55,373 bases of DNA, from NCBI GenBank assembly GCA_002868905.1, contig PKUA01000005.1, forward strand, positions 30,636 through 86,008, written 5' to 3'. The stretch is from Desulfuromonas sp. (GTDB lineage: Bacteria; Desulfobacterota; Desulfuromonadia; Desulfuromonadales; Geothermobacteraceae). Position numbers and translations under genes: made by a program. The notes beneath the pieces were generated by a model. That model ran no database searches and was not told the DNA's origin. It was given only the letters and a program-made list of their open reading frames with translations. This document shows positions 1 to 55,373 of this stretch, piece by piece; positions within the stretch are counted from its first letter, which is position 1, and every line of letters begins with the position of its first letter.

Positions 1-117
1 CCATTTGCTGACCTCGCCGGCCTTTCTAACATTAGAATCTCTGCAAATTCCGATCCGGAGTGCTATTTTTAAACAAGAGAGTCACTTTTTTCGGACAGGC
101 TCCCGCGGGGGAATACT

Positions 118-1425
118 ATGGTGCGTATCGTCCTTGCATGCAGCATTCTCGCCGCTTCGGTGCTCCTGACTCAACCTGCTGTTGCCACCGAACCGGTCCC
201 GGTTCACTTTTTCACGGCTCCCAACTGCCCGCACTGCGCCGAAGCTCGCCCGGTCCTCGAAAACCTGGTCGAGCAACAACCGGCGGTGGTCCTGCACGAA
301 TACGACATCTGGAACGATCCGGACAGCTTCACCCTGCTGCGAAAACTGGTCGACACCCACGGTAAACACCCGTTGTCGACCCCGGCCATTTTCATCGGCG
401 ACCGGATGTGGCTCGGCTTCAACGCCTCGATGAAACGGCCGATCGAAAACGTCCTGGCAAGCTGCATCGCCACCGGCTGTTCCGATCCGCTGCAACGACT
501 GAACAATCCTCCGGCGCGGGCCAAAGAGCCGATCCCCCCATCCGTCCCGGCAGAAGCCGAAACCATCACTCTGCCGCTGCTCGGCGAGGTCAAGCTGGAG
601 CACGCCTCCCTGCCGCTGATGACCGTGACTCTCGGCCTGCTCGACAGTATCAACCCCTGCGCCTTCTTCGTCCTGCTGTTTCTGCTCGGTCTGCTGGTCC
701 ATGCCCACTCGCGCGGCCGCATGCTGCTGATCGGCGGTGTGTTCGTGTTGTTTTCCGGAATCATCTACTTCCTGTTCATGGCCGCCTGGCTCAACCTGTT
801 CCTCGTTGTCGGTCGCATTGCCCTCATCACCACGGTCGCGGCCCTGATCGCATTGATCGCCGCCGTCATCAACATCAAGGACTTTTTCTTCTTTAAACAG
901 GGCGTCAGCCTGACACTCTCCGAAGAGTCCCGCAGTCACCTGGGGAAAAAGATCCGCCACCTGGTGCACGCCGCCAGCCTGCCGGCGGCGATCGGCGGCA
1001 CCGTGGTGCTGGCCGTTGCCGCCAACAGCTACGAGCTGCTCTGTACCGCCGGGTTCCCGATGGTTTTCACCCGGATTCTGACTTTACAGGAATTGTCGAC
1101 CGCCGGATATTACGGTTACCTGGCAGCCTACAACATCATCTATATCCTGCCGTTGCTCGTGATCGTCACCGTGTTCAGCTGGACCCTCGGTGTCCACAAA
1201 CTGAGCGAATGGCAGGGACGGGAACTTAAACTGGTCTCGGGCATGATGATGCTGATCCTCGGCCTGACCCTGCTGCTGCAACCGGCCCTGCTGCACAAGA
1301 TCTGGGGAGCGGCCGGTATGCTCGGCCTCGCCCTGCTGGTGTCGGCCCTGATTATCCTGCTTTACAAACGGAGTCACCCCCTGACTGAACAATCGGGATC
1401 CCGATTCCGGAAACTGCCACATTAA
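118..1425 (+). CDS. Thioredoxin-like domain fused to CcdA/DsbD-like membrane protein
   Basis: 435 aa. A signal peptide (about residues 1-23) is followed by a thioredoxin/glutaredoxin-like domain with a CPHC redox motif at residues 37-40 and a cis-Pro (STP) near residue 89. A multi-spanning membrane domain follows from about residue 165 to 415. It carries SINPC (Cys181) in its first helix and a second cysteine in ELLCTAGFP (Cys309), the paired-cysteine pattern of CcdA/DsbD electron carriers. Inferred role: passing reducing equivalents across the inner membrane to an extracytoplasmic thiol partner. The ATG follows a GC-rich purine stretch. No cytochrome c maturation gene is adjacent, so the partner is unknown. 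The fold assignment is firm; the substrate is not. Confidence 0.8.
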   Translation: MVRIVLACSILAASVLLTQPAVATEPVPVHFFTAPNCPHCAEARPVLENLVEQQPAVVLHEYDIWNDPDSFTLLRKLVDTHGKHPLSTPAIFIGDRMWLGFNASMKRPIENVLASCIATGCSDPLQRLNNPPARAKEPIPPSVPAEAETITLPLLGEVKLEHASLPLMTVTLGLLDSINPCAFFVLLFLLGLLVHAHSRGRMLLIGGVFVLFSGIIYFLFMAAWLNLFLVVGRIALITTVAALIALIAAVINIKDFFFFKQGVSLTLSEESRSHLGKKIRHLVHAASLPAAIGGTVVLAVAANSYELLCTAGFPMVFTRILTLQELSTAGYYGYLAAYNIIYILPLLVIVTVFSWTLGVHKLSEWQGRELKLVSGMMMLILGLTLLLQPALLHKIWGAAGMLGLALLVSALIILLYKRSHPLTEQSGSRFRKLPH

Positions 1426-1654
1426 CCACAAGACGGAGGTGGGACAACTGCCAAACAATGGGGCAAATCTTGTCCCTGAAAAGAACTGTCTGAACGGGGA
1501 CTGACAAAACCGACAACAACCTACCATTGGCATCATTTCGCGGGACACTGGCCATTTTCCCTTCTGAATATTGGCTCAAGGCGAGGATATTATCGCGCCA
1601 ACCCTTCAATATAATTTTCTTTCGTCTGACACTTGGGTTTTCAGAAAAACCGGA

Positions 1655-1660
1655 TATAAT
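1655..1660 (+). promoter_or_regulatory. Candidate -10 box for the small lipoprotein
   Basis: TATAAT at 1655-1660 is preceded at 16 bp by TTGGGT (1633-1638), a half-matching -35. It lies about 64 bp upstream of the start at 1724. Assigned by eye only. Confidence 0.45.
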
Positions 1661-1723
1661 GAGAATACGAGGCCCATAAAGCAGTTGACGGCCAAACATA
1701 AAAGTCCAAAAAGGAGGCAAAAA

Positions 1724-1867
1724 ATGAAAAAAGTTTCTGCGGTTATCTTGTCGCTGCTTTTAGTTATGTCGCTGGCAGCTTGCGCCAAGACCATGGATGG
1801 CGAAAAAGCCCGGGTCAAGTGCCCAGCCTGTGGATACGAGTTTGACGTCCCTGCTGAGCGGCCTTAA
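1724..1867 (+). CDS. Small lipoprotein with a CPACG zinc-ribbon-like motif
   Basis: 47 aa. The start is fixed by a strong AAGGAGG at 1711-1717, 6 nt before ATG. A lysine-rich N-terminus, a hydrophobic helix and the lipobox LAAC (lipidated Cys about residue 20) predict a lipoprotein of about 28 mature residues. These include CPACGYEF, one half of a rubredoxin-like or zinc-ribbon knuckle; with the single CxxC it could bind metal only as a dimer or with a partner. It has its own candidate promoter and is followed by a strong terminator, so it is a monocistronic unit. Function unknown. Confidence 0.75.
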   Translation: MKKVSAVILSLLLVMSLAACAKTMDGEKARVKCPACGYEFDVPAERP

Positions 1868-1893
1868 TCAAACACTAAACAGTCATGACAAAA

Positions 1894-1920
1894 AAAGGGC
1901 GGTCGCAATGACCGCCCTTT
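1894..1920 (+). terminator. Rho-independent terminator
   Basis: A perfect 11-bp stem (AAAGGGCGGTC with GACCGCCCTTT, 5-nt loop) followed by a T-rich stretch, 27 bp after the lipoprotein stop. The A-rich 5' flank means it may also serve the convergent pgeF side. Confidence 0.85.
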
Positions 1921-1977
1921 CATTTTCTGCAAAAGTCCCGCACCTGTTTTGCGAGGCTTCGTCTTTTCCGTTCTGAA

Positions 1978-2772
1978 TCAGGTGAGCATGATGAACCCTG
2001 CCTGCCGTCCTGTGGTTCCCTTGTCGCGCCGGTGCGAGAACAGCAGCTCCCGGTGACAACAGGTGCACTCCTCAACACGACTGGTCGACTCAATCCGAAC
2101 ACCGACCGTTTCCAGCTGCAGCTCACAACAACGCTGCAAATCGAGCAGCCAGCGGCTGGCCGCCTGCTCACGGCTGATGCTTCCCCAGGGATGTCCGGCA
2201 GCAACAAACGCTTCCCGGACCGGCCGGTCGACCTGGTAGAGGTGCCCGCCGATGCCGGGTCCGACTGCGGCGAGCAGTTGGTCCGGGTGGCAACCGAACT
2301 GGTCCCGCATCGTCTTAACAACCTTCTCCAGCAACCTGGCGACCGCCCCCTTCCAGCCGACATGCACAGCCGCCACCACCTTCGCCTGGGGATCCCAGAG
2401 CAGGACGGGGTAGCAGTCCGCGACCAGCACGGCGAGCAGCAAATCGGGCTGGTTACAGACGATGGCGTCGCATTCAACCCGCTGAAAATGGCGCAGATCG
2501 TAATTGGGGGAATCAATCACCAGGACGTCGTCGCCATGGACCTGGCTGACGGTCAGCAGTTGCTCGCCCCCTGCCCCGAGAGCACGCGCGAGCGTCGTTC
2601 GATTCCCTTCGACGTTCGCCGGCAGGTCGTCGGTGTTCATCCCGAGGTTGAGCGAATTGTAAGGGGGGCGGCTGATCCCGCCATTGCGGGTGGAAAAACC
2701 GGCAACAACGCCGCCGCGCTTTTCCCAGCCGGGGTTAAAATAGCTGATTTTCCCCTTCCGGGTCAGTTGCAT
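1978..2772 (-). CDS. pgeF: Peptidoglycan editing factor / multicopper-oxidase-like YfiH family
   Basis: 264 aa, normal for the family (DUF152/PgeF). Three conserved metal-site residues are visible: His79 in SQVHGDD, Cys120 in VADCYPVLL and His137 in AAVHVGWKG. The C-terminus has the expected RDKGTTGRQAGFI. In E. coli this enzyme removes mis-incorporated amino acids from cytoplasmic peptidoglycan precursors; related proteins have been described as purine nucleoside phosphorylases/adenosine deaminases. The start has GAGGAG 9 nt upstream. It is the last gene of a minus-strand run after the 89-aa gene and rluD, 50 nt behind rluD. Confidence 0.9.
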   Translation of the reverse strand: MQLTRKGKISYFNPGWEKRGGVVAGFSTRNGGISRPPYNSLNLGMNTDDLPANVEGNRTTLARALGAGGEQLLTVSQVHGDDVLVIDSPNYDLRHFQRVECDAIVCNQPDLLLAVLVADCYPVLLWDPQAKVVAAVHVGWKGAVARLLEKVVKTMRDQFGCHPDQLLAAVGPGIGGHLYQVDRPVREAFVAAGHPWGSISREQAASRWLLDLQRCCELQLETVGVRIESTSRVEECTCCHRELLFSHRRDKGTTGRQAGFIMLT

Positions 2773-2822
2773 GATACAAAACTCCTCTTCAAACAGCTTT
2801 GTGTATGATAACCGGGAACAGT

Positions 2823-3791
2823 TTACACCCGGTACTTCTCCGCCAGGTAGGACAAAATGCGCTGCAAATCCTCCGGAGGCTCGCTTCGGAACTCAAGATA
2901 TTCCCCTTTAGCCGGATGTTCGAACCCGAGCAGCCTGGCATGCAGTGCCTGGCGGGCCAACGTTTCGACCAGTTTACGCAACTCAATATCCTTGATGGTT
3001 CCGGTCTTTTTCGATGACCCGTAGACCGGGTCTCCGACCAGAGGATGATTCATCTCGGCGAAATGGACCCTGATCTGGTGGGTTCTGCCGGTCTCGAGGG
3101 TCAGTCGCAACCAGGTGAGTCGATCCTGGTCGAAGCGCTGCAGCACCTTCCAACGGGTTACGGCACGGCGCCCCTGGCGACTCCTGCCGCTCATTTTTTT
3201 TCGATCGACAGGATGACGACCGATCGGCTGATCGACTGTTCCGGTCTCGGCCTCTACCAGCCCATGGACCAGGGCGAGGTACTGACGCCGAATGGAGTGT
3301 CGCTTGAACTGGCCGGCCATGGCCTGATGGGCGGCGTCATTTTTCGTCGCAACCATCACACCGGACGTGTCCTTATCGAGCCGATGAACAATACCGGGTC
3401 GCAGCACACCACCGATTCCCGCCAGGTCGCCACAATGATGCAGCAGGGCATTCACCAGGGTCCCGGAATCATGTCCCGGAGCCGGATGGACAACCATCCC
3501 CGCCGGCTTGTCGATCACGACCAGGTGTTCGTCCTCGAACAGGATGTCCAGCGGGATATTCTCTGGACCAGTTTCCATCGGAGTCGGGTCAGGGATATCA
3601 ACGACGACGACTTCGCCGCCCTTGAGCCGACAACCGGCCTTGACCCGGGAATCATCCAGCAGAACCCGGCCTTCATCAATAAGGCGCTTGAGCTGCGCCC
3701 TGGTCTGTTCGGGGAGACTTTCAGCGAGATACCGGTCGAGACGCTCAGGTGCGCGCCCGAACGGAAACACGAACCTTTGCGGTTCTGACAT
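2823..3791 (-). CDS. rluD: 23S rRNA pseudouridine synthase, RluD type
   Basis: 322 aa. An S4 RNA-binding domain lies at about residues 15-65. The RluA/RluD catalytic domain has the signature HRLDKDTSG with catalytic Asp139, and GRTHQIRVH further on. It isomerises uridines in helix 69 of 23S rRNA. Its ATG directly abuts the TAA of the upstream 89-aa gene with no good ribosome-binding site of its own, so translational coupling is likely. The rluD-pgeF order is common in bacteria, which supports both assignments. Confidence 0.92.
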   Translation of the reverse strand: MSEPQRFVFPFGRAPERLDRYLAESLPEQTRAQLKRLIDEGRVLLDDSRVKAGCRLKGGEVVVVDIPDPTPMETGPENIPLDILFEDEHLVVIDKPAGMVVHPAPGHDSGTLVNALLHHCGDLAGIGGVLRPGIVHRLDKDTSGVMVATKNDAAHQAMAGQFKRHSIRRQYLALVHGLVEAETGTVDQPIGRHPVDRKKMSGRSRQGRRAVTRWKVLQRFDQDRLTWLRLTLETGRTHQIRVHFAEMNHPLVGDPVYGSSKKTGTIKDIELRKLVETLARQALHARLLGFEHPAKGEYLEFRSEPPEDLQRILSYLAEKYRV

Positions 3792-4061
3792 TTACCAGAT
3801 GGGACTTTCGATTTTTCCGGCCTGTCGGATCATGACATCGACCATGGCCCGGTCGAACAGATGGTCGCGGTCAGGCATGTCCGCGGCGACACGCGAGTGA
3901 AAGTGCTCCCGGCCTTCCTGCAATTCTTCTTCGAGGATCTCGAAAATGTTGTCGTTTTTGATTCCCTCTTTGACCTTGTCCTGGTTGTACAGGGCGATAT
4001 CGGAGACAATCGCTCGCGCCAGGCGAAAAGCCAACTTCGGGTTGTCAACTAAACGGGCCAT
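3792..4061 (-). CDS. Conserved hypothetical protein, 89 aa
   Basis: No family recognised with certainty. The protein is soluble, mostly helical by composition and rich in acidic residues, without cysteines, a signal peptide or membrane segments. The start has a strong GGGAGG 7 nt upstream. The stop abuts the rluD start, so the two are probably coupled, and it is the first gene of the rluD-pgeF operon. The sequence has the look of small proteins found in front of rluD in Geobacter-like genomes (from memory, not checked). Confidence 0.75.
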   Translation of the reverse strand: MARLVDNPKLAFRLARAIVSDIALYNQDKVKEGIKNDNIFEILEEELQEGREHFHSRVAADMPDRDHLFDRAMVDVMIRQAGKIESPIW

Positions 4062-4192
4062 GTAGACCTCCCACTCTATCGAATTCAGGTCCAGGTCAAA
4101 CTTTGCCCACGCCTGTCACTCGCCAAAAGGCCGGGGACTCGGACGAGACCACAAGAAAAATCGTTTGAGATTGTCGTAGATTAGCGAAATCA

Positions 4193-4951
4193 CTATGCCT
4201 TGTCAACGCCAACCCTGTCAAGAAGCGAGAGCAGGTCATCATGGGACCCGCGAAAATCGGCTGAAAAATCTCCATTGCATCGATCGATCATCCATGTGTC
4301 GAGCAAAAAGGTCGCAATGCCGCATTCCGCGGCCGCCAGGTCATGCTCGGTGTCATTGCCGATCATCAGGCATTCCTCCGGGCGACGCTGCAACGTATCG
4401 AGCAACTGTTCAAAGTATCCCGGCTGCGGTTTGCAATACCGGGTGTTTTCATATGAGGTGATAAGGACAAAATCATCTTCGGTCAACCCTCCCCAGTTCA
4501 TCCGGGCCCGGATGAGCTCCATCGGAAAGACCGGATTTGTCGCCAATGCCAATTCCAACCTGCGCTCCCGCACCTTTGCCAGCAATGACGACAAAAATGG
4601 AGCAGGCGCCACGAAACCCTCCAGATCGTTTAACCCGTCCGCGCAGAAGGCGGCCAGGGAGTTGCGCACTCTCTCCCCGTCGATCCCGGTTGCCGCCTCA
4701 ATCCCCTGCAGAAAAAAATCCTCGTTGGTTGAATCTGCCTCGCGGCGGGCGAGCATGGCGTGAATGACACCGCGCACGGAGCGCGCGAATGCGATGATCT
4801 CCGCCCGTGCATTGAAACCGAGGTGATAGGCCATTCCTTCGAGGTAGGCGGGGATAAACCTTTCCATCGGGACCTGCAGCAAGGTTCCGTCAAGGTCAAA
4901 AAGCAGTGTATTTACCTGTCTGAGGTCGGGAGTGTTCACTGAAATACGCAT
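4193..4951 (-). CDS. HAD-family hydrolase (phosphoglycolate-phosphatase-like)
   Basis: 252 aa. Motif I FDLDGTL has nucleophile Asp19 and acid Asp21. Motif II is ALATNP, then a conserved Lys in YCKPQPGYF, and motif III is IGNDTEHDLAAA. A helical cap sits between motifs I and II (about residues 35-110). This is a phosphatase of small phosphorylated metabolites; the substrate cannot be read from sequence. It stands alone on the minus strand, 131 bp upstream of the 89-aa gene. No strong ribosome-binding site precedes the chosen ATG, so the start is moderately sure. Confidence 0.85.
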   Translation of the reverse strand: MRISVNTPDLRQVNTLLFDLDGTLLQVPMERFIPAYLEGMAYHLGFNARAEIIAFARSVRGVIHAMLARREADSTNEDFFLQGIEAATGIDGERVRNSLAAFCADGLNDLEGFVAPAPFLSSLLAKVRERRLELALATNPVFPMELIRARMNWGGLTEDDFVLITSYENTRYCKPQPGYFEQLLDTLQRRPEECLMIGNDTEHDLAAAECGIATFLLDTWMIDRCNGDFSADFRGSHDDLLSLLDRVGVDKA

Positions 4952-5179
4952 CGTCCGCTTAAAGTCAGAATTCTGCGCAGATCATAGCACGATCACCCCT
5001 TACCGGTCACGCACGGCGGCCAGGACAACGTAAAATCGGGCACGATCCGTACCGATTTCGGCGCCGTGACCAGTCCTGACCCAGGCTGACCGGTCTTGGG
5101 ACAAGAGTCTTTTTCATGGCAAAACGACCGGAATGGATCAGACTGTTGCCTGAGATGTCGATAGATATGAGTGAAAGAC

Positions 5180-5208
5180 TTGACTTAACCTGCAATGCAC
5201 GGTAAAAA
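5180..5208 (+). promoter_or_regulatory. Candidate sigma-70 promoter for the XRE-cupin regulator
   Basis: TTGACT at 5180-5185, a 17-bp spacer, then TAAAAA at 5203-5208, 29 bp before the start codon. The match is 5/6 and 4/6 to consensus; assigned by eye. Confidence 0.5.
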
Positions 5209-5237
5209 CATAAAAAGTCTTGCGAGGTTAGGTAGTT

Positions 5238-5834
5238 ATGACAAAATTCCGTGAAGATGTTAAGGAACTCCAGATCGGCCTGAAAGTGCGCCGTCTACGG
5301 CAGAAAAGACGGATGACTTTGCAGGATCTGGCTGATGCAACCGGTCTCTCCAAGCCGCTCCTCTCCCAGATCGAGAATGACCAGGTCATTCCACCGCTGG
5401 CAACCCTGCTAAGAATCTCCAAGGCATTCAAGGTCGGCATCGAGAATTTCTTCCAGGAGGAAGACAGCAGCGAAAAATGCATCCTGGTGAGGGCCGGAGA
5501 GAGCTCCAAGCTGATCCAGCGCGGACTGAGCCGCGGCGGGTCACCCCCCTACATCTACCACTCCCTCGCCTACGGAAAACGGGACCGGCATGTCGAACCG
5601 TTCCTCATGGAATTCGAGGCCCGGACCTGGGACGACTCCCTGCTGGTCGCCCACGAAGGCCAGGAGTTTCTCTACCTGCTCGAGGGAGAGGTCGAATTTC
5701 ATTACCAGGAGCAGATTCTCCACCTGAAACCCGGAGACTCGGTTTTTTACGACTCGAGCGAGCCCCACGGCTACGTCGCCTGCAGTGAAAAACCTCCCCG
5801 GGGGGTCGCCGTCCTCTACTCCGGGGAAACTTGA
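5238..5834 (+). CDS. XRE-family transcriptional regulator with C-terminal cupin domain
   Basis: 198 aa. A helix-turn-helix domain lies at about residues 13-67 (LQDLADATGLSKPLLSQIEN). A cupin domain occupies about residues 110-195 with EGQEFLYLLEGEVEF and the closing strand LKPGDSVFYDSSEPH. This is the SutR/PuuR-like layout in which the cupin senses a small ligand. The intergenic space on both sides suggests it is monocistronic; neighbouring targets are not evident. The 286 bp upstream holds only the candidate promoter and no other convincing gene. Confidence 0.88.
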   Translation: MTKFREDVKELQIGLKVRRLRQKRRMTLQDLADATGLSKPLLSQIENDQVIPPLATLLRISKAFKVGIENFFQEEDSSEKCILVRAGESSKLIQRGLSRGGSPPYIYHSLAYGKRDRHVEPFLMEFEARTWDDSLLVAHEGQEFLYLLEGEVEFHYQEQILHLKPGDSVFYDSSEPHGYVACSEKPPRGVAVLYSGET

Positions 5835-5867
5835 AACTGGGACCTGTTTTTGATCCCGGTGCTTTCT

Positions 5868-6032
5868 AGGAGCCTGTCGGACTATACGGGCCGAAGTGAA
5901 AATTCTGAAGTTTGAGACCGGATTTTTGGTCGTTTGAAGGCTCATAGTCATACCTATGGGCCAAAAAGGAGCGAAAATCCGGGCCGAACAGCTGGATTTG
6001 CAGCCGGCACATGGATAGTCCGACAAGCTCCT
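5868..6032. mobile_element. MITE-like element with 18-bp terminal inverted repeats
   Basis: 165 bp bounded by inverted repeats 5868-5885 and 6015-6032 that match in 17 of 18 positions (aggagc-c/t-tgtcggactat). The interior has no reading frame worth calling but contains a smaller hairpin around 5939-5962. It fills nearly all the space between the XRE gene and elbB. The size, ends and lack of coding fit a non-autonomous transposable element. No clear target-site duplication is visible. Confidence 0.6.
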
Positions 6033-6096
6033 TGTGACCCTTGGCGTGGTGAAACCAGCTCAGAGCAGATTCCACGCAAAACCAAAGGAGGAGCGT

Positions 6097-6759
6097 ATGG
6101 CAAAAGTCGGTGTCATTCTTGCCGGATGCGGCGTTTACGACGGTAGCGAGGTCCATGAGGCGGTTATCACCCTGCTCGCCATCGACCGCAGCGGGGCCGA
6201 GGCAATCTGTATGGCCCCCAACGTCGATCAAATGCACGTCATCAACCACCTCAAGGGGGAACCTGCCGAAGGTGAAAGTCGTAACGTGCTGGTCGAATCG
6301 GCCCGTATCGCCCGGGGCGACATCAAGGACATCGCCACCGTCAAGGCCGATGACTTCGACGCCCTGATCCTCCCCGGTGGTTTCGGTGCGGCCAAAAATC
6401 TCTGCGATTTCGCGGTAAACGGTCCCGACTGCACGGTCAACCCCGACGTAGCGAGGCTGGTACGCGAAACCGTCGCTGCCAAAAAGCCACTGGCAGCCGT
6501 CTGCATCGCCCCGGCGCTGCTGGCACGCGTTCTCGGCGAAGACAATATCTCCCCGGCACTCACCATCGGCACCGATGTCGACACCGGAAAGGCGATCGAC
6601 GCCATGGGAGCGAAACATATCGACTGCCCGGTTCGGGAAATCGTGGTCGACAAGGAGAACAAGATTATTTCGAGCCCGGCCTACATGCTGGCCGGTCGAA
6701 TCAGCGAAGCGGCCGACGGCATCGAAAAAACCGTCAAGACCCTTTTGGAGATGATCTGA
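6097..6759 (+). CDS. elbB: ElbB-type isoprenoid biosynthesis glyoxalase (DJ-1/PfpI superfamily)
   Basis: 220 aa, the usual ElbB length. Start chosen at ATG 6097 because AAAGGAGGAG (6084-6093) sits just upstream; an in-frame GTG 63 nt earlier lies next to the MITE-like repeat and has no such site. The N-terminus VGVILAGCGVYDGSEVHE, DALILPGGFGAAKN and the nucleophile-elbow Cys136 in AAVCIAPALL are typical. The E. coli protein shows weak glyoxalase activity. Monocistronic, 102 bp before rubredoxin. Confidence 0.9.
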   Translation: MAKVGVILAGCGVYDGSEVHEAVITLLAIDRSGAEAICMAPNVDQMHVINHLKGEPAEGESRNVLVESARIARGDIKDIATVKADDFDALILPGGFGAAKNLCDFAVNGPDCTVNPDVARLVRETVAAKKPLAAVCIAPALLARVLGEDNISPALTIGTDVDTGKAIDAMGAKHIDCPVREIVVDKENKIISSPAYMLAGRISEAADGIEKTVKTLLEMI

Positions 6760-6792
6760 TTTCGAAACACGCCCGAATCAAGACCACCAGGG

Positions 6793-6820
6793 TTGCAATT
6801 CAACAGAATTCGTCTAGACT
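6793..6820 (+). promoter_or_regulatory. Candidate promoter for rubredoxin
   Basis: TTGCAA at 6793-6798, a 16-bp spacer and TAGACT at 6815-6820, 42 bp upstream of the rubredoxin ATG. Each box matches consensus in four of six positions. Confidence 0.35.
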
Positions 6821-6861
6821 GGCGTGATATTTTCAATCTTGCCTGATACGGAGGTTTCAAC

Positions 6862-7020
6862 ATGGAAAAATTTCGTTGTGTCATCTGCGACTACATCTAC
6901 GATCCGGCTGAAGGCGATCCGGGCAACGGCATCGATCCCGGCACCCCTTTCTCCGACCTGCCCGACGACTGGGTCTGCCCTCTCTGCGGCGCCGACAAGT
7001 CCAATTTCGAGGCGGTCTGA
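6862..7020 (+). CDS. Rubredoxin
   Basis: 52 aa. Two iron-binding knuckles, [10 protein letters not shown] near the N-terminus and [12 protein letters not shown] near the C-terminus, supply four cysteines for one Fe. The intervening [15 protein letters not shown] and [11 protein letters not shown] are standard. A GGAG precedes the ATG at proper distance. It is a cytoplasmic one-electron carrier used by anaerobes with rubrerythrin, superoxide reductase or oxidoreductases for oxygen detoxification. It is followed by a long hairpin, so it is likely its own transcript. Confidence 0.96.
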
Positions 7021-7029
7021 TTTTCAGCG

Positions 7030-7064
7030 AACAAAGCGGCAGGGAGTTTCCCTGCCGCTTTGTT
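7030..7064 (+). terminator. Strong hairpin after rubredoxin
   Basis: A perfect 15-bp stem with a 5-nt loop, starting 10 bp after the rubredoxin stop and ending 15 bp before lipB. The 3' side lacks a long T-run (TTGTTGATT), so it may be a terminator of modest efficiency or a processing/attenuation site between rubredoxin and lipB. Confidence 0.7.
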
Positions 7065-7079
7065 GATTAGGATAACATC

Positions 7080-7778
7080 GTGGGACCGACTACCGGACCA
7101 AGCTTCGCCTCCCTCCGCGTCGGGCAACTCTCATATGCGACCGCGTTGAGCCTGCAGGAGGAACTGCTCGATAAACGCCGTCGGAGTGATTGCGACACGC
7201 TTATCCTGCTGCAGCACCCACCAGTGATCACCCTTGGGCGCGGCGCTGACGACTCCGGTCTGAATAACACCGAAAGTTCTCTTCGTCAGTGCGGCATCGA
7301 CGTGCATCGCATCAGCCGTGGCGGCGAGGTGACCCTGCATAACCCGGGGCAGTTGGTCGGCTACCCGATCATCGACCTGTCGAATTACGGCCACGACCTG
7401 CACCGCTACCTGCGCTTGCTCGAAGAGGTGCTGATCCGCACGGCGGCCGATTATGGTATCACGGCCATACGCCAGCCCGGGAAGACCGGCATCTGGGTCG
7501 GCGAGAAGAAACTCGCCTCGATCGGGGTCGGGGTTCGGCGCTGGATAAGCTGGCACGGCTTCGCCCTCAACATCTGCAACGACCTGGAGCAATTTCGCCA
7601 CATCGTCCCCTGCGGAATGCCGGATGTCCGCATGACCTCCTTTAAGGAACTCGGTTCAGATCCGGTGAAGGTGACAACAGTCGAAGACGACCTGATACGG
7701 AATTTCAGCAAGGTTTTCCAGTCGCGTTATCAAGGAGAGTATGAACCGGAAACCGTCACGCAAACCTCCCTGGCTTAA
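7080..7778 (+). CDS. lipB: Octanoyl-[ACP]:protein N-octanoyltransferase
   Basis: 232 aa. The signature RGGEVTLHNPGQLVGYPI, catalytic Lys144 in GEKKLASIGV and Cys178 in FRHIVPCGMPD are all present. LipB moves octanoate from acyl carrier protein to lipoyl domains, the first step of lipoate assembly. It begins with GTG at 7080 and overlaps the start of lipA by 38 nt. The four genes lipB-lipA-trxB-thioesterase overlap or nearly touch and form one operon. Confidence 0.95.
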   Translation: MGPTTGPSFASLRVGQLSYATALSLQEELLDKRRRSDCDTLILLQHPPVITLGRGADDSGLNNTESSLRQCGIDVHRISRGGEVTLHNPGQLVGYPIIDLSNYGHDLHRYLRLLEEVLIRTAADYGITAIRQPGKTGIWVGEKKLASIGVGVRRWISWHGFALNICNDLEQFRHIVPCGMPDVRMTSFKELGSDPVKVTTVEDDLIRNFSKVFQSRYQGEYEPETVTQTSLA

Positions 7779-8619
7779 GGTTCGCTTCCCCGGCGGCCCC
7801 AACTACGCCAGAATTGCCCGCTATCACAAAGAGCAGGGGCTGAACTCGGTCTGTCGTAGCGCCGCCTGTCCCAACCAGGGTGAGTGCTGGAGCCAGGGGA
7901 CGGCAACCTTCATGATCCTTGGCGACCACTGCACCCGGAACTGCCGGTTCTGCAACGTCAGCCATGCCGAACCGCGAACCGTCAACCGGGAGGAACCTGA
8001 CCGGATTGCCCGCGCGATCGCGGATTTGGGATTGAAGCACGCCGTCATCACCTCGGTGACCCGGGACGACCTGCCGGATGGCGGGGCCTCCCAATTCGTC
8101 GCCGTGACGGAAGCGATCCGTTCGGCCGCACCGGAGTGCCGTATCGAGCTGCTGATCCCCGACCTGCAGGGGGATGTTCAAGCGCTCTCGACAATCCTCG
8201 CAGCTCGCCCCGACCTGCTTGGACACAATCTTGAAACAGTTCCGCGGCTCTACCCCACAGCACGCCAGGGTGCCGACTACCGTCGCTCCCTCGACCTGCT
8301 GGCGGCGAGTCACAGACGTGCCCCGGCCATCCCGACCAAGTCCGGCCTGATGCTCGGTCTCGGCGAAACCGACGATGAGTTGAGACAGACCATGCTCGAC
8401 CTGCTGCAGGTCGAGTGCCGCCGTCTCACCCTCGGCCAATACCTGGCGCCGACCCGGGAGCACCTCCCGGTCGTCGCTTATATTCACCCGGACCGCTTCA
8501 AGTCCTGGGCCGAAGAAGGAAAAAAACTCGGATTTACCCATGTGGAGGCGGGGCCGCTTGTCCGGTCCTCCTATCATGCGGCCGATCAATACCAGGAGGC
8601 GAACCATGTCGATCTCTGA
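7741..8619 (+). CDS. lipA: Lipoyl synthase (radical SAM)
   Basis: 292 aa. Auxiliary-cluster cysteines C38, C43 and C49 lie in VCRSAACPNQGEC. The radical-SAM triplet is C64, C68 and C71 in CTRNCRFC, and the C-terminal RSSY closes the auxiliary cluster. It inserts two sulfurs into the octanoyl group on lipoyl domains. The ATG follows AAGGAGAGT inside the end of lipB. It overlaps trxB by 14 nt. Confidence 0.97.
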   Translation: MNRKPSRKPPWLKVRFPGGPNYARIARYHKEQGLNSVCRSAACPNQGECWSQGTATFMILGDHCTRNCRFCNVSHAEPRTVNREEPDRIARAIADLGLKHAVITSVTRDDLPDGGASQFVAVTEAIRSAAPECRIELLIPDLQGDVQALSTILAARPDLLGHNLETVPRLYPTARQGADYRRSLDLLAASHRRAPAIPTKSGLMLGLGETDDELRQTMLDLLQVECRRLTLGQYLAPTREHLPVVAYIHPDRFKSWAEEGKKLGFTHVEAGPLVRSSYHAADQYQEANHVDL

Positions 8620-9541
8620 ACATTGTAAAACCATCGTCCTCGGCACCGGCCCGGCCGGTCTGACCGCCGCCATCTATGCCGCCCGCGGCCAGCTTGCCCC
8701 GTTGGTAATCACCGGCCACCAACCGGGTGGTCAGTTGACCGGAACAACCGACATCGAAAACTTCCCGGGCTTTCCGGACGGCATCGACGGGACCGAGCTG
8801 ATGGATCGCATGCGCCGCCAGGCCGAACGCTTCGGCGCCAGCTTCTTCGATGGAAGCGCCGACCGGCTGGAACTCGGAACCAGACCGTTCCGGGTGCACT
8901 TCGCCGACCGGAGCGCCACCTGCGATTCACTGATCCTCGCAACCGGCGCGACTCCGAAACTGCTCGGACTCCCCGGGGAAAAGGAGCTGTTCGGTCGAGG
9001 GGTCTCCGTCTGCGCCACCTGCGACGGTTTTTTCTACCGGGACAAGGACGTCGTTATTGTCGGCGGGGGCGACACTGCCATGGAGGAGGCGGTCTTTCTC
9101 ACCCGCTTCGCCCGGCATGTCTTCGTCGTGCATCGACGCGACTCCCTGCGCGCCTCGCCGCCGATGCAGAAAAGAGCCCTGGAAAACGAAAAGATCAGCT
9201 TCGAGTGGAATTCGGAGATCGCCGAAATTCTGACGGATGATGCCGGGGTCGCCGGGGTCAGGCTCAACGATGTCACCGACGGCAGCAAAAAAGAGATCGC
9301 CTGCGACGGTCTGTTCATCGCCATCGGCCACGATCCGAACACCGGACTGGTTGACGGGCAGATCGATCTGGACGAAAACGGCTTCGTCATCACCCGCAGC
9401 GACTGCGAAACCAGTATCGATGGAGTGTTCGCCTCCGGCGACGTGCAGGATCCGATCTTCCGCCAGGCGATCACGGCTGCCGGCAGCGGTTGCCGGGCCG
9501 CCATGGCGGCAGAGCGCTACCTCGAAAACCTGGATGAGTAA
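8606..9541 (+). CDS. trxB: Thioredoxin reductase
   Basis: 311 aa. The start at ATG 8606 is chosen for CAGGAGGC just upstream and for the FAD motif beginning near residue 10 (VLGTGPAGLTAAIYAARG). The redox pair is C136-A-T-C139 followed by Asp-Gly. The NADP domain has IVGGGDTAMEEA and HRR. The C-terminal FAD motif is GVFASGDVQDP. It reduces thioredoxin with NADPH. Sitting inside the lipoate operon, it may supply reducing power for lipoyl or related disulfide chemistry, but that link is an inference from position. Confidence 0.95.
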   Translation: MSISEHCKTIVLGTGPAGLTAAIYAARGQLAPLVITGHQPGGQLTGTTDIENFPGFPDGIDGTELMDRMRRQAERFGASFFDGSADRLELGTRPFRVHFADRSATCDSLILATGATPKLLGLPGEKELFGRGVSVCATCDGFFYRDKDVVIVGGGDTAMEEAVFLTRFARHVFVVHRRDSLRASPPMQKRALENEKISFEWNSEIAEILTDDAGVAGVRLNDVTDGSKKEIACDGLFIAIGHDPNTGLVDGQIDLDENGFVITRSDCETSIDGVFASGDVQDPIFRQAITAAGSGCRAAMAAERYLENLDE

Positions 9542-9544
9542 GCG

Positions 9545-9925
9545 ATGGAAAACTTCACTATCGTCCGCCCCGAGCATCTCAACCACTACGGCTATCTGTT
9601 CGGCGGCACCATGCTCAGCTGGGTCGACGAGTACGCCTGGCTGGTTGCCTCGCGGGATTTCCCAGGCTGTTCCCTCGTCACTGTCGGGATGAACGACATC
9701 CAGTTCCGCTACCAGGTGAAAAGCGGTTCGATCCTCCGTTTCCGCATCGAACCGCTACGGCAGGGCTCTTCCTCAATCTCCTACTCGGTGCTGGTCTTTG
9801 CCGATGAACCTGGCGCCACCGAGGAGGTCCAGGTCTTCTCGACCGAGGTCACTTTCGTCCGGGTTGATGAGAACGGCAAAAAATCCGAGCTCCCAAAAGT
9901 CGACGACTATCGGTCGATATTGTGA
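9545..9925 (+). CDS. Hotdog-fold acyl-CoA thioesterase
   Basis: 126 aa. The single hotdog domain shows NHYGYLFGGTMLSWVDEYAW, the helix that carries the catalytic Asp in YciA/BFIT-type thioesterases, then the strands VTVGMNDIQF and ISYSVLVF. It starts 3 nt after trxB stops and ends the operon. It probably cleaves acyl-CoA (or acyl-ACP) thioesters; a link to the octanoyl metabolism of lipB is suggestive only. Confidence 0.85.
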   Translation: MENFTIVRPEHLNHYGYLFGGTMLSWVDEYAWLVASRDFPGCSLVTVGMNDIQFRYQVKSGSILRFRIEPLRQGSSSISYSVLVFADEPGATEEVQVFSTEVTFVRVDENGKKSELPKVDDYRSIL

Positions 9926-9969
9926 CCAGCGACCTGCTCCGACCCTCTATATTGCTCCGGTGATCAGCC

Positions 9970-10013
9970 ATTGAACTGCAGGGGTGGTACTTGCTCCGCC
10001 CCAGGGCGCGGCA
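9970..10013. repeat. Dispersed palindromic repeat, family A (degraded copy)
   Basis: attgaactgcaggggtggta and the following core resemble the left half of the copies at 13579-13667 and 29546-29637. The right half is diverged. Intergenic. Confidence 0.6.
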
Positions 10014-10098
10014 GTCACGACCAAAGACCTTTGATCTTCCTATGTTTGGCAGATTCAACAAGACAGAGCCAGTCGCGTGTGCCCTGCAACGAAAAAAA

Positions 10099-10123
10099 GC
10101 CCCGGAACTGAGGGTCCCGAGGC
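10099..10123 (-). terminator. Terminator for the 249-aa membrane protein
   Basis: On the minus strand GCCTCGG pairs with CCGGGGC (one G-T pair) and is followed by seven T. The opposite side is also A/T-rich, so it may act both ways. Confidence 0.65.
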
Positions 10124-10176
10124 CAAAAAAAGAGAAGAAAAACTGGCTTAAACTCTAACAAAACCGGTTGATATTG

Positions 10177-10926
10177 CTACTCGTTACCGAGTTTTTCTTC
10201 ATTTTTCTGTTTCGATTTTCGCAGCAAGGGAGGTAGCAGGGTCATTCCTTGCCCCGCTCCCCGCGGCATGTCCGGCACTTTGACGACCTTCCCCTCTGAA
10301 TCGATCACCGTCTCGTCCTCAAGCATGATCATGCCGGTTCTCTGCATCACATCCTTGCGGTAATCATGCAGCAGCTCCAGGCGCTGTCGCCGCAGGCGGT
10401 AGCTGAGAAACATCCAGACCAGTCCGACCAATGTGGCGACCCCGAGGATCGCCCCGACCAGGATTAACAGGGAGCGCGCCACCTGTTCGCCGGCATTGAG
10501 CATGAAAGCGGCGATGGCGTCAAGCTTGAAGATGACCCCTCCCCCCGCCACCAGCAGCAGCAAAGAGAGCAGAAATGGCACCCGCTGGATGGAACTGAGA
10601 AAGAGGTCGAAGCGACCGCCGTCCGTCGACTCCTCGAACACTTGCGACTCCGACCCTGACCGCTCGAACATGTAGCGATTGAAACCGTAGGCCATCATCC
10701 CGACCAGGAATGTAATAGCGACCGGGCTCAAGAAAGCAGCCAGCAGATAAGCCTTCCAGGGGAAGGTTTCGACCTGGCCGCCGAGAAAACTGATATAGCA
10801 GAAGAAGAAGATCAACCCCTCGACGACCAGCAGGGTTATCACGAAACCGGAGAGGAACTTCTTGATCTCCTTTTTCGTGTAGAGGCTGGCGAGGCCGTGC
10901 AATTTATCCTGGTTGAGTTGGGACAT
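10177..10926 (-). CDS. Four-helix inner-membrane protein of unknown function
   Basis: 249 aa. Four hydrophobic segments are visible at about residues 25-48, 60-83, 113-133 and 146-172. A charged cytoplasmic tail (about 175-249) contains an RxxR-rich stretch and ends with a lysine/glutamate-rich tail. A GGAG lies 11 nt before the ATG. Monocistronic with its own terminator. No family recognised; the soluble ends suggest a structural or regulatory membrane role, but nothing more can be said. Confidence 0.75.
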   Translation of the reverse strand: MSQLNQDKLHGLASLYTKKEIKKFLSGFVITLLVVEGLIFFFCYISFLGGQVETFPWKAYLLAAFLSPVAITFLVGMMAYGFNRYMFERSGSESQVFEESTDGGRFDLFLSSIQRVPFLLSLLLLVAGGGVIFKLDAIAAFMLNAGEQVARSLLILVGAILGVATLVGLVWMFLSYRLRRQRLELLHDYRKDVMQRTGMIMLEDETVIDSEGKVVKVPDMPRGAGQGMTLLPPLLRKSKQKNEEKLGNE

Positions 10927-11029
10927 TGAATCGAAGGCTCCATGGGATCGTCATTGGTGACGTTCATTATAACTTGAACGGACGAAACTGTCGCCCCCGT
11001 TGACAGGCATGGATAGGCAGAAGCAGGAA

Positions 11030-11058
11030 GACGCCCCTTCGAGGGAAGAAGGGGCGCC
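11030..11058 (-). terminator. Hairpin after the HAF lipoprotein gene
   Basis: GGCGCCCCTTC pairs with GAAGGGGCGTC (10 of 11 positions, one G-T pair) just beyond the stop codon at 11066. The following bases on the minus strand are only modestly T-rich. Confidence 0.55.
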
Positions 11059-11065
11059 TTATTTG

Positions 11066-12718
11066 TTACGGGAAGACCGGGTCGAGGAAAAACCCGCGTG
11101 GATGATTGTTGATGGTGATCGAGTTCCCGGTCGTCCTGCCGGAATCGTTGATATCGATCCCCTCGCTGAACGGGAACGGCGGGGTGAACGGGTAATCGTA
11201 GAAATCATCATGCACGCCGAGATCGTACATGGTGCCGTTGTCCCAGAGGAACGCATGCACGATCGGCAGGGTCACCCCTTCCTCCTGGTAGGTCGCGCCG
11301 GTCTCGGACCAGCCGGTCACCTGTCCGGACTCGTTGATCGCCAGGGCGAAGCTGTTCTCGCCGCCGAGGGTGCCGAGATCGACGATCACCCCTTTTTCGT
11401 TGGCGGCGAGGGTCCAGATGAAGGCGTGGGTCTTGCCATCTGCGGTCAGGGCGCCACCGACGACCTGGTCACTGTTGTTCAGGTCGGCGGCAACGCTGGC
11501 GCCGCCACCGAGATGGTCAACCGGGTACATGGCGCCGCCGTCCCAGAAGAAACCCTGGATGTCCTCGTCCAGACCTGCATCCTGAAGAGTCATTGGTCTT
11601 GACTGGAGGAACATCGGCTGACGAAGAAGCTGCCTAAGGCTTTCTTTTACAAATGTACCGCTGTTGCCGATAACATGCCCATCCGGGATTCCATCGTTGT
11701 TGTCATATCCGCTGTCATTGATATCGACACCAACAGTGAGTGTCCCGCCGGGGAGATAGTTGATAACCTCGAAGAGCGGGATCGGTGCATGGTTAATATC
11801 GACATAAATAGCAGTATCCCCCGAATTGACCAGGGCTTGTCCGTTTTCATTGATCGCTACTGATTCGGATGTCTCACCAACAATGGTTGTCAGGGGGAAG
11901 TACGCCGGGTAGGAGATGTTGATCAGACTGACATCGTCGCGCCCTAGAACGCCAGCCGTCATGGTAAAACCGTCCCAGTAATAGGCGTGGCGGCCTGCTT
12001 CCGTGTTGTCATCCACCGTCAGGACCATTTCACCACTATCGTTAATATCGACCACTTCGGAGTACGAGTTGACTTCGAATACGATGACCCCCGGATCCCC
12101 TTCACTGTCGGTTCCAGGCGCCCGGAACTCCTTGATTTCACCGGGAATCGGCGGTATGTCGACCATCGTACCGTTTTTCCACGTAAAGGCACGGTAACAT
12201 CCACCTACGTCCGAGCAATCCGAACCGCCCGATGCTAAAGAATTCGCGATAATTGAACCGGTGCTGTTAACACCAACCGCTGCGCTCCAGATAAAGCCGG
12301 CGGGGAGCTCAATGGGGTTCACTACATATTGGGAATAGAAATCGTTATATACCCCCTGATGAATGCCGAGGTAGGTCATCGAATCGCTCTGCGGTTCCCA
12401 TTTGAATGCGGCCCGATTGACATTCCCCCGGTTTGACGTCCCAACTATCGTTCCCTGGGCACCGATTTCAGCCACGCGGGTATGGTACCAGTGATCGCCA
12501 ATCCCCAATGAGTCCTGAACCAAGTCCCCAAGATCGGTCAAATCCCCGAGCGTCCCGACCGCGGCCGGTGGGGTGGTATTGCCATCCCCCGGAACCTGGC
12601 CGCTATCACCGATCAGGTCCTCTAAATCGGATGAAGAATCACTGCTGTCGTCACCGCACCCGTACAGCGAGAGCAACAACAACGGCAGGAGCAAAAGAGC
12701 CATCCAAGTGTTTCTCAT
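11066..12718 (-). CDS. HAF-repeat extracytoplasmic lipoprotein
   Basis: 550 aa. The start at 12718 has GGGAGG upstream; an in-frame codon 39 nt earlier lacks one. A signal peptide ends in the lipobox LYGC, followed by a serine/aspartate-rich linker. The mature part is a chain of repeats of the HAF type: HAFIWTLAANEKG followed by VDLGTLGGENSFALAINESG, and variants such as AFTWKNGTM, FFWDGGAMYPVDHLGG and HAFLWDNGTMYDLG with intervening INDSGxxxG elements. Such repeats are predicted to form a beta-propeller-like surface domain. It is co-directional with the beta-barrel gene 45 bp upstream. The function of HAF proteins is unknown. Confidence 0.85.
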   Translation of the reverse strand: MRNTWMALLLLPLLLLSLYGCGDDSSDSSSDLEDLIGDSGQVPGDGNTTPPAAVGTLGDLTDLGDLVQDSLGIGDHWYHTRVAEIGAQGTIVGTSNRGNVNRAAFKWEPQSDSMTYLGIHQGVYNDFYSQYVVNPIELPAGFIWSAAVGVNSTGSIIANSLASGGSDCSDVGGCYRAFTWKNGTMVDIPPIPGEIKEFRAPGTDSEGDPGVIVFEVNSYSEVVDINDSGEMVLTVDDNTEAGRHAYYWDGFTMTAGVLGRDDVSLINISYPAYFPLTTIVGETSESVAINENGQALVNSGDTAIYVDINHAPIPLFEVINYLPGGTLTVGVDINDSGYDNNDGIPDGHVIGNSGTFVKESLRQLLRQPMFLQSRPMTLQDAGLDEDIQGFFWDGGAMYPVDHLGGGASVAADLNNSDQVVGGALTADGKTHAFIWTLAANEKGVIVDLGTLGGENSFALAINESGQVTGWSETGATYQEEGVTLPIVHAFLWDNGTMYDLGVHDDFYDYPFTPPFPFSEGIDINDSGRTTGNSITINNHPRGFFLDPVFP

Positions 12719-12763
12719 GAGCCGACCTCCCTTTATCCTGGCTTTCCCCTCAGTCAAGGCGTA

Positions 12764-13384
12764 TCAGAACAGAAGACGGGCGCTTACCAGGGCATTGTGA
12801 GCCCGGTAACCGTAATCGAACTTGTTGCCGGCCCCGTCCTTGAACTGTTCATTGATGATCTGGAAATAACGGTATTCGACGCCGACGCGGAAGCTCTCCC
12901 CGAGCAGCATCTCGACTCCCGCGCCTCCCTGGTAGGCAAACTGGAAATCGTCCGCGTCGACCACTTCGATGTCACCGGCGGCGATCTTGGAGAGATCGAT
13001 GGTCGCGCCACCGACACCGAACAGGAAAAACGGATGAAAGATCGTCGGATTGTCAGCGGTATAAATGACATTGGCAATCATGGCGAACGACTTGACCTCA
13101 CCGTTCCCGTTGTAATCGACACCGAGCAGTTCGACCTCATCGACGTCCGACTTGCGGTAGAACCCTTCCAGCTCAAGCCGCCCCTGGCCGTAGTCGAGTC
13201 CGACCGCGCCACCGAAACCGCCGCCGGAGTCGAGTTCGAGATTGTCGATCAGCCCGGCCTCGTTGTCGATCGGATAGACCCCTCCACCGGACAGGGAGAC
13301 ATAAATTCGCGGGGAATCGGCGAAAGCCTGGACAGGCAGGAGAAACAGGCACAGAACTGCCAACAACCAAAAGCATCTCATCAT
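12764..13384 (-). CDS. Outer-membrane beta-barrel protein (OmpA-like/porin family)
   Basis: 206 aa. The signal peptide is cleaved after AFA (about residue 22). The remainder alternates aromatic/hydrophobic and polar residues in the way of transmembrane beta strands, with glycine-rich turns (GGGFGGAVGLDYG, FLFGVGGA, YQGGAGVEMLLG). It ends in Phe, the usual terminal residue for Bam-assembled barrels. At about 185 mature residues it would be an 8-stranded barrel. It is the first gene of a probable two-gene operon with the HAF lipoprotein, suggesting both are displayed at the outer membrane. Confidence 0.8.
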   Translation of the reverse strand: MMRCFWLLAVLCLFLLPVQAFADSPRIYVSLSGGGVYPIDNEAGLIDNLELDSGGGFGGAVGLDYGQGRLELEGFYRKSDVDEVELLGVDYNGNGEVKSFAMIANVIYTADNPTIFHPFFLFGVGGATIDLSKIAAGDIEVVDADDFQFAYQGGAGVEMLLGESFRVGVEYRYFQIINEQFKDGAGNKFDYGYRAHNALVSARLLF

Positions 13385-13696
13385 CCACCTCCACTGATAA
13401 GTCGAACAACCAGGAAAACGTATAGTCTGATTATTTCGTATGCCGGCTCAATGTCAATCCGAGGGAGGAAAAAAGAGGGGGAGTCCCCATAGCCGACTGA
13501 TCCCTGAGTTGGCGGGACTGAGACTTTAGAAAATGACTGGCCAGGGGGATGTCCATTATTGTTTTGGAGATCAATATATTGACCTGTAGGGGCGGCGATT
13601 GCTCCGCCCTGGGACGCGGCAAGCAGCGCCCCTACAAAGTCAGGATTTCGATATTTTCCACTGGAACACTAGACAGTACAGAGACGGAATAAGATC
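13385..13696. other. Intergenic gap with a repeat
   Basis: 312 bp between the barrel gene (start side) and queF (stop side). It holds the family A repeat at 13579-13667. I see no supported gene here. Confidence 0.6.
13579..13667. repeat. Dispersed palindromic repeat, family A
   Basis: 89 bp, close to 90 % identical by eye to 29546-29637. The core is an imperfect palindrome: GTAGGGGCGgCGATTGC faces GCAAGCaGCGCCCCTAC across a CCGCCCTGGG centre. A degraded relative lies at 9970-10013. Confidence 0.8.
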
Positions 13697-14533
13697 CTAC
13701 TGCCGGGGAAGGCGCAGATTCGGAATGTCGACTTCGAAGTTGCTACGGAAGGGATTAATGTCGAGGCCACCACGGCGCGTGTAACGGGCATAGACCGTCA
13801 ACTTTTCCGGGCTGCAGAACCTCAGCAGGTCGGTGAAAACCCGCTCGACGCACTGTTCGTGGAACTCGTTGTGCTCGCGGAAGGAGACCAGGTAGCGCAG
13901 CAGCGCTTCGCGGTCGATCCGTCCCCCCTGGTAGCGAACCAGCACGCTCCCCCAGTCGGGCTGTCCGGTCACCAGGCAGTTGCTCTTGAGCAGGTGGCTG
14001 TGCAGGGATTCACTGACCTGCTCCTGCGGGTCGGCCGCCGCCTCGAGCAGCTCCGGGTTGAGTCGGTAATCGTCAATGGCAATGTCGAGATCGTCGATAC
14101 ATTCGCCCGGGAGCGACTCCAGCGCACAGCCGCTCAACAGCGCGTTCGGCTGAAGGGAGACCCGAACAGGGGCACCGGCCGCACGGGACAGGTCGTCGGT
14201 CAACACCCTGCAGACCTCGTCCTGCGAAGGGAAACGGGTCTGGTTGATGGAGTTGAGGTAGAGCTTGAACGATTTCGACTCGATCAGGTTGGGGGATTCG
14301 CACGGCACCAGAACCTCGCCGATGGCGACGACAGGCTTCCCCCGCTCGGTCAACCATGAGAGTTCGTAGGCGTTCCAGATATCATACCCTGAGAACGGCA
14401 GCTCCCCCTCGAGGCCAAGTTCGTCCCGCTTCAACCGGCGCGGCACCGGGCAGAGCAGGCCTGGGTCATACGCGCTGGCATAGGTTGTGGTCTTCCCGAG
14501 AGGGAGATTCGAGAGATCGTCACTCATCGCCAT
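13697..14533 (-). CDS. queF: NADPH-dependent 7-cyano-7-deazaguanine reductase, long (YqcD) form
   Basis: 278 aa, the E. coli-type bimodular length. [15 protein letters not shown] (QueF motif binding the base) is in the N-terminal half. Catalytic Cys186 ([13 protein letters not shown]) and Asp193 are in the C-terminal half, followed by [16 protein letters not shown]. It reduces preQ0 to preQ1 in queuosine biosynthesis. AAAGGA precedes the first ATG. It lies next to another tRNA-modification gene (dihydrouridine synthase) on the same strand, 84 bp downstream of it. Confidence 0.95.
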
Positions 14534-14617
14534 GCTATCCTTTCAACATCAACAACATTTCACCGGCAGCGTTCGTTCCGGGCAGAGGCCTGTCGGCCTA
14601 CCAGGGGCAACAGGCTC

Positions 14618-15595
14618 CTAGACCAGCTCGTCGACCAGCTGACGGAACTGTTCGAGCCCGCGCGCCTTCTTCATCTTCCGGAATATCGGTTGCCACTCGG
14701 GATCGTCCATCCAGAGCAGGGTCTTTTTCAACTTGTCCAACACCTGTTTTTCGCCGCAGAACAGTTCGGCGTAGCCTTCGATCAACGCGTGCAGGTAACG
14801 GCGCAGCGCCCGGCTCCGCTCCGACTTGTCCGGCTCCGGCTGGTCCGGGTTGCGCAACCGCTGAAACAGGGTCGGATCGGCGATCGCGCCGCGTCCCAGC
14901 ATCAATCCGACCGCACCGGTTTGCTGCAGGAGTCGATGCCCGCCGGCAGCGGTCCGGATATCGCCGTTGGCGATGACCGGTAGCGAGGTCGCCCGCACCA
15001 CCTCGCTGGTGAGCCCATGGTCCGCCTCCCCCTGGTACTGCTGGACGACGGTGCGCGGATGCAACACCAGGAAATCGACGCCGCTCCCTTCCAGCAACGG
15101 CAGCAGGCCAAGAATCTGGCGCGGGTCATCGTAACCTGCGCGGATCTTGACCGAAAACGAACCCTGAATCACCCGCCGCAACTCCGGCAGAAGCTCCCGC
15201 AGGGTCTCCGGGTGCTGCAACAGGGCACCACCGGTCGGGCTGGTCGTCATCCGCCCGAACGGGCAGCCGACATTGAGATTAATGTGCACCGCTCCCCGCT
15301 CCTGGGCGAGCAACGCCGCCGACACCAACGGCTGGACACCGTACCCGACCAGTTGCACCACCAGGGGGACCCCGCCCTGCTCGGCGGCGATATCGCGCAG
15401 GTCACTCTTGCGTAACCGCTTGCGACTCACCCCGCTGACCCGCATGAACTCAGTGAAGACCAGATCGGGTCGCACCGTCTCGATCAGCAGGCTGCGCAGG
15501 GCGCGATTGGTCACTCCCTGCATCGGGGCGAGCATCAAAGGACAACTCCCCTCTTTCCAGGGGAGACGGTTCGGTTCGGCATGTGCTAGACTCAT
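14618..15595 (-). CDS. tRNA-dihydrouridine synthase (DusC-like)
   Basis: 325 aa. A TIM-barrel FMN domain opens with MLAPMQGVTNRALR. Next come LNVGCPFGRM (catalytic Cys), SVKIRAGYDD, VLHPRTVVQQYQG and IANGDI, then the helical C-terminal domain. It reduces uridine to dihydrouridine in tRNA. The start at 15595 is chosen because AGAGG lies 6 nt upstream; in-frame ATG 15601 and GTG 15610 are alternatives. The subfamily (DusC against DusA/B) is judged from the APMQGV motif and length and is not certain. Confidence 0.88.
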   Translation of the reverse strand: MSLAHAEPNRLPWKEGSCPLMLAPMQGVTNRALRSLLIETVRPDLVFTEFMRVSGVSRKRLRKSDLRDIAAEQGGVPLVVQLVGYGVQPLVSAALLAQERGAVHINLNVGCPFGRMTTSPTGGALLQHPETLRELLPELRRVIQGSFSVKIRAGYDDPRQILGLLPLLEGSGVDFLVLHPRTVVQQYQGEADHGLTSEVVRATSLPVIANGDIRTAAGGHRLLQQTGAVGLMLGRGAIADPTLFQRLRNPDQPEPDKSERSRALRRYLHALIEGYAELFCGEKQVLDKLKKTLLWMDDPEWQPIFRKMKKARGLEQFRQLVDELV

Positions 15596-15722
15596 GTTCA
15601 TCCTCTGCACAATATCCTATTTCACCAATGGCGGCCAGCGCAACCGCCATGAAGGAGATCCATGGCTCACCCGAGATTTTTCCCGCTGCGGAACCACCGT
15701 CACATAAGCATTCACGACTGAC

Positions 15723-17612
15723 ATGAGCCTGATCCAGCTACGACAACTTGATCTCGCCTTCGGCGGGCCGACCCTGCTCGAAGGGGTCGATCTACAAATC
15801 GAGCGGGGTGAGCGTGTCTGTCTGCTCGGCCGCAACGGCAGCGGAAAATCGACCCTGCTTCGCGTCATCAGCGGGTTGATCAAGCCTGACGGCGGGGCCA
15901 TCGACCGGCAACAGGGACTCAAGGTTGCCGACCTGCCGCAGGAGGTTCCCGACAACCTGCAGGGGAGCATTTATGCCACGGTTGCGTCAGGTCTCGGGGA
16001 CGTCGGCACCTGCCTCTGCCGCTATCACGAATTGAGCCGCCTTGCCGAAGAAGGGAAATCGGTCGCATCCGAGGAGATGCTCAAGCTGCAACATCTGCTC
16101 GATGAACGGGATGGCTGGCGCATGCAACAACGGATCGAGCAGGTCCTCTCGCGACTGGATCTCGATGCGGAAACCCCGGTCAACACCCTCTCCGGGGGAG
16201 TATTGCGCCGGACACTGCTCGCCAGGGCCCTGGCGGCGGAACCGGACCTTCTGCTGCTCGACGAACCGACCAACCATCTCGACATTGCATCGATCGAATG
16301 GCTTGAAGAGTTCCTCCTGCGCGAGAAGCTGAGCCTGATGTTCATCACCCACGACCGGGCCCTGGTGCATGCACTCGCGACCCGCATCGTCGAACTCGAT
16401 CGCGGCAGGCTGTTCGACTACCCGGGGGATTACGCGACCTACCTGCGCCGCAAGGAAGAGTTGGCCCACGCCGAGGATCAGCAGTGGCGTCGATTCGACA
16501 AGAAACTGGCCGAGGAGGAGGTCTGGATCCGGAAAGGGATCAAGGCACGCCGCACCCGGAACGAGGGGCGGGTCAGGGCGCTGCAGCAAATGCGCAAGGA
16601 GCGCCAGCAAAGACGGGAGCGACAGGGGACCGTCAAGCTGAAGCTGCAGGAGGGGGAGAAAAGCGGGCGCCTCGTCGCCGACATCAAGCATATATCGTTT
16701 GGTTACGATGGGGCCGAGATCATCCGGGATTTTTCGACCAGCGTAATGCGCGGTGACAGGATCGGCATCATCGGCCCGAACGGCGCGGGGAAAACCACCT
16801 TGATCAAGCTGTTGCTCGGCGAGCTGCAACCGAGCCAGGGGGAGGTCAAGCTCGGCACAAACCTGCAGGTGCTTTACTTCGACCAGCTACGCGACCAGCT
16901 CGACCCCGACAAGACGGTGCAGGAAAACCTGGCCGGGGACCAGGACACCATCCTGGTCGGGGAGAAACCGCGCCACGTCATCGGCTATCTGCGCGATTTC
17001 CTCTTCACCCCCGACCGGGCGCGCACACCGGTACGCATCCTCTCGGGAGGCGAACGGAACCGCCTGCTCCTGGCCCGCCTGTTCGCCCAACCGGCCAACG
17101 TTCTCGTTCTTGATGAGCCGACCAACGACCTCGACCTGGAAACCCTCGACCTGCTCGAAGAGCTGCTGGGTGACTTCGAGGGAACGGTCTTTCTGGTCAG
17201 CCACGACCGGAATTTTCTCAACCGGGTGGTGACCAGCACCATCGCCTTCGAACCGGGTGGTCGGATTGCCGAATATGTCGGCGGCTACGACGACTGGCTG
17301 CGCCAACGGCCGCAACCGGAAGAATCGTCCACAACCCCGAAGGTCAATCAGCGTCCGAAATCAAAACCGCGCGCCGACCGACCCCGCAAGCTGACCTTCA
17401 AGGAGAAAAAGGAACTCAAGGAGTTGCCGGACCGCATCGAACAGCTCGAGACAGAGCAGGTCGACCTGCACGAGCGGCTGGCCGACCCCGACCTCTACCG
17501 GAGCGAGTCGAGTCAGGTCGGCGCGCTCAAACAACGACTCGAGGAGATCGATACGGAACTCGAAAGCGCCATGTCCCGCTGGGAGGAGTTGGAACTGCTG
17601 GCCAACGACTGA
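15723..17612 (+). CDS. uup: ABC-F family ATPase, Uup type
   Basis: 629 aa. Two ABC ATPase domains: Walker A GRNGSGKST with signature LSGGVLRR and Walker B LLLLDEPTNHLD, and a second Walker A GPNGAGKTT with LSGGERNR and VLVLDEPTNDLD. A charged linker (about 240-320) joins them. A C-terminal coiled coil (about 550-629, KEKKELKELPDRIEQLE) is the Uup hallmark. No membrane domain: this is a soluble ribosome/DNA-structure-associated ATPase. The ATG has no clear ribosome-binding site. It is divergent from the dihydrouridine synthase gene. Confidence 0.92.
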   Translation: MSLIQLRQLDLAFGGPTLLEGVDLQIERGERVCLLGRNGSGKSTLLRVISGLIKPDGGAIDRQQGLKVADLPQEVPDNLQGSIYATVASGLGDVGTCLCRYHELSRLAEEGKSVASEEMLKLQHLLDERDGWRMQQRIEQVLSRLDLDAETPVNTLSGGVLRRTLLARALAAEPDLLLLDEPTNHLDIASIEWLEEFLLREKLSLMFITHDRALVHALATRIVELDRGRLFDYPGDYATYLRRKEELAHAEDQQWRRFDKKLAEEEVWIRKGIKARRTRNEGRVRALQQMRKERQQRRERQGTVKLKLQEGEKSGRLVADIKHISFGYDGAEIIRDFSTSVMRGDRIGIIGPNGAGKTTLIKLLLGELQPSQGEVKLGTNLQVLYFDQLRDQLDPDKTVQENLAGDQDTILVGEKPRHVIGYLRDFLFTPDRARTPVRILSGGERNRLLLARLFAQPANVLVLDEPTNDLDLETLDLLEELLGDFEGTVFLVSHDRNFLNRVVTSTIAFEPGGRIAEYVGGYDDWLRQRPQPEESSTTPKVNQRPKSKPRADRPRKLTFKEKKELKELPDRIEQLETEQVDLHERLADPDLYRSESSQVGALKQRLEEIDTELESAMSRWEELELLAND

Positions 17613-17679
17613 ATGACTCTGCACTGAAATTGCATAGGTTTCTCAAGAACAAAAAATTCGTGGTGAATCCGGCTGCTCT

Positions 17680-17807
17680 CAGTATCCCTTCTCCCCAGGG
17701 GAGAAGGTGGCCGAAGGCCGGATGAGGGGAACTGACACGCGCCCCCTCACCCCAGCCCTCTCCCACTCAGGGGAGAGGGTGAAATGCAGGACATGAAAGC
17801 CTTGGGC
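17680..17807. repeat. Dispersed GGGGAGAGGG-type repeat, family B
   Basis: Two facing hairpins of the CTCCCC/GGGGAG type (17690-17704 and 17757-17779), then a tail (17773-17807) nearly identical to 22731-22765 (ggggagagggtgaaatgcag, then catgaaagcc). It lies between convergent genes. The adjacent 17817-17836 holds a further small hairpin (GGGGCGATCGTCGCCCC). Confidence 0.7.
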
Positions 17808-17889
17808 AGAATGGTGGGGCGATCGTCGCCCCTGCCAGCTCAACGGTTAATCACCTGAACAATGGCTCGCTGAGTCGATGAACTCACCT

Positions 17890-18987
17890 TCAACACTGGT
17901 CGGCAAGGGCGTCAAGCCGCTGCACGGGAAGGCAGAAGCTGATTCGCGAACCGTGTCCCGGATCACTTGCGATGAGGATTCGACCGTGGTGGGCCGCCAC
18001 GATGGCATACGCGATGGAGAGACCGAGGCCGACCCCGCCGATAGCCGTGTTTGAGCCATCCGCCCGGAAAAACTTTTCGCAAGCCTGCCGTTGCTCAGTC
18101 AGGGACATGCCGATACCCTGATCGATCACGGTGACGCACGCCTCGCGATCATTCAGCGCCACATCGATTTCGATCGGACTTTCCTTGGGGGAATATTTGA
18201 TGGCATTGGAGAGCAGGTTGTCGACGACCCGTTCGATACGCAACCGATCGGCCACAACCAGAAGCGGCCGTTCAGGCTCGCGCAAGATGAACCTGCCGCG
18301 CCCTTCCATATAGCGGTAATGCTCCAGGCAGGCATTGACCATGGCACCGAGATCGAATTCCGACTCCTCCAGTTGCATTACCCCACCTGCCTCTATCCGG
18401 CTGATATCGAGCAAGCCTTCGATCAGGTCGGTCAACGTTTCCGCCTTGCGATAGATGATCTGCAGATACTCGTTCATCTCCTCCGGCGTGAAGTAATGTG
18501 ATTGCAGCAGCTCAGCGAACCCGAGAATACTCGCGACGGGGGTGCGCAACTCGTGGGAAACGGTGCTGACGAACTCCGATTTCAGCCGGTCGAGGTCACC
18601 CAACTGCGTCGCCATCTGATTGAAGGCCCGGGCCAGTTGGCCGAACTCGTCGGTGGATTCGATCGTCACCCGGGTCGAAAGGTCGCCGCCGCCAAGGGAT
18701 TCGACCCCGGTCATCAGTTCCTGCAACGGTTCGGTCACGGTCTGGGCCACGAACCTGGCGATGAAGTAGAAGAGCACCAGGCCGACCAGGGTCATCCCGC
18801 CGGAAGCGAGGATAAACTCCTTGGCGATGTAGGCGATCACGTCCGTCGGCAGGTTCTGTTCCATGAGGACAGTACGAAACACCTTGTCGATCACGACCGT
18901 CAGGACCACTCCCCAGGCGATGATGATCAACAGAAACGCCATCATCAGACGCGACTTGATACTGTAGTTCGCGACGGTCTCGTTCAT
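17890..18987 (-). CDS. HAMP-domain sensor histidine kinase
   Basis: 365 aa. TM1 is at about 12-34, a short extracytoplasmic loop follows, TM2 at about 60-80 and HAMP at about 82-134. The HisKA box has phospho-acceptor His145 in STVSHELRTP. The HATPase domain shows the N box NLLSNAIKYSP, G1 DQGIGM and G2 GGVGLGLSIA. GGAGG precedes the ATG at 18987, which overlaps the TGA of the upstream exporter gene (ATGA). No response regulator is nearby, so this is an orphan kinase. The coupling suggests it senses the state of, or regulates, the exporter. The sensory loop is too short for a classical periplasmic domain. Confidence 0.92.
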   Translation of the reverse strand: MNETVANYSIKSRLMMAFLLIIIAWGVVLTVVIDKVFRTVLMEQNLPTDVIAYIAKEFILASGGMTLVGLVLFYFIARFVAQTVTEPLQELMTGVESLGGGDLSTRVTIESTDEFGQLARAFNQMATQLGDLDRLKSEFVSTVSHELRTPVASILGFAELLQSHYFTPEEMNEYLQIIYRKAETLTDLIEGLLDISRIEAGGVMQLEESEFDLGAMVNACLEHYRYMEGRGRFILREPERPLLVVADRLRIERVVDNLLSNAIKYSPKESPIEIDVALNDREACVTVIDQGIGMSLTEQRQACEKFFRADGSNTAIGGVGLGLSIAYAIVAAHHGRILIASDPGHGSRISFCLPVQRLDALADQC

Positions 18988-20018
18988 GCCATCCCTCCAG
19001 TCAGCCAGGCCATCAGGCTCCAGATCAAAAGAAACAGTGCCAGGGCTACGCCGAATCCGACTATCGCCATTTTGAATGCCTGCCACCCTTTCCGGCTTAA
19101 TAAAGTACGAAAATCGGCAGAGAGCCCGATGGCCGCCATCGCCGTGGACCAGAGAACCAGGTAGAACGGCTGCAGCAGCGGCTTGATCTCGGTGACGAAC
19201 CAGACGTCGTTGCCGGACCGCAGCAGGCTGCCGGCAACCCCCGCCCCGACAAAGAGCCACAGGGTCTTCGGAATGACGATCCGCTTATGCGCCATGCTGG
19301 CAAACAACGGAATCGCGATCAGCAGGCCGAAATACCGGGCTGACTTGACCGCCATCGCCAGCTGGCGTGCTTCGGTAAGATTACCGTCCGGAAACAGGTA
19401 GAAGGAGCGGGTGACCGCCTCCTTGACGAAGCCGGTGAACTGCAACAGCGCCCCGGCCGCCACACCGTAATCGAGCGACGGGAGGGAGAGAAGGGCGACC
19501 ACGAAGGGCAGAACGATAAAGAGCCCCAACAGGGCAGCGAGGGTCACTGCCAGTAGTGAGACAGACACATCGTCGGGCTCAGCCTCCACCGACGGCGCCG
19601 ACATGGCGATGGCGGACGCCCCGCAGACGGCGGTTCCTGCTGCGATCAGGCAGGTTATCTGGCGGCGTTGTCCACCCCGCCAGCCGAGGAAGACGATGGT
19701 GATAAATCCACCGGACATCACCATCAGCAGGGTCGCCAGGGTCAGACCCGGCAACCTGATCAAATTGGCAACATCAAGATTGACCAGGGCGTAGAAGACA
19801 ATACCGACCGGGATCAGCCAACGCGTTGCGATCGGCACACCGGACCAGAGGGGAAACCTGTGACCGAGCATCCCTCCAAACAGAATACCGACGATCAGGC
19901 TGATCAGCAGCGGATCGAAGGGAGCGGAATCCAGTCCGACGGTGATGGTCGAAACAGTCAGACCGATGAACGCGGCCAGCGTCATGGCAGCTGTCGTTCC
20001 ACGGCTCTGCATCTCCAT
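18984..20018 (-). CDS. YeiH-family putative sulfate exporter / anion transporter
   Basis: 344 aa, about ten hydrophobic helices, family PF03601 (UPF0324). Characteristic stretches are TAVCGASAIAMSAPSV and LIVGILFGGMLGHRFP. The start at ATG 20018 follows GAGGAGG (8-nt spacing); a longer in-frame extension upstream has no ribosome-binding site and is non-hydrophobic. Members are predicted to export sulfate or sulfonates, but experimental support is thin. Translationally coupled by ATGA to the downstream histidine kinase. Confidence 0.85.
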   Translation of the reverse strand: MEMQSRGTTAAMTLAAFIGLTVSTITVGLDSAPFDPLLISLIVGILFGGMLGHRFPLWSGVPIATRWLIPVGIVFYALVNLDVANLIRLPGLTLATLLMVMSGGFITIVFLGWRGGQRRQITCLIAAGTAVCGASAIAMSAPSVEAEPDDVSVSLLAVTLAALLGLFIVLPFVVALLSLPSLDYGVAAGALLQFTGFVKEAVTRSFYLFPDGNLTEARQLAMAVKSARYFGLLIAIPLFASMAHKRIVIPKTLWLFVGAGVAGSLLRSGNDVWFVTEIKPLLQPFYLVLWSTAMAAIGLSADFRTLLSRKGWQAFKMAIVGFGVALALFLLIWSLMAWLTGGMA

Positions 20019-20175
20019 CACCGGTTCCTCCTCGCTGAAATGATCGGTCAACGTTGCATCCGGCCGGCAAGACTGGCAAAATTGCTTTAATGTAACGCAA
20101 AGCGGCAAATTATTCAAAAACGAATTTTTATCCCGCCAGATGCCTCTTCCCTAAGAAGGCAGGAGGAGTACCCCA

Positions 20176-20718
20176 GTGAGCATTCTTATTACCATCCCCC
20201 TGGTCGCCTTCGTTGTCTGGGGAATCGTCCTCTACAATCGCCTGGTGCGGGACCGTAACCGGGTGCGAGCCGCCTGGAGCGACATCGATGTCCAGCTGCA
20301 GCGCCGCCACGACCTGATCCCCAAGCTGGTCGCCGCGGTCAGCCAGTACGCCCGCTTCGAACGATCGACCCTGGAGCGGCTTACGGCCCTGAGGTCCGCA
20401 AGCCGAGCCGCATCGGGGCTCGAAGAACTCGGCGAAGTCGAAAGCGCTATCGGCAGCGGCATGCGTCACCTGCTCCTGATCGTGGAAGATTACCCGCAGC
20501 TGAAAGCCGACGCCTCGTTCCGGGATCTGCAGCGCGACATCACGGATGTCGAGGACCAGATCCAGTTTGCCCGCCGTTATTACAACGGTGCCGTCCGCAA
20601 CCTGAACACGCGGATCGAATCGTTTCCCGACCTGCTGCTGGCCCGTCCATTGAATTATTGCAGCGAAGATTATTTCGAACTTTCAGACCCCACTGAACGG
20701 GAGGACACCCCGAAATGA
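20176..20718 (+). CDS. lemA: LemA family protein
   Basis: 180 aa. One N-terminal membrane helix (about 3-20) is followed by a helical bundle with the LemA core [23 protein letters not shown] and the late motif [24 protein letters not shown] start is used, with AGGAGG 9 nt upstream. The next gene, DUF2207, begins 4 nt before this stop, a pair seen in many bacteria. LemA function is undefined; it is often found with membrane stress proteins. Confidence 0.93.
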
Positions 20719-22619
20719 CCCGCCCCATCCTGCTGCTCTGTTGCTGGCTGCTGTTAACGACGCCGGCCATCGCTGTCGAAACCATTCTCGATTTCCACTC
20801 CGATATTCGGGTTGAAACCAGCGGCAGCATGGTCGTCACCGAGACTGTCCGGGTCACCGCCGAGGGGAAGTCGATCAAGCGGGGCATCTATCGCGATTTT
20901 CCGACCGACTACACCGATCGCTACGGCAACCGCTACCGGGTCGGTTTCGATCTGCTCTCGGTGCAACGCGACGGCAAGCGAGAGGAATTCCACACCGAGC
21001 GCCGCTCCAACGGCCTGCGAATTTACATTGGCAGCAAGAACCGACGGCTGAAACCGGGGACATACAGTTACCAACTACGGTACCGGACCGATCGCCAACT
21101 CGGATTTTTCGAGCAGCATGACGAACTCTACTGGAACGTCACCGGCAACGACTGGGCCTTCCCGATTGATCAAGCTGGTGCGAGCGTCTCCCTTCCGGCA
21201 GGCATTTCGGCCAGAGATATCGGCGTCGAAGCATATACGGGGCCGACCGGCTCCAAGGGGCAGAACTACCGGGCCGATGTCGATGACGCAGGGGTGGCGC
21301 ATTTCACGACGACCAGAAAATTGCGACCGAAAGAAGGGTTGACCATCGTCGTCACCTGGCCGAAGGGCTTCGTCCATGAACCGACCCGCGGAGAGCGGGC
21401 CGACCGCCTGCTGCGGGACAATCGTCACCTGGTCATCGCCCTGGGAGGCCTGCTACTGATCATCGGCTATTACCTGGCGGTCTGGTGGCGGGTCGGGCGC
21501 GACCCGGAAGCGGGGGTGGTCTTTCCGCACTATATCCCCCCGAGCGGTTTTTCACCGGCATCAATGCGCTATATCCGCCGCATGGATTATGACCACAAGG
21601 CGTTCGCCTCCGCCCTGGTCAACCTGGCGGTCAAGGGACTGGTCGAAATCGAGGAAGAAGGCGCCAGTTACCGGCTGACCCGCACCAGCCTGCCGGCAAA
21701 AGAGCTCGCACCCGGGGAAAAAACGTTACTGTCCAAGTTGTTCGCCGGCGGCATGACCCTGCAGTTGAAAAACCGGAATCACCGCCGGATCAAAGCGGCC
21801 CTCACCTCCCACAAGAATGCCCTGAGCAACAATTTCGAAAAACTCTATTTCCTCAGCAACCGTCGCTGGTTTATTCCCGGCGCGCTGTTGAGCCTGGTTG
21901 CGATTGTCGGCAGCGTCATCAGCCTGCCGGTGCTGGACGACATCATCGGCCTCGCCTTCATCACCGTCTGGCTCACCTTCTGGAGCTTCGGCGTATTCGC
22001 CCTGCTGCGTCGGGTGGTGCAGCTCTGGCGCGGTGCCGACTCCGCCGCCGGGGTCATGGGAGCGGTCATCATCTCACTCTTCGCCCTCCCCTTTCTCGGC
22101 GGCGAGATTTTCGGCATCTACTTTTTCATCAGCGCCGCCTCCTGGCCGCTGTTCATCATCTTCGCCCTGACCATCGGGGCTAACCTGCTGTTCGCCCACC
22201 TGCTCAAGTCCCCGACCCGGGCCGGTCGCCAACTGCTCGACAAGATCGAAGGGTTTCGCCTCTACCTCGACGTCGCCGAAGCTGAAGATATGCGGCTGCG
22301 CAACAAACCGGACCAGACTCCGGAGCTGTTCGAGAAGTACCTGCCGTACGCGCTCGCCCTCGACCTGGAACAGGCCTGGGCGGAGCAGTTTGCCGACATG
22401 TTCGCCGATCTGGAGCAACGGGGGGAGAGCTATCGACCCGTCTGGTACACGGGGCACCGCTGGAGCAGCGGCAACCTCGGAGCGTTCGGCAGCAGCCTCG
22501 GCAGCACGCTCAGCGGCGCCATCAGCAGCTCGTCGAGCGCTCCGGGGTCATCCTCCGGAAGCGGGGGTGGGGGTTCCTCAGGTGGCGGTGGCGGTGGCGG
22601 AGGTGGCGGGGGGTGGTAG
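20715..22619 (+). CDS. DUF2207 membrane protein with glycine-rich tail
   Basis: 634 aa. The signal peptide (cleaved near TPAIA) precedes an extracytoplasmic beta-rich domain (about 22-235; [12 protein letters not shown] is a DUF2207 hallmark). A helix follows at about 238-257, then a cytoplasmic domain that begins near [16 protein letters not shown], and a cluster of helices at about 375-490. The C-terminus ends in a run of glycines closed by Trp, typical for DUF2207 and TPM-type proteins. It overlaps lemA by 4 nt. Probably works with LemA at the membrane; biochemical role unknown. Confidence 0.88.
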
Positions 22620-22730
22620 GAGCGGGTCACTCCTCAGCGAGGATTCACCAGGTGCTGTTAGCGCCCAGAGTCCTGAAGGACCGAAAGATCTCGGACCAGC
22701 AGGCTTACGACAACATCCCTTCTCCTCGGG

Positions 22731-22765
22731 GGAGAGGGTGAAATGCAGTCCATGAAAGCCTTGAG
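22731..22765. repeat. Dispersed repeat, family B (short copy)
   Basis: ggagagggtgaaatgcag followed by tccatgaaagccttgag matches the tail of the repeat near 17773-17807 except for a few bases. Like that copy it lies between convergent genes. Confidence 0.7.
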
Positions 22766-22786
22766 CTGAAGGTCCGTAGTTTTGAG

Positions 22787-23110
22787 CTAGGGCGCCGAGA
22801 CAATAAAATCGTACGCGCCGCCCCCCTGAACCAACAGATAGGCGCCGGGTGTCGCGCCGGGGTTGATGACCCGATGGCGCTGCCCCGAAAGAACAGTACA
22901 GCGCTCTCCGGCGGTGAGGGGAACGCGACGGTCCGGGCCGGCCAACTCGACCACCAATTCACCTTCCAGACCGACCATCTCATCGGTGACCAGGCTGTGC
23001 CGGTGCCAGGCGGTCCCTTCGCCGGCAGCCAGGGTCATCACCCGGACCCGGGCCGAATCGGTTTCCAGCAAAGTCTCGGCATGGAACCGTGACTGCGTTG
23101 CGCCGCTCAC
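22787..23110 (-). CDS. Small cupin-domain protein
   Basis: 107 aa, a single cupin barrel: WHRHSLVTDEMVGLEGEL (motif 1, metal ligands His36 and His38, Glu further on) and SGQRHRVINPG (motif 2). The GTG start overlaps the TGA of murB (GTGA), so it is probably translated by coupling. Function not predictable beyond binding a small molecule or metal; the fusion to murB in one operon may be incidental. Confidence 0.85.
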   Translation of the reverse strand: MSGATQSRFHAETLLETDSARVRVMTLAAGEGTAWHRHSLVTDEMVGLEGELVVELAGPDRRVPLTAGERCTVLSGQRHRVINPGATPGAYLLVQGGGAYDFIVSAP

Positions 23111-24093
23111 GCCGGAACCCGTTCACCGTCCGCCGCATCGGCCGGCATGATCACTCCCTGCGGACTGACATAACGGACCTCGCAGCGCAGGTCGAAGCCG
23201 ATCTGTTCCTTGACGGCATGACGGACCAGGCCGATCAGCGCCAAAACGTCACATGCCGTCGCCCCCCCCAGGTTGACGATAAAATTGGCATGTTGCGGCG
23301 AGACCTCGGCCTGGCCGATCCGCACCCCCTTGAGCCCCGCCTGTTCGATAATCCTCCCTGGAGGACCGACCGTGGCGTGCATTTTGGAGGTGCTGAGAAA
23401 CACCGAACCGCAGTTCGGCTGTTTGCGGGGGAACTTGGCGCGCCGTTCGCGCAGATCGGCGAGCATGACACGACGAATCTCCGCGGCAGAGGACTCCCCC
23501 CCTTCCAGTTCGACCCGCACCACCACGGCCCCGCTCTGCTGCAAGGCACTCTGCCGGTAGGCAAACCCGCACTCCGCAGCGGAAAGGCAACGCTCTGTGC
23601 CATCCGGCTCGACCACCCAGACCCGGCGGACATTTTCTCCGATACCGCGTCGCTGGCTGCCGCCGTTCATCAAAACCAGGCCGCCGAGAGTTCCGGGAAT
23701 GCCGATGGTGTGCTCAAAACCGGAAATCCCGGCCCGCATGGTGCTGCGAGCGAGTTGCGGAACCCAGACCCCGCCCTCGGCGACGATCTTTGTCCCCTCG
23801 ATCCGCAGAGCGGCCATCCTCCCGGCGACTTTCAGGACGATACCGCGCAGTCCCGCATCGTCAAACAGCAGGTTGGTCCCCTGCCCGATCACCAACAGAG
23901 GGATATCCGCGGCCCTGGCCGCCTTCACCAGGCGGGCCACCTGGCCAACGTTTTCCGGCTCCACCAGCAGGTCGACAGGACCACCGATCGACCAGCTGCA
24001 CTGCTCGGACAGGGGCGCATCGAAACGGCATATGCCGACATCGAGAGCGGCAATCTGCCGTAATTTATTTTCCAGTGGTGATGGATCAACCAT
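23107..24093 (-). CDS. murB: UDP-N-acetylenolpyruvoylglucosamine reductase
   Basis: 328 aa. FAD-binding stretches are SWSIGGPVDLLVEP, GQGTNLLFDD and GISGFEHTIGIPGTLGG. Catalytic-region residues are NCGSVFLS (Ser proton donor) and the closing IIEQAGLKG and HANFIVN; the layout is type II. It reduces UDP-GlcNAc-enolpyruvate to UDP-MurNAc. The start at 24093 is chosen because family homology begins just after it. The only purine-rich site (TGGAG) is 14 nt away, so initiation is weak. The start codon sits at the left edge of a ~120-bp duplicated segment. It stands outside any mur/fts cluster, which is unusual. Confidence 0.92.
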   Translation of the reverse strand: MVDPSPLENKLRQIAALDVGICRFDAPLSEQCSWSIGGPVDLLVEPENVGQVARLVKAARAADIPLLVIGQGTNLLFDDAGLRGIVLKVAGRMAALRIEGTKIVAEGGVWVPQLARSTMRAGISGFEHTIGIPGTLGGLVLMNGGSQRRGIGENVRRVWVVEPDGTERCLSAAECGFAYRQSALQQSGAVVVRVELEGGESSAAEIRRVMLADLRERRAKFPRKQPNCGSVFLSTSKMHATVGPPGRIIEQAGLKGVRIGQAEVSPQHANFIVNLGGATACDVLALIGLVRHAVKEQIGFDLRCEVRYVSPQGVIMPADAADGERVPA

Positions 24094-24210
24094 GCGAACC
24101 GACAAACTCCATAATGAATCAAAAACAATCTCCCTCCCCCCTCGGCGGGAGAGGGCCGGGATGAGGGGGACCCAAAAGACAGGCATTGCCCCTCATCCGC
24201 CATTACGGGA
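24091..24210. repeat. Direct duplication, copy 1 (covers the murB start)
   Basis: About 120 bp resembling 24239-24357: catgcgaacc, then tgaatcaaaa, then a CCCTCTCCC hairpin, then aaaagacagg and cccctcatccgcc. Copy 1 begins at the murB start codon (minus strand). Confidence 0.75.
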
Positions 24211-24508
24211 ACCATAGGACAGTCGCGGCTTTGCATTCCATGCGAACCGTCAAGTCCCTTTATGAATCAAAACAATCTCCCTCTCCCCTCAGTGGGAGAG
24301 GGCCGGGGTGAGGGGACAAAAGACAGGTATTACCCCTCATCCGCCCTTACAGGCACCTTCTCCCCCGGGAGAAGGGCGATGTGAAAAACACTCAACGTAA
24401 ATTAACACATAGCAGCCCGAAGCGCCACGGCACTGGCACAGACGGACTTTATTGATAAGATTGCACCAGAGTTTGTTCCGGGAAATCGACAACCGGCTGG
24501 AGGCTGTC
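24094..24508. other. Intergenic gap filled by repeats
   Basis: 415 bp between the divergent genes murB and the ferritin-like gene. The left 260 bp is the two repeat copies. A third small hairpin (cttctcccccgggagaag) lies at 24357-24374. No gene is supported. Confidence 0.6.
24239..24357. repeat. Direct duplication, copy 2
   Basis: Second copy of the segment at 24091-24210, about 80 % identical by eye, including its own CATGCGAACC (a relic of the murB start triplet on the minus strand). Confidence 0.75.
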
Positions 24509-24967
24509 ATGTCAAAGCAGAGCTTGCGCACCGCCATCCTGGAAGCGATCAGGGCCGAGAAACTGGCGATGGATTTTTACCTGGCAGCCGCCGCCCACGC
24601 TTGCAACCAAAGGCCGAAACTGACCTTCAAGCTGCTGGCGCGCGAAGAACGCGAACATGCCCGCGCCTTTTACGACTCCTATCCGCATGACGACCTGGAC
24701 CCGTTCGAAGACCTGATGGGGTCGCCTCCGGATACGTCGGCCGAATGGTGGCAGGAACTGAACGAGGTGATGAGCGGTCGGTTCGACGAAGCAGAGGCGC
24801 TGAAACTCTCCCTGGCCCACGAGAAAATGCTGGAAAGCGACCTACGGGAAACGGCCAAGACCATTGAAGATCCCGAGATCAGGCTGGTCTACCTGAAGAA
24901 CGCCGAACTCACCCATCAGCACCAGTTGCTGATTGAAAACGATTACCAGGCGATTGCCGGGGAGTAA
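24509..24967 (+). CDS. Ferritin-like (rubrerythrin-type) protein
   Basis: 152 aa. The start at ATG 24509 follows GGAGG (5-nt spacing); the TTG 57 nt upstream has none. It is a four-helix bundle with EAIRAEKLAMDFY (Glu17), LAREEREHARAFY (ExxH pair) and LSLAHEKMLESDL in the second half, the spacing expected of a di-iron site. There is no rubredoxin domain at the C-terminus, unlike classical rubrerythrin. Probable role: iron binding or peroxide protection in an anaerobe. Monocistronic. Confidence 0.8.
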   Translation: MSKQSLRTAILEAIRAEKLAMDFYLAAAAHACNQRPKLTFKLLAREEREHARAFYDSYPHDDLDPFEDLMGSPPDTSAEWWQELNEVMSGRFDEAEALKLSLAHEKMLESDLRETAKTIEDPEIRLVYLKNAELTHQHQLLIENDYQAIAGE

Positions 24968-24995
24968 CGGGAAGCGCAACGGAGGTTGGAGGGGG

Positions 24996-25781
24996 TCAGA
25001 AATCGTCGAGGTCGTCGAGACCGAGATCGTCGGCGGTGATTCCGTCGTCTTTTTCCGGTTTTTTCTTCGGCTTGGGAACATCCTTGTCAAGTTCATCGAG
25101 GCCGAGCAGGTCAGCGGTCAATCCACCCTTTTCCTTTTTGGGCGGTTCGGGCTCTTCGACCGGCAGCACGTCGACTTCCGGGAGGTCCTCCTCCGTCACC
25201 GGCTCCGGCTCAACCGCTTTTTCAGGGCCATCCTCGGCATCCCCCTCCATGGTCAACTCACCGTCACGCATCTTCTCATCGAAAATCCGCAAGGCATCCA
25301 TCAACACCGCCTGGATGTCGACACTCACTTCATGTTCGATATTGTCGGGGTAGTATTGGAACCCGTCCTTTGCCACCTCGTCAGAGGCCTCGAGGCGGAA
25401 GGTCCCCTGGTTCCAGGTCAGAATCTCGACGATGACCATCTCGATCAGGTATTTAAGACCCTTGTAGGCATCCTCTTCCTTGACCAGCCCGAGATCGATC
25501 ATGGTGACAATCAGCGGCTTTCGACTCTGCCCTCCCGCGCTTTGTGCCTGCAACGCCTTTTTCAGAGAAGCTGCATTGATCACCTTACGGGAGATCAGAA
25601 TTTCGCCGATGCGCATCGCGGGGTCGATGTGCCCGCCACTGACGATATACCCGCCCTTGAACACCAGCTGACACTCACCGCGGCGGCCATTCAGGTGCAG
25701 AATCCCCGAGGATCTGGTGTTGTGCAACAGTTGGATAACATCGACCAACGGGACATGTTTCAAGTCACCGGAAAATGACAA
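24996..25781 (-). CDS. DUF4388 (PATAN) domain protein
   Basis: 261 aa. The N-terminus SFSGDLKHVPLVDVIQLLHN and the following ILHLNGRRGECQLVFKGGYIVSG are the PATAN/DUF4388 fold, common in Geobacter-like genomes. The middle has a second all-helical domain (KKALQAQ to TWNQGTFRLEASDE). The tail is a low-complexity acidic/proline-rich region ending in repeats of ADxLGLDxLDD. The start is uncertain: TTG 25781 puts the domain at residue 2 and has GCGAGG 9 nt upstream, but the frame stays open to 25964. Probably a regulatory adaptor; its exact role is unknown. Confidence 0.8.
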   Translation of the reverse strand: MSFSGDLKHVPLVDVIQLLHNTRSSGILHLNGRRGECQLVFKGGYIVSGGHIDPAMRIGEILISRKVINAASLKKALQAQSAGGQSRKPLIVTMIDLGLVKEEDAYKGLKYLIEMVIVEILTWNQGTFRLEASDEVAKDGFQYYPDNIEHEVSVDIQAVLMDALRIFDEKMRDGELTMEGDAEDGPEKAVEPEPVTEEDLPEVDVLPVEEPEPPKKEKGGLTADLLGLDELDKDVPKPKKKPEKDDGITADDLGLDDLDDF

Positions 25782-26045
25782 CTGTTTCAACCTCGCGCTT
25801 TGATCAATAAAGACAGATAATGTCGGAAAAACCAGGTCGCGTGACACGGAAACCACGTGCTGCCGTGGTCTGCTGAAACGGTCAAACCGCTCCCGGCCCG
25901 CAACGACCGTGCTATTAAACTTGAAATGGCCAAAAAATTCAAGCGTTGCGAAGATTTCATCCACTCAGCCGTTTTTGACCGGCATCAAAGCAATATCCGG
26001 TCATTTCGTGCAGACTGGGTTCAACTTAAATCAAGGGGAACACAG

Positions 26046-26213
26046 ATGATAACAACCACCGAAGCGATTGCAACGACCCTGATCTGGGCTCTGACCGCCT
26101 GCGGACTCTTCTTCGGCATCCGCGGCGCCTTGAAACGGCATCGCAGAAACCGCAATACGCCTCCCGAAAACCACCCACCCAAACCCGCCGACCAAGATCA
26201 ACATTCTACCTAA
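26046..26213 (+). CDS. Small single-pass membrane protein, 55 aa
   Basis: ATG 26046 follows AAGGGGA. One hydrophobic segment (about residues 8-28, IATTLIWALTACGLFFGIRGA) is followed by a strongly basic stretch KRHRRNRN and a proline-rich tail, giving an N-out/C-in topology by the positive-inside rule. No family recognised. Too small for firm support by coding statistics. Confidence 0.55.
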   Translation: MITTTEAIATTLIWALTACGLFFGIRGALKRHRRNRNTPPENHPPKPADQDQHST

Positions 26214-26280
26214 ACTTGCAAAAAACAAGGATTTTGCTAGGGTATATACTGACCATTACCCCTAGCGAAAGGAGTTTAGC

Positions 26281-26709
26281 ATGAGTTTGTTCGGCCGGAT
26301 GTTTGGCGGAAGAGAAAATTACCCCGACCTCGATCCCAACACCTCTGCCGCCGAAAAAATCGCCAGTATTGAAGCTCACCTCGAGAAAATAGCGAAGGAC
26401 TACAAGGAGCCGCTTGAAGTGGTTCCGGGACGGGACGCGACCTATGTATTCATCGGCAAGCCGCCGAAAAAATTCGGTGTCGCCTGGATTGAAGACGGTG
26501 AGGTCAAGAACTTCCAGACCCTGGCCAAAGAGCAAGGTGTCCAGGCTGGGGTGCTCCAGAGCATGGGTGAGAAATTACGCTCAGCCTACGAGCGCAACAT
26601 TGAAGCGGAACGGTTCACCGCCCACCTCGACAACTGCGATATCACCGTGACCCCTTGCACCGACCTGATGGAAGAGGTCGACGAGATCATCGGCGACACG
26701 CTTCACTGA
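26281..26709 (+). CDS. Conserved hypothetical protein, 142 aa
   Basis: Soluble, mixed alpha/beta by composition: a basic N-terminus (MSLFGRMFGGRENYPDLDP), a helix with AAEKIASIEAHLEKIA, then strands such as ATYVFIGKPPKKFGVAWIEDG. The pair of cysteines in DNCDITVTPC may be functional. ATG after GAAAGGAG. Followed by a good terminator. Not a recognised family; the look is of a conserved deltaproteobacterial protein. Confidence 0.78.
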   Translation: MSLFGRMFGGRENYPDLDPNTSAAEKIASIEAHLEKIAKDYKEPLEVVPGRDATYVFIGKPPKKFGVAWIEDGEVKNFQTLAKEQGVQAGVLQSMGEKLRSAYERNIEAERFTAHLDNCDITVTPCTDLMEEVDEIIGDTLH

Positions 26710-26731
26710 CCGATCGATCGCAGAGTACGGC

Positions 26732-26754
26732 AGCCCGGCCAACATGGTCGGGCT
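26732..26754 (+). terminator. Rho-independent terminator
   Basis: AGCCCGGCC pairs with GGTCGGGCT (one G-T pair), then six T. It ends the 142-aa gene. Confidence 0.85.
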
Positions 26755-26853
26755 TTTTTATGGGGACTGGTTCTTTTTGTTTAAAAAGTGCCTGTCGCCA
26801 TATTTTGTTCTCACCCTAATCAACCAAACTCACAAAAATTGAGGACACCCGAC

Positions 26854-27660
26854 TCAGCGCTTCCGCCCCTGCAGATGAACGAACCAGTAAGCGAAACCGA
26901 CGAAGACCACTCCGCCGATGATATTTCCGAGGGTGACGGGAATCAGGTTGGTGATGAAGAAGCTGGACCATTCGAGTCCAGGAGCTTCCAGCCCGAGTCG
27001 GGCTTTGAGGAGCAACCCGGTGGGGATGAAGTACATGTTAGCCACCGAGTGCTCGAAGCCGCTGGCGACGAAGGCCATGATCGGCATATAGCAGGCAAAC
27101 ATCTTGCCCGTGATATCCCGCGCGGCGGTCGCCATGAAGACCGCCAGGCAGACCAGCCAGTTACAGAGGATTCCCCTGATCAGGGCGACACCGAAAGGGA
27201 GCTGACACTTGGCGGCGGCGATGCCGACGGCATGCTCGGCGACACGCCCGGTCTGCCACAGCTCGGACTGGACCATCAGCCAGGCGAAGAAGAGCGACCC
27301 GACCAGGTTACCGAGAATCACGACAACCCAGTTCCTGGCGATCTTGCTCCAGGGGATGTGCCCTTCCAGGGCAGCCTTGGGGAGCAAAGAGTTGCCGGTG
27401 AACAGCTCGGCGCCGCAGATCACCACCAGCATCAAGCCGAGAGAGAAGACGCTTCCACCGAGCAGCCGGGTCACGCCGACGCCGAGATGCTGCGACGCGT
27501 CGGAGGTCACCAGCGTCGCCAGCTCCGCGCCGAAGGCGATATAGAAACCGGCCAGCAGGCTCAGGACAATGGTCTTGAGAATCGGTTGGGTGAGAATCCG
27601 GCGGCCGTTTTCGGCGATTGTCAGGGCCGTTTCGGCGGGGGTCAGAAAACGTCTCTCCAT
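26854..27660 (-). CDS. Formate/nitrite transporter family channel (FocA/NirC)
   Basis: 268 aa with six helices. Family landmarks: ICGAELFTGNS (Omega-loop, first helix break), LCNWLVCLAVF, and SGFEHSVANMYFIP with the central-gate His. These are pentameric channels for formate, nitrite or hydrosulfide; which one cannot be told here. There is no pyruvate-formate lyase or nitrite reductase beside it. The start is weakly supported by GAGAGTG upstream. Confidence 0.92.
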   Translation of the reverse strand: MERRFLTPAETALTIAENGRRILTQPILKTIVLSLLAGFYIAFGAELATLVTSDASQHLGVGVTRLLGGSVFSLGLMLVVICGAELFTGNSLLPKAALEGHIPWSKIARNWVVVILGNLVGSLFFAWLMVQSELWQTGRVAEHAVGIAAAKCQLPFGVALIRGILCNWLVCLAVFMATAARDITGKMFACYMPIMAFVASGFEHSVANMYFIPTGLLLKARLGLEAPGLEWSSFFITNLIPVTLGNIIGGVVFVGFAYWFVHLQGRKR

Positions 27661-27883
27661 AACATGACACTCTCAAAGCTCGGCGGCCATGGCGACTGCG
27701 AGCCATGCCTCCCGGGTTGAAAACAAGCAACACATTCAAGGCGATGAATTTTACGCGAAAGCGGCTTATCCCTCGGCCACACAATCGACCGGGAGCCACC
27801 GCCTCTCCCTTCTACCCCAAGCCCACGACCTTGTCAAACCCTCCGCAGAGAGCGTTTCGGATCAGTTCAGAACGGCTCCGGCG

Positions 27884-28162
27884 TCACCCGGCAACCAGAT
27901 CGGCGTAGTCCGGATGGCGCTCCAGGTAACTCTTGACGAAGGGGCAGACCGGGTCGACCTTAAGCTCATTGGCCCTGGCAAAGTCGAGGGCGAACTTGAC
28001 CAGTTTGCTCCCGAGGCCGCGACCACCGAGCTCTTCCGGCACCCCGGTATGCACCAGGGCCATGGTCTGGCCGTCGATCTTATATTCAATCACGGCGAGG
28101 AAGCCGTCGATCTCCGCTTCGAAGCGGTTGGCTGTTTCATTTCTGATGATCTCGATATCCAT
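27884..28162 (-). CDS. Small GNAT-like acetyltransferase (YjdJ/PF14542 type)
   Basis: 92 aa. The mini-GNAT fold: FEAEIDGFLAVIEYKIDGQTMALVHTGVPEELGGRGLGSKLVKFALDFARANELKVDPVCPFVKSYL in outline, with the acetyl-CoA loop GRGLGSKLV and Cys/Tyr near CPFVKSYLERHP. ATG 28162 has GGGAG upstream; the frame is open further but without a site. The function (acceptor) is unknown. The C-terminus HPDYADLV is typical. Confidence 0.85.
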   Translation of the reverse strand: MDIEIIRNETANRFEAEIDGFLAVIEYKIDGQTMALVHTGVPEELGGRGLGSKLVKFALDFARANELKVDPVCPFVKSYLERHPDYADLVAG

Positions 28163-28271
28163 CACATTCTCCCATCGAAGCCGAGTGACAACAGACAAAC
28201 AGTTTCGTTCTTATATCATTCCGAAAAAGAAAGCGTAACTCTGGCGTTGCAAAAACGGTCCCCCAACCGGT

Positions 28272-28295
28272 GGAGCAAGAAATACTTTTGCTCCG
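28272..28295. other. Hairpin in the gap before the CNNM gene
   Basis: GGAGCAA and TTGCTCC flank about 10 nt. Lies in the 210-bp divergent gap; possible operator or structured leader. Confidence 0.35.
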
Positions 28296-28372
28296 GGCAG
28301 GTTCTGTTATGGTAAGGAAAGAACGATGGCTTTCCATGTTATAGGATTTTTCACTGACATAGGGTTTTGTTC

Positions 28373-29428
28373 ATGCTGCTACTCATAACCTACGTCCTGG
28401 TCGCCCTCGGCTTCTCTTTCCTCTGCTCCATCGCGGAGGCGGTCCTGCTCAGTGTCACCACCCCCTACATCACCCTGCTCGAGTCGCGACAGAAAAAGTC
28501 CGGCCCGCTGCTGCGCCAGCTCAAGAAGGACATCAACAAACCGCTGGTCGCCATCCTGACCCTCAACACCATCGCCCACACGGTGGGAGCCGCCGGGGCC
28601 GGGGCCCAGGCGGCGGCGGTGTTCGGCAACAACTATGTCGGGGTCGCCTCGGCGATCCTCACCCTGCTGATCCTGGTTTTCTCCGAGATCATTCCCAAAA
28701 CCCTCGGTGCCCACCATTGGCGCAGCCTCGCACCCTCGACCGCCTACGGACTCCGGCTCCTGATTTTGCTGCTCTACCCCTTTGTCAAGCTGACGGAGAT
28801 GATGACCCGCAACCTGACCGAAGGTCCCACCCTGCGCGGGGTCAACCGGATGGAACTGGCGGCCCTCGCTGAAATCGGCGGGGAAGAAGGGACCCTGGCA
28901 GACCAGGAGTCGGCCATTTTCCAGAACCTGCTCCGTTTGCGTGAAACGCCGGCCAGGGCCGCCATGACCCCGCGAACCGTGGTTTTCTCGATTCCCGAGG
29001 GAATGACGGTCAAGGAGTATTTTGAGCAGTTTGAAGCGAAGCCGTTCTCCAGGATTCCACTTTATCGCGACGGCATCGAAGACATCACCGGCTTTGTCCT
29101 GCGCAGCGATCTCCTCCTGGCCCGGGCCCGGGGTGAGCAGATGCGCCCGGCTGTCGACTTCAACCGCCCCATCCCGAAAATTCCAGCCCAGGTCAACCTT
29201 TCCCACACCTTCGACCGTTTTCTGAAAGAGCGGGTCCACATCATGATGGTCGTGGATGAGTACGGGGGGTTCTCCGGTCTTCTCAGCCTTGAGGATATCC
29301 TGGAAACCATTCTCGGCTGTGAGATCGTCGATGAATTTGACCGGTCAGAAGATATGCAGCTTCTGGCGAGAAAGCTCTGGCGCAAACGGGCCAAAGACCT
29401 CGGGATTGACGTCGAAGAGGTCCCCTGA
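28373..29428 (+). CDS. CNNM/CorC-type membrane protein with CBS pair
   Basis: 351 aa. The N-terminal CNNM (DUF21) domain has four helices (about 1-25, 60-80, 88-115, 120-140) with FSFLCSIAEAVLLSV and VFSEIIPKTLGA. Then come the linker with MTPRTVVFS and two CBS motifs (about 205-320; FSRIPLYRDGIEDITGFVL and VVDEYGGFSGLLSLEDILETILG). There is no C-terminal CorC/HlyC transporter-associated domain, so it is a shorter form. Members are linked to magnesium/divalent-cation homeostasis. Start ATG 28373 has AGGG about 8 nt upstream. Confidence 0.9.
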   Translation: MLLLITYVLVALGFSFLCSIAEAVLLSVTTPYITLLESRQKKSGPLLRQLKKDINKPLVAILTLNTIAHTVGAAGAGAQAAAVFGNNYVGVASAILTLLILVFSEIIPKTLGAHHWRSLAPSTAYGLRLLILLLYPFVKLTEMMTRNLTEGPTLRGVNRMELAALAEIGGEEGTLADQESAIFQNLLRLRETPARAAMTPRTVVFSIPEGMTVKEYFEQFEAKPFSRIPLYRDGIEDITGFVLRSDLLLARARGEQMRPAVDFNRPIPKIPAQVNLSHTFDRFLKERVHIMMVVDEYGGFSGLLSLEDILETILGCEIVDEFDRSEDMQLLARKLWRKRAKDLGIDVEEVP

Positions 29429-29545
29429 GGCACTCACCCCCCACCATTCATCCTGGCGGCTGTCAGAAACCTTGAGCGGGATGTCTTCCTGTAATCAAAC
29501 CGGGACCGATAAACCGGACGCCTTTTATTGTTTCGCTGATTAAGC

Positions 29546-29637
29546 ATTGAACTGTAGGGGCGGCGCTTGCTCCGCCCTGGGGCGCGGCAAGCAGCGCCCC
29601 TACCAATTCAGGATTTGGATAGTTATCCACTGGAGCC
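29546..29637. repeat. Dispersed palindromic repeat, family A
   Basis: 92 bp, the clearest copy: GTAGGGGCGGCGCTTGC pairs with GCAAGCAGCGCCCCTAC around TCCGCCCTGGGGCGCG. Close match to 13579-13667, including the flank catt-gaactg and the tail ccactggagc. It abuts the stop of the zinc/iron transporter gene, so it may serve as its terminator. Confidence 0.85.
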
Positions 29638-29640
29638 ATA

Positions 29641-30462
29641 TCAGAGAAACAGCAACAGGCTCAGCGCCATCACCACCATGCCGGCGACCAGTCCGTAGAG
29701 GGAATGATGGTGTCGCCCATATTCCCGGGCTGCCGGCAGAAGTTCATCGAGAGAGATAAAGACCATGATCCCGGCCACGCTGGCGAACACCACCCCGAAA
29801 ACCAGGTCTGTCATGAAAGGGAACAGCAGGAAGTAGCCGATCAAGGCGCCGAGCGGCTCGGAGAATCCGGAAAAGAACGAAAGGAAAAAGGCGGTGCGCC
29901 GACTGCCGGTCGCGTAGTAAACGGGAACCGAAACGGCGATCCCTTCGGGGATGTTGTGGATGGCGATCGCAACCGCGATCGGCAGACCGAGATCAGGGTC
30001 TCGCAACGCGACCGTGAAGGTCGCCAGCCCTTCGGGGAAATTGTGAATCGCGATGGCCAGGGCTGAGACCAGCCCCATGCGCATCAACTTCGGGTCGTAG
30101 TCGTCGAACCCGGCGCGCATTTCCTCGACGGAATGCATCTCGTGAGGATTCTCCTGGGACGGGACCAGCTTGTCGATCAGGCCGATCAGCAGCATCCCGC
30201 CGAAAAATCCGGCAACCGTCATCCACGAACTGGTTCGCAGGCCGAGGGTCGGCAACATGGCGTCACGCGCCTTGGCGAAAATCTCGACGAATGAGACATA
30301 GATCATCACCCCGGCCGAGAAGCCGAGAGCGGACGCAAGCAGCCGGGTATTAGTCCGCTTGGCGAAAAGGGCGACAGCGCTGCCGACACCGGTGGCGAGG
30401 CCGGCAAACAGCGTCAGGCCAAAGGCGAAAAATACGTTTTGCTGGAATAATTGATCGAGCAT
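29641..30462 (-). CDS. zupT: ZIP-family divalent metal transporter (ZupT-like)
   Basis: 273 aa, eight helices. Metal-binding helices IV and V carry [10 protein letters not shown] and [12 protein letters not shown], with a polar loop (about 105-125, [17 protein letters not shown]) between helices III and IV. Takes up Zn2+, Fe2+ or related cations. It starts 46 bp after the NAD-binding gene on the same strand, so it may be the third gene of that operon. The C-terminal half carries the ZupT-like [13 protein letters not shown]. Confidence 0.92.
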
Positions 30463-30508
30463 GTCATTGTGTTCGGGCCGAATCGGCCCGCAAATTTCAT
30501 CGACTGGA

Positions 30509-30898
30509 TCAACCGATGCCGATATCGTTCGGGTGGTAATCAGGACCCAGGTCGGAGCGACCCGAGGCGAGACTGACTAACAGGCGACTGACGAGGTTGT
30601 GCATGATGACGGTTTTGCGATTGCCGACCCGGCTGAAATAATCCTTGATGTCCTGCTTGATCAGGGCGTCGCCGCTCACTTCGACCAGGATGTCGATCTC
30701 TTCGTTTTTCTCAACGAGCTGCATCGGCTCGGAAAAAACCGGTACATTGTGCTTCCTGGCGATGGCCAACCCTTCCGCTTCCGTGTCAGCATCCGCAACG
30801 CCGATTATTCGCACATAGCTCAACTTGACCAGCTCGTTTAAAACCGCGGTCCCGGCCCGGCCGGCCCCGATTACGGCCATCTGCACCCGCTTGTCCAT
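30509..30898 (-). CDS. Rossmann-fold NAD-binding domain protein (Gfo/Idh-like N-domain only)
   Basis: 129 aa. [18 protein letters not shown] is a GxGxxG-type dinucleotide motif, then IGVADAD as the second strand with an acidic cap, and [15 protein letters not shown]. The catalytic C-terminal domain of Gfo/Idh enzymes is missing, so this is a stand-alone nucleotide-binding module, not a truncation artefact (good AGGAGG before ATG, clean stop). It follows the DRTGG-domain gene by 34 bp, and the two are probably an operon. Role unknown; ligand sensing is a possibility. Confidence 0.8.
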
Positions 30899-30932
30899 TC
30901 TCGCCTCCTGTTATGGTCATAACCTGAAATGT

Positions 30933-32030
30933 TCAGGCAAAGACACGATCTATTGCGTCGAAATCAACCCGCAGCTCGGCCAACTGGAAAATCAAATCGA
31001 TTTTTTCCTTGTCATCGACCGAGATCTTGGAAACATCTTCGGAGATTTTTTCGTAAATTTCAGCAGTCGTGCTCTGATCCGTTCTCATGTAAGGAATATT
31101 GCTGCTCTCCAGGATACGCTGGGTGATTGGTCCGATCGGCTGTTTTCCGGGGATGATCAAGCCGACCAGTTTCTCATGGTATTCGGGAAACTGGTAAAGA
31201 TTGGCCATGGTCACCAGTAATTCATCCCGACTGGAGGTGACGATCAGCAGCGTGTCCTCCTTGAGCAACTCGACCACCCGCTGGGTCGACGGAGCCCCGA
31301 TCTGGATGTGATGAATAATCCGCTTGGCCTCGGACTTATTGCCATGCAGCGACAGGTCGAGGACCTTGGCAACCCTGCGCAGGGTCGGGTTGGCGAGGAT
31401 CGGTTGATAATTGAACCCACCCAGAACCTGGTAGGGTTTGTCGACCAGGGCACGCCGCAGATAGTCGAGATTGGTATCGCGTTTCTCCGGGATCAGCTTG
31501 TTGACGAAAACCGCCCGGACCGGCACCCCTTCCATTTCGAACAGGGCGGCATTAACCGACACACCGTCGATAACGTTGCCGACCCCCCCACCCGTGACCA
31601 ACATCACCGGGGCGCCCAGCAGCGTCGCGACCCGGGCGTTTGAAAGACCGAAAACCGAACCGACGCCGGGATGGCCCGAACCTTCGATCAGAAGAAAGTC
31701 ACACTCCTTCTCAATGGCGGCGACCCGCTCCACCAGGCGATTTTCCATCTCTTTCCGGTCGAGCTTCCCGTCAATCACATCCCGCGTCGTCTGCCGTTCG
31801 ACGACAACGGGAGACATACTGTCCAGCGGGAAAGGCAAGTCGAACACCTGGGCCATCAATGCCGCGTCCTTGTCAACGATCGTTCCCTTGACGGAGATCG
31901 GCTTGGGACCGAGCGGCTTGACAAAGCCGACGCGCGAGTATCGGTTCCGCGCCAGGTGCAGAAGGGAAAGACAAACCGTGGTCTTACCGATATTTTGACC
32001 TGTCGCTGCGACAAAAATTTTCCGCGCCAT
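30933..32030 (-). CDS. P-loop (BioD/CobB-like) protein with DRTGG domain
   Basis: 365 aa. The N-terminal AAA/dethiobiotin-synthetase-like domain has the P-loop ATGQNIGKTT and Asp/Glu in FLLIEGSGHPGVGS. A C-terminal DRTGG-type domain (about 220-340; TLLIVTSSRDEL, GLIIPGKQP) resembles the N-terminal half of long phosphotransacetylases. Start ATG 32030 follows TTTTGGAG; a TTG 12 nt earlier is unlikely. It shares an operon with the NAD-binding module. Whether it binds ATP, a nucleotide signal or acts as a regulator is unknown. Confidence 0.85.
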   Translation of the reverse strand: MARKIFVAATGQNIGKTTVCLSLLHLARNRYSRVGFVKPLGPKPISVKGTIVDKDAALMAQVFDLPFPLDSMSPVVVERQTTRDVIDGKLDRKEMENRLVERVAAIEKECDFLLIEGSGHPGVGSVFGLSNARVATLLGAPVMLVTGGGVGNVIDGVSVNAALFEMEGVPVRAVFVNKLIPEKRDTNLDYLRRALVDKPYQVLGGFNYQPILANPTLRRVAKVLDLSLHGNKSEAKRIIHHIQIGAPSTQRVVELLKEDTLLIVTSSRDELLVTMANLYQFPEYHEKLVGLIIPGKQPIGPITQRILESSNIPYMRTDQSTTAEIYEKISEDVSKISVDDKEKIDLIFQLAELRVDFDAIDRVFA

Positions 32031-32173
32031 GAATTTCTCCAAAAATGACTAGCGTCGTCCCGATCGATCGCAGGTAAACACTCACACCTGAAAACCGATT
32101 TTAATTTTTAATAAGTCTAGCAGGTCTTTTCCCCGAGGTCATCTTTCGTACGCGTCGTTTACGCTAATCAGGA

Positions 32174-32210
32174 AAAACGCCCCCGACCGGAAACCGATCG
32201 GGGGCGTTTT
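32174..32210 (-). terminator. Strong bidirectional terminator
   Basis: A 17-bp stem with one mismatch (AACGCCCCCGACCGG with CCGATCGGGGGCGTT) around a 3-nt loop, with A-rich and T-rich flanks on both sides. It ends the TPR gene (minus) and insulates the DRTGG operon. Confidence 0.9.
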
Positions 32211-32238
32211 GAAACTCTGGCAAATCAGTAAGTCTTGA

Positions 32239-32676
32239 TTACCTCATGCCGATTGCCGCCATAAATTTACCGAAATGCCTGTTCAAGGGGTGGTTCCGAT
32301 CAAGGCGGTGGAAGACCGGCTCGCGACGGAGACCGAGATACTCCAACTCTCTCATGATCGTCCGATTCGCCTCCATCCTCATCCCCTGGCGAAAAATCTT
32401 GATGGCAAATTGCTTCTGCCCGGCCAGCATATAAATTCGCCCCAGGTTCAGGTAATGAAGAGAACGTTCCGGCTCTTTTCTTTTCGCCTGTTGGCAGAGT
32501 TCGATCCCCTCGCGAATTTTACCTTTCTCCGCGGCGAGGCAATACCCGAGACAGGATTGGATTGTCGGGGTCAATTGATGTTTCGACGCCTCCTCGAACA
32601 ACAGCAATCCGGTCAGAGCATCCCCTTTCTCCACCGCCTTCATTCCTTCGTCGAGCAGATTTTGATAACTTTTCAT
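32239..32676 (-). CDS. TPR-type small repeat protein
   Basis: 145 aa, at least three helical-pair repeats: KSYQNLLDEGMKAVEKGDALTGLLLFEEA, then IQSCLGYCLAAEKGKIREGIELCQQA and SLHYLNLGRIYMLAGQKQFAIKIFRQG in outline, spacing about 34 residues. The tail is basic. GAGG with 8-nt spacing favours ATG 32676 over the ATG 6 nt before. A soluble scaffold protein; partner unknown. It lies 90 bp downstream of the YqaA-like gene on the same strand. Confidence 0.85.
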   Translation of the reverse strand: MKSYQNLLDEGMKAVEKGDALTGLLLFEEASKHQLTPTIQSCLGYCLAAEKGKIREGIELCQQAKRKEPERSLHYLNLGRIYMLAGQKQFAIKIFRQGMRMEANRTIMRELEYLGLRREPVFHRLDRNHPLNRHFGKFMAAIGMR

Positions 32677-32766
32677 GGTCATATCCTCTCACTTTATGCA
32701 GGGGACTTGTCCCTCTATTGTACCGCTTTCGAGGATATGAGCAATATCCGGTCCAACCTATTTTTT

Positions 32767-33222
32767 TTATATCCCAACATAAACCAGGTAGCCCACAGCG
32801 GCATACCTGGCCAGCTTTCCGGCCGTAACCAGCAGGACAAAACGGGCCAGGCCGACCCGCAAGACTCCGCCGAGCAGACAAAGAGGATCCCCGACAATCG
32901 GCACCCACGACAACAGCAACGACCAACTTCCGAGTCGCTCGTAGAGCCGTTCGGCCTTTTGACGACGCTCAGCGTCAATCGAGAGCACCCGCTCGACAAA
33001 AAACGTTCCCCCCCAAAGCCCTATGGCGTAGGTGGTCAAAGCCCCGAGAGAGTTGCCCGATGTCGCCACCAGGACACACCCGACCGGGTCCTGCCCTTGA
33101 AGGATCATCGCCGCCAACAGCCATTCGGACCCCAAAGGCAGCACCGTCGCCGCGAGAAAACTGACCAGAAACAATGCCCCCTGGCTAAAACCGGGGGTCC
33201 AGGCAATGGCATCAAACATCAC
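32767..33222 (-). CDS. YqaA/DedA-like (VTT) membrane protein
   Basis: 151 aa. Three to four helices with the YqaA signature LPLGSEWLLAAMI near the N-terminus, ATSGNSLGALTTYAIG in the re-entrant region and LGSWSLLLSWVPIVGDPLCLLGG. Short member of the SNARE-associated/VTT family, thought to move or flip lipids or to preserve membrane potential. The start is in a divergent gap with the acyltransferase gene. Confidence 0.87.
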   Translation of the reverse strand: MMFDAIAWTPGFSQGALFLVSFLAATVLPLGSEWLLAAMILQGQDPVGCVLVATSGNSLGALTTYAIGLWGGTFFVERVLSIDAERRQKAERLYERLGSWSLLLSWVPIVGDPLCLLGGVLRVGLARFVLLVTAGKLARYAAVGYLVYVGI

Positions 33223-33294
33223 GGTTTATCTTCAGGTGGAGAAAACTGAAGGGTTTTCGATATCATAACTCTTCCCTACCAGCCGATCTCGGTC

Positions 33295-33300
33295 TATAAT
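33295..33300 (+). promoter_or_regulatory. Candidate -10 box before the acyltransferase gene
   Basis: TATAAT at 33295-33300, 86 bp upstream of ATG 33386; a weak -35 (TTCCCT, 33272-33277) sits 17 bp before it. A TGACGTCA palindrome follows at 33317-33324. Confidence 0.45.
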
Positions 33301-33385
33301 CCTCACCAATCATTTATGACGTCATCAACAGGATTCTGTCGCAGGGTGCCGTCTTATTTTCAACCTGAGCAATTTCCCGAGGATC

Positions 33386-34285
33386 ATGGGTCGGATTCTT
33401 CCTTACTGGCTCCGCGGCAGCCTGGCGCTGTTCATGCTTTGCCTGATCACTGCCATCATTTGCACACCGGTGCTCTTGCTGGCGTTGCTAAAATTTGTGT
33501 TTCCCTGGAGCTGGTTCCGTGAGCCGACAACCCGGCTGCTCAACATCCTGGCAGCAACCTGGGTCGACCTGAATCGGCTCTGGATCATCCCGTTTCGCGA
33601 CTCCCCCTGGCATGTCACCGTCGACCCGAACCTCGACCCGGCGTCCTGGTACCTGGTGGTCTGCAATCATCAGTCATGGAGCGATATCTTCATCGTTCAA
33701 ACCATCTTGAACCGCCGGGTCCCCCAGATGAAATTTTTCCTGAAACAGGAACTGATCTGGGTCCCATTGATCGGACTGGTCTGGTGGGCTCTCGATTTCC
33801 CGTTCATGCGCCGTTACAGCCGCAGTTACCTGAAGAAGCACCCGGACAAACGGGGCAAGGACTTCGCCACGACCCGCAAAGCCTGCGAGAAATTCCGGAA
33901 CCAGCCAGTCTGCATTTTCAACTTTATCGAAGGAACGCGTTTCACTGTCGAAAAACACCGCAAACAGCACTCCCCCTTCCAACACCTCCTCAAGCCTCGT
34001 GCCGGCGGCATAGGCTACGTACTGAGCAGCATGGGAGATTTGCTGCCCAGCCTGATCGACATCACCATCCAATACCACGGCAATGTCCCCGGCTTCTGGG
34101 ATTTTCTGACAGGAAAGACTCCCCCTGCGATGATCAAAATCGCCGTGCGGCCGATACCGGAAAACCTTCGGCATGGCGATTATTCATCCGACGCACAACA
34201 CCGTGCCGATCTACAAAAATGGCTTAACCGGGTATGGACGGAAAAAGACGAGGCCCTTTCCGAGCTGCACCAGGCGAAACAGTGA
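33386..34285 (+). CDS. 1-acyl-sn-glycerol-3-phosphate-type acyltransferase (YihG-like)
   Basis: 299 aa. A membrane helix near the N-terminus (about 15-40), then the PlsC motifs: NHQSWSD (His95, Asp100), FFLKQELIWVPLIG, and NFIEGTRF (Glu182). It transfers acyl chains onto lysophosphatidic acid or a related lipid acceptor. The extra C-terminal region (about 200-299) resembles the YihG/YihG-like branch rather than PlsC proper. The start lies after GAGGATC. Monocistronic; convergent with the MFS gene 24 bp away. Confidence 0.88.
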   Translation: MGRILPYWLRGSLALFMLCLITAIICTPVLLLALLKFVFPWSWFREPTTRLLNILAATWVDLNRLWIIPFRDSPWHVTVDPNLDPASWYLVVCNHQSWSDIFIVQTILNRRVPQMKFFLKQELIWVPLIGLVWWALDFPFMRRYSRSYLKKHPDKRGKDFATTRKACEKFRNQPVCIFNFIEGTRFTVEKHRKQHSPFQHLLKPRAGGIGYVLSSMGDLLPSLIDITIQYHGNVPGFWDFLTGKTPPAMIKIAVRPIPENLRHGDYSSDAQHRADLQKWLNRVWTEKDEALSELHQAKQ

Positions 34286-34308
34286 ACTGACAGAGTCACC
34301 CGCCCCTC

Positions 34309-35541
34309 CTATTCGACCAGAGAAGGTTTTGGCAGGATCAGGGTCAGCAATATCGCCCCCCCTGTCAAAGCGGCCGAGAGGAGGTAGCATGAAGAAAAAC
34401 TCCCCGAAGCTTCCGCGATCAACCCGGCGCTCCCCGGACCGACAACCTGACCGGCGGCGAAGAACAGGGTCACTGTTGCAAAAGCGCCCGCCGCACGGTT
34501 GAGCCCGAGGAAATCCCCGACCGCGGCCGCCATGATGGTCGGAATGGCAAAAGCCGACACCCCGTACAGCACCATCGCGATCATCAACCCTGCCGATCCG
34601 AGGCGCAGGCCGACCAGCAGGTAGGCGACAGTCTGAATTGCAAAGACCGTCAACAACCCCTGTTTCCGCCCGATCCGATCAGAGAGGGTCCCGAACAGCA
34701 CCCCGGAAAAAACACTGAAAAATCCAATGGACGACCAGAAGCGCCCTGCCCGGGCTTCACTGAAGGCGAAATCCTCCACCATGGTCGAGACGATGAACGT
34801 TCCGAAAATCATATAGGTGATGCCGAATATCGTGTAGAGCAGCCCGAGGTGAAGCAGAATGCGTCCGGCGTGTGTCGGCTCGCGCGCGGCGGAGGGGTCG
34901 GGGTTCAGTGGCGGCGCCTTTCCGACCGGTTCGAGATCGAGTTCAGCGGGATCGTTGCGTAAGACCGCCGCGGCGCAAACGGCTGCCGCCAGACTGACCG
35001 CGGCAAGGAGCTGCCAGGCGACGCGCCATCCATCCGCGCCAAAGGCCTGATTGAGTGCGGGGACCAGGTAGCCTGAGGCAATAATGGCACTGCCATTACC
35101 GGCGATCATCAGTCCGGCGGCACGTCCCCGCCGGTCGCGGCGGAACCAATGCGAAACAAGGACCATGACCGGGATGTTGGCCAGACCGCTACCGATCCCG
35201 GTCAGACAGTAAAGGGCCAGCAGCCACCCGAAGCTGTGACACCGGCCGATGGCGAACATGCAGACGGCAATGAGCAACAGACCGGTGGCGATGACGGCAC
35301 GGGGACGGTAGCGGCGGATCAGCCCGGGCGCCACCACGACCGACACCAGGTAACCGATGAAATTGCCGGTACTGACCAGCCCCATCTGATCATAGCCGAA
35401 ACCGAGACTATCGCGCATCGACGGCAATAGCATGCCATAGGCGAAACGGGCCAGCCCGAGGCAGGAAAAAAGAGTCAGCGCGCCAGTGGCAACAATGACC
35501 CAGCCGTAATGCAGATGGGGTCGAAAAAACGAGCGAATCAT
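34309..35541 (-). CDS. MFS transporter
   Basis: 410 aa, twelve helices in two bundles with a long cytoplasmic loop near 200-225. It has the MFS loop motifs LIRRYRPRA (between helices 2 and 3) and GTLSDRIGRKQG (between 8 and 9). GLARFAYGMLLPSMRDSLG is YbfB/MFS_4-like. Substrate unknown. It begins 39 bp after the CIA30 gene on the same strand, so it probably forms an operon with it. Confidence 0.85.
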   Translation of the reverse strand: MIRSFFRPHLHYGWVIVATGALTLFSCLGLARFAYGMLLPSMRDSLGFGYDQMGLVSTGNFIGYLVSVVVAPGLIRRYRPRAVIATGLLLIAVCMFAIGRCHSFGWLLALYCLTGIGSGLANIPVMVLVSHWFRRDRRGRAAGLMIAGNGSAIIASGYLVPALNQAFGADGWRVAWQLLAAVSLAAAVCAAAVLRNDPAELDLEPVGKAPPLNPDPSAAREPTHAGRILLHLGLLYTIFGITYMIFGTFIVSTMVEDFAFSEARAGRFWSSIGFFSVFSGVLFGTLSDRIGRKQGLLTVFAIQTVAYLLVGLRLGSAGLMIAMVLYGVSAFAIPTIMAAAVGDFLGLNRAAGAFATVTLFFAAGQVVGPGSAGLIAEASGSFSSCYLLSAALTGGAILLTLILPKPSLVE

Positions 35542-35580
35542 GCCGCGCAGTCTACAGGAAGTTGCCGGAGATGGAAATCC

Positions 35581-36090
35581 TCAAGCCGCGTCATCGGGGT
35601 CGAGAGATTTCACCCATTCCAGTTCGAGGTGGAACGGGCCGTCCTGCCTGCCGCCGATCACCAATCCGAAACTAAGGATTCTTGCAGGGTCAAATTTGGG
35701 TGGATGGGTTACATGCCGACCGTGATAAGTCGGCACGAATGAGGAGAACGGCAGGGTGATCGTCTCCCATTCAGAAGGGATGGGATCAAACGGCGCCTGC
35801 CAGACAACACCGTCAAAACATTTTTCCAGGCGAAGATTCAACTTGTATATGTGACCGTCTCCACGGCAGCGCACCTTCAACCCGCTGGCATCCGAGAGGT
35901 CGCAGGCCGCATCAAAACGCCGAACCGAGGCGAAACCACCACCGTCAGCCAACGAGACAATCCCGTGGAAAAGTGCTGTTCCAGAAGACGACATGGTCAT
36001 TTGAGAATTGGAACGCCCCCCCATGACCTCATCATTGATGGTCCGCCAGCGCCCGATCTCCTCCGGCTCTTTGAAATCGATCAGTTGCAA
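35581..36090 (-). CDS. CIA30 family protein (NDUFAF1-like)
   Basis: 169 aa from TTG 36090, chosen for the GGAG 6 nt upstream and because the CIA30 domain starts right there (LQLIDFKEPEEIGRW). The frame is open to 36192, and a longer start is possible. Hallmarks: INDEVMGGRSNSQ, the beta-strand FHGIVSLADGGGFASVRR, and LSFGLVIGGRQDGPFHLELEWV. In mitochondria this family assists complex I assembly; in bacteria the role is unknown. Probably an operon with the MFS gene. Confidence 0.83.
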   Translation of the reverse strand: MQLIDFKEPEEIGRWRTINDEVMGGRSNSQMTMSSSGTALFHGIVSLADGGGFASVRRFDAACDLSDASGLKVRCRGDGHIYKLNLRLEKCFDGVVWQAPFDPIPSEWETITLPFSSFVPTYHGRHVTHPPKFDPARILSFGLVIGGRQDGPFHLELEWVKSLDPDDAA

Positions 36091-36340
36091 GGCAATCTCC
36101 GAACCCCGCACCGCCAGAAACCGAACCTGGCAATCCCTCGGCGGGTCATACAATCGATTATGGCATGTCTGCCAGCAAGAGCAACAAGACATGGAGCAAA
36201 ACCCATGCTATGGTCTGACTGAACGGCCGCTGGCTATTGAGTTAATAATAGCATCGCACCTGCCCCAACATATCCGGCAAGCGGCGCTCCGTCACATATT
36301 TCTCCACGGATTCTCTCCGAATTTACAACAGGAGTTCGAC

Positions 36341-37108
36341 ATGTCTTCGTTCACCCTGCTCGATCACCCCCTGATTACGAACCGTTATTTTTTCCCCCGC
36401 AGGGAGGCTCCGAAGCAGCCTTACTACATCGACATCGAGGGAGGCCAGCTGGCCTGTGCCTATTTCGAAGCCGCCCCGGAAGCTGTCACCGTGATTCACT
36501 TCCACGGCAACGGTGAAGTGGCTGCGGACTGGGCCGATGGCTTTGAGCAGTTCATCCTTGATTGCGGCTGCAATCTTCTCCTGGCCGAATTCAGGGGCTA
36601 CGGCGGATCGGATGGCGAACCGGAACTCGGGAAAATGCTCGCCGACGTCCCGATTATCATCGAGTCGCTGGGCAAACCGACCGACCACATGGTGGTGTTC
36701 GGTCGCTCGGTCGGTTCCATTTTTGCCCTGGAAGCCGTCAAACACTTTCCGAACCTCCGTGGCCTGATTCTCGAAAGCGGAATCGCCGATGTACGGGAAC
36801 GACTGTTAATGCGGGTCTCGCCAGCCGAACTCGGTATCTCACCTGGTGATTTTGATCATATCCTCGATGTCACCTTGAATCATCAGACAAAACTCGCCGG
36901 TTATTCCGGACCACTGCTCGTTCTGCACGCCCGCCACGACTCCCTGGTCGATGTCTCGCACGCAGAACGCCTCTACTCATGGGGACAGGGACCGAAGAAA
37001 CAAATGATCTTCCCCAAGGGAGATCACAACGATATCCTTTTCGCCAATCTCGATGAATACCTGGCAGCAGTCCGCAATTTCCTGCAAGAGGTTCAAACAC
37101 CCTCATGA
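36341..37108 (+). CDS. Alpha/beta hydrolase
   Basis: 255 aa. FHGNGEVAADW is the oxyanion loop. The nucleophile elbow GRSVGS has Ser123, the acid is Asp200 in HARHDSLVD, and His229 in KGDHNDILF completes the triad. Start ATG 36341 follows AGGAG. Closest in style to the YqkD/BEM46 group of small esterases; substrate unknown. Its last codons overlap the start of the TraB-family gene (ATGA), so the two form an operon. Confidence 0.9.
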   Translation: MSSFTLLDHPLITNRYFFPRREAPKQPYYIDIEGGQLACAYFEAAPEAVTVIHFHGNGEVAADWADGFEQFILDCGCNLLLAEFRGYGGSDGEPELGKMLADVPIIIESLGKPTDHMVVFGRSVGSIFALEAVKHFPNLRGLILESGIADVRERLLMRVSPAELGISPGDFDHILDVTLNHQTKLAGYSGPLLVLHARHDSLVDVSHAERLYSWGQGPKKQMIFPKGDHNDILFANLDEYLAAVRNFLQEVQTPS

Positions 37109-37983
37109 TAAATCTGACAAGATCCTGTTTTTTCGCCTGGTTGGTGCTGCTTTTTCTCGCGACCGGAGCCTTGGCCGCCGATGACCTGTTCCTCTGGCGG
37201 ATGAGTGACGGGCAGCGGACGTTTGCCCTGTTCGGCTCCCTGCACATGCTGCCCGACACCTCCTACCTGCAGAATCCGGGTCTGCAAAACGACCTGCGAA
37301 CCAGTGACCGGGTGGTCCTCGAATTCGATCTCGCCGAGGCGGACCAACCGGAGGCCGCCCAAATGGTTGCACGTCACGCCCTGCTCAAACATAGCTCCCT
37401 GCCCCAACTCGTGCCGGACAGACTCTGGCAGAAGATCAAAAAGGCCGGTGACGATTCGGATATCGACCCGCAGATGCTCCAACACTACCAACCCTGGTTC
37501 GCCGCGGTGCAAATCGCCAATGCCGGGCTTATCAAACTCGGATTCGACCCGGCCAACGGTGCCGATACCCGTATTTACCAGCAGGCTGTCACCGCCGGGA
37601 AAACGGTTGTCGGGCTTGAAACCATGCTCGAACAGCTGGAAATGTTCGCCGGCATGGAGACCGACGTTCAAATCTCCCTGCTGATGCAGACCATCGAGGA
37701 CCTGGAGATCATCGAACAACAACTGGGGGACCTCTATACCGCATGGAAGGGGAAAAACCAGGAACAACTGGAAGAAGTCCTGTTGAAGAGCTTCCGCAAC
37801 CATCCCGATATCTATCGACGACTTCTCGCGGAACGGAATCGACGTTGGATGAGAACCCTGCTGGCTTTTCCTCCCGGGCACTACCTGGTTGTTGTCGGTG
37901 CCGGACATCTGATTGGCGACGAAGGGCTGCTGCGGCTCTTCCAGAAGCACGGTTTCCGCAGTATCGGGACAAAGCAGCCCTGA
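37105..37983 (+). CDS. TraB/GumN family protein
   Basis: 292 aa. Signal peptide cleaved after ALA (about residue 24). Conserved blocks: FALFGSLHMLP at the N-terminus, a central helical region containing KTVVGLETMLEQLEMF, and VVVGAGHLIGDEGL near the C-terminus. The GxxH and GxxH histidines are the presumed metal site of the TraB/TIKI protease clan. Extracytoplasmic enzyme; substrate unknown. Translated by coupling to the hydrolase. Confidence 0.9.
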   Translation: MINLTRSCFFAWLVLLFLATGALAADDLFLWRMSDGQRTFALFGSLHMLPDTSYLQNPGLQNDLRTSDRVVLEFDLAEADQPEAAQMVARHALLKHSSLPQLVPDRLWQKIKKAGDDSDIDPQMLQHYQPWFAAVQIANAGLIKLGFDPANGADTRIYQQAVTAGKTVVGLETMLEQLEMFAGMETDVQISLLMQTIEDLEIIEQQLGDLYTAWKGKNQEQLEEVLLKSFRNHPDIYRRLLAERNRRWMRTLLAFPPGHYLVVVGAGHLIGDEGLLRLFQKHGFRSIGTKQP

Positions 37984-38250
37984 GAGCATTTTTCAGGTCA
38001 CTATTTCAGCCTTAACGTCCTTCTCCACCCTCGAAATTCAGAGCCCGAAAACCGGGATATTTTAGTTTTTTTTAATTATCGACCATTAAAGATTAGAAAC
38101 CTGTAATTGCCCGGAATTAAAGCAAAATAATTTTTTTCTTGATGCATAAATGAATTTCTTTCGGTACATTAGTACTCACTTAGAACAATTCACCAAGAAT
38201 TGATCAAGCGGAACGAATGAGAAACCATTGAACAATGCGAGGTGGTTCCC
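37984..38250. other. AT-rich intergenic region
   Basis: 267 bp with a marked drop in GC content between about 38059 and 38200 in a GC-rich chromosome. Candidate upstream region for the 153-aa membrane protein. No gene is supported here. Confidence 0.5.
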
Positions 38251-38712
38251 ATGTTGAATAAAGCTTTGGCAACAATCATCGACAACCGTTACCCGATCAT
38301 CTTCTCTCTGGTTGCAAGCTCTGTCTACGCCCTCATCACTCTGCTGAGCCAGCAGGGGGTCAATACACTCTACTTCGCCGCCCTTGCAGTTTTGACTCTT
38401 GGCCTCGGCGTCCTGTTCCGGTCCAATTATCGCACCCGTCTCGACTTTCTGAAGACCCAGCCCGATCGCATGGAGCCGGCATGGCTTCTCAAGCTGACCG
38501 TCTTCTGCGTCGAATGGGTCAAAGCGGTTGCTGGTGCGGTCCTGGTGATCTGGTGGTTCGGCGGGTTGTTCTTCATCAACGATTTCTTCGGGGCACACTC
38601 ACCGGTCACTCCGTGGTTTGTCGGCGCGGCCCACTCCATCGTTCTCTACCTCGTCGCCCAACTCTCAGTTCGGTTCTTCGACGTTATCAGTCTCGGTGCC
38701 ACCCAGGACTGA
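38251..38712 (+). CDS. Four-helix membrane protein of unknown function
   Basis: 153 aa from ATG 38251 (GAGG at 8-nt spacing). Helices at about 14-34, 40-58, 83-106 and 122-145; the loop between the second and third is basic (RTRLDFLKTQ). No family recognised. It has an AT-rich upstream region and its own terminator, so it is separately regulated. Confidence 0.78.
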   Translation: MLNKALATIIDNRYPIIFSLVASSVYALITLLSQQGVNTLYFAALAVLTLGLGVLFRSNYRTRLDFLKTQPDRMEPAWLLKLTVFCVEWVKAVAGAVLVIWWFGGLFFINDFFGAHSPVTPWFVGAAHSIVLYLVAQLSVRFFDVISLGATQD

Positions 38713-38740
38713 GCGGATCTGAAACTTAAATAAAAAAATC

Positions 38741-38769
38741 AAACCCCGCAACCATCGGTTGCGGGGTTT
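38741..38769 (+). terminator. Rho-independent terminator
   Basis: A perfect stem AAACCCCGCAACC with GGTTGCGGGGTTT around 3 nt, then TTGTTT. Ends the 153-aa membrane protein gene; 29 bp from stop. Confidence 0.92.
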
Positions 38770-38795
38770 TTGTTTCTGGTCTGGGATGACCCTCT

Positions 38796-38861
38796 GTAGA
38801 GACGCGTCTCACGATTTGCATACCGATTCAGGCCTGAGACGTCCCAGCGGGACGCCTCTAC
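38796..38861. repeat. Imperfect palindrome, GTAGAG...CTCTAC type
   Basis: GTAGAGACGC and GACGCCTCTAC mark the ends, with an inner GTCTCA/TGAGAC pair. It resembles the GAGACGCATT-type repeats scattered in many genomes, and shares the GAGACG core with the palindrome at 47823-47850. Confidence 0.6.
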
Positions 38862-38887
38862 CCGATCATGACCGCAACCGGCACGGA

Positions 38888-39985
38888 TTACCGTTCCAAC
38901 AGAACCCGGAGCATGCGGCGCAGCGGTTCGGCGGCCCCCCACAGGAGCTGATCGCCGACCGTAAATGCCGAAAGGTACTGCGGACCCATCTTCATCTTTC
39001 TCAATCGACCGACGGCGACGGTCAATGAACCGCTCACGGCAGCGGGAGTCAACCGCTCCAATGTCTCCTGCTTCCGGTTCGGCACCAGGTCGACCCAAGG
39101 GTTGTCATCGCCAACCAATCGTTCAAGCTCGTCCATCGGCACATCACGGTTTAACTTGATGGTCAATGCCTGGCTATGGCTCCGCATTGCACCAACCCGG
39201 ACGCAGACGCCATCGACCGGAATCGGCTGTGAACCACCCAGGATCTTGTTGGTCTCGGCATACCCTTTCCATTCCTCGCGACTCTGACCGTCCTCAACCT
39301 CCCGGTCGATCCATGGGAGAAGGTTCCCGGCGAGGGGGAAACCGAAGTTTTCCTTCGGCATGCCGTCGCTCAGCAACGCGGCAGTTACATCCCGATCAAT
39401 TTCAAGAATGGACGAAGCAGGATCAGCCAGGGGCGAGGCCACGCTGGTATGCAGATAACCCATTTGCGCCAGCAGTTCCCTCATATTCGGAGCACCGGCT
39501 CCACTGGCCGCCTGATAAGTCATGGAGGTGAGCCACTCGACCAGGCCGGCCCGAAACAGGCCGCCGAGGCCCATGAGCATCAGACTGACGGTACAGTTGC
39601 CGCCGATGTAATCCTTGACCCCTTTTTCGAGAGCGGCATCGATAACGTTTTGATTGACCGGGTCAAGAATGATAATGGCATCCGGGTCCATCCGCAGGGA
39701 GCTTGCGGCATCAATCCAGTATCCCTGCCAGCCGGCCTGGCGCAGCCGGGGATGAATCTCCTTGGTGTAATCCCCCCCCTGGCAGGTCATGACAGCATCA
39801 AGCTTTTTCAAGCTTTCCAGATCCCCGGCATCTATCAACTTGCCGCCCCCCATCGGGGCGTCCTGCCCTGCCTGGGAGGTCGAGAAAAATACCGGCTCGA
39901 TGAGGTCGAAATCCCCTTCCTGCTGCATCCTCTGCATCAGGACCGAACCGACCATGCCACGCCAACCGACCAATCCGACTTTCAT
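38888..39985 (-). CDS. asd: Aspartate-semialdehyde dehydrogenase
   Basis: 365 aa, the longer gammaproteobacterial-type form. NADP motif [14 protein letters not shown] at the N-terminus, the active-site Cys131 in GGNCTVSLM, and the base His in [12 protein letters not shown]. It makes aspartate semialdehyde for lysine/diaminopimelate, threonine and methionine. It stands alone on the minus strand. Start: GAGAAGAG is present just upstream of the ATG. No leader peptide or riboswitch was recognised. Confidence 0.95.
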
Positions 39986-40091
39986 GACTCTTCTCCTTCA
40001 GTTCTGTTTGTTCCTGCCGCGCTCCAGCAGGGGTAGGTTCTTTCAGTCCCGGTGGACGAACAGATTCCAATTCCGGGAACTCCACACGAAA

Positions 40092-40124
40092 AACGGCCAC
40101 GGATGCTATCGATCCGTGGCCGTT
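40092..40124 (-). terminator. Strong terminator between the small ORF and asd
   Basis: AACGGCCACGGAT pairs perfectly with ATCCGTGGCCGTT (7-nt loop), followed on the minus strand by T-rich sequence (TTTTTCG). It would end the transcript of the DjlA-like gene and the possible 30-aa ORF. Confidence 0.85.
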
Positions 40125-40151
40125 GTGATGCTGTGTCGTGACTACCTGGCG

Positions 40152-40244
40152 TTACACATGCTCCTGCACACAGACCGACCCGGACCAGACCTTGGTGGTC
40201 TTGCCTGTTGTCGTCGGTTTACCGGTGGAGGTCGTCTTTCGCAT
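40152..40244 (-). CDS. Possible 30-aa basic peptide
   Basis: Open frame ATG to TAA, 45 bp after the DjlA-like gene stop and 27 bp before a strong terminator, so it would be in the same transcript. The peptide is threonine- and lysine-rich (MRKTTSTGKPTTTGKTTK) and has one Cys. The only upstream element is GCGGGA directly before the ATG, not a good Shine-Dalgarno. Could also be a non-coding spacer. Confidence 0.3.
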   Translation of the reverse strand: MRKTTSTGKPTTTGKTTKVWSGSVCVQEHV

Positions 40245-40289
40245 GTCCCGCAGTCTGCCGAAGACCACACCGGTTGTCAAGAGGGAAAA

Positions 40290-41072
40290 CTATGAGCTGC
40301 GCGACTTCATGATCGAGTCATAGGCACCGTTGATCTCGGCCAGTTTTTCGTTTGCGAACTTGATGAATTCCGGCGGCAACCCCTTCCCTTCGATGATATC
40401 GGGGTGATATTCCGCCGCCTTCTTTCTGTAGGCCTTCTTCACCTCGGCCGTTGTGGCTTCGCGACTGACACCGAGAAGTGCGTAATGCTTATCCTCGGTC
40501 GGCATTGGGGCGTTGCCACCGACAAACCGGGCATGCAGCGATTGATAGACCGAATCGTGCAGGCGAAAGGCCTGTTTCGCCTCGAGCAACATCTGCTCTT
40601 CGGTGGGATGAAGTTCCCCATCCGCCATGGCGACCTCGAACAGGAACGACATCATGAAAGTGCACATGTCCTGCTGGCCGGCAAAAAGCTCCCCGAAAGC
40701 CCTGGCGTAATCAGCAAAAGATTCCGGTGATGTCTTGCTCCGATTCATAATCTCGATGGCAAAACGCCTCGTCTGTTCGTCAAGCCCCATCACCTCGCTT
40801 GAGACCCGACGAATCGCGGCGATTTCGTCATCGCAGACCCGTCCATCGGCCTTGGCAAGCTTGCCGACCATGGAAAAAGCCGCCGTGAAAAACAGCGCCT
40901 GCTTTCTTTCCGCCGCAGTCGCCGAAATGCCAGCCCCGCCGAAACCTCCCCGCTGAGGAGTCTGAGTCCCGCCCCCCATGGTGGCACCGATTGCCGCACC
41001 GATGAGAGCACCGAACGGCCCCGCGATCATCGCACCGAGACTGCCGCCTATGATTCCTGAAAACCATCCCAT
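40290..41072 (-). CDS. DjlA-like co-chaperone (TerB-like plus DnaJ domain)
   Basis: 260 aa. A glycine-rich hydrophobic N-terminus (IIGGSLGAMIAGPFGALIGAAIGATMGGG) probably anchors it. A TerB-like helical domain (about 60-170; AAFSMVGKLAKADGRV and FEVAMADGELHPTEEQ) is followed by a C-terminal J-domain with HPD in AEYHPDIIEG. The family stimulates DnaK at the membrane. GTTTTGC lies upstream but no clear ribosome-binding site is seen. Single gene, or operon with the possible 30-aa ORF. Confidence 0.9.
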   Translation of the reverse strand: MGWFSGIIGGSLGAMIAGPFGALIGAAIGATMGGGTQTPQRGGFGGAGISATAAERKQALFFTAAFSMVGKLAKADGRVCDDEIAAIRRVSSEVMGLDEQTRRFAIEIMNRSKTSPESFADYARAFGELFAGQQDMCTFMMSFLFEVAMADGELHPTEEQMLLEAKQAFRLHDSVYQSLHARFVGGNAPMPTEDKHYALLGVSREATTAEVKKAYRKKAAEYHPDIIEGKGLPPEFIKFANEKLAEINGAYDSIMKSRSS

Positions 41073-41498
41073 TGCAAAACACCTCGTCTCAAAATTGTTT
41101 CCAACACCGGTTCAAGCCATGTGCTTAAGTTCAAACCATTCAGGCTCAATTATCCCGCCTCCCCCAGAAGGGACAGGTGTCCGCAAGTGTGGATGAGGGG
41201 TCTGTTCGTCTTTTGATCTTCCCCTCACCCGTCGCTTTGCGCCACCCTCTCTCCAAGGGAGAGGGGAAACCGGCCTTTGATTTTCCGTACTTTATAGCCC
41301 TTGGAAAATCTATTCACTTTCAGTGAACAGTGTTCGGTTGAAGCGAACCGTTTATATAACACGACATTCAAGAGGAACAAAACAGTTGTGCATCCCCCCT
41401 TGCGCAGAATTGAATGATCGTTTAATGTTTCGGCCCGTTGGAGATTTCGCTCATCTGTGTCGATCTGCAGCAAATCCATGCATGAGAAGAGAACAGCC
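41073..41498. other. Long intergenic gap with a repeat and two palindromes
   Basis: 426 bp. It holds a CTCACCC...GGGGAG-type repeat at about 41193-41275, a palindrome TTCACTttcAGTGAA (41313-41327) and another GTTCGgttgaagCGAAC (41332-41348), then TATATAA (41353-41359). These resemble a promoter/operator region for the YkgJ gene. No gene recognised. Confidence 0.5.
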
Positions 41499-41906
41499 AT
41501 GAAACGTCATCGCGGCTCGCATTGTGATGTCGAGCGCCCCTCAACCTGGGTCAGCTACCGCGCCAAGCTCTGTCGTACCTGTCAGGCGACCTGTTGCAGT
41601 CTGCCGGTCGAGGTCAGAATAGACGACCTGGTCCGAATGAAACTGGTTGACCCCTTCGACGCCGGGGATCCGCCAAAACAGCTGGCCAGGCGCCTCCAGA
41701 AACAGGGGATGATCGAACATTTCAATTTCAAAAACCAGGTTTACACCCTGGCACGCCGGGCCGACGGAGACTGCATCTTCCTCGACCCGAGCAGTCGCCG
41801 TTGCACCGTTTATTCGCAACGCCCCGCCACTTGCCGCAACCACCCGCAGGTCGGCCCACGGCCCGGATATTGCGCTTACCGGGAACAAGTCGTCGCAGAG
41901 AATTAA
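41499..41906 (+). CDS. YkgJ-family cysteine-cluster protein
   Basis: 135 aa from ATG 41499; a longer start is possible at 41478 or 41457. The cysteines C25, C28, C32 and C33 in LCRTCQATCCS, then CIFLDPSSRRCTVYSQRPATCRNHP and a final GYCAYR, form the 8-Cys zinc- or iron-chelating cluster of the family. Catalytic role unknown; commonly thought to bind a metal or an Fe-S cluster. Convergent with recQ (3 bp between stops). Confidence 0.88.
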   Translation: MKRHRGSHCDVERPSTWVSYRAKLCRTCQATCCSLPVEVRIDDLVRMKLVDPFDAGDPPKQLARRLQKQGMIEHFNFKNQVYTLARRADGDCIFLDPSSRRCTVYSQRPATCRNHPQVGPRPGYCAYREQVVAEN

Positions 41907-41909
41907 CCC

Positions 41910-43706
41910 TCAACGACACATGAAGCTGACTATCTCCTCCATGAAATCGGCCCCGAACCTGCGCAACTTATGCTTGCCGACACCACTGATGCCGAGCATC
42001 GCTTCCTGGTCGGTCGGCATGCTGGCCGCCATTTCAGCCAAAGTGGCATCGCCAAAGATGACATAAGGCGGGACTCCGGCCTCATCGGCCAACCGTTTGC
42101 GCAGCTGGCGCAGGGAGTCGAACAACTCCTCGTTGTAGTCGAAATCGGCGACTTTAGGCCGGCCCCGCTTCTTCATGGCTTGCCTGACCCGCAAGCGCGG
42201 CTTGGCCAGAACGAGCCGTTCATCACCGCGCAGCAACGGCCGGGCCGCTTCGGTCAGTTTCAACACCGAGTAGGCTGCGATGTCCTGCACCAGGTAACCG
42301 CGGTGAATTAATTGGCGCAGCAGGCTGGACCAGGCCTCGGCCGACCCCTCTTTTCCGATGCCGTAAGTCGATAGTCGATCGTGCCCCAGCTCCAGGACTT
42401 TCTCGTTTTGTGAACCGCGCAAGACATCGACAACATGTCCGACACCGAACCTTTGACCAACCCGGTAGACACAGGAGAGCGCCTTCTGAGCATCGACCGT
42501 CGCATCGAAGGTCTCGGGCGGGTTGAGGCAGACGTCGCAGTTGCCGCAGTCATCCTCCAACCTCTCACCGAAATAACCGAGCAGGACCTTCCTGCGGCAG
42601 GTTAGCGCCTCACCGAAACCGATCATCGCCTGCAACTTGTGCAATTCGATCCGCTTCTGTTGCGGGTTGGACCCTTTCTCAATCAGTCCGCGGCTGATGG
42701 CGATGTCTCCGTACCCGAACAGCATCAGCGCCTCGGCCGGCAATCCGTCCCGCCCGGCACGTCCGGTCTCCTGGTAATAGCTCTCGATGTTTTTCGGCAG
42801 GTCGTAATGGACCACGAACCGAACGTTCGGCTTGTCGATCCCCATACCGAATGCGACAGTCGCCACCACAATCTGCAACTCGTCCCGCAGAAACCTCTCC
42901 TGGACCTGGTGTCGTACTTTATCCGGCAGCCCGGCGTGATAAGCGCTGGCGCGATGACCGTCCGCCGCCAGCCGCTCGGCGACTTCTTCGACCCGCTTGC
43001 GCGACAGGGCATAGACGATGCCGGCATTCCCCTGCTGGCCGTCCAGAAAAGCGGCCAGCTGAGTATAAGGTTTCTGCTTCTCCAGAACCGAGTATCGGAT
43101 GTTCGGGCGATCGAAACCGGCAATGAACTGCCTGGCGTGCTGCAGGTTGAGCCGCTGCAGAACATCCTGGCGGGTCTGCTCATCAGCCGTTGCGGTCAGG
43201 GCGATGGTGGGTACATTGGGAAAGGCCTGGCGCAAACGCCCGAGCTGGACGTATTCGGGTCGGAAGTCATGCCCCCACTGGGATACGCAGTGCGCCTCGT
43301 CAACGGCAAACAGGGCAACGGATATCGACCGCAACCGTTCGATAAAACCGTCGCTCAGGAGGCGTTCCGGAGCGACATACAGCAGATCGAGCTCTCCGGC
43401 GTGCAGCGCGGCGAGAATACGACGCGCGTCCTGCTCGGCCAGAGAGGAATTGTAGCACTCGGCCCGGACCCCGTTGGCCTGCAGGGCGTCGACCTGGTCC
43501 TTCATCAAAGAGATCAGGGGCGAGACCACCACGGCGGTCCCCTGCCGAAGCAGTGCGGGGATCTGGTAGCAGAGCGACTTCCCACCTCCGGTCGGCATCA
43601 GCACAAACGCATCGCCGCCATCGAGCAACGTCTGGATGATCTCTTCCTGCTCAGAGCGGAACTCGGCGTAACCGAATATTTCCTGCAGTATTTTATTGGG
43701 TGACAT
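41910..43706 (-). CDS. recQ: ATP-dependent DNA helicase RecQ
   Basis: 598 aa. Helicase core: [15 protein letters not shown] (Walker A), [19 protein letters not shown] (DEAH), TATADEQTR, and [16 protein letters not shown]. The RecQ-Ct zinc site is [12 protein letters not shown]...CGNCDVC, then winged helix and a C-terminal HRDC domain ([24 protein letters not shown]). Start at ATG 43706, no strong ribosome-binding site; a TTG 39 nt earlier is possible. Unwinds DNA during repair/recombination. Follows the TPR gene by 77 bp. Confidence 0.96.
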
Positions 43707-43783
43707 CGATATCGGTTCGCATGGACCGGCTCCAGGTCGGAACAAGGCTCATTTCGGTGCCAGTCCGCTTTGCCAACCGGAGG

Positions 43784-45562
43784 TCATTGCAGTTTTCTCA
43801 ATTCATTAGCCAAATTGACATCAAGCATGGTGAGTCGATCAAAGGCACGATAGTATTCCTGGAAATTCCGGATCCTGAAATTCAGCATGCCGTAGATGTA
43901 CCACGCCTGGCTCAATTCGGGATTCTCGTCAGTCGCCTTTTTCAAGTAATCGATCGCCTGCTGAAAATCCATCCTTTCGGCGTTGATGAGCGCAAGATTG
44001 TAGTACACATCCGACGAGGGGAGGCCGAACTCGAGAAATTTCAGGAAAGACTCCTCTGACTGGGCCACATTCCCCTGTTTTGCCTGTAAAAACCCGACCA
44101 TCTTGTACAATTTCGGGTTATTCCGGTTACTCTCCAACGATTTTTCATAGAAAGTAACCGCTTCATCAAACTCGTCCCTCTGATGATAGTAATTTCCCAG
44201 GTGACTATAGGCCAAAAAAGGATTACTCGCGTATTTCGCGTCATGGTGGAAGAAACTGACCGGGTCGCGCCAGAGTTCGTTCCGTTGCCAGGTGAGGACA
44301 CTCGTCACAACCAGGAGAACGAGCAAGACAGTGACGGTTCTCTTTTCTGTCAGAAAAAACTTCAGCAACCCGACAAAAAATACCGCAAATCCAAACATCG
44401 ACAAATAGACCCGATGTTCAAAAACCGGGTCGAGCGGAATCAGGCTCGACTCGACCAGCAGGCAGAGCAAAAACCAGAAAATACCGAAGGAAACAAAGGG
44501 GTCCTTTTTGCGGAGCCAAACAGCCACCCCCAACAAACCAAGAAGCCCCGCCAACGCCGCCATGCTCTGGGGTGTCAGTAACGTTTCACTGACGGCATAG
44601 CCGTACTCAAGCAATTGTGGAAAAGGGACAAACAACAACTTGATGTAAAGCCAGACTACCGAAAACTCAGCAAAAAGGTATTGCAGTGGCGAGATGGCAT
44701 CTCCATGAAACGACGATATCTCCTGGACCGCTCTTCCGTCTATGGCTGGGGCAACGATCTGCTGAAGAAACACCACGAATGGAGCGACCATAAATGGTGC
44801 CGCCAGCATGATTTGCCGGTTCAGCTTTATCTGTCCGACCGGCTCCCGGTTCAAGAACCAGCGTTCAATCATAAATATGGCGACCGGCAGGACCGCGGTG
44901 TTCTGCTTGGTCTGAACGGCCAGAAACCCGGCCAGAAGCGCCCCTCCGTACCAGATGTAAAAGCGTGCGTCGAACCGTTCGCGGCCCAAAGCTGATTCTC
45001 TTCCACGACAATAGAGGTAACAGGCGAGTAAAAAGAAAAGAGCGGCAAGGCTCGCCATACGCTGGGTAACATACGTCACAGCCTGCGTCTGGAGGGGATG
45101 GGTCGCAAAGATGAGCGCTGCGACTAGCGGCAGGAAGCGACTCCCTCGGAAAACCCTCTTCCCGAGCAGGTAGGCAAAAAAGGAAGCGACGGCATGGATG
45201 ACAATATTGACCAGATGATATCCGCTCAGATCCAGGCCATGAATCGCATAATTCATGGCGAATGTGAGCATTGCTACCCCGCGACTGGAAAAAATTCCTT
45301 CCAGGGCGAGGCGCCAATCGGCAACCCTGTCACTCTCGACGATGACACTGTGGTCATCCAGGTACCACGGCACATCGAGCGTATGGCCGTAGAGCAGGGC
45401 TATGACCAGAATGAGCCCGAGCCCGGCCAGAGCATCGAACCGCCAGGTCGACTCCTTGCGAACGGGGCTGCCCTGCGCCTCGTCGGCGCTGGGGGGAGGA
45501 GTTGGAAGGTCTTTTCGTTTGGGGGATAAAGCTCTTTTTTTTGCCATTGTTTTCAGAACCAT
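43784..45562 (-). CDS. Polytopic membrane protein with C-terminal TPR repeats (TMTC-like)
   Basis: 592 aa. Ten or so helices between about 40 and 430, the first after a basic/proline-rich tail; DxD-like YLDDHSVI is near the first loop, typical of O-mannosyltransferase-like (TMTC/PMT) proteins. TPR motifs follow from about 465 to 592 (NYYHQRDEFDEAVTFYEKSLE, IDYLKKATDENPEL). The start is either ATG 45562 or ATG 45547; neither has a clear ribosome-binding site. Probably an envelope glycosyltransferase or scaffold; target unknown. Confidence 0.85.
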   Translation of the reverse strand: MVLKTMAKKRALSPKRKDLPTPPPSADEAQGSPVRKESTWRFDALAGLGLILVIALLYGHTLDVPWYLDDHSVIVESDRVADWRLALEGIFSSRGVAMLTFAMNYAIHGLDLSGYHLVNIVIHAVASFFAYLLGKRVFRGSRFLPLVAALIFATHPLQTQAVTYVTQRMASLAALFFLLACYLYCRGRESALGRERFDARFYIWYGGALLAGFLAVQTKQNTAVLPVAIFMIERWFLNREPVGQIKLNRQIMLAAPFMVAPFVVFLQQIVAPAIDGRAVQEISSFHGDAISPLQYLFAEFSVVWLYIKLLFVPFPQLLEYGYAVSETLLTPQSMAALAGLLGLLGVAVWLRKKDPFVSFGIFWFLLCLLVESSLIPLDPVFEHRVYLSMFGFAVFFVGLLKFFLTEKRTVTVLLVLLVVTSVLTWQRNELWRDPVSFFHHDAKYASNPFLAYSHLGNYYHQRDEFDEAVTFYEKSLESNRNNPKLYKMVGFLQAKQGNVAQSEESFLKFLEFGLPSSDVYYNLALINAERMDFQQAIDYLKKATDENPELSQAWYIYGMLNFRIRNFQEYYRAFDRLTMLDVNLANELRKLQ

Positions 45563-45962
45563 ATGTCGGGGATTTTAGTCGTCACCTAGCAGCCAGCAAT
45601 CAAAACGGGGACAAGAACACCCGCAAAAGAAGTCACGCATCTGAAAGAATTCGACGAAACGGCGAATCGCAACTCAAGTAATCAAGGGTAGTTTGAAGAA
45701 AAAGTCCGACTCACGCAACAGCTAATATCGACCGGCCTTTCAACCGGCAGGTCGTCGCCGGTTCAGGCCTGGTTGCCGGGATCGGCAAACAGGGTCACGG
45801 GGCGACCAGGATTTTTCTGAGCTGGCGGTCCTATTGCCGTTTGGGGGGATGGTTGAGCGACATGCACTGGACATTGACTGGCAACCTTTGCCCCCGCGGA
45901 CGGCCCCTCCCAACCTCAGATTGCTTGACCGTTCAGGAAGGGTCCATTATCCTACGCCCGAT
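45563..45962. other. Long intergenic gap
   Basis: 400 bp. It contains GC-rich imperfect hairpins around 45740-45825 and, at the right end, a good promoter for the cyclic-nucleotide-binding gene. A search by eye for GEMM or other known riboswitches found nothing convincing. Confidence 0.5.
45925..45953 (+). promoter_or_regulatory. Candidate promoter, close to a leaderless start
   Basis: TTGACC at 45925-45930, a 17-bp spacer, then TATCCT at 45948-45953. Start of transcription would be near 45960, right before the ATG at 45963. Confidence 0.5.
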
Positions 45963-46427
45963 ATGACGACAAACACCAAAGACAATCTGCACCCACTCCA
46001 GAAAGTTTGTGCCCGGTCGGCCCCCTCCAAGCGCGACCTGCTCAAACTAAGCCGTTACGGTGAGCTACTGCGACTTGCCGCAGGAGATTTCCTCTGGAAA
46101 GAAGGGGATCGGGCTGACACCATCGTCCTGGTCCTCGCCGGTGAGCTGATCTCCAACCGGGCCAACGATTTCGGGCAGGACCTCCTGATCCTCGGTCTCT
46201 ACCCGAAAGGGACCGTTATCGGGGTCGCCGAGGTCATCGGGGAACGGAATCGCCCCTGCAGCGTGCATGCGCGCAAGGATGCCAACCTGCTGATTCTTAA
46301 ACGACATGACCTGGAAAAAATGGCCGTCGAAGAACCCGATCTCGCCAAACGGTTGGAGCGTATGCTCTGGCACTCGACGGCGCACCAGATCGACAGCCTG
46401 ATGGGGCGGATTGCCGCCTTGAGCTGA
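45963..46427 (+). CDS. Cyclic-nucleotide-binding domain protein without HTH
   Basis: 154 aa. One CNB/CRP-like beta-roll: LLRLAAGDFLWKEGDRADTIVLVLAGEL, LYPKGTVIGVAEVIGERNRPCSVHARKDANLLIL. The phosphate-binding cassette is degenerate, so cyclic nucleotide binding is doubtful. It stops after the C-helix; a CRP-type winged helix is absent, so it is not itself a DNA-binding regulator. No ribosome-binding site precedes the ATG, and the promoter ends just upstream, which suggests a leaderless message. Confidence 0.82.
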   Translation: MTTNTKDNLHPLQKVCARSAPSKRDLLKLSRYGELLRLAAGDFLWKEGDRADTIVLVLAGELISNRANDFGQDLLILGLYPKGTVIGVAEVIGERNRPCSVHARKDANLLILKRHDLEKMAVEEPDLAKRLERMLWHSTAHQIDSLMGRIAALS

Positions 46428-46562
46428 GGCATGCCGAGGCTGGGTTCAGGCAGAAAACACCTGTCTAACATGCTGACATATTAGATTTTATTTTAATTTT
46501 AATCCTTTTTTCGATTCTCTCCATCTGATAAGTTGAAATCAACTCGTATCCCGGAGACGACA

Positions 46563-47138
46563 ATGAAAGTCATCGCATTCAATGGTAGCGCCCGTAAAGA
46601 TGGCAACACCGCCCTTTTGCTCCGGACGGTTCTGGCCGAGCTGGAACAGGCTGACATCGAGACCGAGCTGGTCCAATTGGCCGGGAAACCCCTCCGTGGC
46701 TGTACGGCCTGCATGGGCTGCTGGCGCAACAAGGACGGCACCTGTGTGATCAAGAACGATTCCGTCAATGATTACTTCGAGAAAATGGTCGCCGCCGATG
46801 GCATCATCCTCGGGTCCCCGACCTATTTTGCCGATGTAACAACCGAGATGAAGGCCCTGATCGACCGAACCGGGATGGTCAACCGTGCCAACGACGACAG
46901 GCTGCAACGCAAGGTCGGAGCTGGTGTCGTCGCTGTCAGGCGCGGCGGTTCGATGCACACCCTGCAGACACTGCAGAACTTTTTCCTGATAGGACAGATG
47001 ATTATCCCGGGTTCGAGCTACTGGAATATCGGTTTCGGACGCGAGCCCGGCGAAGTGGCCGGTGACGATGAAGGGATCAAAACGATGGTCGATCTCGGTC
47101 GGAACATGGCCTGGCTTATTCATAAGCTCGGAAATTAA
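46563..47138 (+). CDS. Flavodoxin-family NADPH-dependent FMN reductase / iron-sulfur flavoprotein-like
   Basis: 191 aa from ATG 46563 (CGGAG upstream). FMN-phosphate loop [15 protein letters not shown], isoalloxazine loop [19 protein letters not shown]. The cysteine motif [10 protein letters not shown] plus C61 (C47, C50, C53, C61) matches the cysteine-rich insert of iron-sulfur flavoproteins in COG0655, which can carry a 4Fe-4S cluster. A redox enzyme of anaerobes; physiological partner unknown. Sits alone. Confidence 0.9.
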
Positions 47139-47266
47139 ATTTCCGATAATAACTTGCAATTTTCGTGGCTTGCGGTTGACTGATAGATAAGGAGAAGGGT
47201 CATCCTTTTCCGGAAGCCAACCATCCGGCTTATTTCTCGCCCTATGGATTAGAGGAGAGGATCACG

Positions 47267-47779
47267 TTGAACATTCGCCTATTCAAGAGCGATGACAAAA
47301 CGCGCATCGTCGCCATTTACAATCAGGCTATTGGCGAGGGGGCCATTACAACCGACCTCGATGAGGTCACGATCGCCGACAAGGAAGACTGGTTCCGTGG
47401 CCATGACGAGGAGCGTCACCCTCTGTTCGTCATCGAAAACGAGGCTGGCGTGGTCGGCTGGTGCAGCCTGCTCCCCTGGCAGAGCGGGGAAGCCCTGGCA
47501 AAAACCGTTCAACTTCTGATCTTCATCGAACACGGCCACCTGAGGAAAGGGTACGCCGAGGCATTACTGACCCACGCCTTTGAGCATGTCGGCATGGCCG
47601 GGGTCAAACATATCCTCGCCCTCCTGCTCGAAGGGAACCGACCGGCCATCCAACTCCTGGCAAAATTCGGCTTCAAACTCTGGGGGCACCTCCCCGAAGT
47701 CGCCGATTTCGGACCGATCTACTGCGGTCAGCACATCTACGGATGCGAACTTCGCACCCAGTCGTCCTCGGACGACTGA
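47267..47779 (+). CDS. GNAT-family N-acetyltransferase (phosphinothricin acetyltransferase-like)
   Basis: 170 aa. TTG start supported by AGAGGAGAGG. GNAT layout: NIRLFKSDDKTRIVAIYNQAI (strand 1, helix 1), FVIENEAGVVGWCSLLPW, LIFIEHGHLRKGYAEALLTHAF (acetyl-CoA loop, atypical RKGYAE), and VKHILALLLEGNRPAIQLLAKFGF. Acetyl acceptor unknown. Confidence 0.88.
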   Translation: MNIRLFKSDDKTRIVAIYNQAIGEGAITTDLDEVTIADKEDWFRGHDEERHPLFVIENEAGVVGWCSLLPWQSGEALAKTVQLLIFIEHGHLRKGYAEALLTHAFEHVGMAGVKHILALLLEGNRPAIQLLAKFGFKLWGHLPEVADFGPIYCGQHIYGCELRTQSSSDD

Positions 47780-47822
47780 TCCAACACACTCCGTAGACGG
47801 GCTACCCCGTCTGCCTTCCACG

Positions 47823-47850
47823 GTCGAGACGCATTGCAATGCGTCTCGAC
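47823..47850. repeat. Perfect 28-bp palindrome
   Basis: GTCGAGACGCATTG followed by its exact inverse CAATGCGTCTCGAC, then TTGTTT. It lies 44 bp after the GNAT gene. Probable terminator and/or short dispersed repeat of the GAGACGCATT type. Confidence 0.85.
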
Positions 47851-47981
47851 TTGTTTCTCCCCGCTATCTCCGCCAGAACAGCGTCAGTTCTCTCCCGTAA
47901 GCAAGCGAACCCCCATCAATGCTAAAATGGAAGGGCGACCGGGAAAAACGTTCATTTCCCAATCGAGAAAGGATGGTCGAT

Positions 47982-48161
47982 ATGAACAGGCAGGAAGTCG
48001 ACAAGGTTTGCATGGACGTTAACTTCGGGAAAATTCGCGAGGTCGAACACACTATCACCCATCAACACGGCCGGATTCTCTCCTGCCAAGATGGTTACCT
48101 GGAAGTCCAGACCGGCAACCGGATGCAACGCTGGGCCGGATCGAACTGCGAAAAGTCCTGA
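47982..48161 (+). CDS. Small hypothetical protein, 59 aa
   Basis: ATG 47982 has AAAGGA 9 nt upstream. It has three cysteines (residues about 9, 31 and 55), a hydrophilic composition and a core ITHQHGRILSCQDGYLEVQT that looks like two or three beta strands. No family recognised. Convergent with DUF2917. Confidence 0.6.
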   Translation: MNRQEVDKVCMDVNFGKIREVEHTITHQHGRILSCQDGYLEVQTGNRMQRWAGSNCEKS

Positions 48162-48209
48162 ATCGACAGGAACCTCGAATCCACTGTCAGGCAAACGAGA
48201 TACGACCAC

Positions 48210-48479
48210 TCATCCGGCAAGAACGCAGCTCCTCCCCAGAACCTGTTCAACCAGGTGAAGGGGGGAGTTACGCTCGATTCGGACCCTGGCCTCCGACAAG
48301 GCTGTCAGGACGACCTTGCCGCGACCTTCCAGATCAAACGGTTCATTACGGTGCAGAATGTGATCCCGGCTATCTCCTGACCGGGTCATCCAGAGCGAAC
48401 CGCTGGCACAAACAACCGTCGTCCCAGTCAGCCTGCCTTGCAGACAGAGCAATTCTCCGCACTTCAACATCAGTTCCAT
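48210..48479 (-). CDS. DUF2917 protein
   Basis: 89 aa. The DUF2917 pattern is clear: LKCGELLCLQG, ASGSLWMTRSGDSRDHILHRNEPFDLEGRGKVVLTAL. The fold is cupin-like. GGGAGG stands at the right distance before ATG 48479. It is divergent from the MocR-type regulator; from memory, DUF2917 genes are often found next to such regulators. Function unknown. Confidence 0.85.
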   Translation of the reverse strand: MELMLKCGELLCLQGRLTGTTVVCASGSLWMTRSGDSRDHILHRNEPFDLEGRGKVVLTALSEARVRIERNSPLHLVEQVLGRSCVLAG

Positions 48480-48540
48480 AGCATCCTCCCGTCATCCTTG
48501 AGCATGCCATGTTTATAACCCTTAACCCGCGCCAATAACA

Positions 48541-48625
48541 GATACAGTCATTGCATTTTGTATCCATCACAATTAATATCACAACTAACTGTACCCATCA
48601 AAATCACACCGAACTGTACCTTATA
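48541..48625 (+). promoter_or_regulatory. Operator-like repeats between DUF2917 and the MocR gene
   Basis: An inverted pair GATACA (48541-48546) / TGTATC (48559-48564), and direct repeats TGTATCCATCA (48559), TGTACCCATCA (48590) and TGTACCTTATA (48615), spaced 31 and 25 bp. A TATATAA near 48622 may be a -10. MocR/GntR proteins bind such direct repeats and autoregulate. Confidence 0.55.
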
Positions 48626-48638
48626 TAAAGCCGGACTC

Positions 48639-50105
48639 ATGACTACCATGGATTCCATGCAAACCCAGACCAGTCACAAGGGGGCTCACACCCCGCTTTA
48701 TGTCAGCGTTGCCGACCGCCTGGCGCGCATGATCGATCAGCAGACCTTCCTGCCGGGCGACCGTGTCCCCTCGATTCGCAATTTGAGCCGACAACTCAAA
48801 GTCAGCATCAACACGGTCAAGGAAGCCTATGCCCTGCTGGAGGACCGGCGTCTTCTCGAGGCAAGGCCGCAATCGGGTTACTATGTCTGCAACCGGCTCC
48901 CCGACATCCCGGCCGACCCGGAAATCGCCCCGTCCGACATCAGCCCGACCGGCGTCAGTATCGGCGAGATGGTCGAGATGATCATGCGCAACTCGGGGGA
49001 ACCCGGTCTGGTCCAGTTCGGTTGCGCCATCCCCAACCCCGACCTGCTACCGATCGCCAAGATCGGACGGATGCTCGCCAACGAGGCGCGCCTGCGCCCT
49101 GTGGACCACGTCTCGTACACCATGCCCCCCGGCTGCAAGCGACTCCGAACAGAGATCGCCAAGCGCCTGCTCGATTGCGGCTGCACGGTCAAGGCGAGAG
49201 ATATCGTCACCACGACCGGCTGCAGCGAGGCTGTCTTTCTCGCCCTGCAGGCAATCTGTCGACCCGGGGATACGGTGGCGGTCGAATCTCCCGTCTACTT
49301 CAACTTCCTGCAGTTGATTCAGACGCTCGGCCTGCGCGCCCTGGAGATTCCCGCAACCCAGCGCGAGGGGATGAGCCTGGAAGCGCTGCGCTACGCCCTC
49401 GACCACAACCGGGTCAAGGCGGTCCTCTGCATCACCAACTTCAGCAATCCCCTTGGCGCCTGCATGCCGGAAGAGCGCAAGAGGGAGCTGGTCAACCTGC
49501 TGGAATCCAGAGACATCCCCCTGATCGAGGACGATATCCATGGGGATCTTGGTTTCGACAATGAACGACCGCTCGCAGCCAAGGCCTACGACCAGACGGG
49601 CAATGTCATCCTCTGCTCCTCATTCTCGAAAACCGTCGCACCCGGTTACCGCGTCGGCTGGATCGTCCCCGGACGCTTCCAGCCGGAAATCGAGCGGCTC
49701 AAAATGGTGGTCAACCTCGCCGCCGCGGCACCGACCCAGTTGGCCCTGGCCGAGTTTCTCGCCAACGGCGGCTACGACCATCACCTGCGCCATATCCGCC
49801 GTGTCTACGCGCAGAAAGTCGCTGAAATGAGCGAAGCGATCGGCCGCCATTTCCCGGCAGGGACCCGTGTCACACGACCGCAGGGGGGATTCTGTCTCTG
49901 GGTGGAAATGCCGGACGAGGTTGATGCCCTGCGACTTTACGCCAGGGCGCTGAAACACAAAATCACCCTGGCACCCGGCCCGGTCTTTTCGGCAACGGGG
50001 AAGTTCCGCAACTGTATCCGGCTCAACGCCGCGTTCTGGACGGACCGGCTGGAAGGAACCCTCAAAACGCTCGGTGGTCTCGCCAAGGAGATGGTGGGTT
50101 CTTAG
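48639..50105 (+). CDS. MocR-type regulator: GntR HTH fused to class-I aminotransferase
   Basis: 488 aa from ATG 48639; downstream ATGs at 48648 and 48657 are also possible. A GntR winged helix (about 20-90; PGDRVPSIRNLSRQLKVSINTVKEAY) is followed by a fold-type I PLP domain (about 130-480). The PLP pocket shows YTMPPGCKRLR, ITNFSNPLG, EDDIHGDL, SSFSKTVAPGYRVGW (Schiff-base Lys) and a C-terminal Arg in NCIRLNAAFW. These proteins sense PLP or an amino acid and switch neighbouring genes. Likely targets are itself and DUF2917. Confidence 0.92.
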   Translation: MTTMDSMQTQTSHKGAHTPLYVSVADRLARMIDQQTFLPGDRVPSIRNLSRQLKVSINTVKEAYALLEDRRLLEARPQSGYYVCNRLPDIPADPEIAPSDISPTGVSIGEMVEMIMRNSGEPGLVQFGCAIPNPDLLPIAKIGRMLANEARLRPVDHVSYTMPPGCKRLRTEIAKRLLDCGCTVKARDIVTTTGCSEAVFLALQAICRPGDTVAVESPVYFNFLQLIQTLGLRALEIPATQREGMSLEALRYALDHNRVKAVLCITNFSNPLGACMPEERKRELVNLLESRDIPLIEDDIHGDLGFDNERPLAAKAYDQTGNVILCSSFSKTVAPGYRVGWIVPGRFQPEIERLKMVVNLAAAAPTQLALAEFLANGGYDHHLRHIRRVYAQKVAEMSEAIGRHFPAGTRVTRPQGGFCLWVEMPDEVDALRLYARALKHKITLAPGPVFSATGKFRNCIRLNAAFWTDRLEGTLKTLGGLAKEMVGS

Positions 50106-50154
50106 CCTGCATTATTCAACGTACCGGATCGATGAGGCGACTTCTCCCCGCCCC

Positions 50155-50619
50155 CTATCCTGGAACAACCGCAAGAGAATGTTCGAGTCGGATGCAGCCG
50201 GCGACACTCATCGCGCCCGGACACTTTTCAATGTAATTCTCCAATGCCCAACGGGCATCATCCTTTTCTTCCGGTTGCAACGTCAGGCGGTAATGCACGC
50301 GGATTTCCGTGATCTTGAGCACCCCGTCGACATTCTCGATGTCCCCTGCCACATCGGCTCTGAACCGGTCGGAATGGGTTCTGATCTTTTTTGTCGCCAG
50401 CACGCTGGCGAGGGTCCCCATCATTCAAGCCGCAACCGCACCGACGATATGATCCAGGGTCGCCGCATGTTCCTCAACGGGGTCAACCTGGTAAAATGTC
50501 TGGATCCCCCCGTGAACCCCGTAATGGACTGGTTCCGAGAAACCCTCGATCTGGGCGATCCTGATCGGACCCCGGTCCCGCGTGATCGAGATTCGCGACG
50601 TGTGAACAATATCAGCCAT
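50155..50619 (-). CDS. OsmC-like protein with in-frame UGA (probable selenocysteine)
   Basis: 154 residues read through one UGA at 50425-50427 (residue 65). The half before it ends EEHAATLDHIVGAVAA and the half after begins MMGTLASVLATKK. In the OsmC/Ohr family the same point is AALAACLTGTLA, with the first catalytic Cys. The second Cys is present in EKCPGAM. Start ATG 50619 follows GGGAGG. Sec is read here as an inference; a genuine stop would leave two unrelated fragments, one with an ATG directly after it. Follows a 65-aa gene by 38 bp. Confidence 0.8.
50394..50411 (-). promoter_or_regulatory. Candidate bacterial SECIS stem-loop
   Basis: In the mRNA, TCGCCA and TGGCGA pair around a loop GCGTGC (outer stem can extend to 8 bp with a 2-nt loop). 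Stem starts 13 nt after UGA; the loop begins 19 nt after it, with G at its first position, which meets the usual bSECIS criteria. Confidence 0.6.
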
Positions 50620-50657
50620 AGAACACCTCCCATGCCTGGCCCAGACCAGACAAAAAA

Positions 50658-50855
50658 TCAAGGGGCCTCATAGATCATAACCCTGATGATACCGATGGTG
50701 TTCCCCTCGCCGGACGTACATGTATCGGAGACGGAGATGACTTTTTCGATCCCGTTATCCTTGATAAAGCGATTGACCTGGGAATCGAGCTCTTCCAACT
50801 CCTGCATGGCATGCAGAGCCCGCAACTCGTTCGTGAACGTTTTCACTTTGACCAT
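50658..50855 (-). CDS. Small conserved protein, 65 aa
   Basis: ATG 50855 has GGGAGG upstream. VKVKTFTNELRALHAMQELEELDSQVNRFIKDNGIEKVISVSD in outline, then CTSGEGNTIGIIRVMIYE: an amphipathic helix followed by two strands, somewhat like Cse60-type proteins. First gene of a likely operon with the OsmC-like gene. Role unknown. Confidence 0.72.
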   Translation of the reverse strand: MVKVKTFTNELRALHAMQELEELDSQVNRFIKDNGIEKVISVSDTCTSGEGNTIGIIRVMIYEAP

Positions 50856-50976
50856 GGCTTGCCTCCCGTCCCTCATGATGAACTGCTGGGTTTCGGTCTC
50901 ACTGCAATGATAACAAGGAAGAGCGGGTGGGCAAATCGGTTCCGACACCAATCAGTCGGCAATTGGCCGGCTGCTG

Positions 50977-51513
50977 TCAGACCAGGTTACCGACATGACC
51001 GGCTGCGGCCGAAATCGCTGCAGCAATAAGCCCCGCCAGCAGACACCAGAGGCCGTTACGGATTAAGCCGTATTTGCGGGTCAGGCGATGTTTGCCGAGG
51101 TAGTAGATCTCGTGCAGGTAGGCGTCATAGAGTTCCTCCTTGTCCCGGATCATGCTCTTGAACCGGGCCGTGAACTCCTCTTCGTCGATCTCGGCGAAGG
51201 AGCGGAAGTAGAACAGGTTGATGCGACCATGGGCATGCAGAGGCGGGATGATGGCGAGAATCGAACAGAGCACCGCCAGGATACCGCTGATCACCAGGAT
51301 CAGCACCGTCGCCAGGGGAAGAGTCCGGAACTGGGTCAGGGCAATGGTTGCAATCAGAGAAGCAGCCGTGAGGATCATCGCCGCTTTCGAGTCGGCCATC
51401 TGGTTCAGGATCATGTGCTTGGTCAGGTTGGCTCGCAGGGCATTGCTGGCCAATAACCGGGGAATCAACGGTTCGTCCTGATGACTCACCGCAGATGGTG
51501 TTGTTTCGGTCAT
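50977..51513 (-). CDS. PycTM-like (DUF5706/Pycsar effector) membrane protein
   Basis: 178 aa. N-terminal hydrophilic segment, then HMILNQMADSKAAMILTAAS, which fits the N-x-x-AD-x-KA motif of PycTM/DUF5706, TM1 about 45-62, TM2 66-90, a charged region with FYFRSFAEIDEEEF and LYDAYLHEIYYLGKHRL, and TM3 about 150-170. GAGGAGG precedes the ATG. It is the last gene of a run with two half-permeases and an SDR. No cyclase gene is nearby, so a Pycsar defence role is only possible, not shown. Confidence 0.75.
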   Translation of the reverse strand: MTETTPSAVSHQDEPLIPRLLASNALRANLTKHMILNQMADSKAAMILTAASLIATIALTQFRTLPLATVLILVISGILAVLCSILAIIPPLHAHGRINLFYFRSFAEIDEEEFTARFKSMIRDKEELYDAYLHEIYYLGKHRLTRKYGLIRNGLWCLLAGLIAAAISAAAGHVGNLV

Positions 51514-51525
51514 CCCAAAGCCTCC

Positions 51526-52347
51526 TCAGTCGAGAAACAGGTCGGGGAACAGCTGCTCCCCGGGTTGGTTGGCGTAAACGCTGAAATCTCTCACCCCCTC
51601 CTCACGCAACACCTCTTCGTCGATGAAGAACCGGCCGCTGCAATCACGACTGCCACGACAGAGGATCGCGTGGGCAGCCTCGGCGACGATCTGCGGCTTA
51701 CGGCACTGCTCCGGCTTGACCATCCCGCCGAGCATGGCCAGCGCAGCGGTGGCAATCACCGTCTTCGGCCAGAGGGCATTGACCGCGATGCCATCACCTT
51801 TCAGCTCTTCGGCCAACCCGAGCACGCACATGCTCATGCCGTACTTCGACATGGTGTAGGCGAGATGGTTTTCAAACCAGTGACTTTTCATGTTGAGAGG
51901 GGGCGACAGGTTCAGGATATGCGGGTTCTGCGCACGACGCAGATGGGGGACGCAGGCCCGACTGCAAAGAAATGTGCCCCGAACATTGACGTCGAACATC
52001 AGGTCAAAACGTTTCGGAGAAGTCTCCAGCGTCCCGGTCAGGCTGATGGCACTGGCGTTGTTGACCAGAACATCGATACCGCCGAATTCCCGAGCGGCCG
52101 CCTCGACGGCGGAGTCGATCTGCAGGGGATCGCGAATATCGAGAACCAGCGGCAGGGCGTTGCCGCCGGCAGCGATGACTTCCTCGGCGACCGTGTGGAT
52201 GGTTCCCGGCAGTCGCGGGTGTGGGCTGTCCGTCTTGGCCGCGATAACGATATTGGCACCGTCCGCCGCGGCACGCAGTGCGATCGCCCTGCCGATGCCC
52301 CGGCTGGCACCGGTGATGAGCAGTGTCTTCCCTTGCAGATCAGTCAT
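51526..52347 (-). CDS. SDR-family oxidoreductase (HSDL2-like)
   Basis: 273 aa from ATG 52347 (GGGAG upstream). Cofactor motif TGASRGIGRAIALRAAADGAN and the NNASA strand. The catalytic Tyr/Lys lie in YTMSKYGM. The region AAKTDSPHPRLPGTIHTVAEE is typical of the HSDL2 subgroup. NADP-dependent by the TGASRGIG loop. The start overlaps the stop of the downstream half-permease by 8 nt. Substrate unknown. Confidence 0.9.
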   Translation of the reverse strand: MTDLQGKTLLITGASRGIGRAIALRAAADGANIVIAAKTDSPHPRLPGTIHTVAEEVIAAGGNALPLVLDIRDPLQIDSAVEAAAREFGGIDVLVNNASAISLTGTLETSPKRFDLMFDVNVRGTFLCSRACVPHLRRAQNPHILNLSPPLNMKSHWFENHLAYTMSKYGMSMCVLGLAEELKGDGIAVNALWPKTVIATAALAMLGGMVKPEQCRKPQIVAEAAHAILCRGSRDCSGRFFIDEEVLREEGVRDFSVYANQPGEQLFPDLFLD

Positions 52348-52891
52348 GAGCGTCTCCCGGTAAAGATGATCGGTTTGTCTCAAACGTATCAAGAAAAGCT
52401 TCCATGGCCAGTCCCGACGGGATCGCAAAAACCAGGGTCAGGACAATCCTCAACAACGAAAACTGCCACCCGAGAAAACCGACTTCGAGAGGGATCATGT
52501 GCAGTTTGACCGTATAACTGGCCAGCACGATCACGATCACCGCCCAACGCGCCCCCTGCAGTCGCAGACTCATCAACAAGGGGAAGACGATATAAGCCGG
52601 TCCGATCAGCACCATGCCGCAAACCGCGGCGAGAAGCAACGCCTTGAGACCGGCCTCCTTGCCGAGCATGCGGGCCACCAGGTCGCGGCTGATCCAGACC
52701 TGCAGGATACCGACCAGCCCCATGACGGCCAGCACCAGCAAGGCAACCGACAACAGGCTGCGCACGCTGACGGTCGCTGCCGCAGCCGCCCGTTCCGGGC
52801 TGACGACCACGGCCCAGAGATAGAGGGCGATGGCCAGCAGCAACAGCCAGTGGGCACCAAAAAAACGGAGGAAATCCCGCAAGCGTGACAT
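52340..52891 (-). CDS. Permease half, family UPF0718/PF03773 (C-terminal type)
   Basis: 183 aa, about five helices. VRSLLSVALLVLAVMGLVGILQVWISRDLVARMLG, then GMVLIGPAYIVFPLLMSLRL, and a run AVIVIVLASYTVKLHMIPLEVGFLGWQFSLLRI. It is half the size of usual ArsP-like permeases. The ATG shares an A with the TGA of the preceding gene (TGATG), so the two halves are translated together. Substrate unknown. Confidence 0.82.
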   Translation of the reverse strand: MSRLRDFLRFFGAHWLLLLAIALYLWAVVVSPERAAAAATVSVRSLLSVALLVLAVMGLVGILQVWISRDLVARMLGKEAGLKALLLAAVCGMVLIGPAYIVFPLLMSLRLQGARWAVIVIVLASYTVKLHMIPLEVGFLGWQFSLLRIVLTLVFAIPSGLAMEAFLDTFETNRSSLPGDAHD

Positions 52892-53373
52892 CAGAGCACC
52901 ATGCCGATCAACCAGCCGATGAGCAGGGCGATCAGAAAACTCAGGACGTTGCGCAACAAGGCGAAGCGGCTGCCGAACACCGAGGCTTCATAGGGGAGAG
53001 TGATCACGCCGACGGAAATCCAGGAGACGATAAAGGCTGCCACCGCCGGCGCCCAGGCACCCGCTTCCAACATTGACCCGGCCAGAGGGAACGCCGCCAG
53101 CGGCGGGCCGATCGCCACCGCGCCGAGCGCGCCACCGACGATCAACGCCTCCCCGCCGGAGGCAGCCCCGAGCCAACGTTCGATCAATTCCGGCGGCACA
53201 AACTCCTGGAATAGCCCAACCAGGGAGAAAATCGCCACCAGCAGCGGCAGCAGGCTGACCAGGGCCTTGCGGGCAACCATCAGGCTCTGGTCGGTCTTCT
53301 CTTTGGAAACCCGCCATAGCAGGCCATAGGCCATGGCGATGAGCATAAAATAGACCAGTCCGACGGAAATCAT
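52891..53373 (-). CDS. Permease half, family UPF0718/PF03773 (N-terminal type)
   Basis: 160 aa, about five helices; FVPPELIERWLGAASGGEALIVGGALGAVAIGPPLAAFPLAG is the paralogous core (compare IGPAYIVFPLL in the other half). Presumably forms a heterodimer with it. First gene of the four-gene run that ends with the PycTM-like gene. GGGAG is present before the ATG region (53374-53379). Confidence 0.82.
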   Translation of the reverse strand: MISVGLVYFMLIAMAYGLLWRVSKEKTDQSLMVARKALVSLLPLLVAIFSLVGLFQEFVPPELIERWLGAASGGEALIVGGALGAVAIGPPLAAFPLAGSMLEAGAWAPAVAAFIVSWISVGVITLPYEASVFGSRFALLRNVLSFLIALLIGWLIGMVL

Positions 53374-53510
53374 GCCATACTCCCTTAAATCATTCGCCCA
53401 ATCATACCCTTTCCCAGTGAGGTTGTCAGTTCAAGTCTGGGGACGATAATTCGGCAGACCAGGATTGCTCGACCTGCCGCGACAGTCGGGAAGAGACTCG
53501 GGAGAACAGA

Positions 53511-54260
53511 ATGTTATCGAAACATTATCAACTCAGCGTCATCCTGGTAGAACCGCAGCACCCCGGCAACATCGGGGCCGTCTGTCGCGCCATGGGAAAT
53601 TATGGTGTCCATGAATTACGCCTGGTCCGCCCCTGCGACACCAGCCATCCCGATGCCGTGGCCCTGGCGGCGGGAAATGACGACCTGCTGCGGGAGGCGT
53701 CTCATTTCGCAGACCTGCCTGCCGCCCTCGCCGATACCCATCAGAGCTACGCATTTACCCGTCGCAGCGGCAGGCTGCGCGGCAGGATGGTCGAATCGAC
53801 CGACCTCCCCGCCCAACTCATCGACCTTCCTCGGGGTAGCCATGTTGCGTTGGTTTTCGGTCGTGAGAGGTCCGGGCTGACCCTTGATGAAATCATCTGC
53901 TGCAGCAAAGGGGTGGCGATCCCGACGCTCGGCGCAAAGGGCTCTCTCAATCTTGCCCAGGCCGTGGTTGTGGCCCTCTATGAGCTGCACCGGAGGCCAC
54001 CGGACGAAAGTCCCCCTCAAGACACTCTGCCGCCACGGTCGGAGCTGGAACCGATGTTCCTGCAGATGGAAACGGTCCTCGACCGCATCGGCTTCGTCAA
54101 CCAGAGCTGTCGTGCCGCATCCATGGGCCGTTTGCGCCTGCTGCTGCAGCGGGCACGGCCTGACACCACCGAACTCTCCTTATTGCGGGGGATGTGGAGT
54201 CAACTGGAACAGAGCATCAAGGACTGGCCGGGACGGAAACGGGGCGAACCGAAGGGATAA
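53511..54260 (+). CDS. trmJ: tRNA (cytidine/uridine-2'-O-)-methyltransferase TrmJ
   Basis: 249 aa. SPOUT fold with the opening ILVEPQHPGNIGAVCRAMGNYG, the knot loops VALVFGRERSGLT and IPTLGAKGSLNLAQAVVVALYEL. It methylates position 32 of tRNA anticodon loops with S-adenosylmethionine. ATG follows GGGAGAACAGA. The C-terminal helical extension fits TrmJ rather than plain SpoU. Monocistronic. Confidence 0.93.
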   Translation: MLSKHYQLSVILVEPQHPGNIGAVCRAMGNYGVHELRLVRPCDTSHPDAVALAAGNDDLLREASHFADLPAALADTHQSYAFTRRSGRLRGRMVESTDLPAQLIDLPRGSHVALVFGRERSGLTLDEIICCSKGVAIPTLGAKGSLNLAQAVVVALYELHRRPPDESPPQDTLPPRSELEPMFLQMETVLDRIGFVNQSCRAASMGRLRLLLQRARPDTTELSLLRGMWSQLEQSIKDWPGRKRGEPKG

Positions 54261-54289
54261 TCGGGAGCGGTCAAAAAAGATGGGACGCC

Positions 54290-54541
54290 TCAGACAGTCA
54301 CCGGCAGGCGGGGGACGAACTCGTACGGGGTCAACTCGGCGGCAAGAATATCGGTCAGGCAGATGATCCTGTAGCCCGGGTCGATCCGATCGCGGCAAAG
54401 CAACTGGAATCCCTGGTCCGTCCGTTGCCGGCTGTACGGTTCGACTTCGATGACTTTTTCCTGCCGGGAACCATCGAGGATGGTAAGACGCAAAACCCGC
54501 CTTTGATTTCCCGCCAGTGAGATAATCGATTCCACACTCAT
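54290..54541 (-). CDS. Small WYL-like domain protein, 83 aa
   Basis: ATG 54541 follows GGAGG. RVLRLTILDGSRQEKVIEVEPYSRQRTDQGFQLLCRDRIDPGYRIICLTDILAAELT in outline looks like a minimal WYL domain (strand-turn-strand with EVEPYS and a terminal TPYEFVPR). No DNA-binding part. Assignment moderate; convergent with trmJ. Confidence 0.6.
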   Translation of the reverse strand: MSVESIISLAGNQRRVLRLTILDGSRQEKVIEVEPYSRQRTDQGFQLLCRDRIDPGYRIICLTDILAAELTPYEFVPRLPVTV

Positions 54542-54687
54542 GCACCCCTCCCGAACAACACGGTTGGTGATCGATATCAGCATAGCAACCTGCGTTTCAT
54601 GACCTCGCGCAAAAATCATGAACGCATTCTAAATTACGGTAGTTTTATCGTCTTTATCTCATTTGTTCAAGAGTTTTTTCTCAGCAA

Positions 54688-55347
54688 CTAACGACGCACC
54701 AGAAGATAAACCGCATCATGAAATGCGGTCAGGCCTCTTGAACGTAATCCCGGATGATTACGGATTGTCTCCTCCGAACAGAGCCGATCTATGCTGAAGT
54801 CATCACCGAACAATTCAATGACCTCGGTCGGCGGCACGGAAAAAGGCGGCCCGCCATCCTCCTCGACCATGTCGTAATGATTGGCAACCAGGAGCAAGCG
54901 ACTCCCCCCCGGCAGCAACTCGCTCAAGTGAACTGCATATTTTCGCCGCATGTCGGGAGGGAGCGCAACCAACGCGGCACGGTCGTAAACAAGACGTGCT
55001 CCGGACAGGATTTTTTTATCCAGGGCAAAGAAATCTCCGAGATAGATGGAGACCCCGGGAGTCCGCCAAATTTCCGCACCCCCATGGTTCACCACATCCG
55101 CATCGAGAGAATTTTCTCTGAAAAACGCCTCGACCGCCAACCTGTTCCACTCGACCGCCACGACTTCCAGACCCTGGTCACGCAACCAGAGCAGGTCGAG
55201 GCTTTTGCCGCAAAGAGGGACGAATATGGTCTCCCCCGTTTGCGCGTTCAAGCGATGCAGGTAGCTCTTGAGGTAAGGATGAACATCCGGCTTGTGAAAG
55301 CCGATCTCGTTACGACACCACCGCTCGTCCCAGAACCGTTTACGCAT
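54688..55347 (-). CDS. tpm: Thiopurine S-methyltransferase family protein
   Basis: 219 aa. WDERWCRNEIGFHKPDVHPYL at the N-terminus, VPLCGKSLDLLWLRDQG (SAM loop), VEWNRLAVEAFF, VYDRAALVALPPDMR. Bacterial TPMTs methylate selenium and tellurium compounds as well as thiopurines. AAGGGA lies upstream of the ATG at 55347. Near the window end but complete. Confidence 0.92.
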   Translation of the reverse strand: MRKRFWDERWCRNEIGFHKPDVHPYLKSYLHRLNAQTGETIFVPLCGKSLDLLWLRDQGLEVVAVEWNRLAVEAFFRENSLDADVVNHGGAEIWRTPGVSIYLGDFFALDKKILSGARLVYDRAALVALPPDMRRKYAVHLSELLPGGSRLLLVANHYDMVEEDGGPPFSVPPTEVIELFGDDFSIDRLCSEETIRNHPGLRSRGLTAFHDAVYLLVRR

Positions 55348-55373
55348 GCTTAATCCCTTGCCTCAATCTACTC

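Follow-up and report, generated by a model that had tools for sequence, protein, structure and literature searches.

Triplex motifs of Escherichia coli (TM/TMECO; Holder et al. 2015, PMC4666352) are defined, in the available text of that paper, by three stems, where stems of at least 7 bases tolerate no more than a single mismatched triplet, and loops of 1-6 bases. The same text reports greater variability at E. coli TM loci than at control sites, leaving the mechanism open. Tandem copies of inverted pairs of palindromic REP sequences are described as BIMEs in the available parts of PMC2817692 and PMC8266576. Here we describe a TM-like element that stands twice upstream of murB, together with the murB leader, in a 55,373-nucleotide stretch of a Desulfuromonas sp. 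contig (the window). We consider it likely (probability about 0.8) that a local tandem duplication of leader and element took place, in which the murB-side leader would be ancestral, slippage or a repair error the cause, and no dedicated function involved.

Results

We used Tandem Repeats Finder and a separate repeat search to define the repeated region. The former reported a span of 24090-24357 with diverged direct copies at 24090-24213 and 24238-24357 (period 147, 1.8 copies, 84% matches, score 397). The latter found three collinear blocks: 24090-24124/24238-24272 (83%), 24122-24168/24269-24315 (91%) and 24173-24213/24317-24357 (88%). Local alignment of the two copies gave a score of 148 with three small indels, and their divergence was about 16%. 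A preliminary description of two copies of about 120 bp with the same order of blocks was thus borne out, its coordinates being correct to within one or two bases. It had also placed the murB start triplet (CAT on the plus strand, ATG on the minus strand) at the edge of copy 1 and, preserved, in copy 2; we found it at 24091-24093 and again at 24239-24241. On the minus strand, the frame opened by the copy-2 triplet runs for 12 codons before a stop, as counted by eye. An assembly artefact was considered as the source of the repeat and is unlikely because the copies differ by 16%.

Each copy was composed of a left segment of 41-42 bp, seen only at this locus, and a dispersed palindromic element making up the right two thirds (Table 1). 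The element lies between murB and a rubrerythrin-like gene, and continues as far as about 24376 beside copy 2, but not beside copy 1.

Table 1. Features of the region upstream of murB, in window coordinates
Feature	Position	Strand	Basis
murB, UDP-N-acetylmuramate dehydrogenase, ATG 24093-24091	23107..24093	-	NF010480, TIGR00179; homologue starts
In-frame extension of 31 codons upstream of murB, judged not real	24094..24186	-	359-aa frame; homologue starts
Unique segment of copy 1, the murB leader up to and including the start codon	24090..24131	-	repeat blocks, alignment; locus-only
Decayed triplex motif of copy 1 (2 mismatched triplets)	24132..24167	+	motif script
Spacer of copy 1 with the truncated second half of the element	24168..24213	+	repeat blocks, alignment
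Filler between copies, 24 bp	24214..24237		no match elsewhere beyond chance
Copy 2 of leader, with fossil start triplet 24241-24239	24238..24278	-	repeat blocks, alignment, genome query
Perfect triplex motif of copy 2 (no mismatched triplet; loops of 6 and 3)	24279..24314	+	rules in available text of PMC4666352
Inverted second half of element with its own terminal hairpin	24333..24376	-	alignment, folding
Divergent rubrerythrin-like gene	24509..24967	+	PF02915 25.8 bits, cut-off 22.8

The left segments of the two copies aligned with a score of 47, whereas none of 2000 single-base shuffles scored above 25. When a 290-bp query was searched against the organism's own 3.3-Mb genome, 26 other places were found with E below 1e-3, all of which begin at or to the right of 24272; the 41-bp leader segment was absent from every one of them. 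A 65-bp query made of filler and leader returned only the two copies and one 21-bp match at chance level, and the filler itself had no further match beyond chance in the window or in 28 loci of the same genome. If a longer mobile element containing the 41-bp segment had inserted twice, this would fit the dispersal of the element in this genome and the tandem pairs present in a relative, G019 (below), but the uniqueness of the leader to this locus led us to reject independent insertions, and we regard this reading as largely refuted and very improbable. One local duplication is simpler, because the leader is duplicated yet found only here. By eye, AACCAT occurs at 24210-24215, where copy 1 ends, and again at 24088-24093, spanning its start; this pair could be a junction microhomology.

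We next applied our own script of the published TM rules. The copy-2 core, CCCTCTCCC-CTCAGT-GGGAGAGGG-CCG-GGGTGAGGG, was a perfect class II motif with 9-base stems, while copy 1 failed the rules with its two mismatched triplets. No TM hit was obtained in 20 one-strand single-base shuffles of the window. The core matches the G/C-rich intrastrand TM class and is a predicted triplex former. Folded as single-stranded DNA, copy 2 (98 nt) gave -25.7 kcal/mol with a z score of -3.48, and copy 1 (82 nt) -17.1 kcal/mol with a z score of -0.87. The TM core is followed by an inverted second half that has a hairpin of its own, which makes the unit a BIME-like inverted pair with a spacer. We take TM to be identical with E. 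coli BoxC, and the second half of the element presumably resembles the rhizobial RIME1 repeats. An Rfam search over 22000-26500 with E up to 1 returned a single row, for a microRNA family, at 22.9 against a gathering score of 100. Literature searches for RIME1 returned none, and those for the string of the second half nothing related.

The exact core occurred 11 times in the organism's own 3.3-Mb genome (reversed control, 0), which agrees with the several copies per genome expected of TM, and was also present elsewhere in the order, in 9 of the 38 other genomes. Allowing up to 3 mismatches made the pattern non-discriminating (21 hits against 14 in the reversed control), the motif being nearly mirror-symmetric. 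A covariance search, in which 150 of 759 first-look candidates were scored, gave 44 rows, with some places on both strands, and this figure is not a copy count. Within the window, further copies or fragments of the element were seen at 17686-17779, 22717-22740 and 41175-41230, with another perfect triplex motif at 17744-17779, on the minus strand. At several loci of the same genome (L085, L086, L092, L104 and others) the second loop holds a small GC-rich insert, e.g. GGCGCGAAGCGTC, and these variants exceed the 1-6 bases that the published rules allow for a loop. With regard to the intergenic position that goes with TM, the element of the window stands between two genes; at 24 of the 25 other loci of the same genome, the longest frame free of stops that crosses the element measured 36-195 codons.

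The murB product scored 275.1 bits with NF010480 (cut-off 259) and 198.1 bits with TIGR00179 (cut-off 144.5). It is the sole full-length MurB match in the genome; one other match is weak and partial. The genome's division and cell-wall cluster (L122, C78:67500-71000) lacks murB: by eye, ddl-, ftsQ- and ftsA-like frames come after murC, and no murB separates murC from ddl. The MurB proteins of the four genomes of the same family are only 39-42% identical to that of the standalone gene, which may therefore be a replacement.

In order to place the murB start, 37 of the 39 closer loci were compared, L056 and L057 being left out; L006/L046 and L007/L043 are apparently the same sequences entered twice. 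Counting back from residue 21, 36 of the 37 have an ATG at a distance of 18-26 codons (L055 is the exception), and that of the window is at 20. A listed Shine-Dalgarno core within 20 bases of the ATG was absent from 21 of 36 loci and present in 15. The two closest homologues, L002 and L003, have AGGA 7 bases from the ATG, and the window has GGAG at 13 bases. A weak ribosome-binding site is therefore common in the group, although that of the window may be weaker than in its closest homologues, relative to which it could be derived. The preliminary description had blamed the repeat for the weak site; with 21 of 36 homologue ATGs lacking a core as well, this is not clearly so.

It had further proposed that the repeat created or copied the murB leader. 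Copying stands, since the leader lies inside the duplicated unit. Creation would mean that both start codon and ribosome-binding site of murB came with an inserted copy of the outer unit. It would account for repeat homology stopping exactly at the start codon, for homologue leaders unlike that of the window and for the better-placed AGGA of the two closest homologues. However, a start created by the repeat is improbable, because an ATG stands within a few codons of the same place at 36 of the 37 loci, and because the element has no match in 79 other murB loci (below). The flanks also argue against creation: the copy at murB is truncated and decayed and the complete element lies outside, an arrangement to be expected where the old right flank borders copy 2. 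We consider a created leader unlikely.

Another claim, that the repeat explains the long in-frame extension of murB, held: from ATG 24186 the frame runs for 31 codons through copy 1, and the extension appears from the sequence to be read-through of that copy. GAGG stands 4 bases before this ATG and is itself repeat sequence. One could suppose that the doubled hairpins are functional, as terminators or attenuators of murB, or that 24186 is a real alternative start with a repeat-derived ribosome-binding site, for which GAGG would speak. Terminator-like sites do face murB in each of the copies (counting every kind, the region has 5 sites against 1.2 expected), but these calls come from a consensus scan only, and the available text of PMC4666352 cites earlier work in which the motif was without promoter or terminator activity. 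Among the upstream frames printed for homologues, none resembled the extension by eye. A functional role, or a start at 24186, is thus unlikely. No sigma-70-like promoter was found in 23900-24700.

We looked for the same arrangement elsewhere. The element gave no hit at E 0.01 in 79 other murB loci (L002-L080), a set which includes many distant homologues and some loci cut near the gene (L056 begins inside it) and does not amount to 79 full independent leaders. A 123-bp leader query against 38 other genomes gave many chance-level rows; the best of those listed (E 0.005, G016) fell within the stretch of the query that codes for MurB, and not at the murB match of that genome. The preliminary description had named, as its refutation, relatives that have this leader without the repeat; the genomes searched, all of other genera, showed neither the leader nor the element at murB. 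Genomes G019 and G023 have both the motif and the same kind of murB, not side by side. In G019, of the same order, TM pairs with spacer form tandem arrays with periods of 126/129 (2.9-3.3 copies) and 141 (2.3 copies). On contig 21 of this genome (L117, 2930-4190) arrays of TM pairs with these periods alternate, and a frame between them appears to resemble a DUF559-type protein. In the window's own genome, L090 (C8) contains two direct copies of about 124 bp (156-279 and 417-540, 84%) of a different palindromic repeat, standing on both sides of a triplex motif.

Discussion

On our preferred reading, the ancestor would have had murB, its leader and one complete BIME-like element, followed by the divergent rubrerythrin-like gene. 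An error of replication or repair at structure-prone DNA would then have duplicated in tandem a unit that begins with the murB start codon and breaks off within the second half of the element. The murB-side copy would have retained the working leader and start and the outer leader turned into a fossil, the copies having since diverged by about 16%. Tandem duplication turns A-S-B into A-S-S-B; as the murB coding sequence flanks copy 1 and the remainder of the element flanks copy 2, the murB-side leader is likelier to be the original. The outer flanks thus suggest that the start triplet of copy 2 is the fossil. The state of the copies also favours duplication, copy 2 being perfect and running to its terminal hairpin, and copy 1 decayed and truncated.

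Several observations count against this reading. The 24-bp junction filler is not predicted by a simple tandem duplication. The unduplicated state was not seen, the four genomes of the same family carrying a MurB of 39-42% identity, and homologue leaders are unlike that of the window, so that ancestry is unreadable from them. Among the 25 other element loci of the genome, a local direct repeat was found only at L090, and that is of another kind. Finally, the changes reported for E. coli TM are deletions and mutations, and the word 'duplication' is absent from the available text of PMC4666352.

We therefore read the locus, as the best interpretation, as a neutral, decaying duplication, and propose no dedicated function for it at murB. 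The murB start looks ordinary, and the whole looks mostly like routine repeat biology: a known structure-prone repeat adjoins a cell-wall gene, with one full-length copy and the leader of the gene duplicated. One practical warning is that gene callers may run murB on into repeat DNA. The locus also gives modest support to the link between TM and local genome instability published in PMC4666352 (available text), adding duplication to deletions and mutations. A bolder idea, which we think rather improbable, is that TM pairs act as local duplication seeds that copy the leaders of neighbouring genes, the murB locus being the fossil of one such event. If true, duplication seeding by TM pairs would give bacteria spare translation starts and 5' untranslated regions.

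Comparison with known systems begins with RAYT-linked REP/BIME, with which the element shares an inverted palindrome pair with a spacer. BIME-2-type amplification of this pair by a RAYT or other Y1 transposase would be in keeping with the known tandem copies of inverted REP pairs (PMC2817692, PMC8266576, available parts), with the TM arrays in G019 and with three Y1_Tnp matches above cut-off in the same genome. However, none of the three Y1_Tnp loci has an element match (BLAST at E 1e-3; the left side of L108 is cut off by the end of its contig) or an exact sub-motif, and only seven scattered 9-11-mers with one mismatch were found there. By eye, the feet of the window palindromes also carry no GTAG or CGTC tag. 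We judge such amplification to have little likelihood. Some other element copies have AAGCGTCGGG in the second loop. Literature searches found none for murB with repetitive extragenic elements, and nothing related for REP in Geobacter.

Compared with BIME-2 arrays (PMC2817692, PMC8266576, available parts), the locus is alike in its two inverted palindromic halves with a spacer, tandemly repeated, but has two copies only, with a gene leader inside the repeated stretch. It differs from TM/TMECO in that its copy is part of a tandem duplication that includes a gene leader, in that the inverted partner is a variant whose longer second loop can hold a small extra hairpin, and in that the triplex is predicted from sequence. 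The likeness to TM/TMECO is nevertheless close: type B (Table 1 of Holder et al. 2015, PMC4666352, available text) has the same stems, order and second loop, CCCTCTCCC-loop-GGGAGAGGG-CCG-GGGTGAGGG, and both families are dispersed, occur partly as inverted pairs and include decayed copies.
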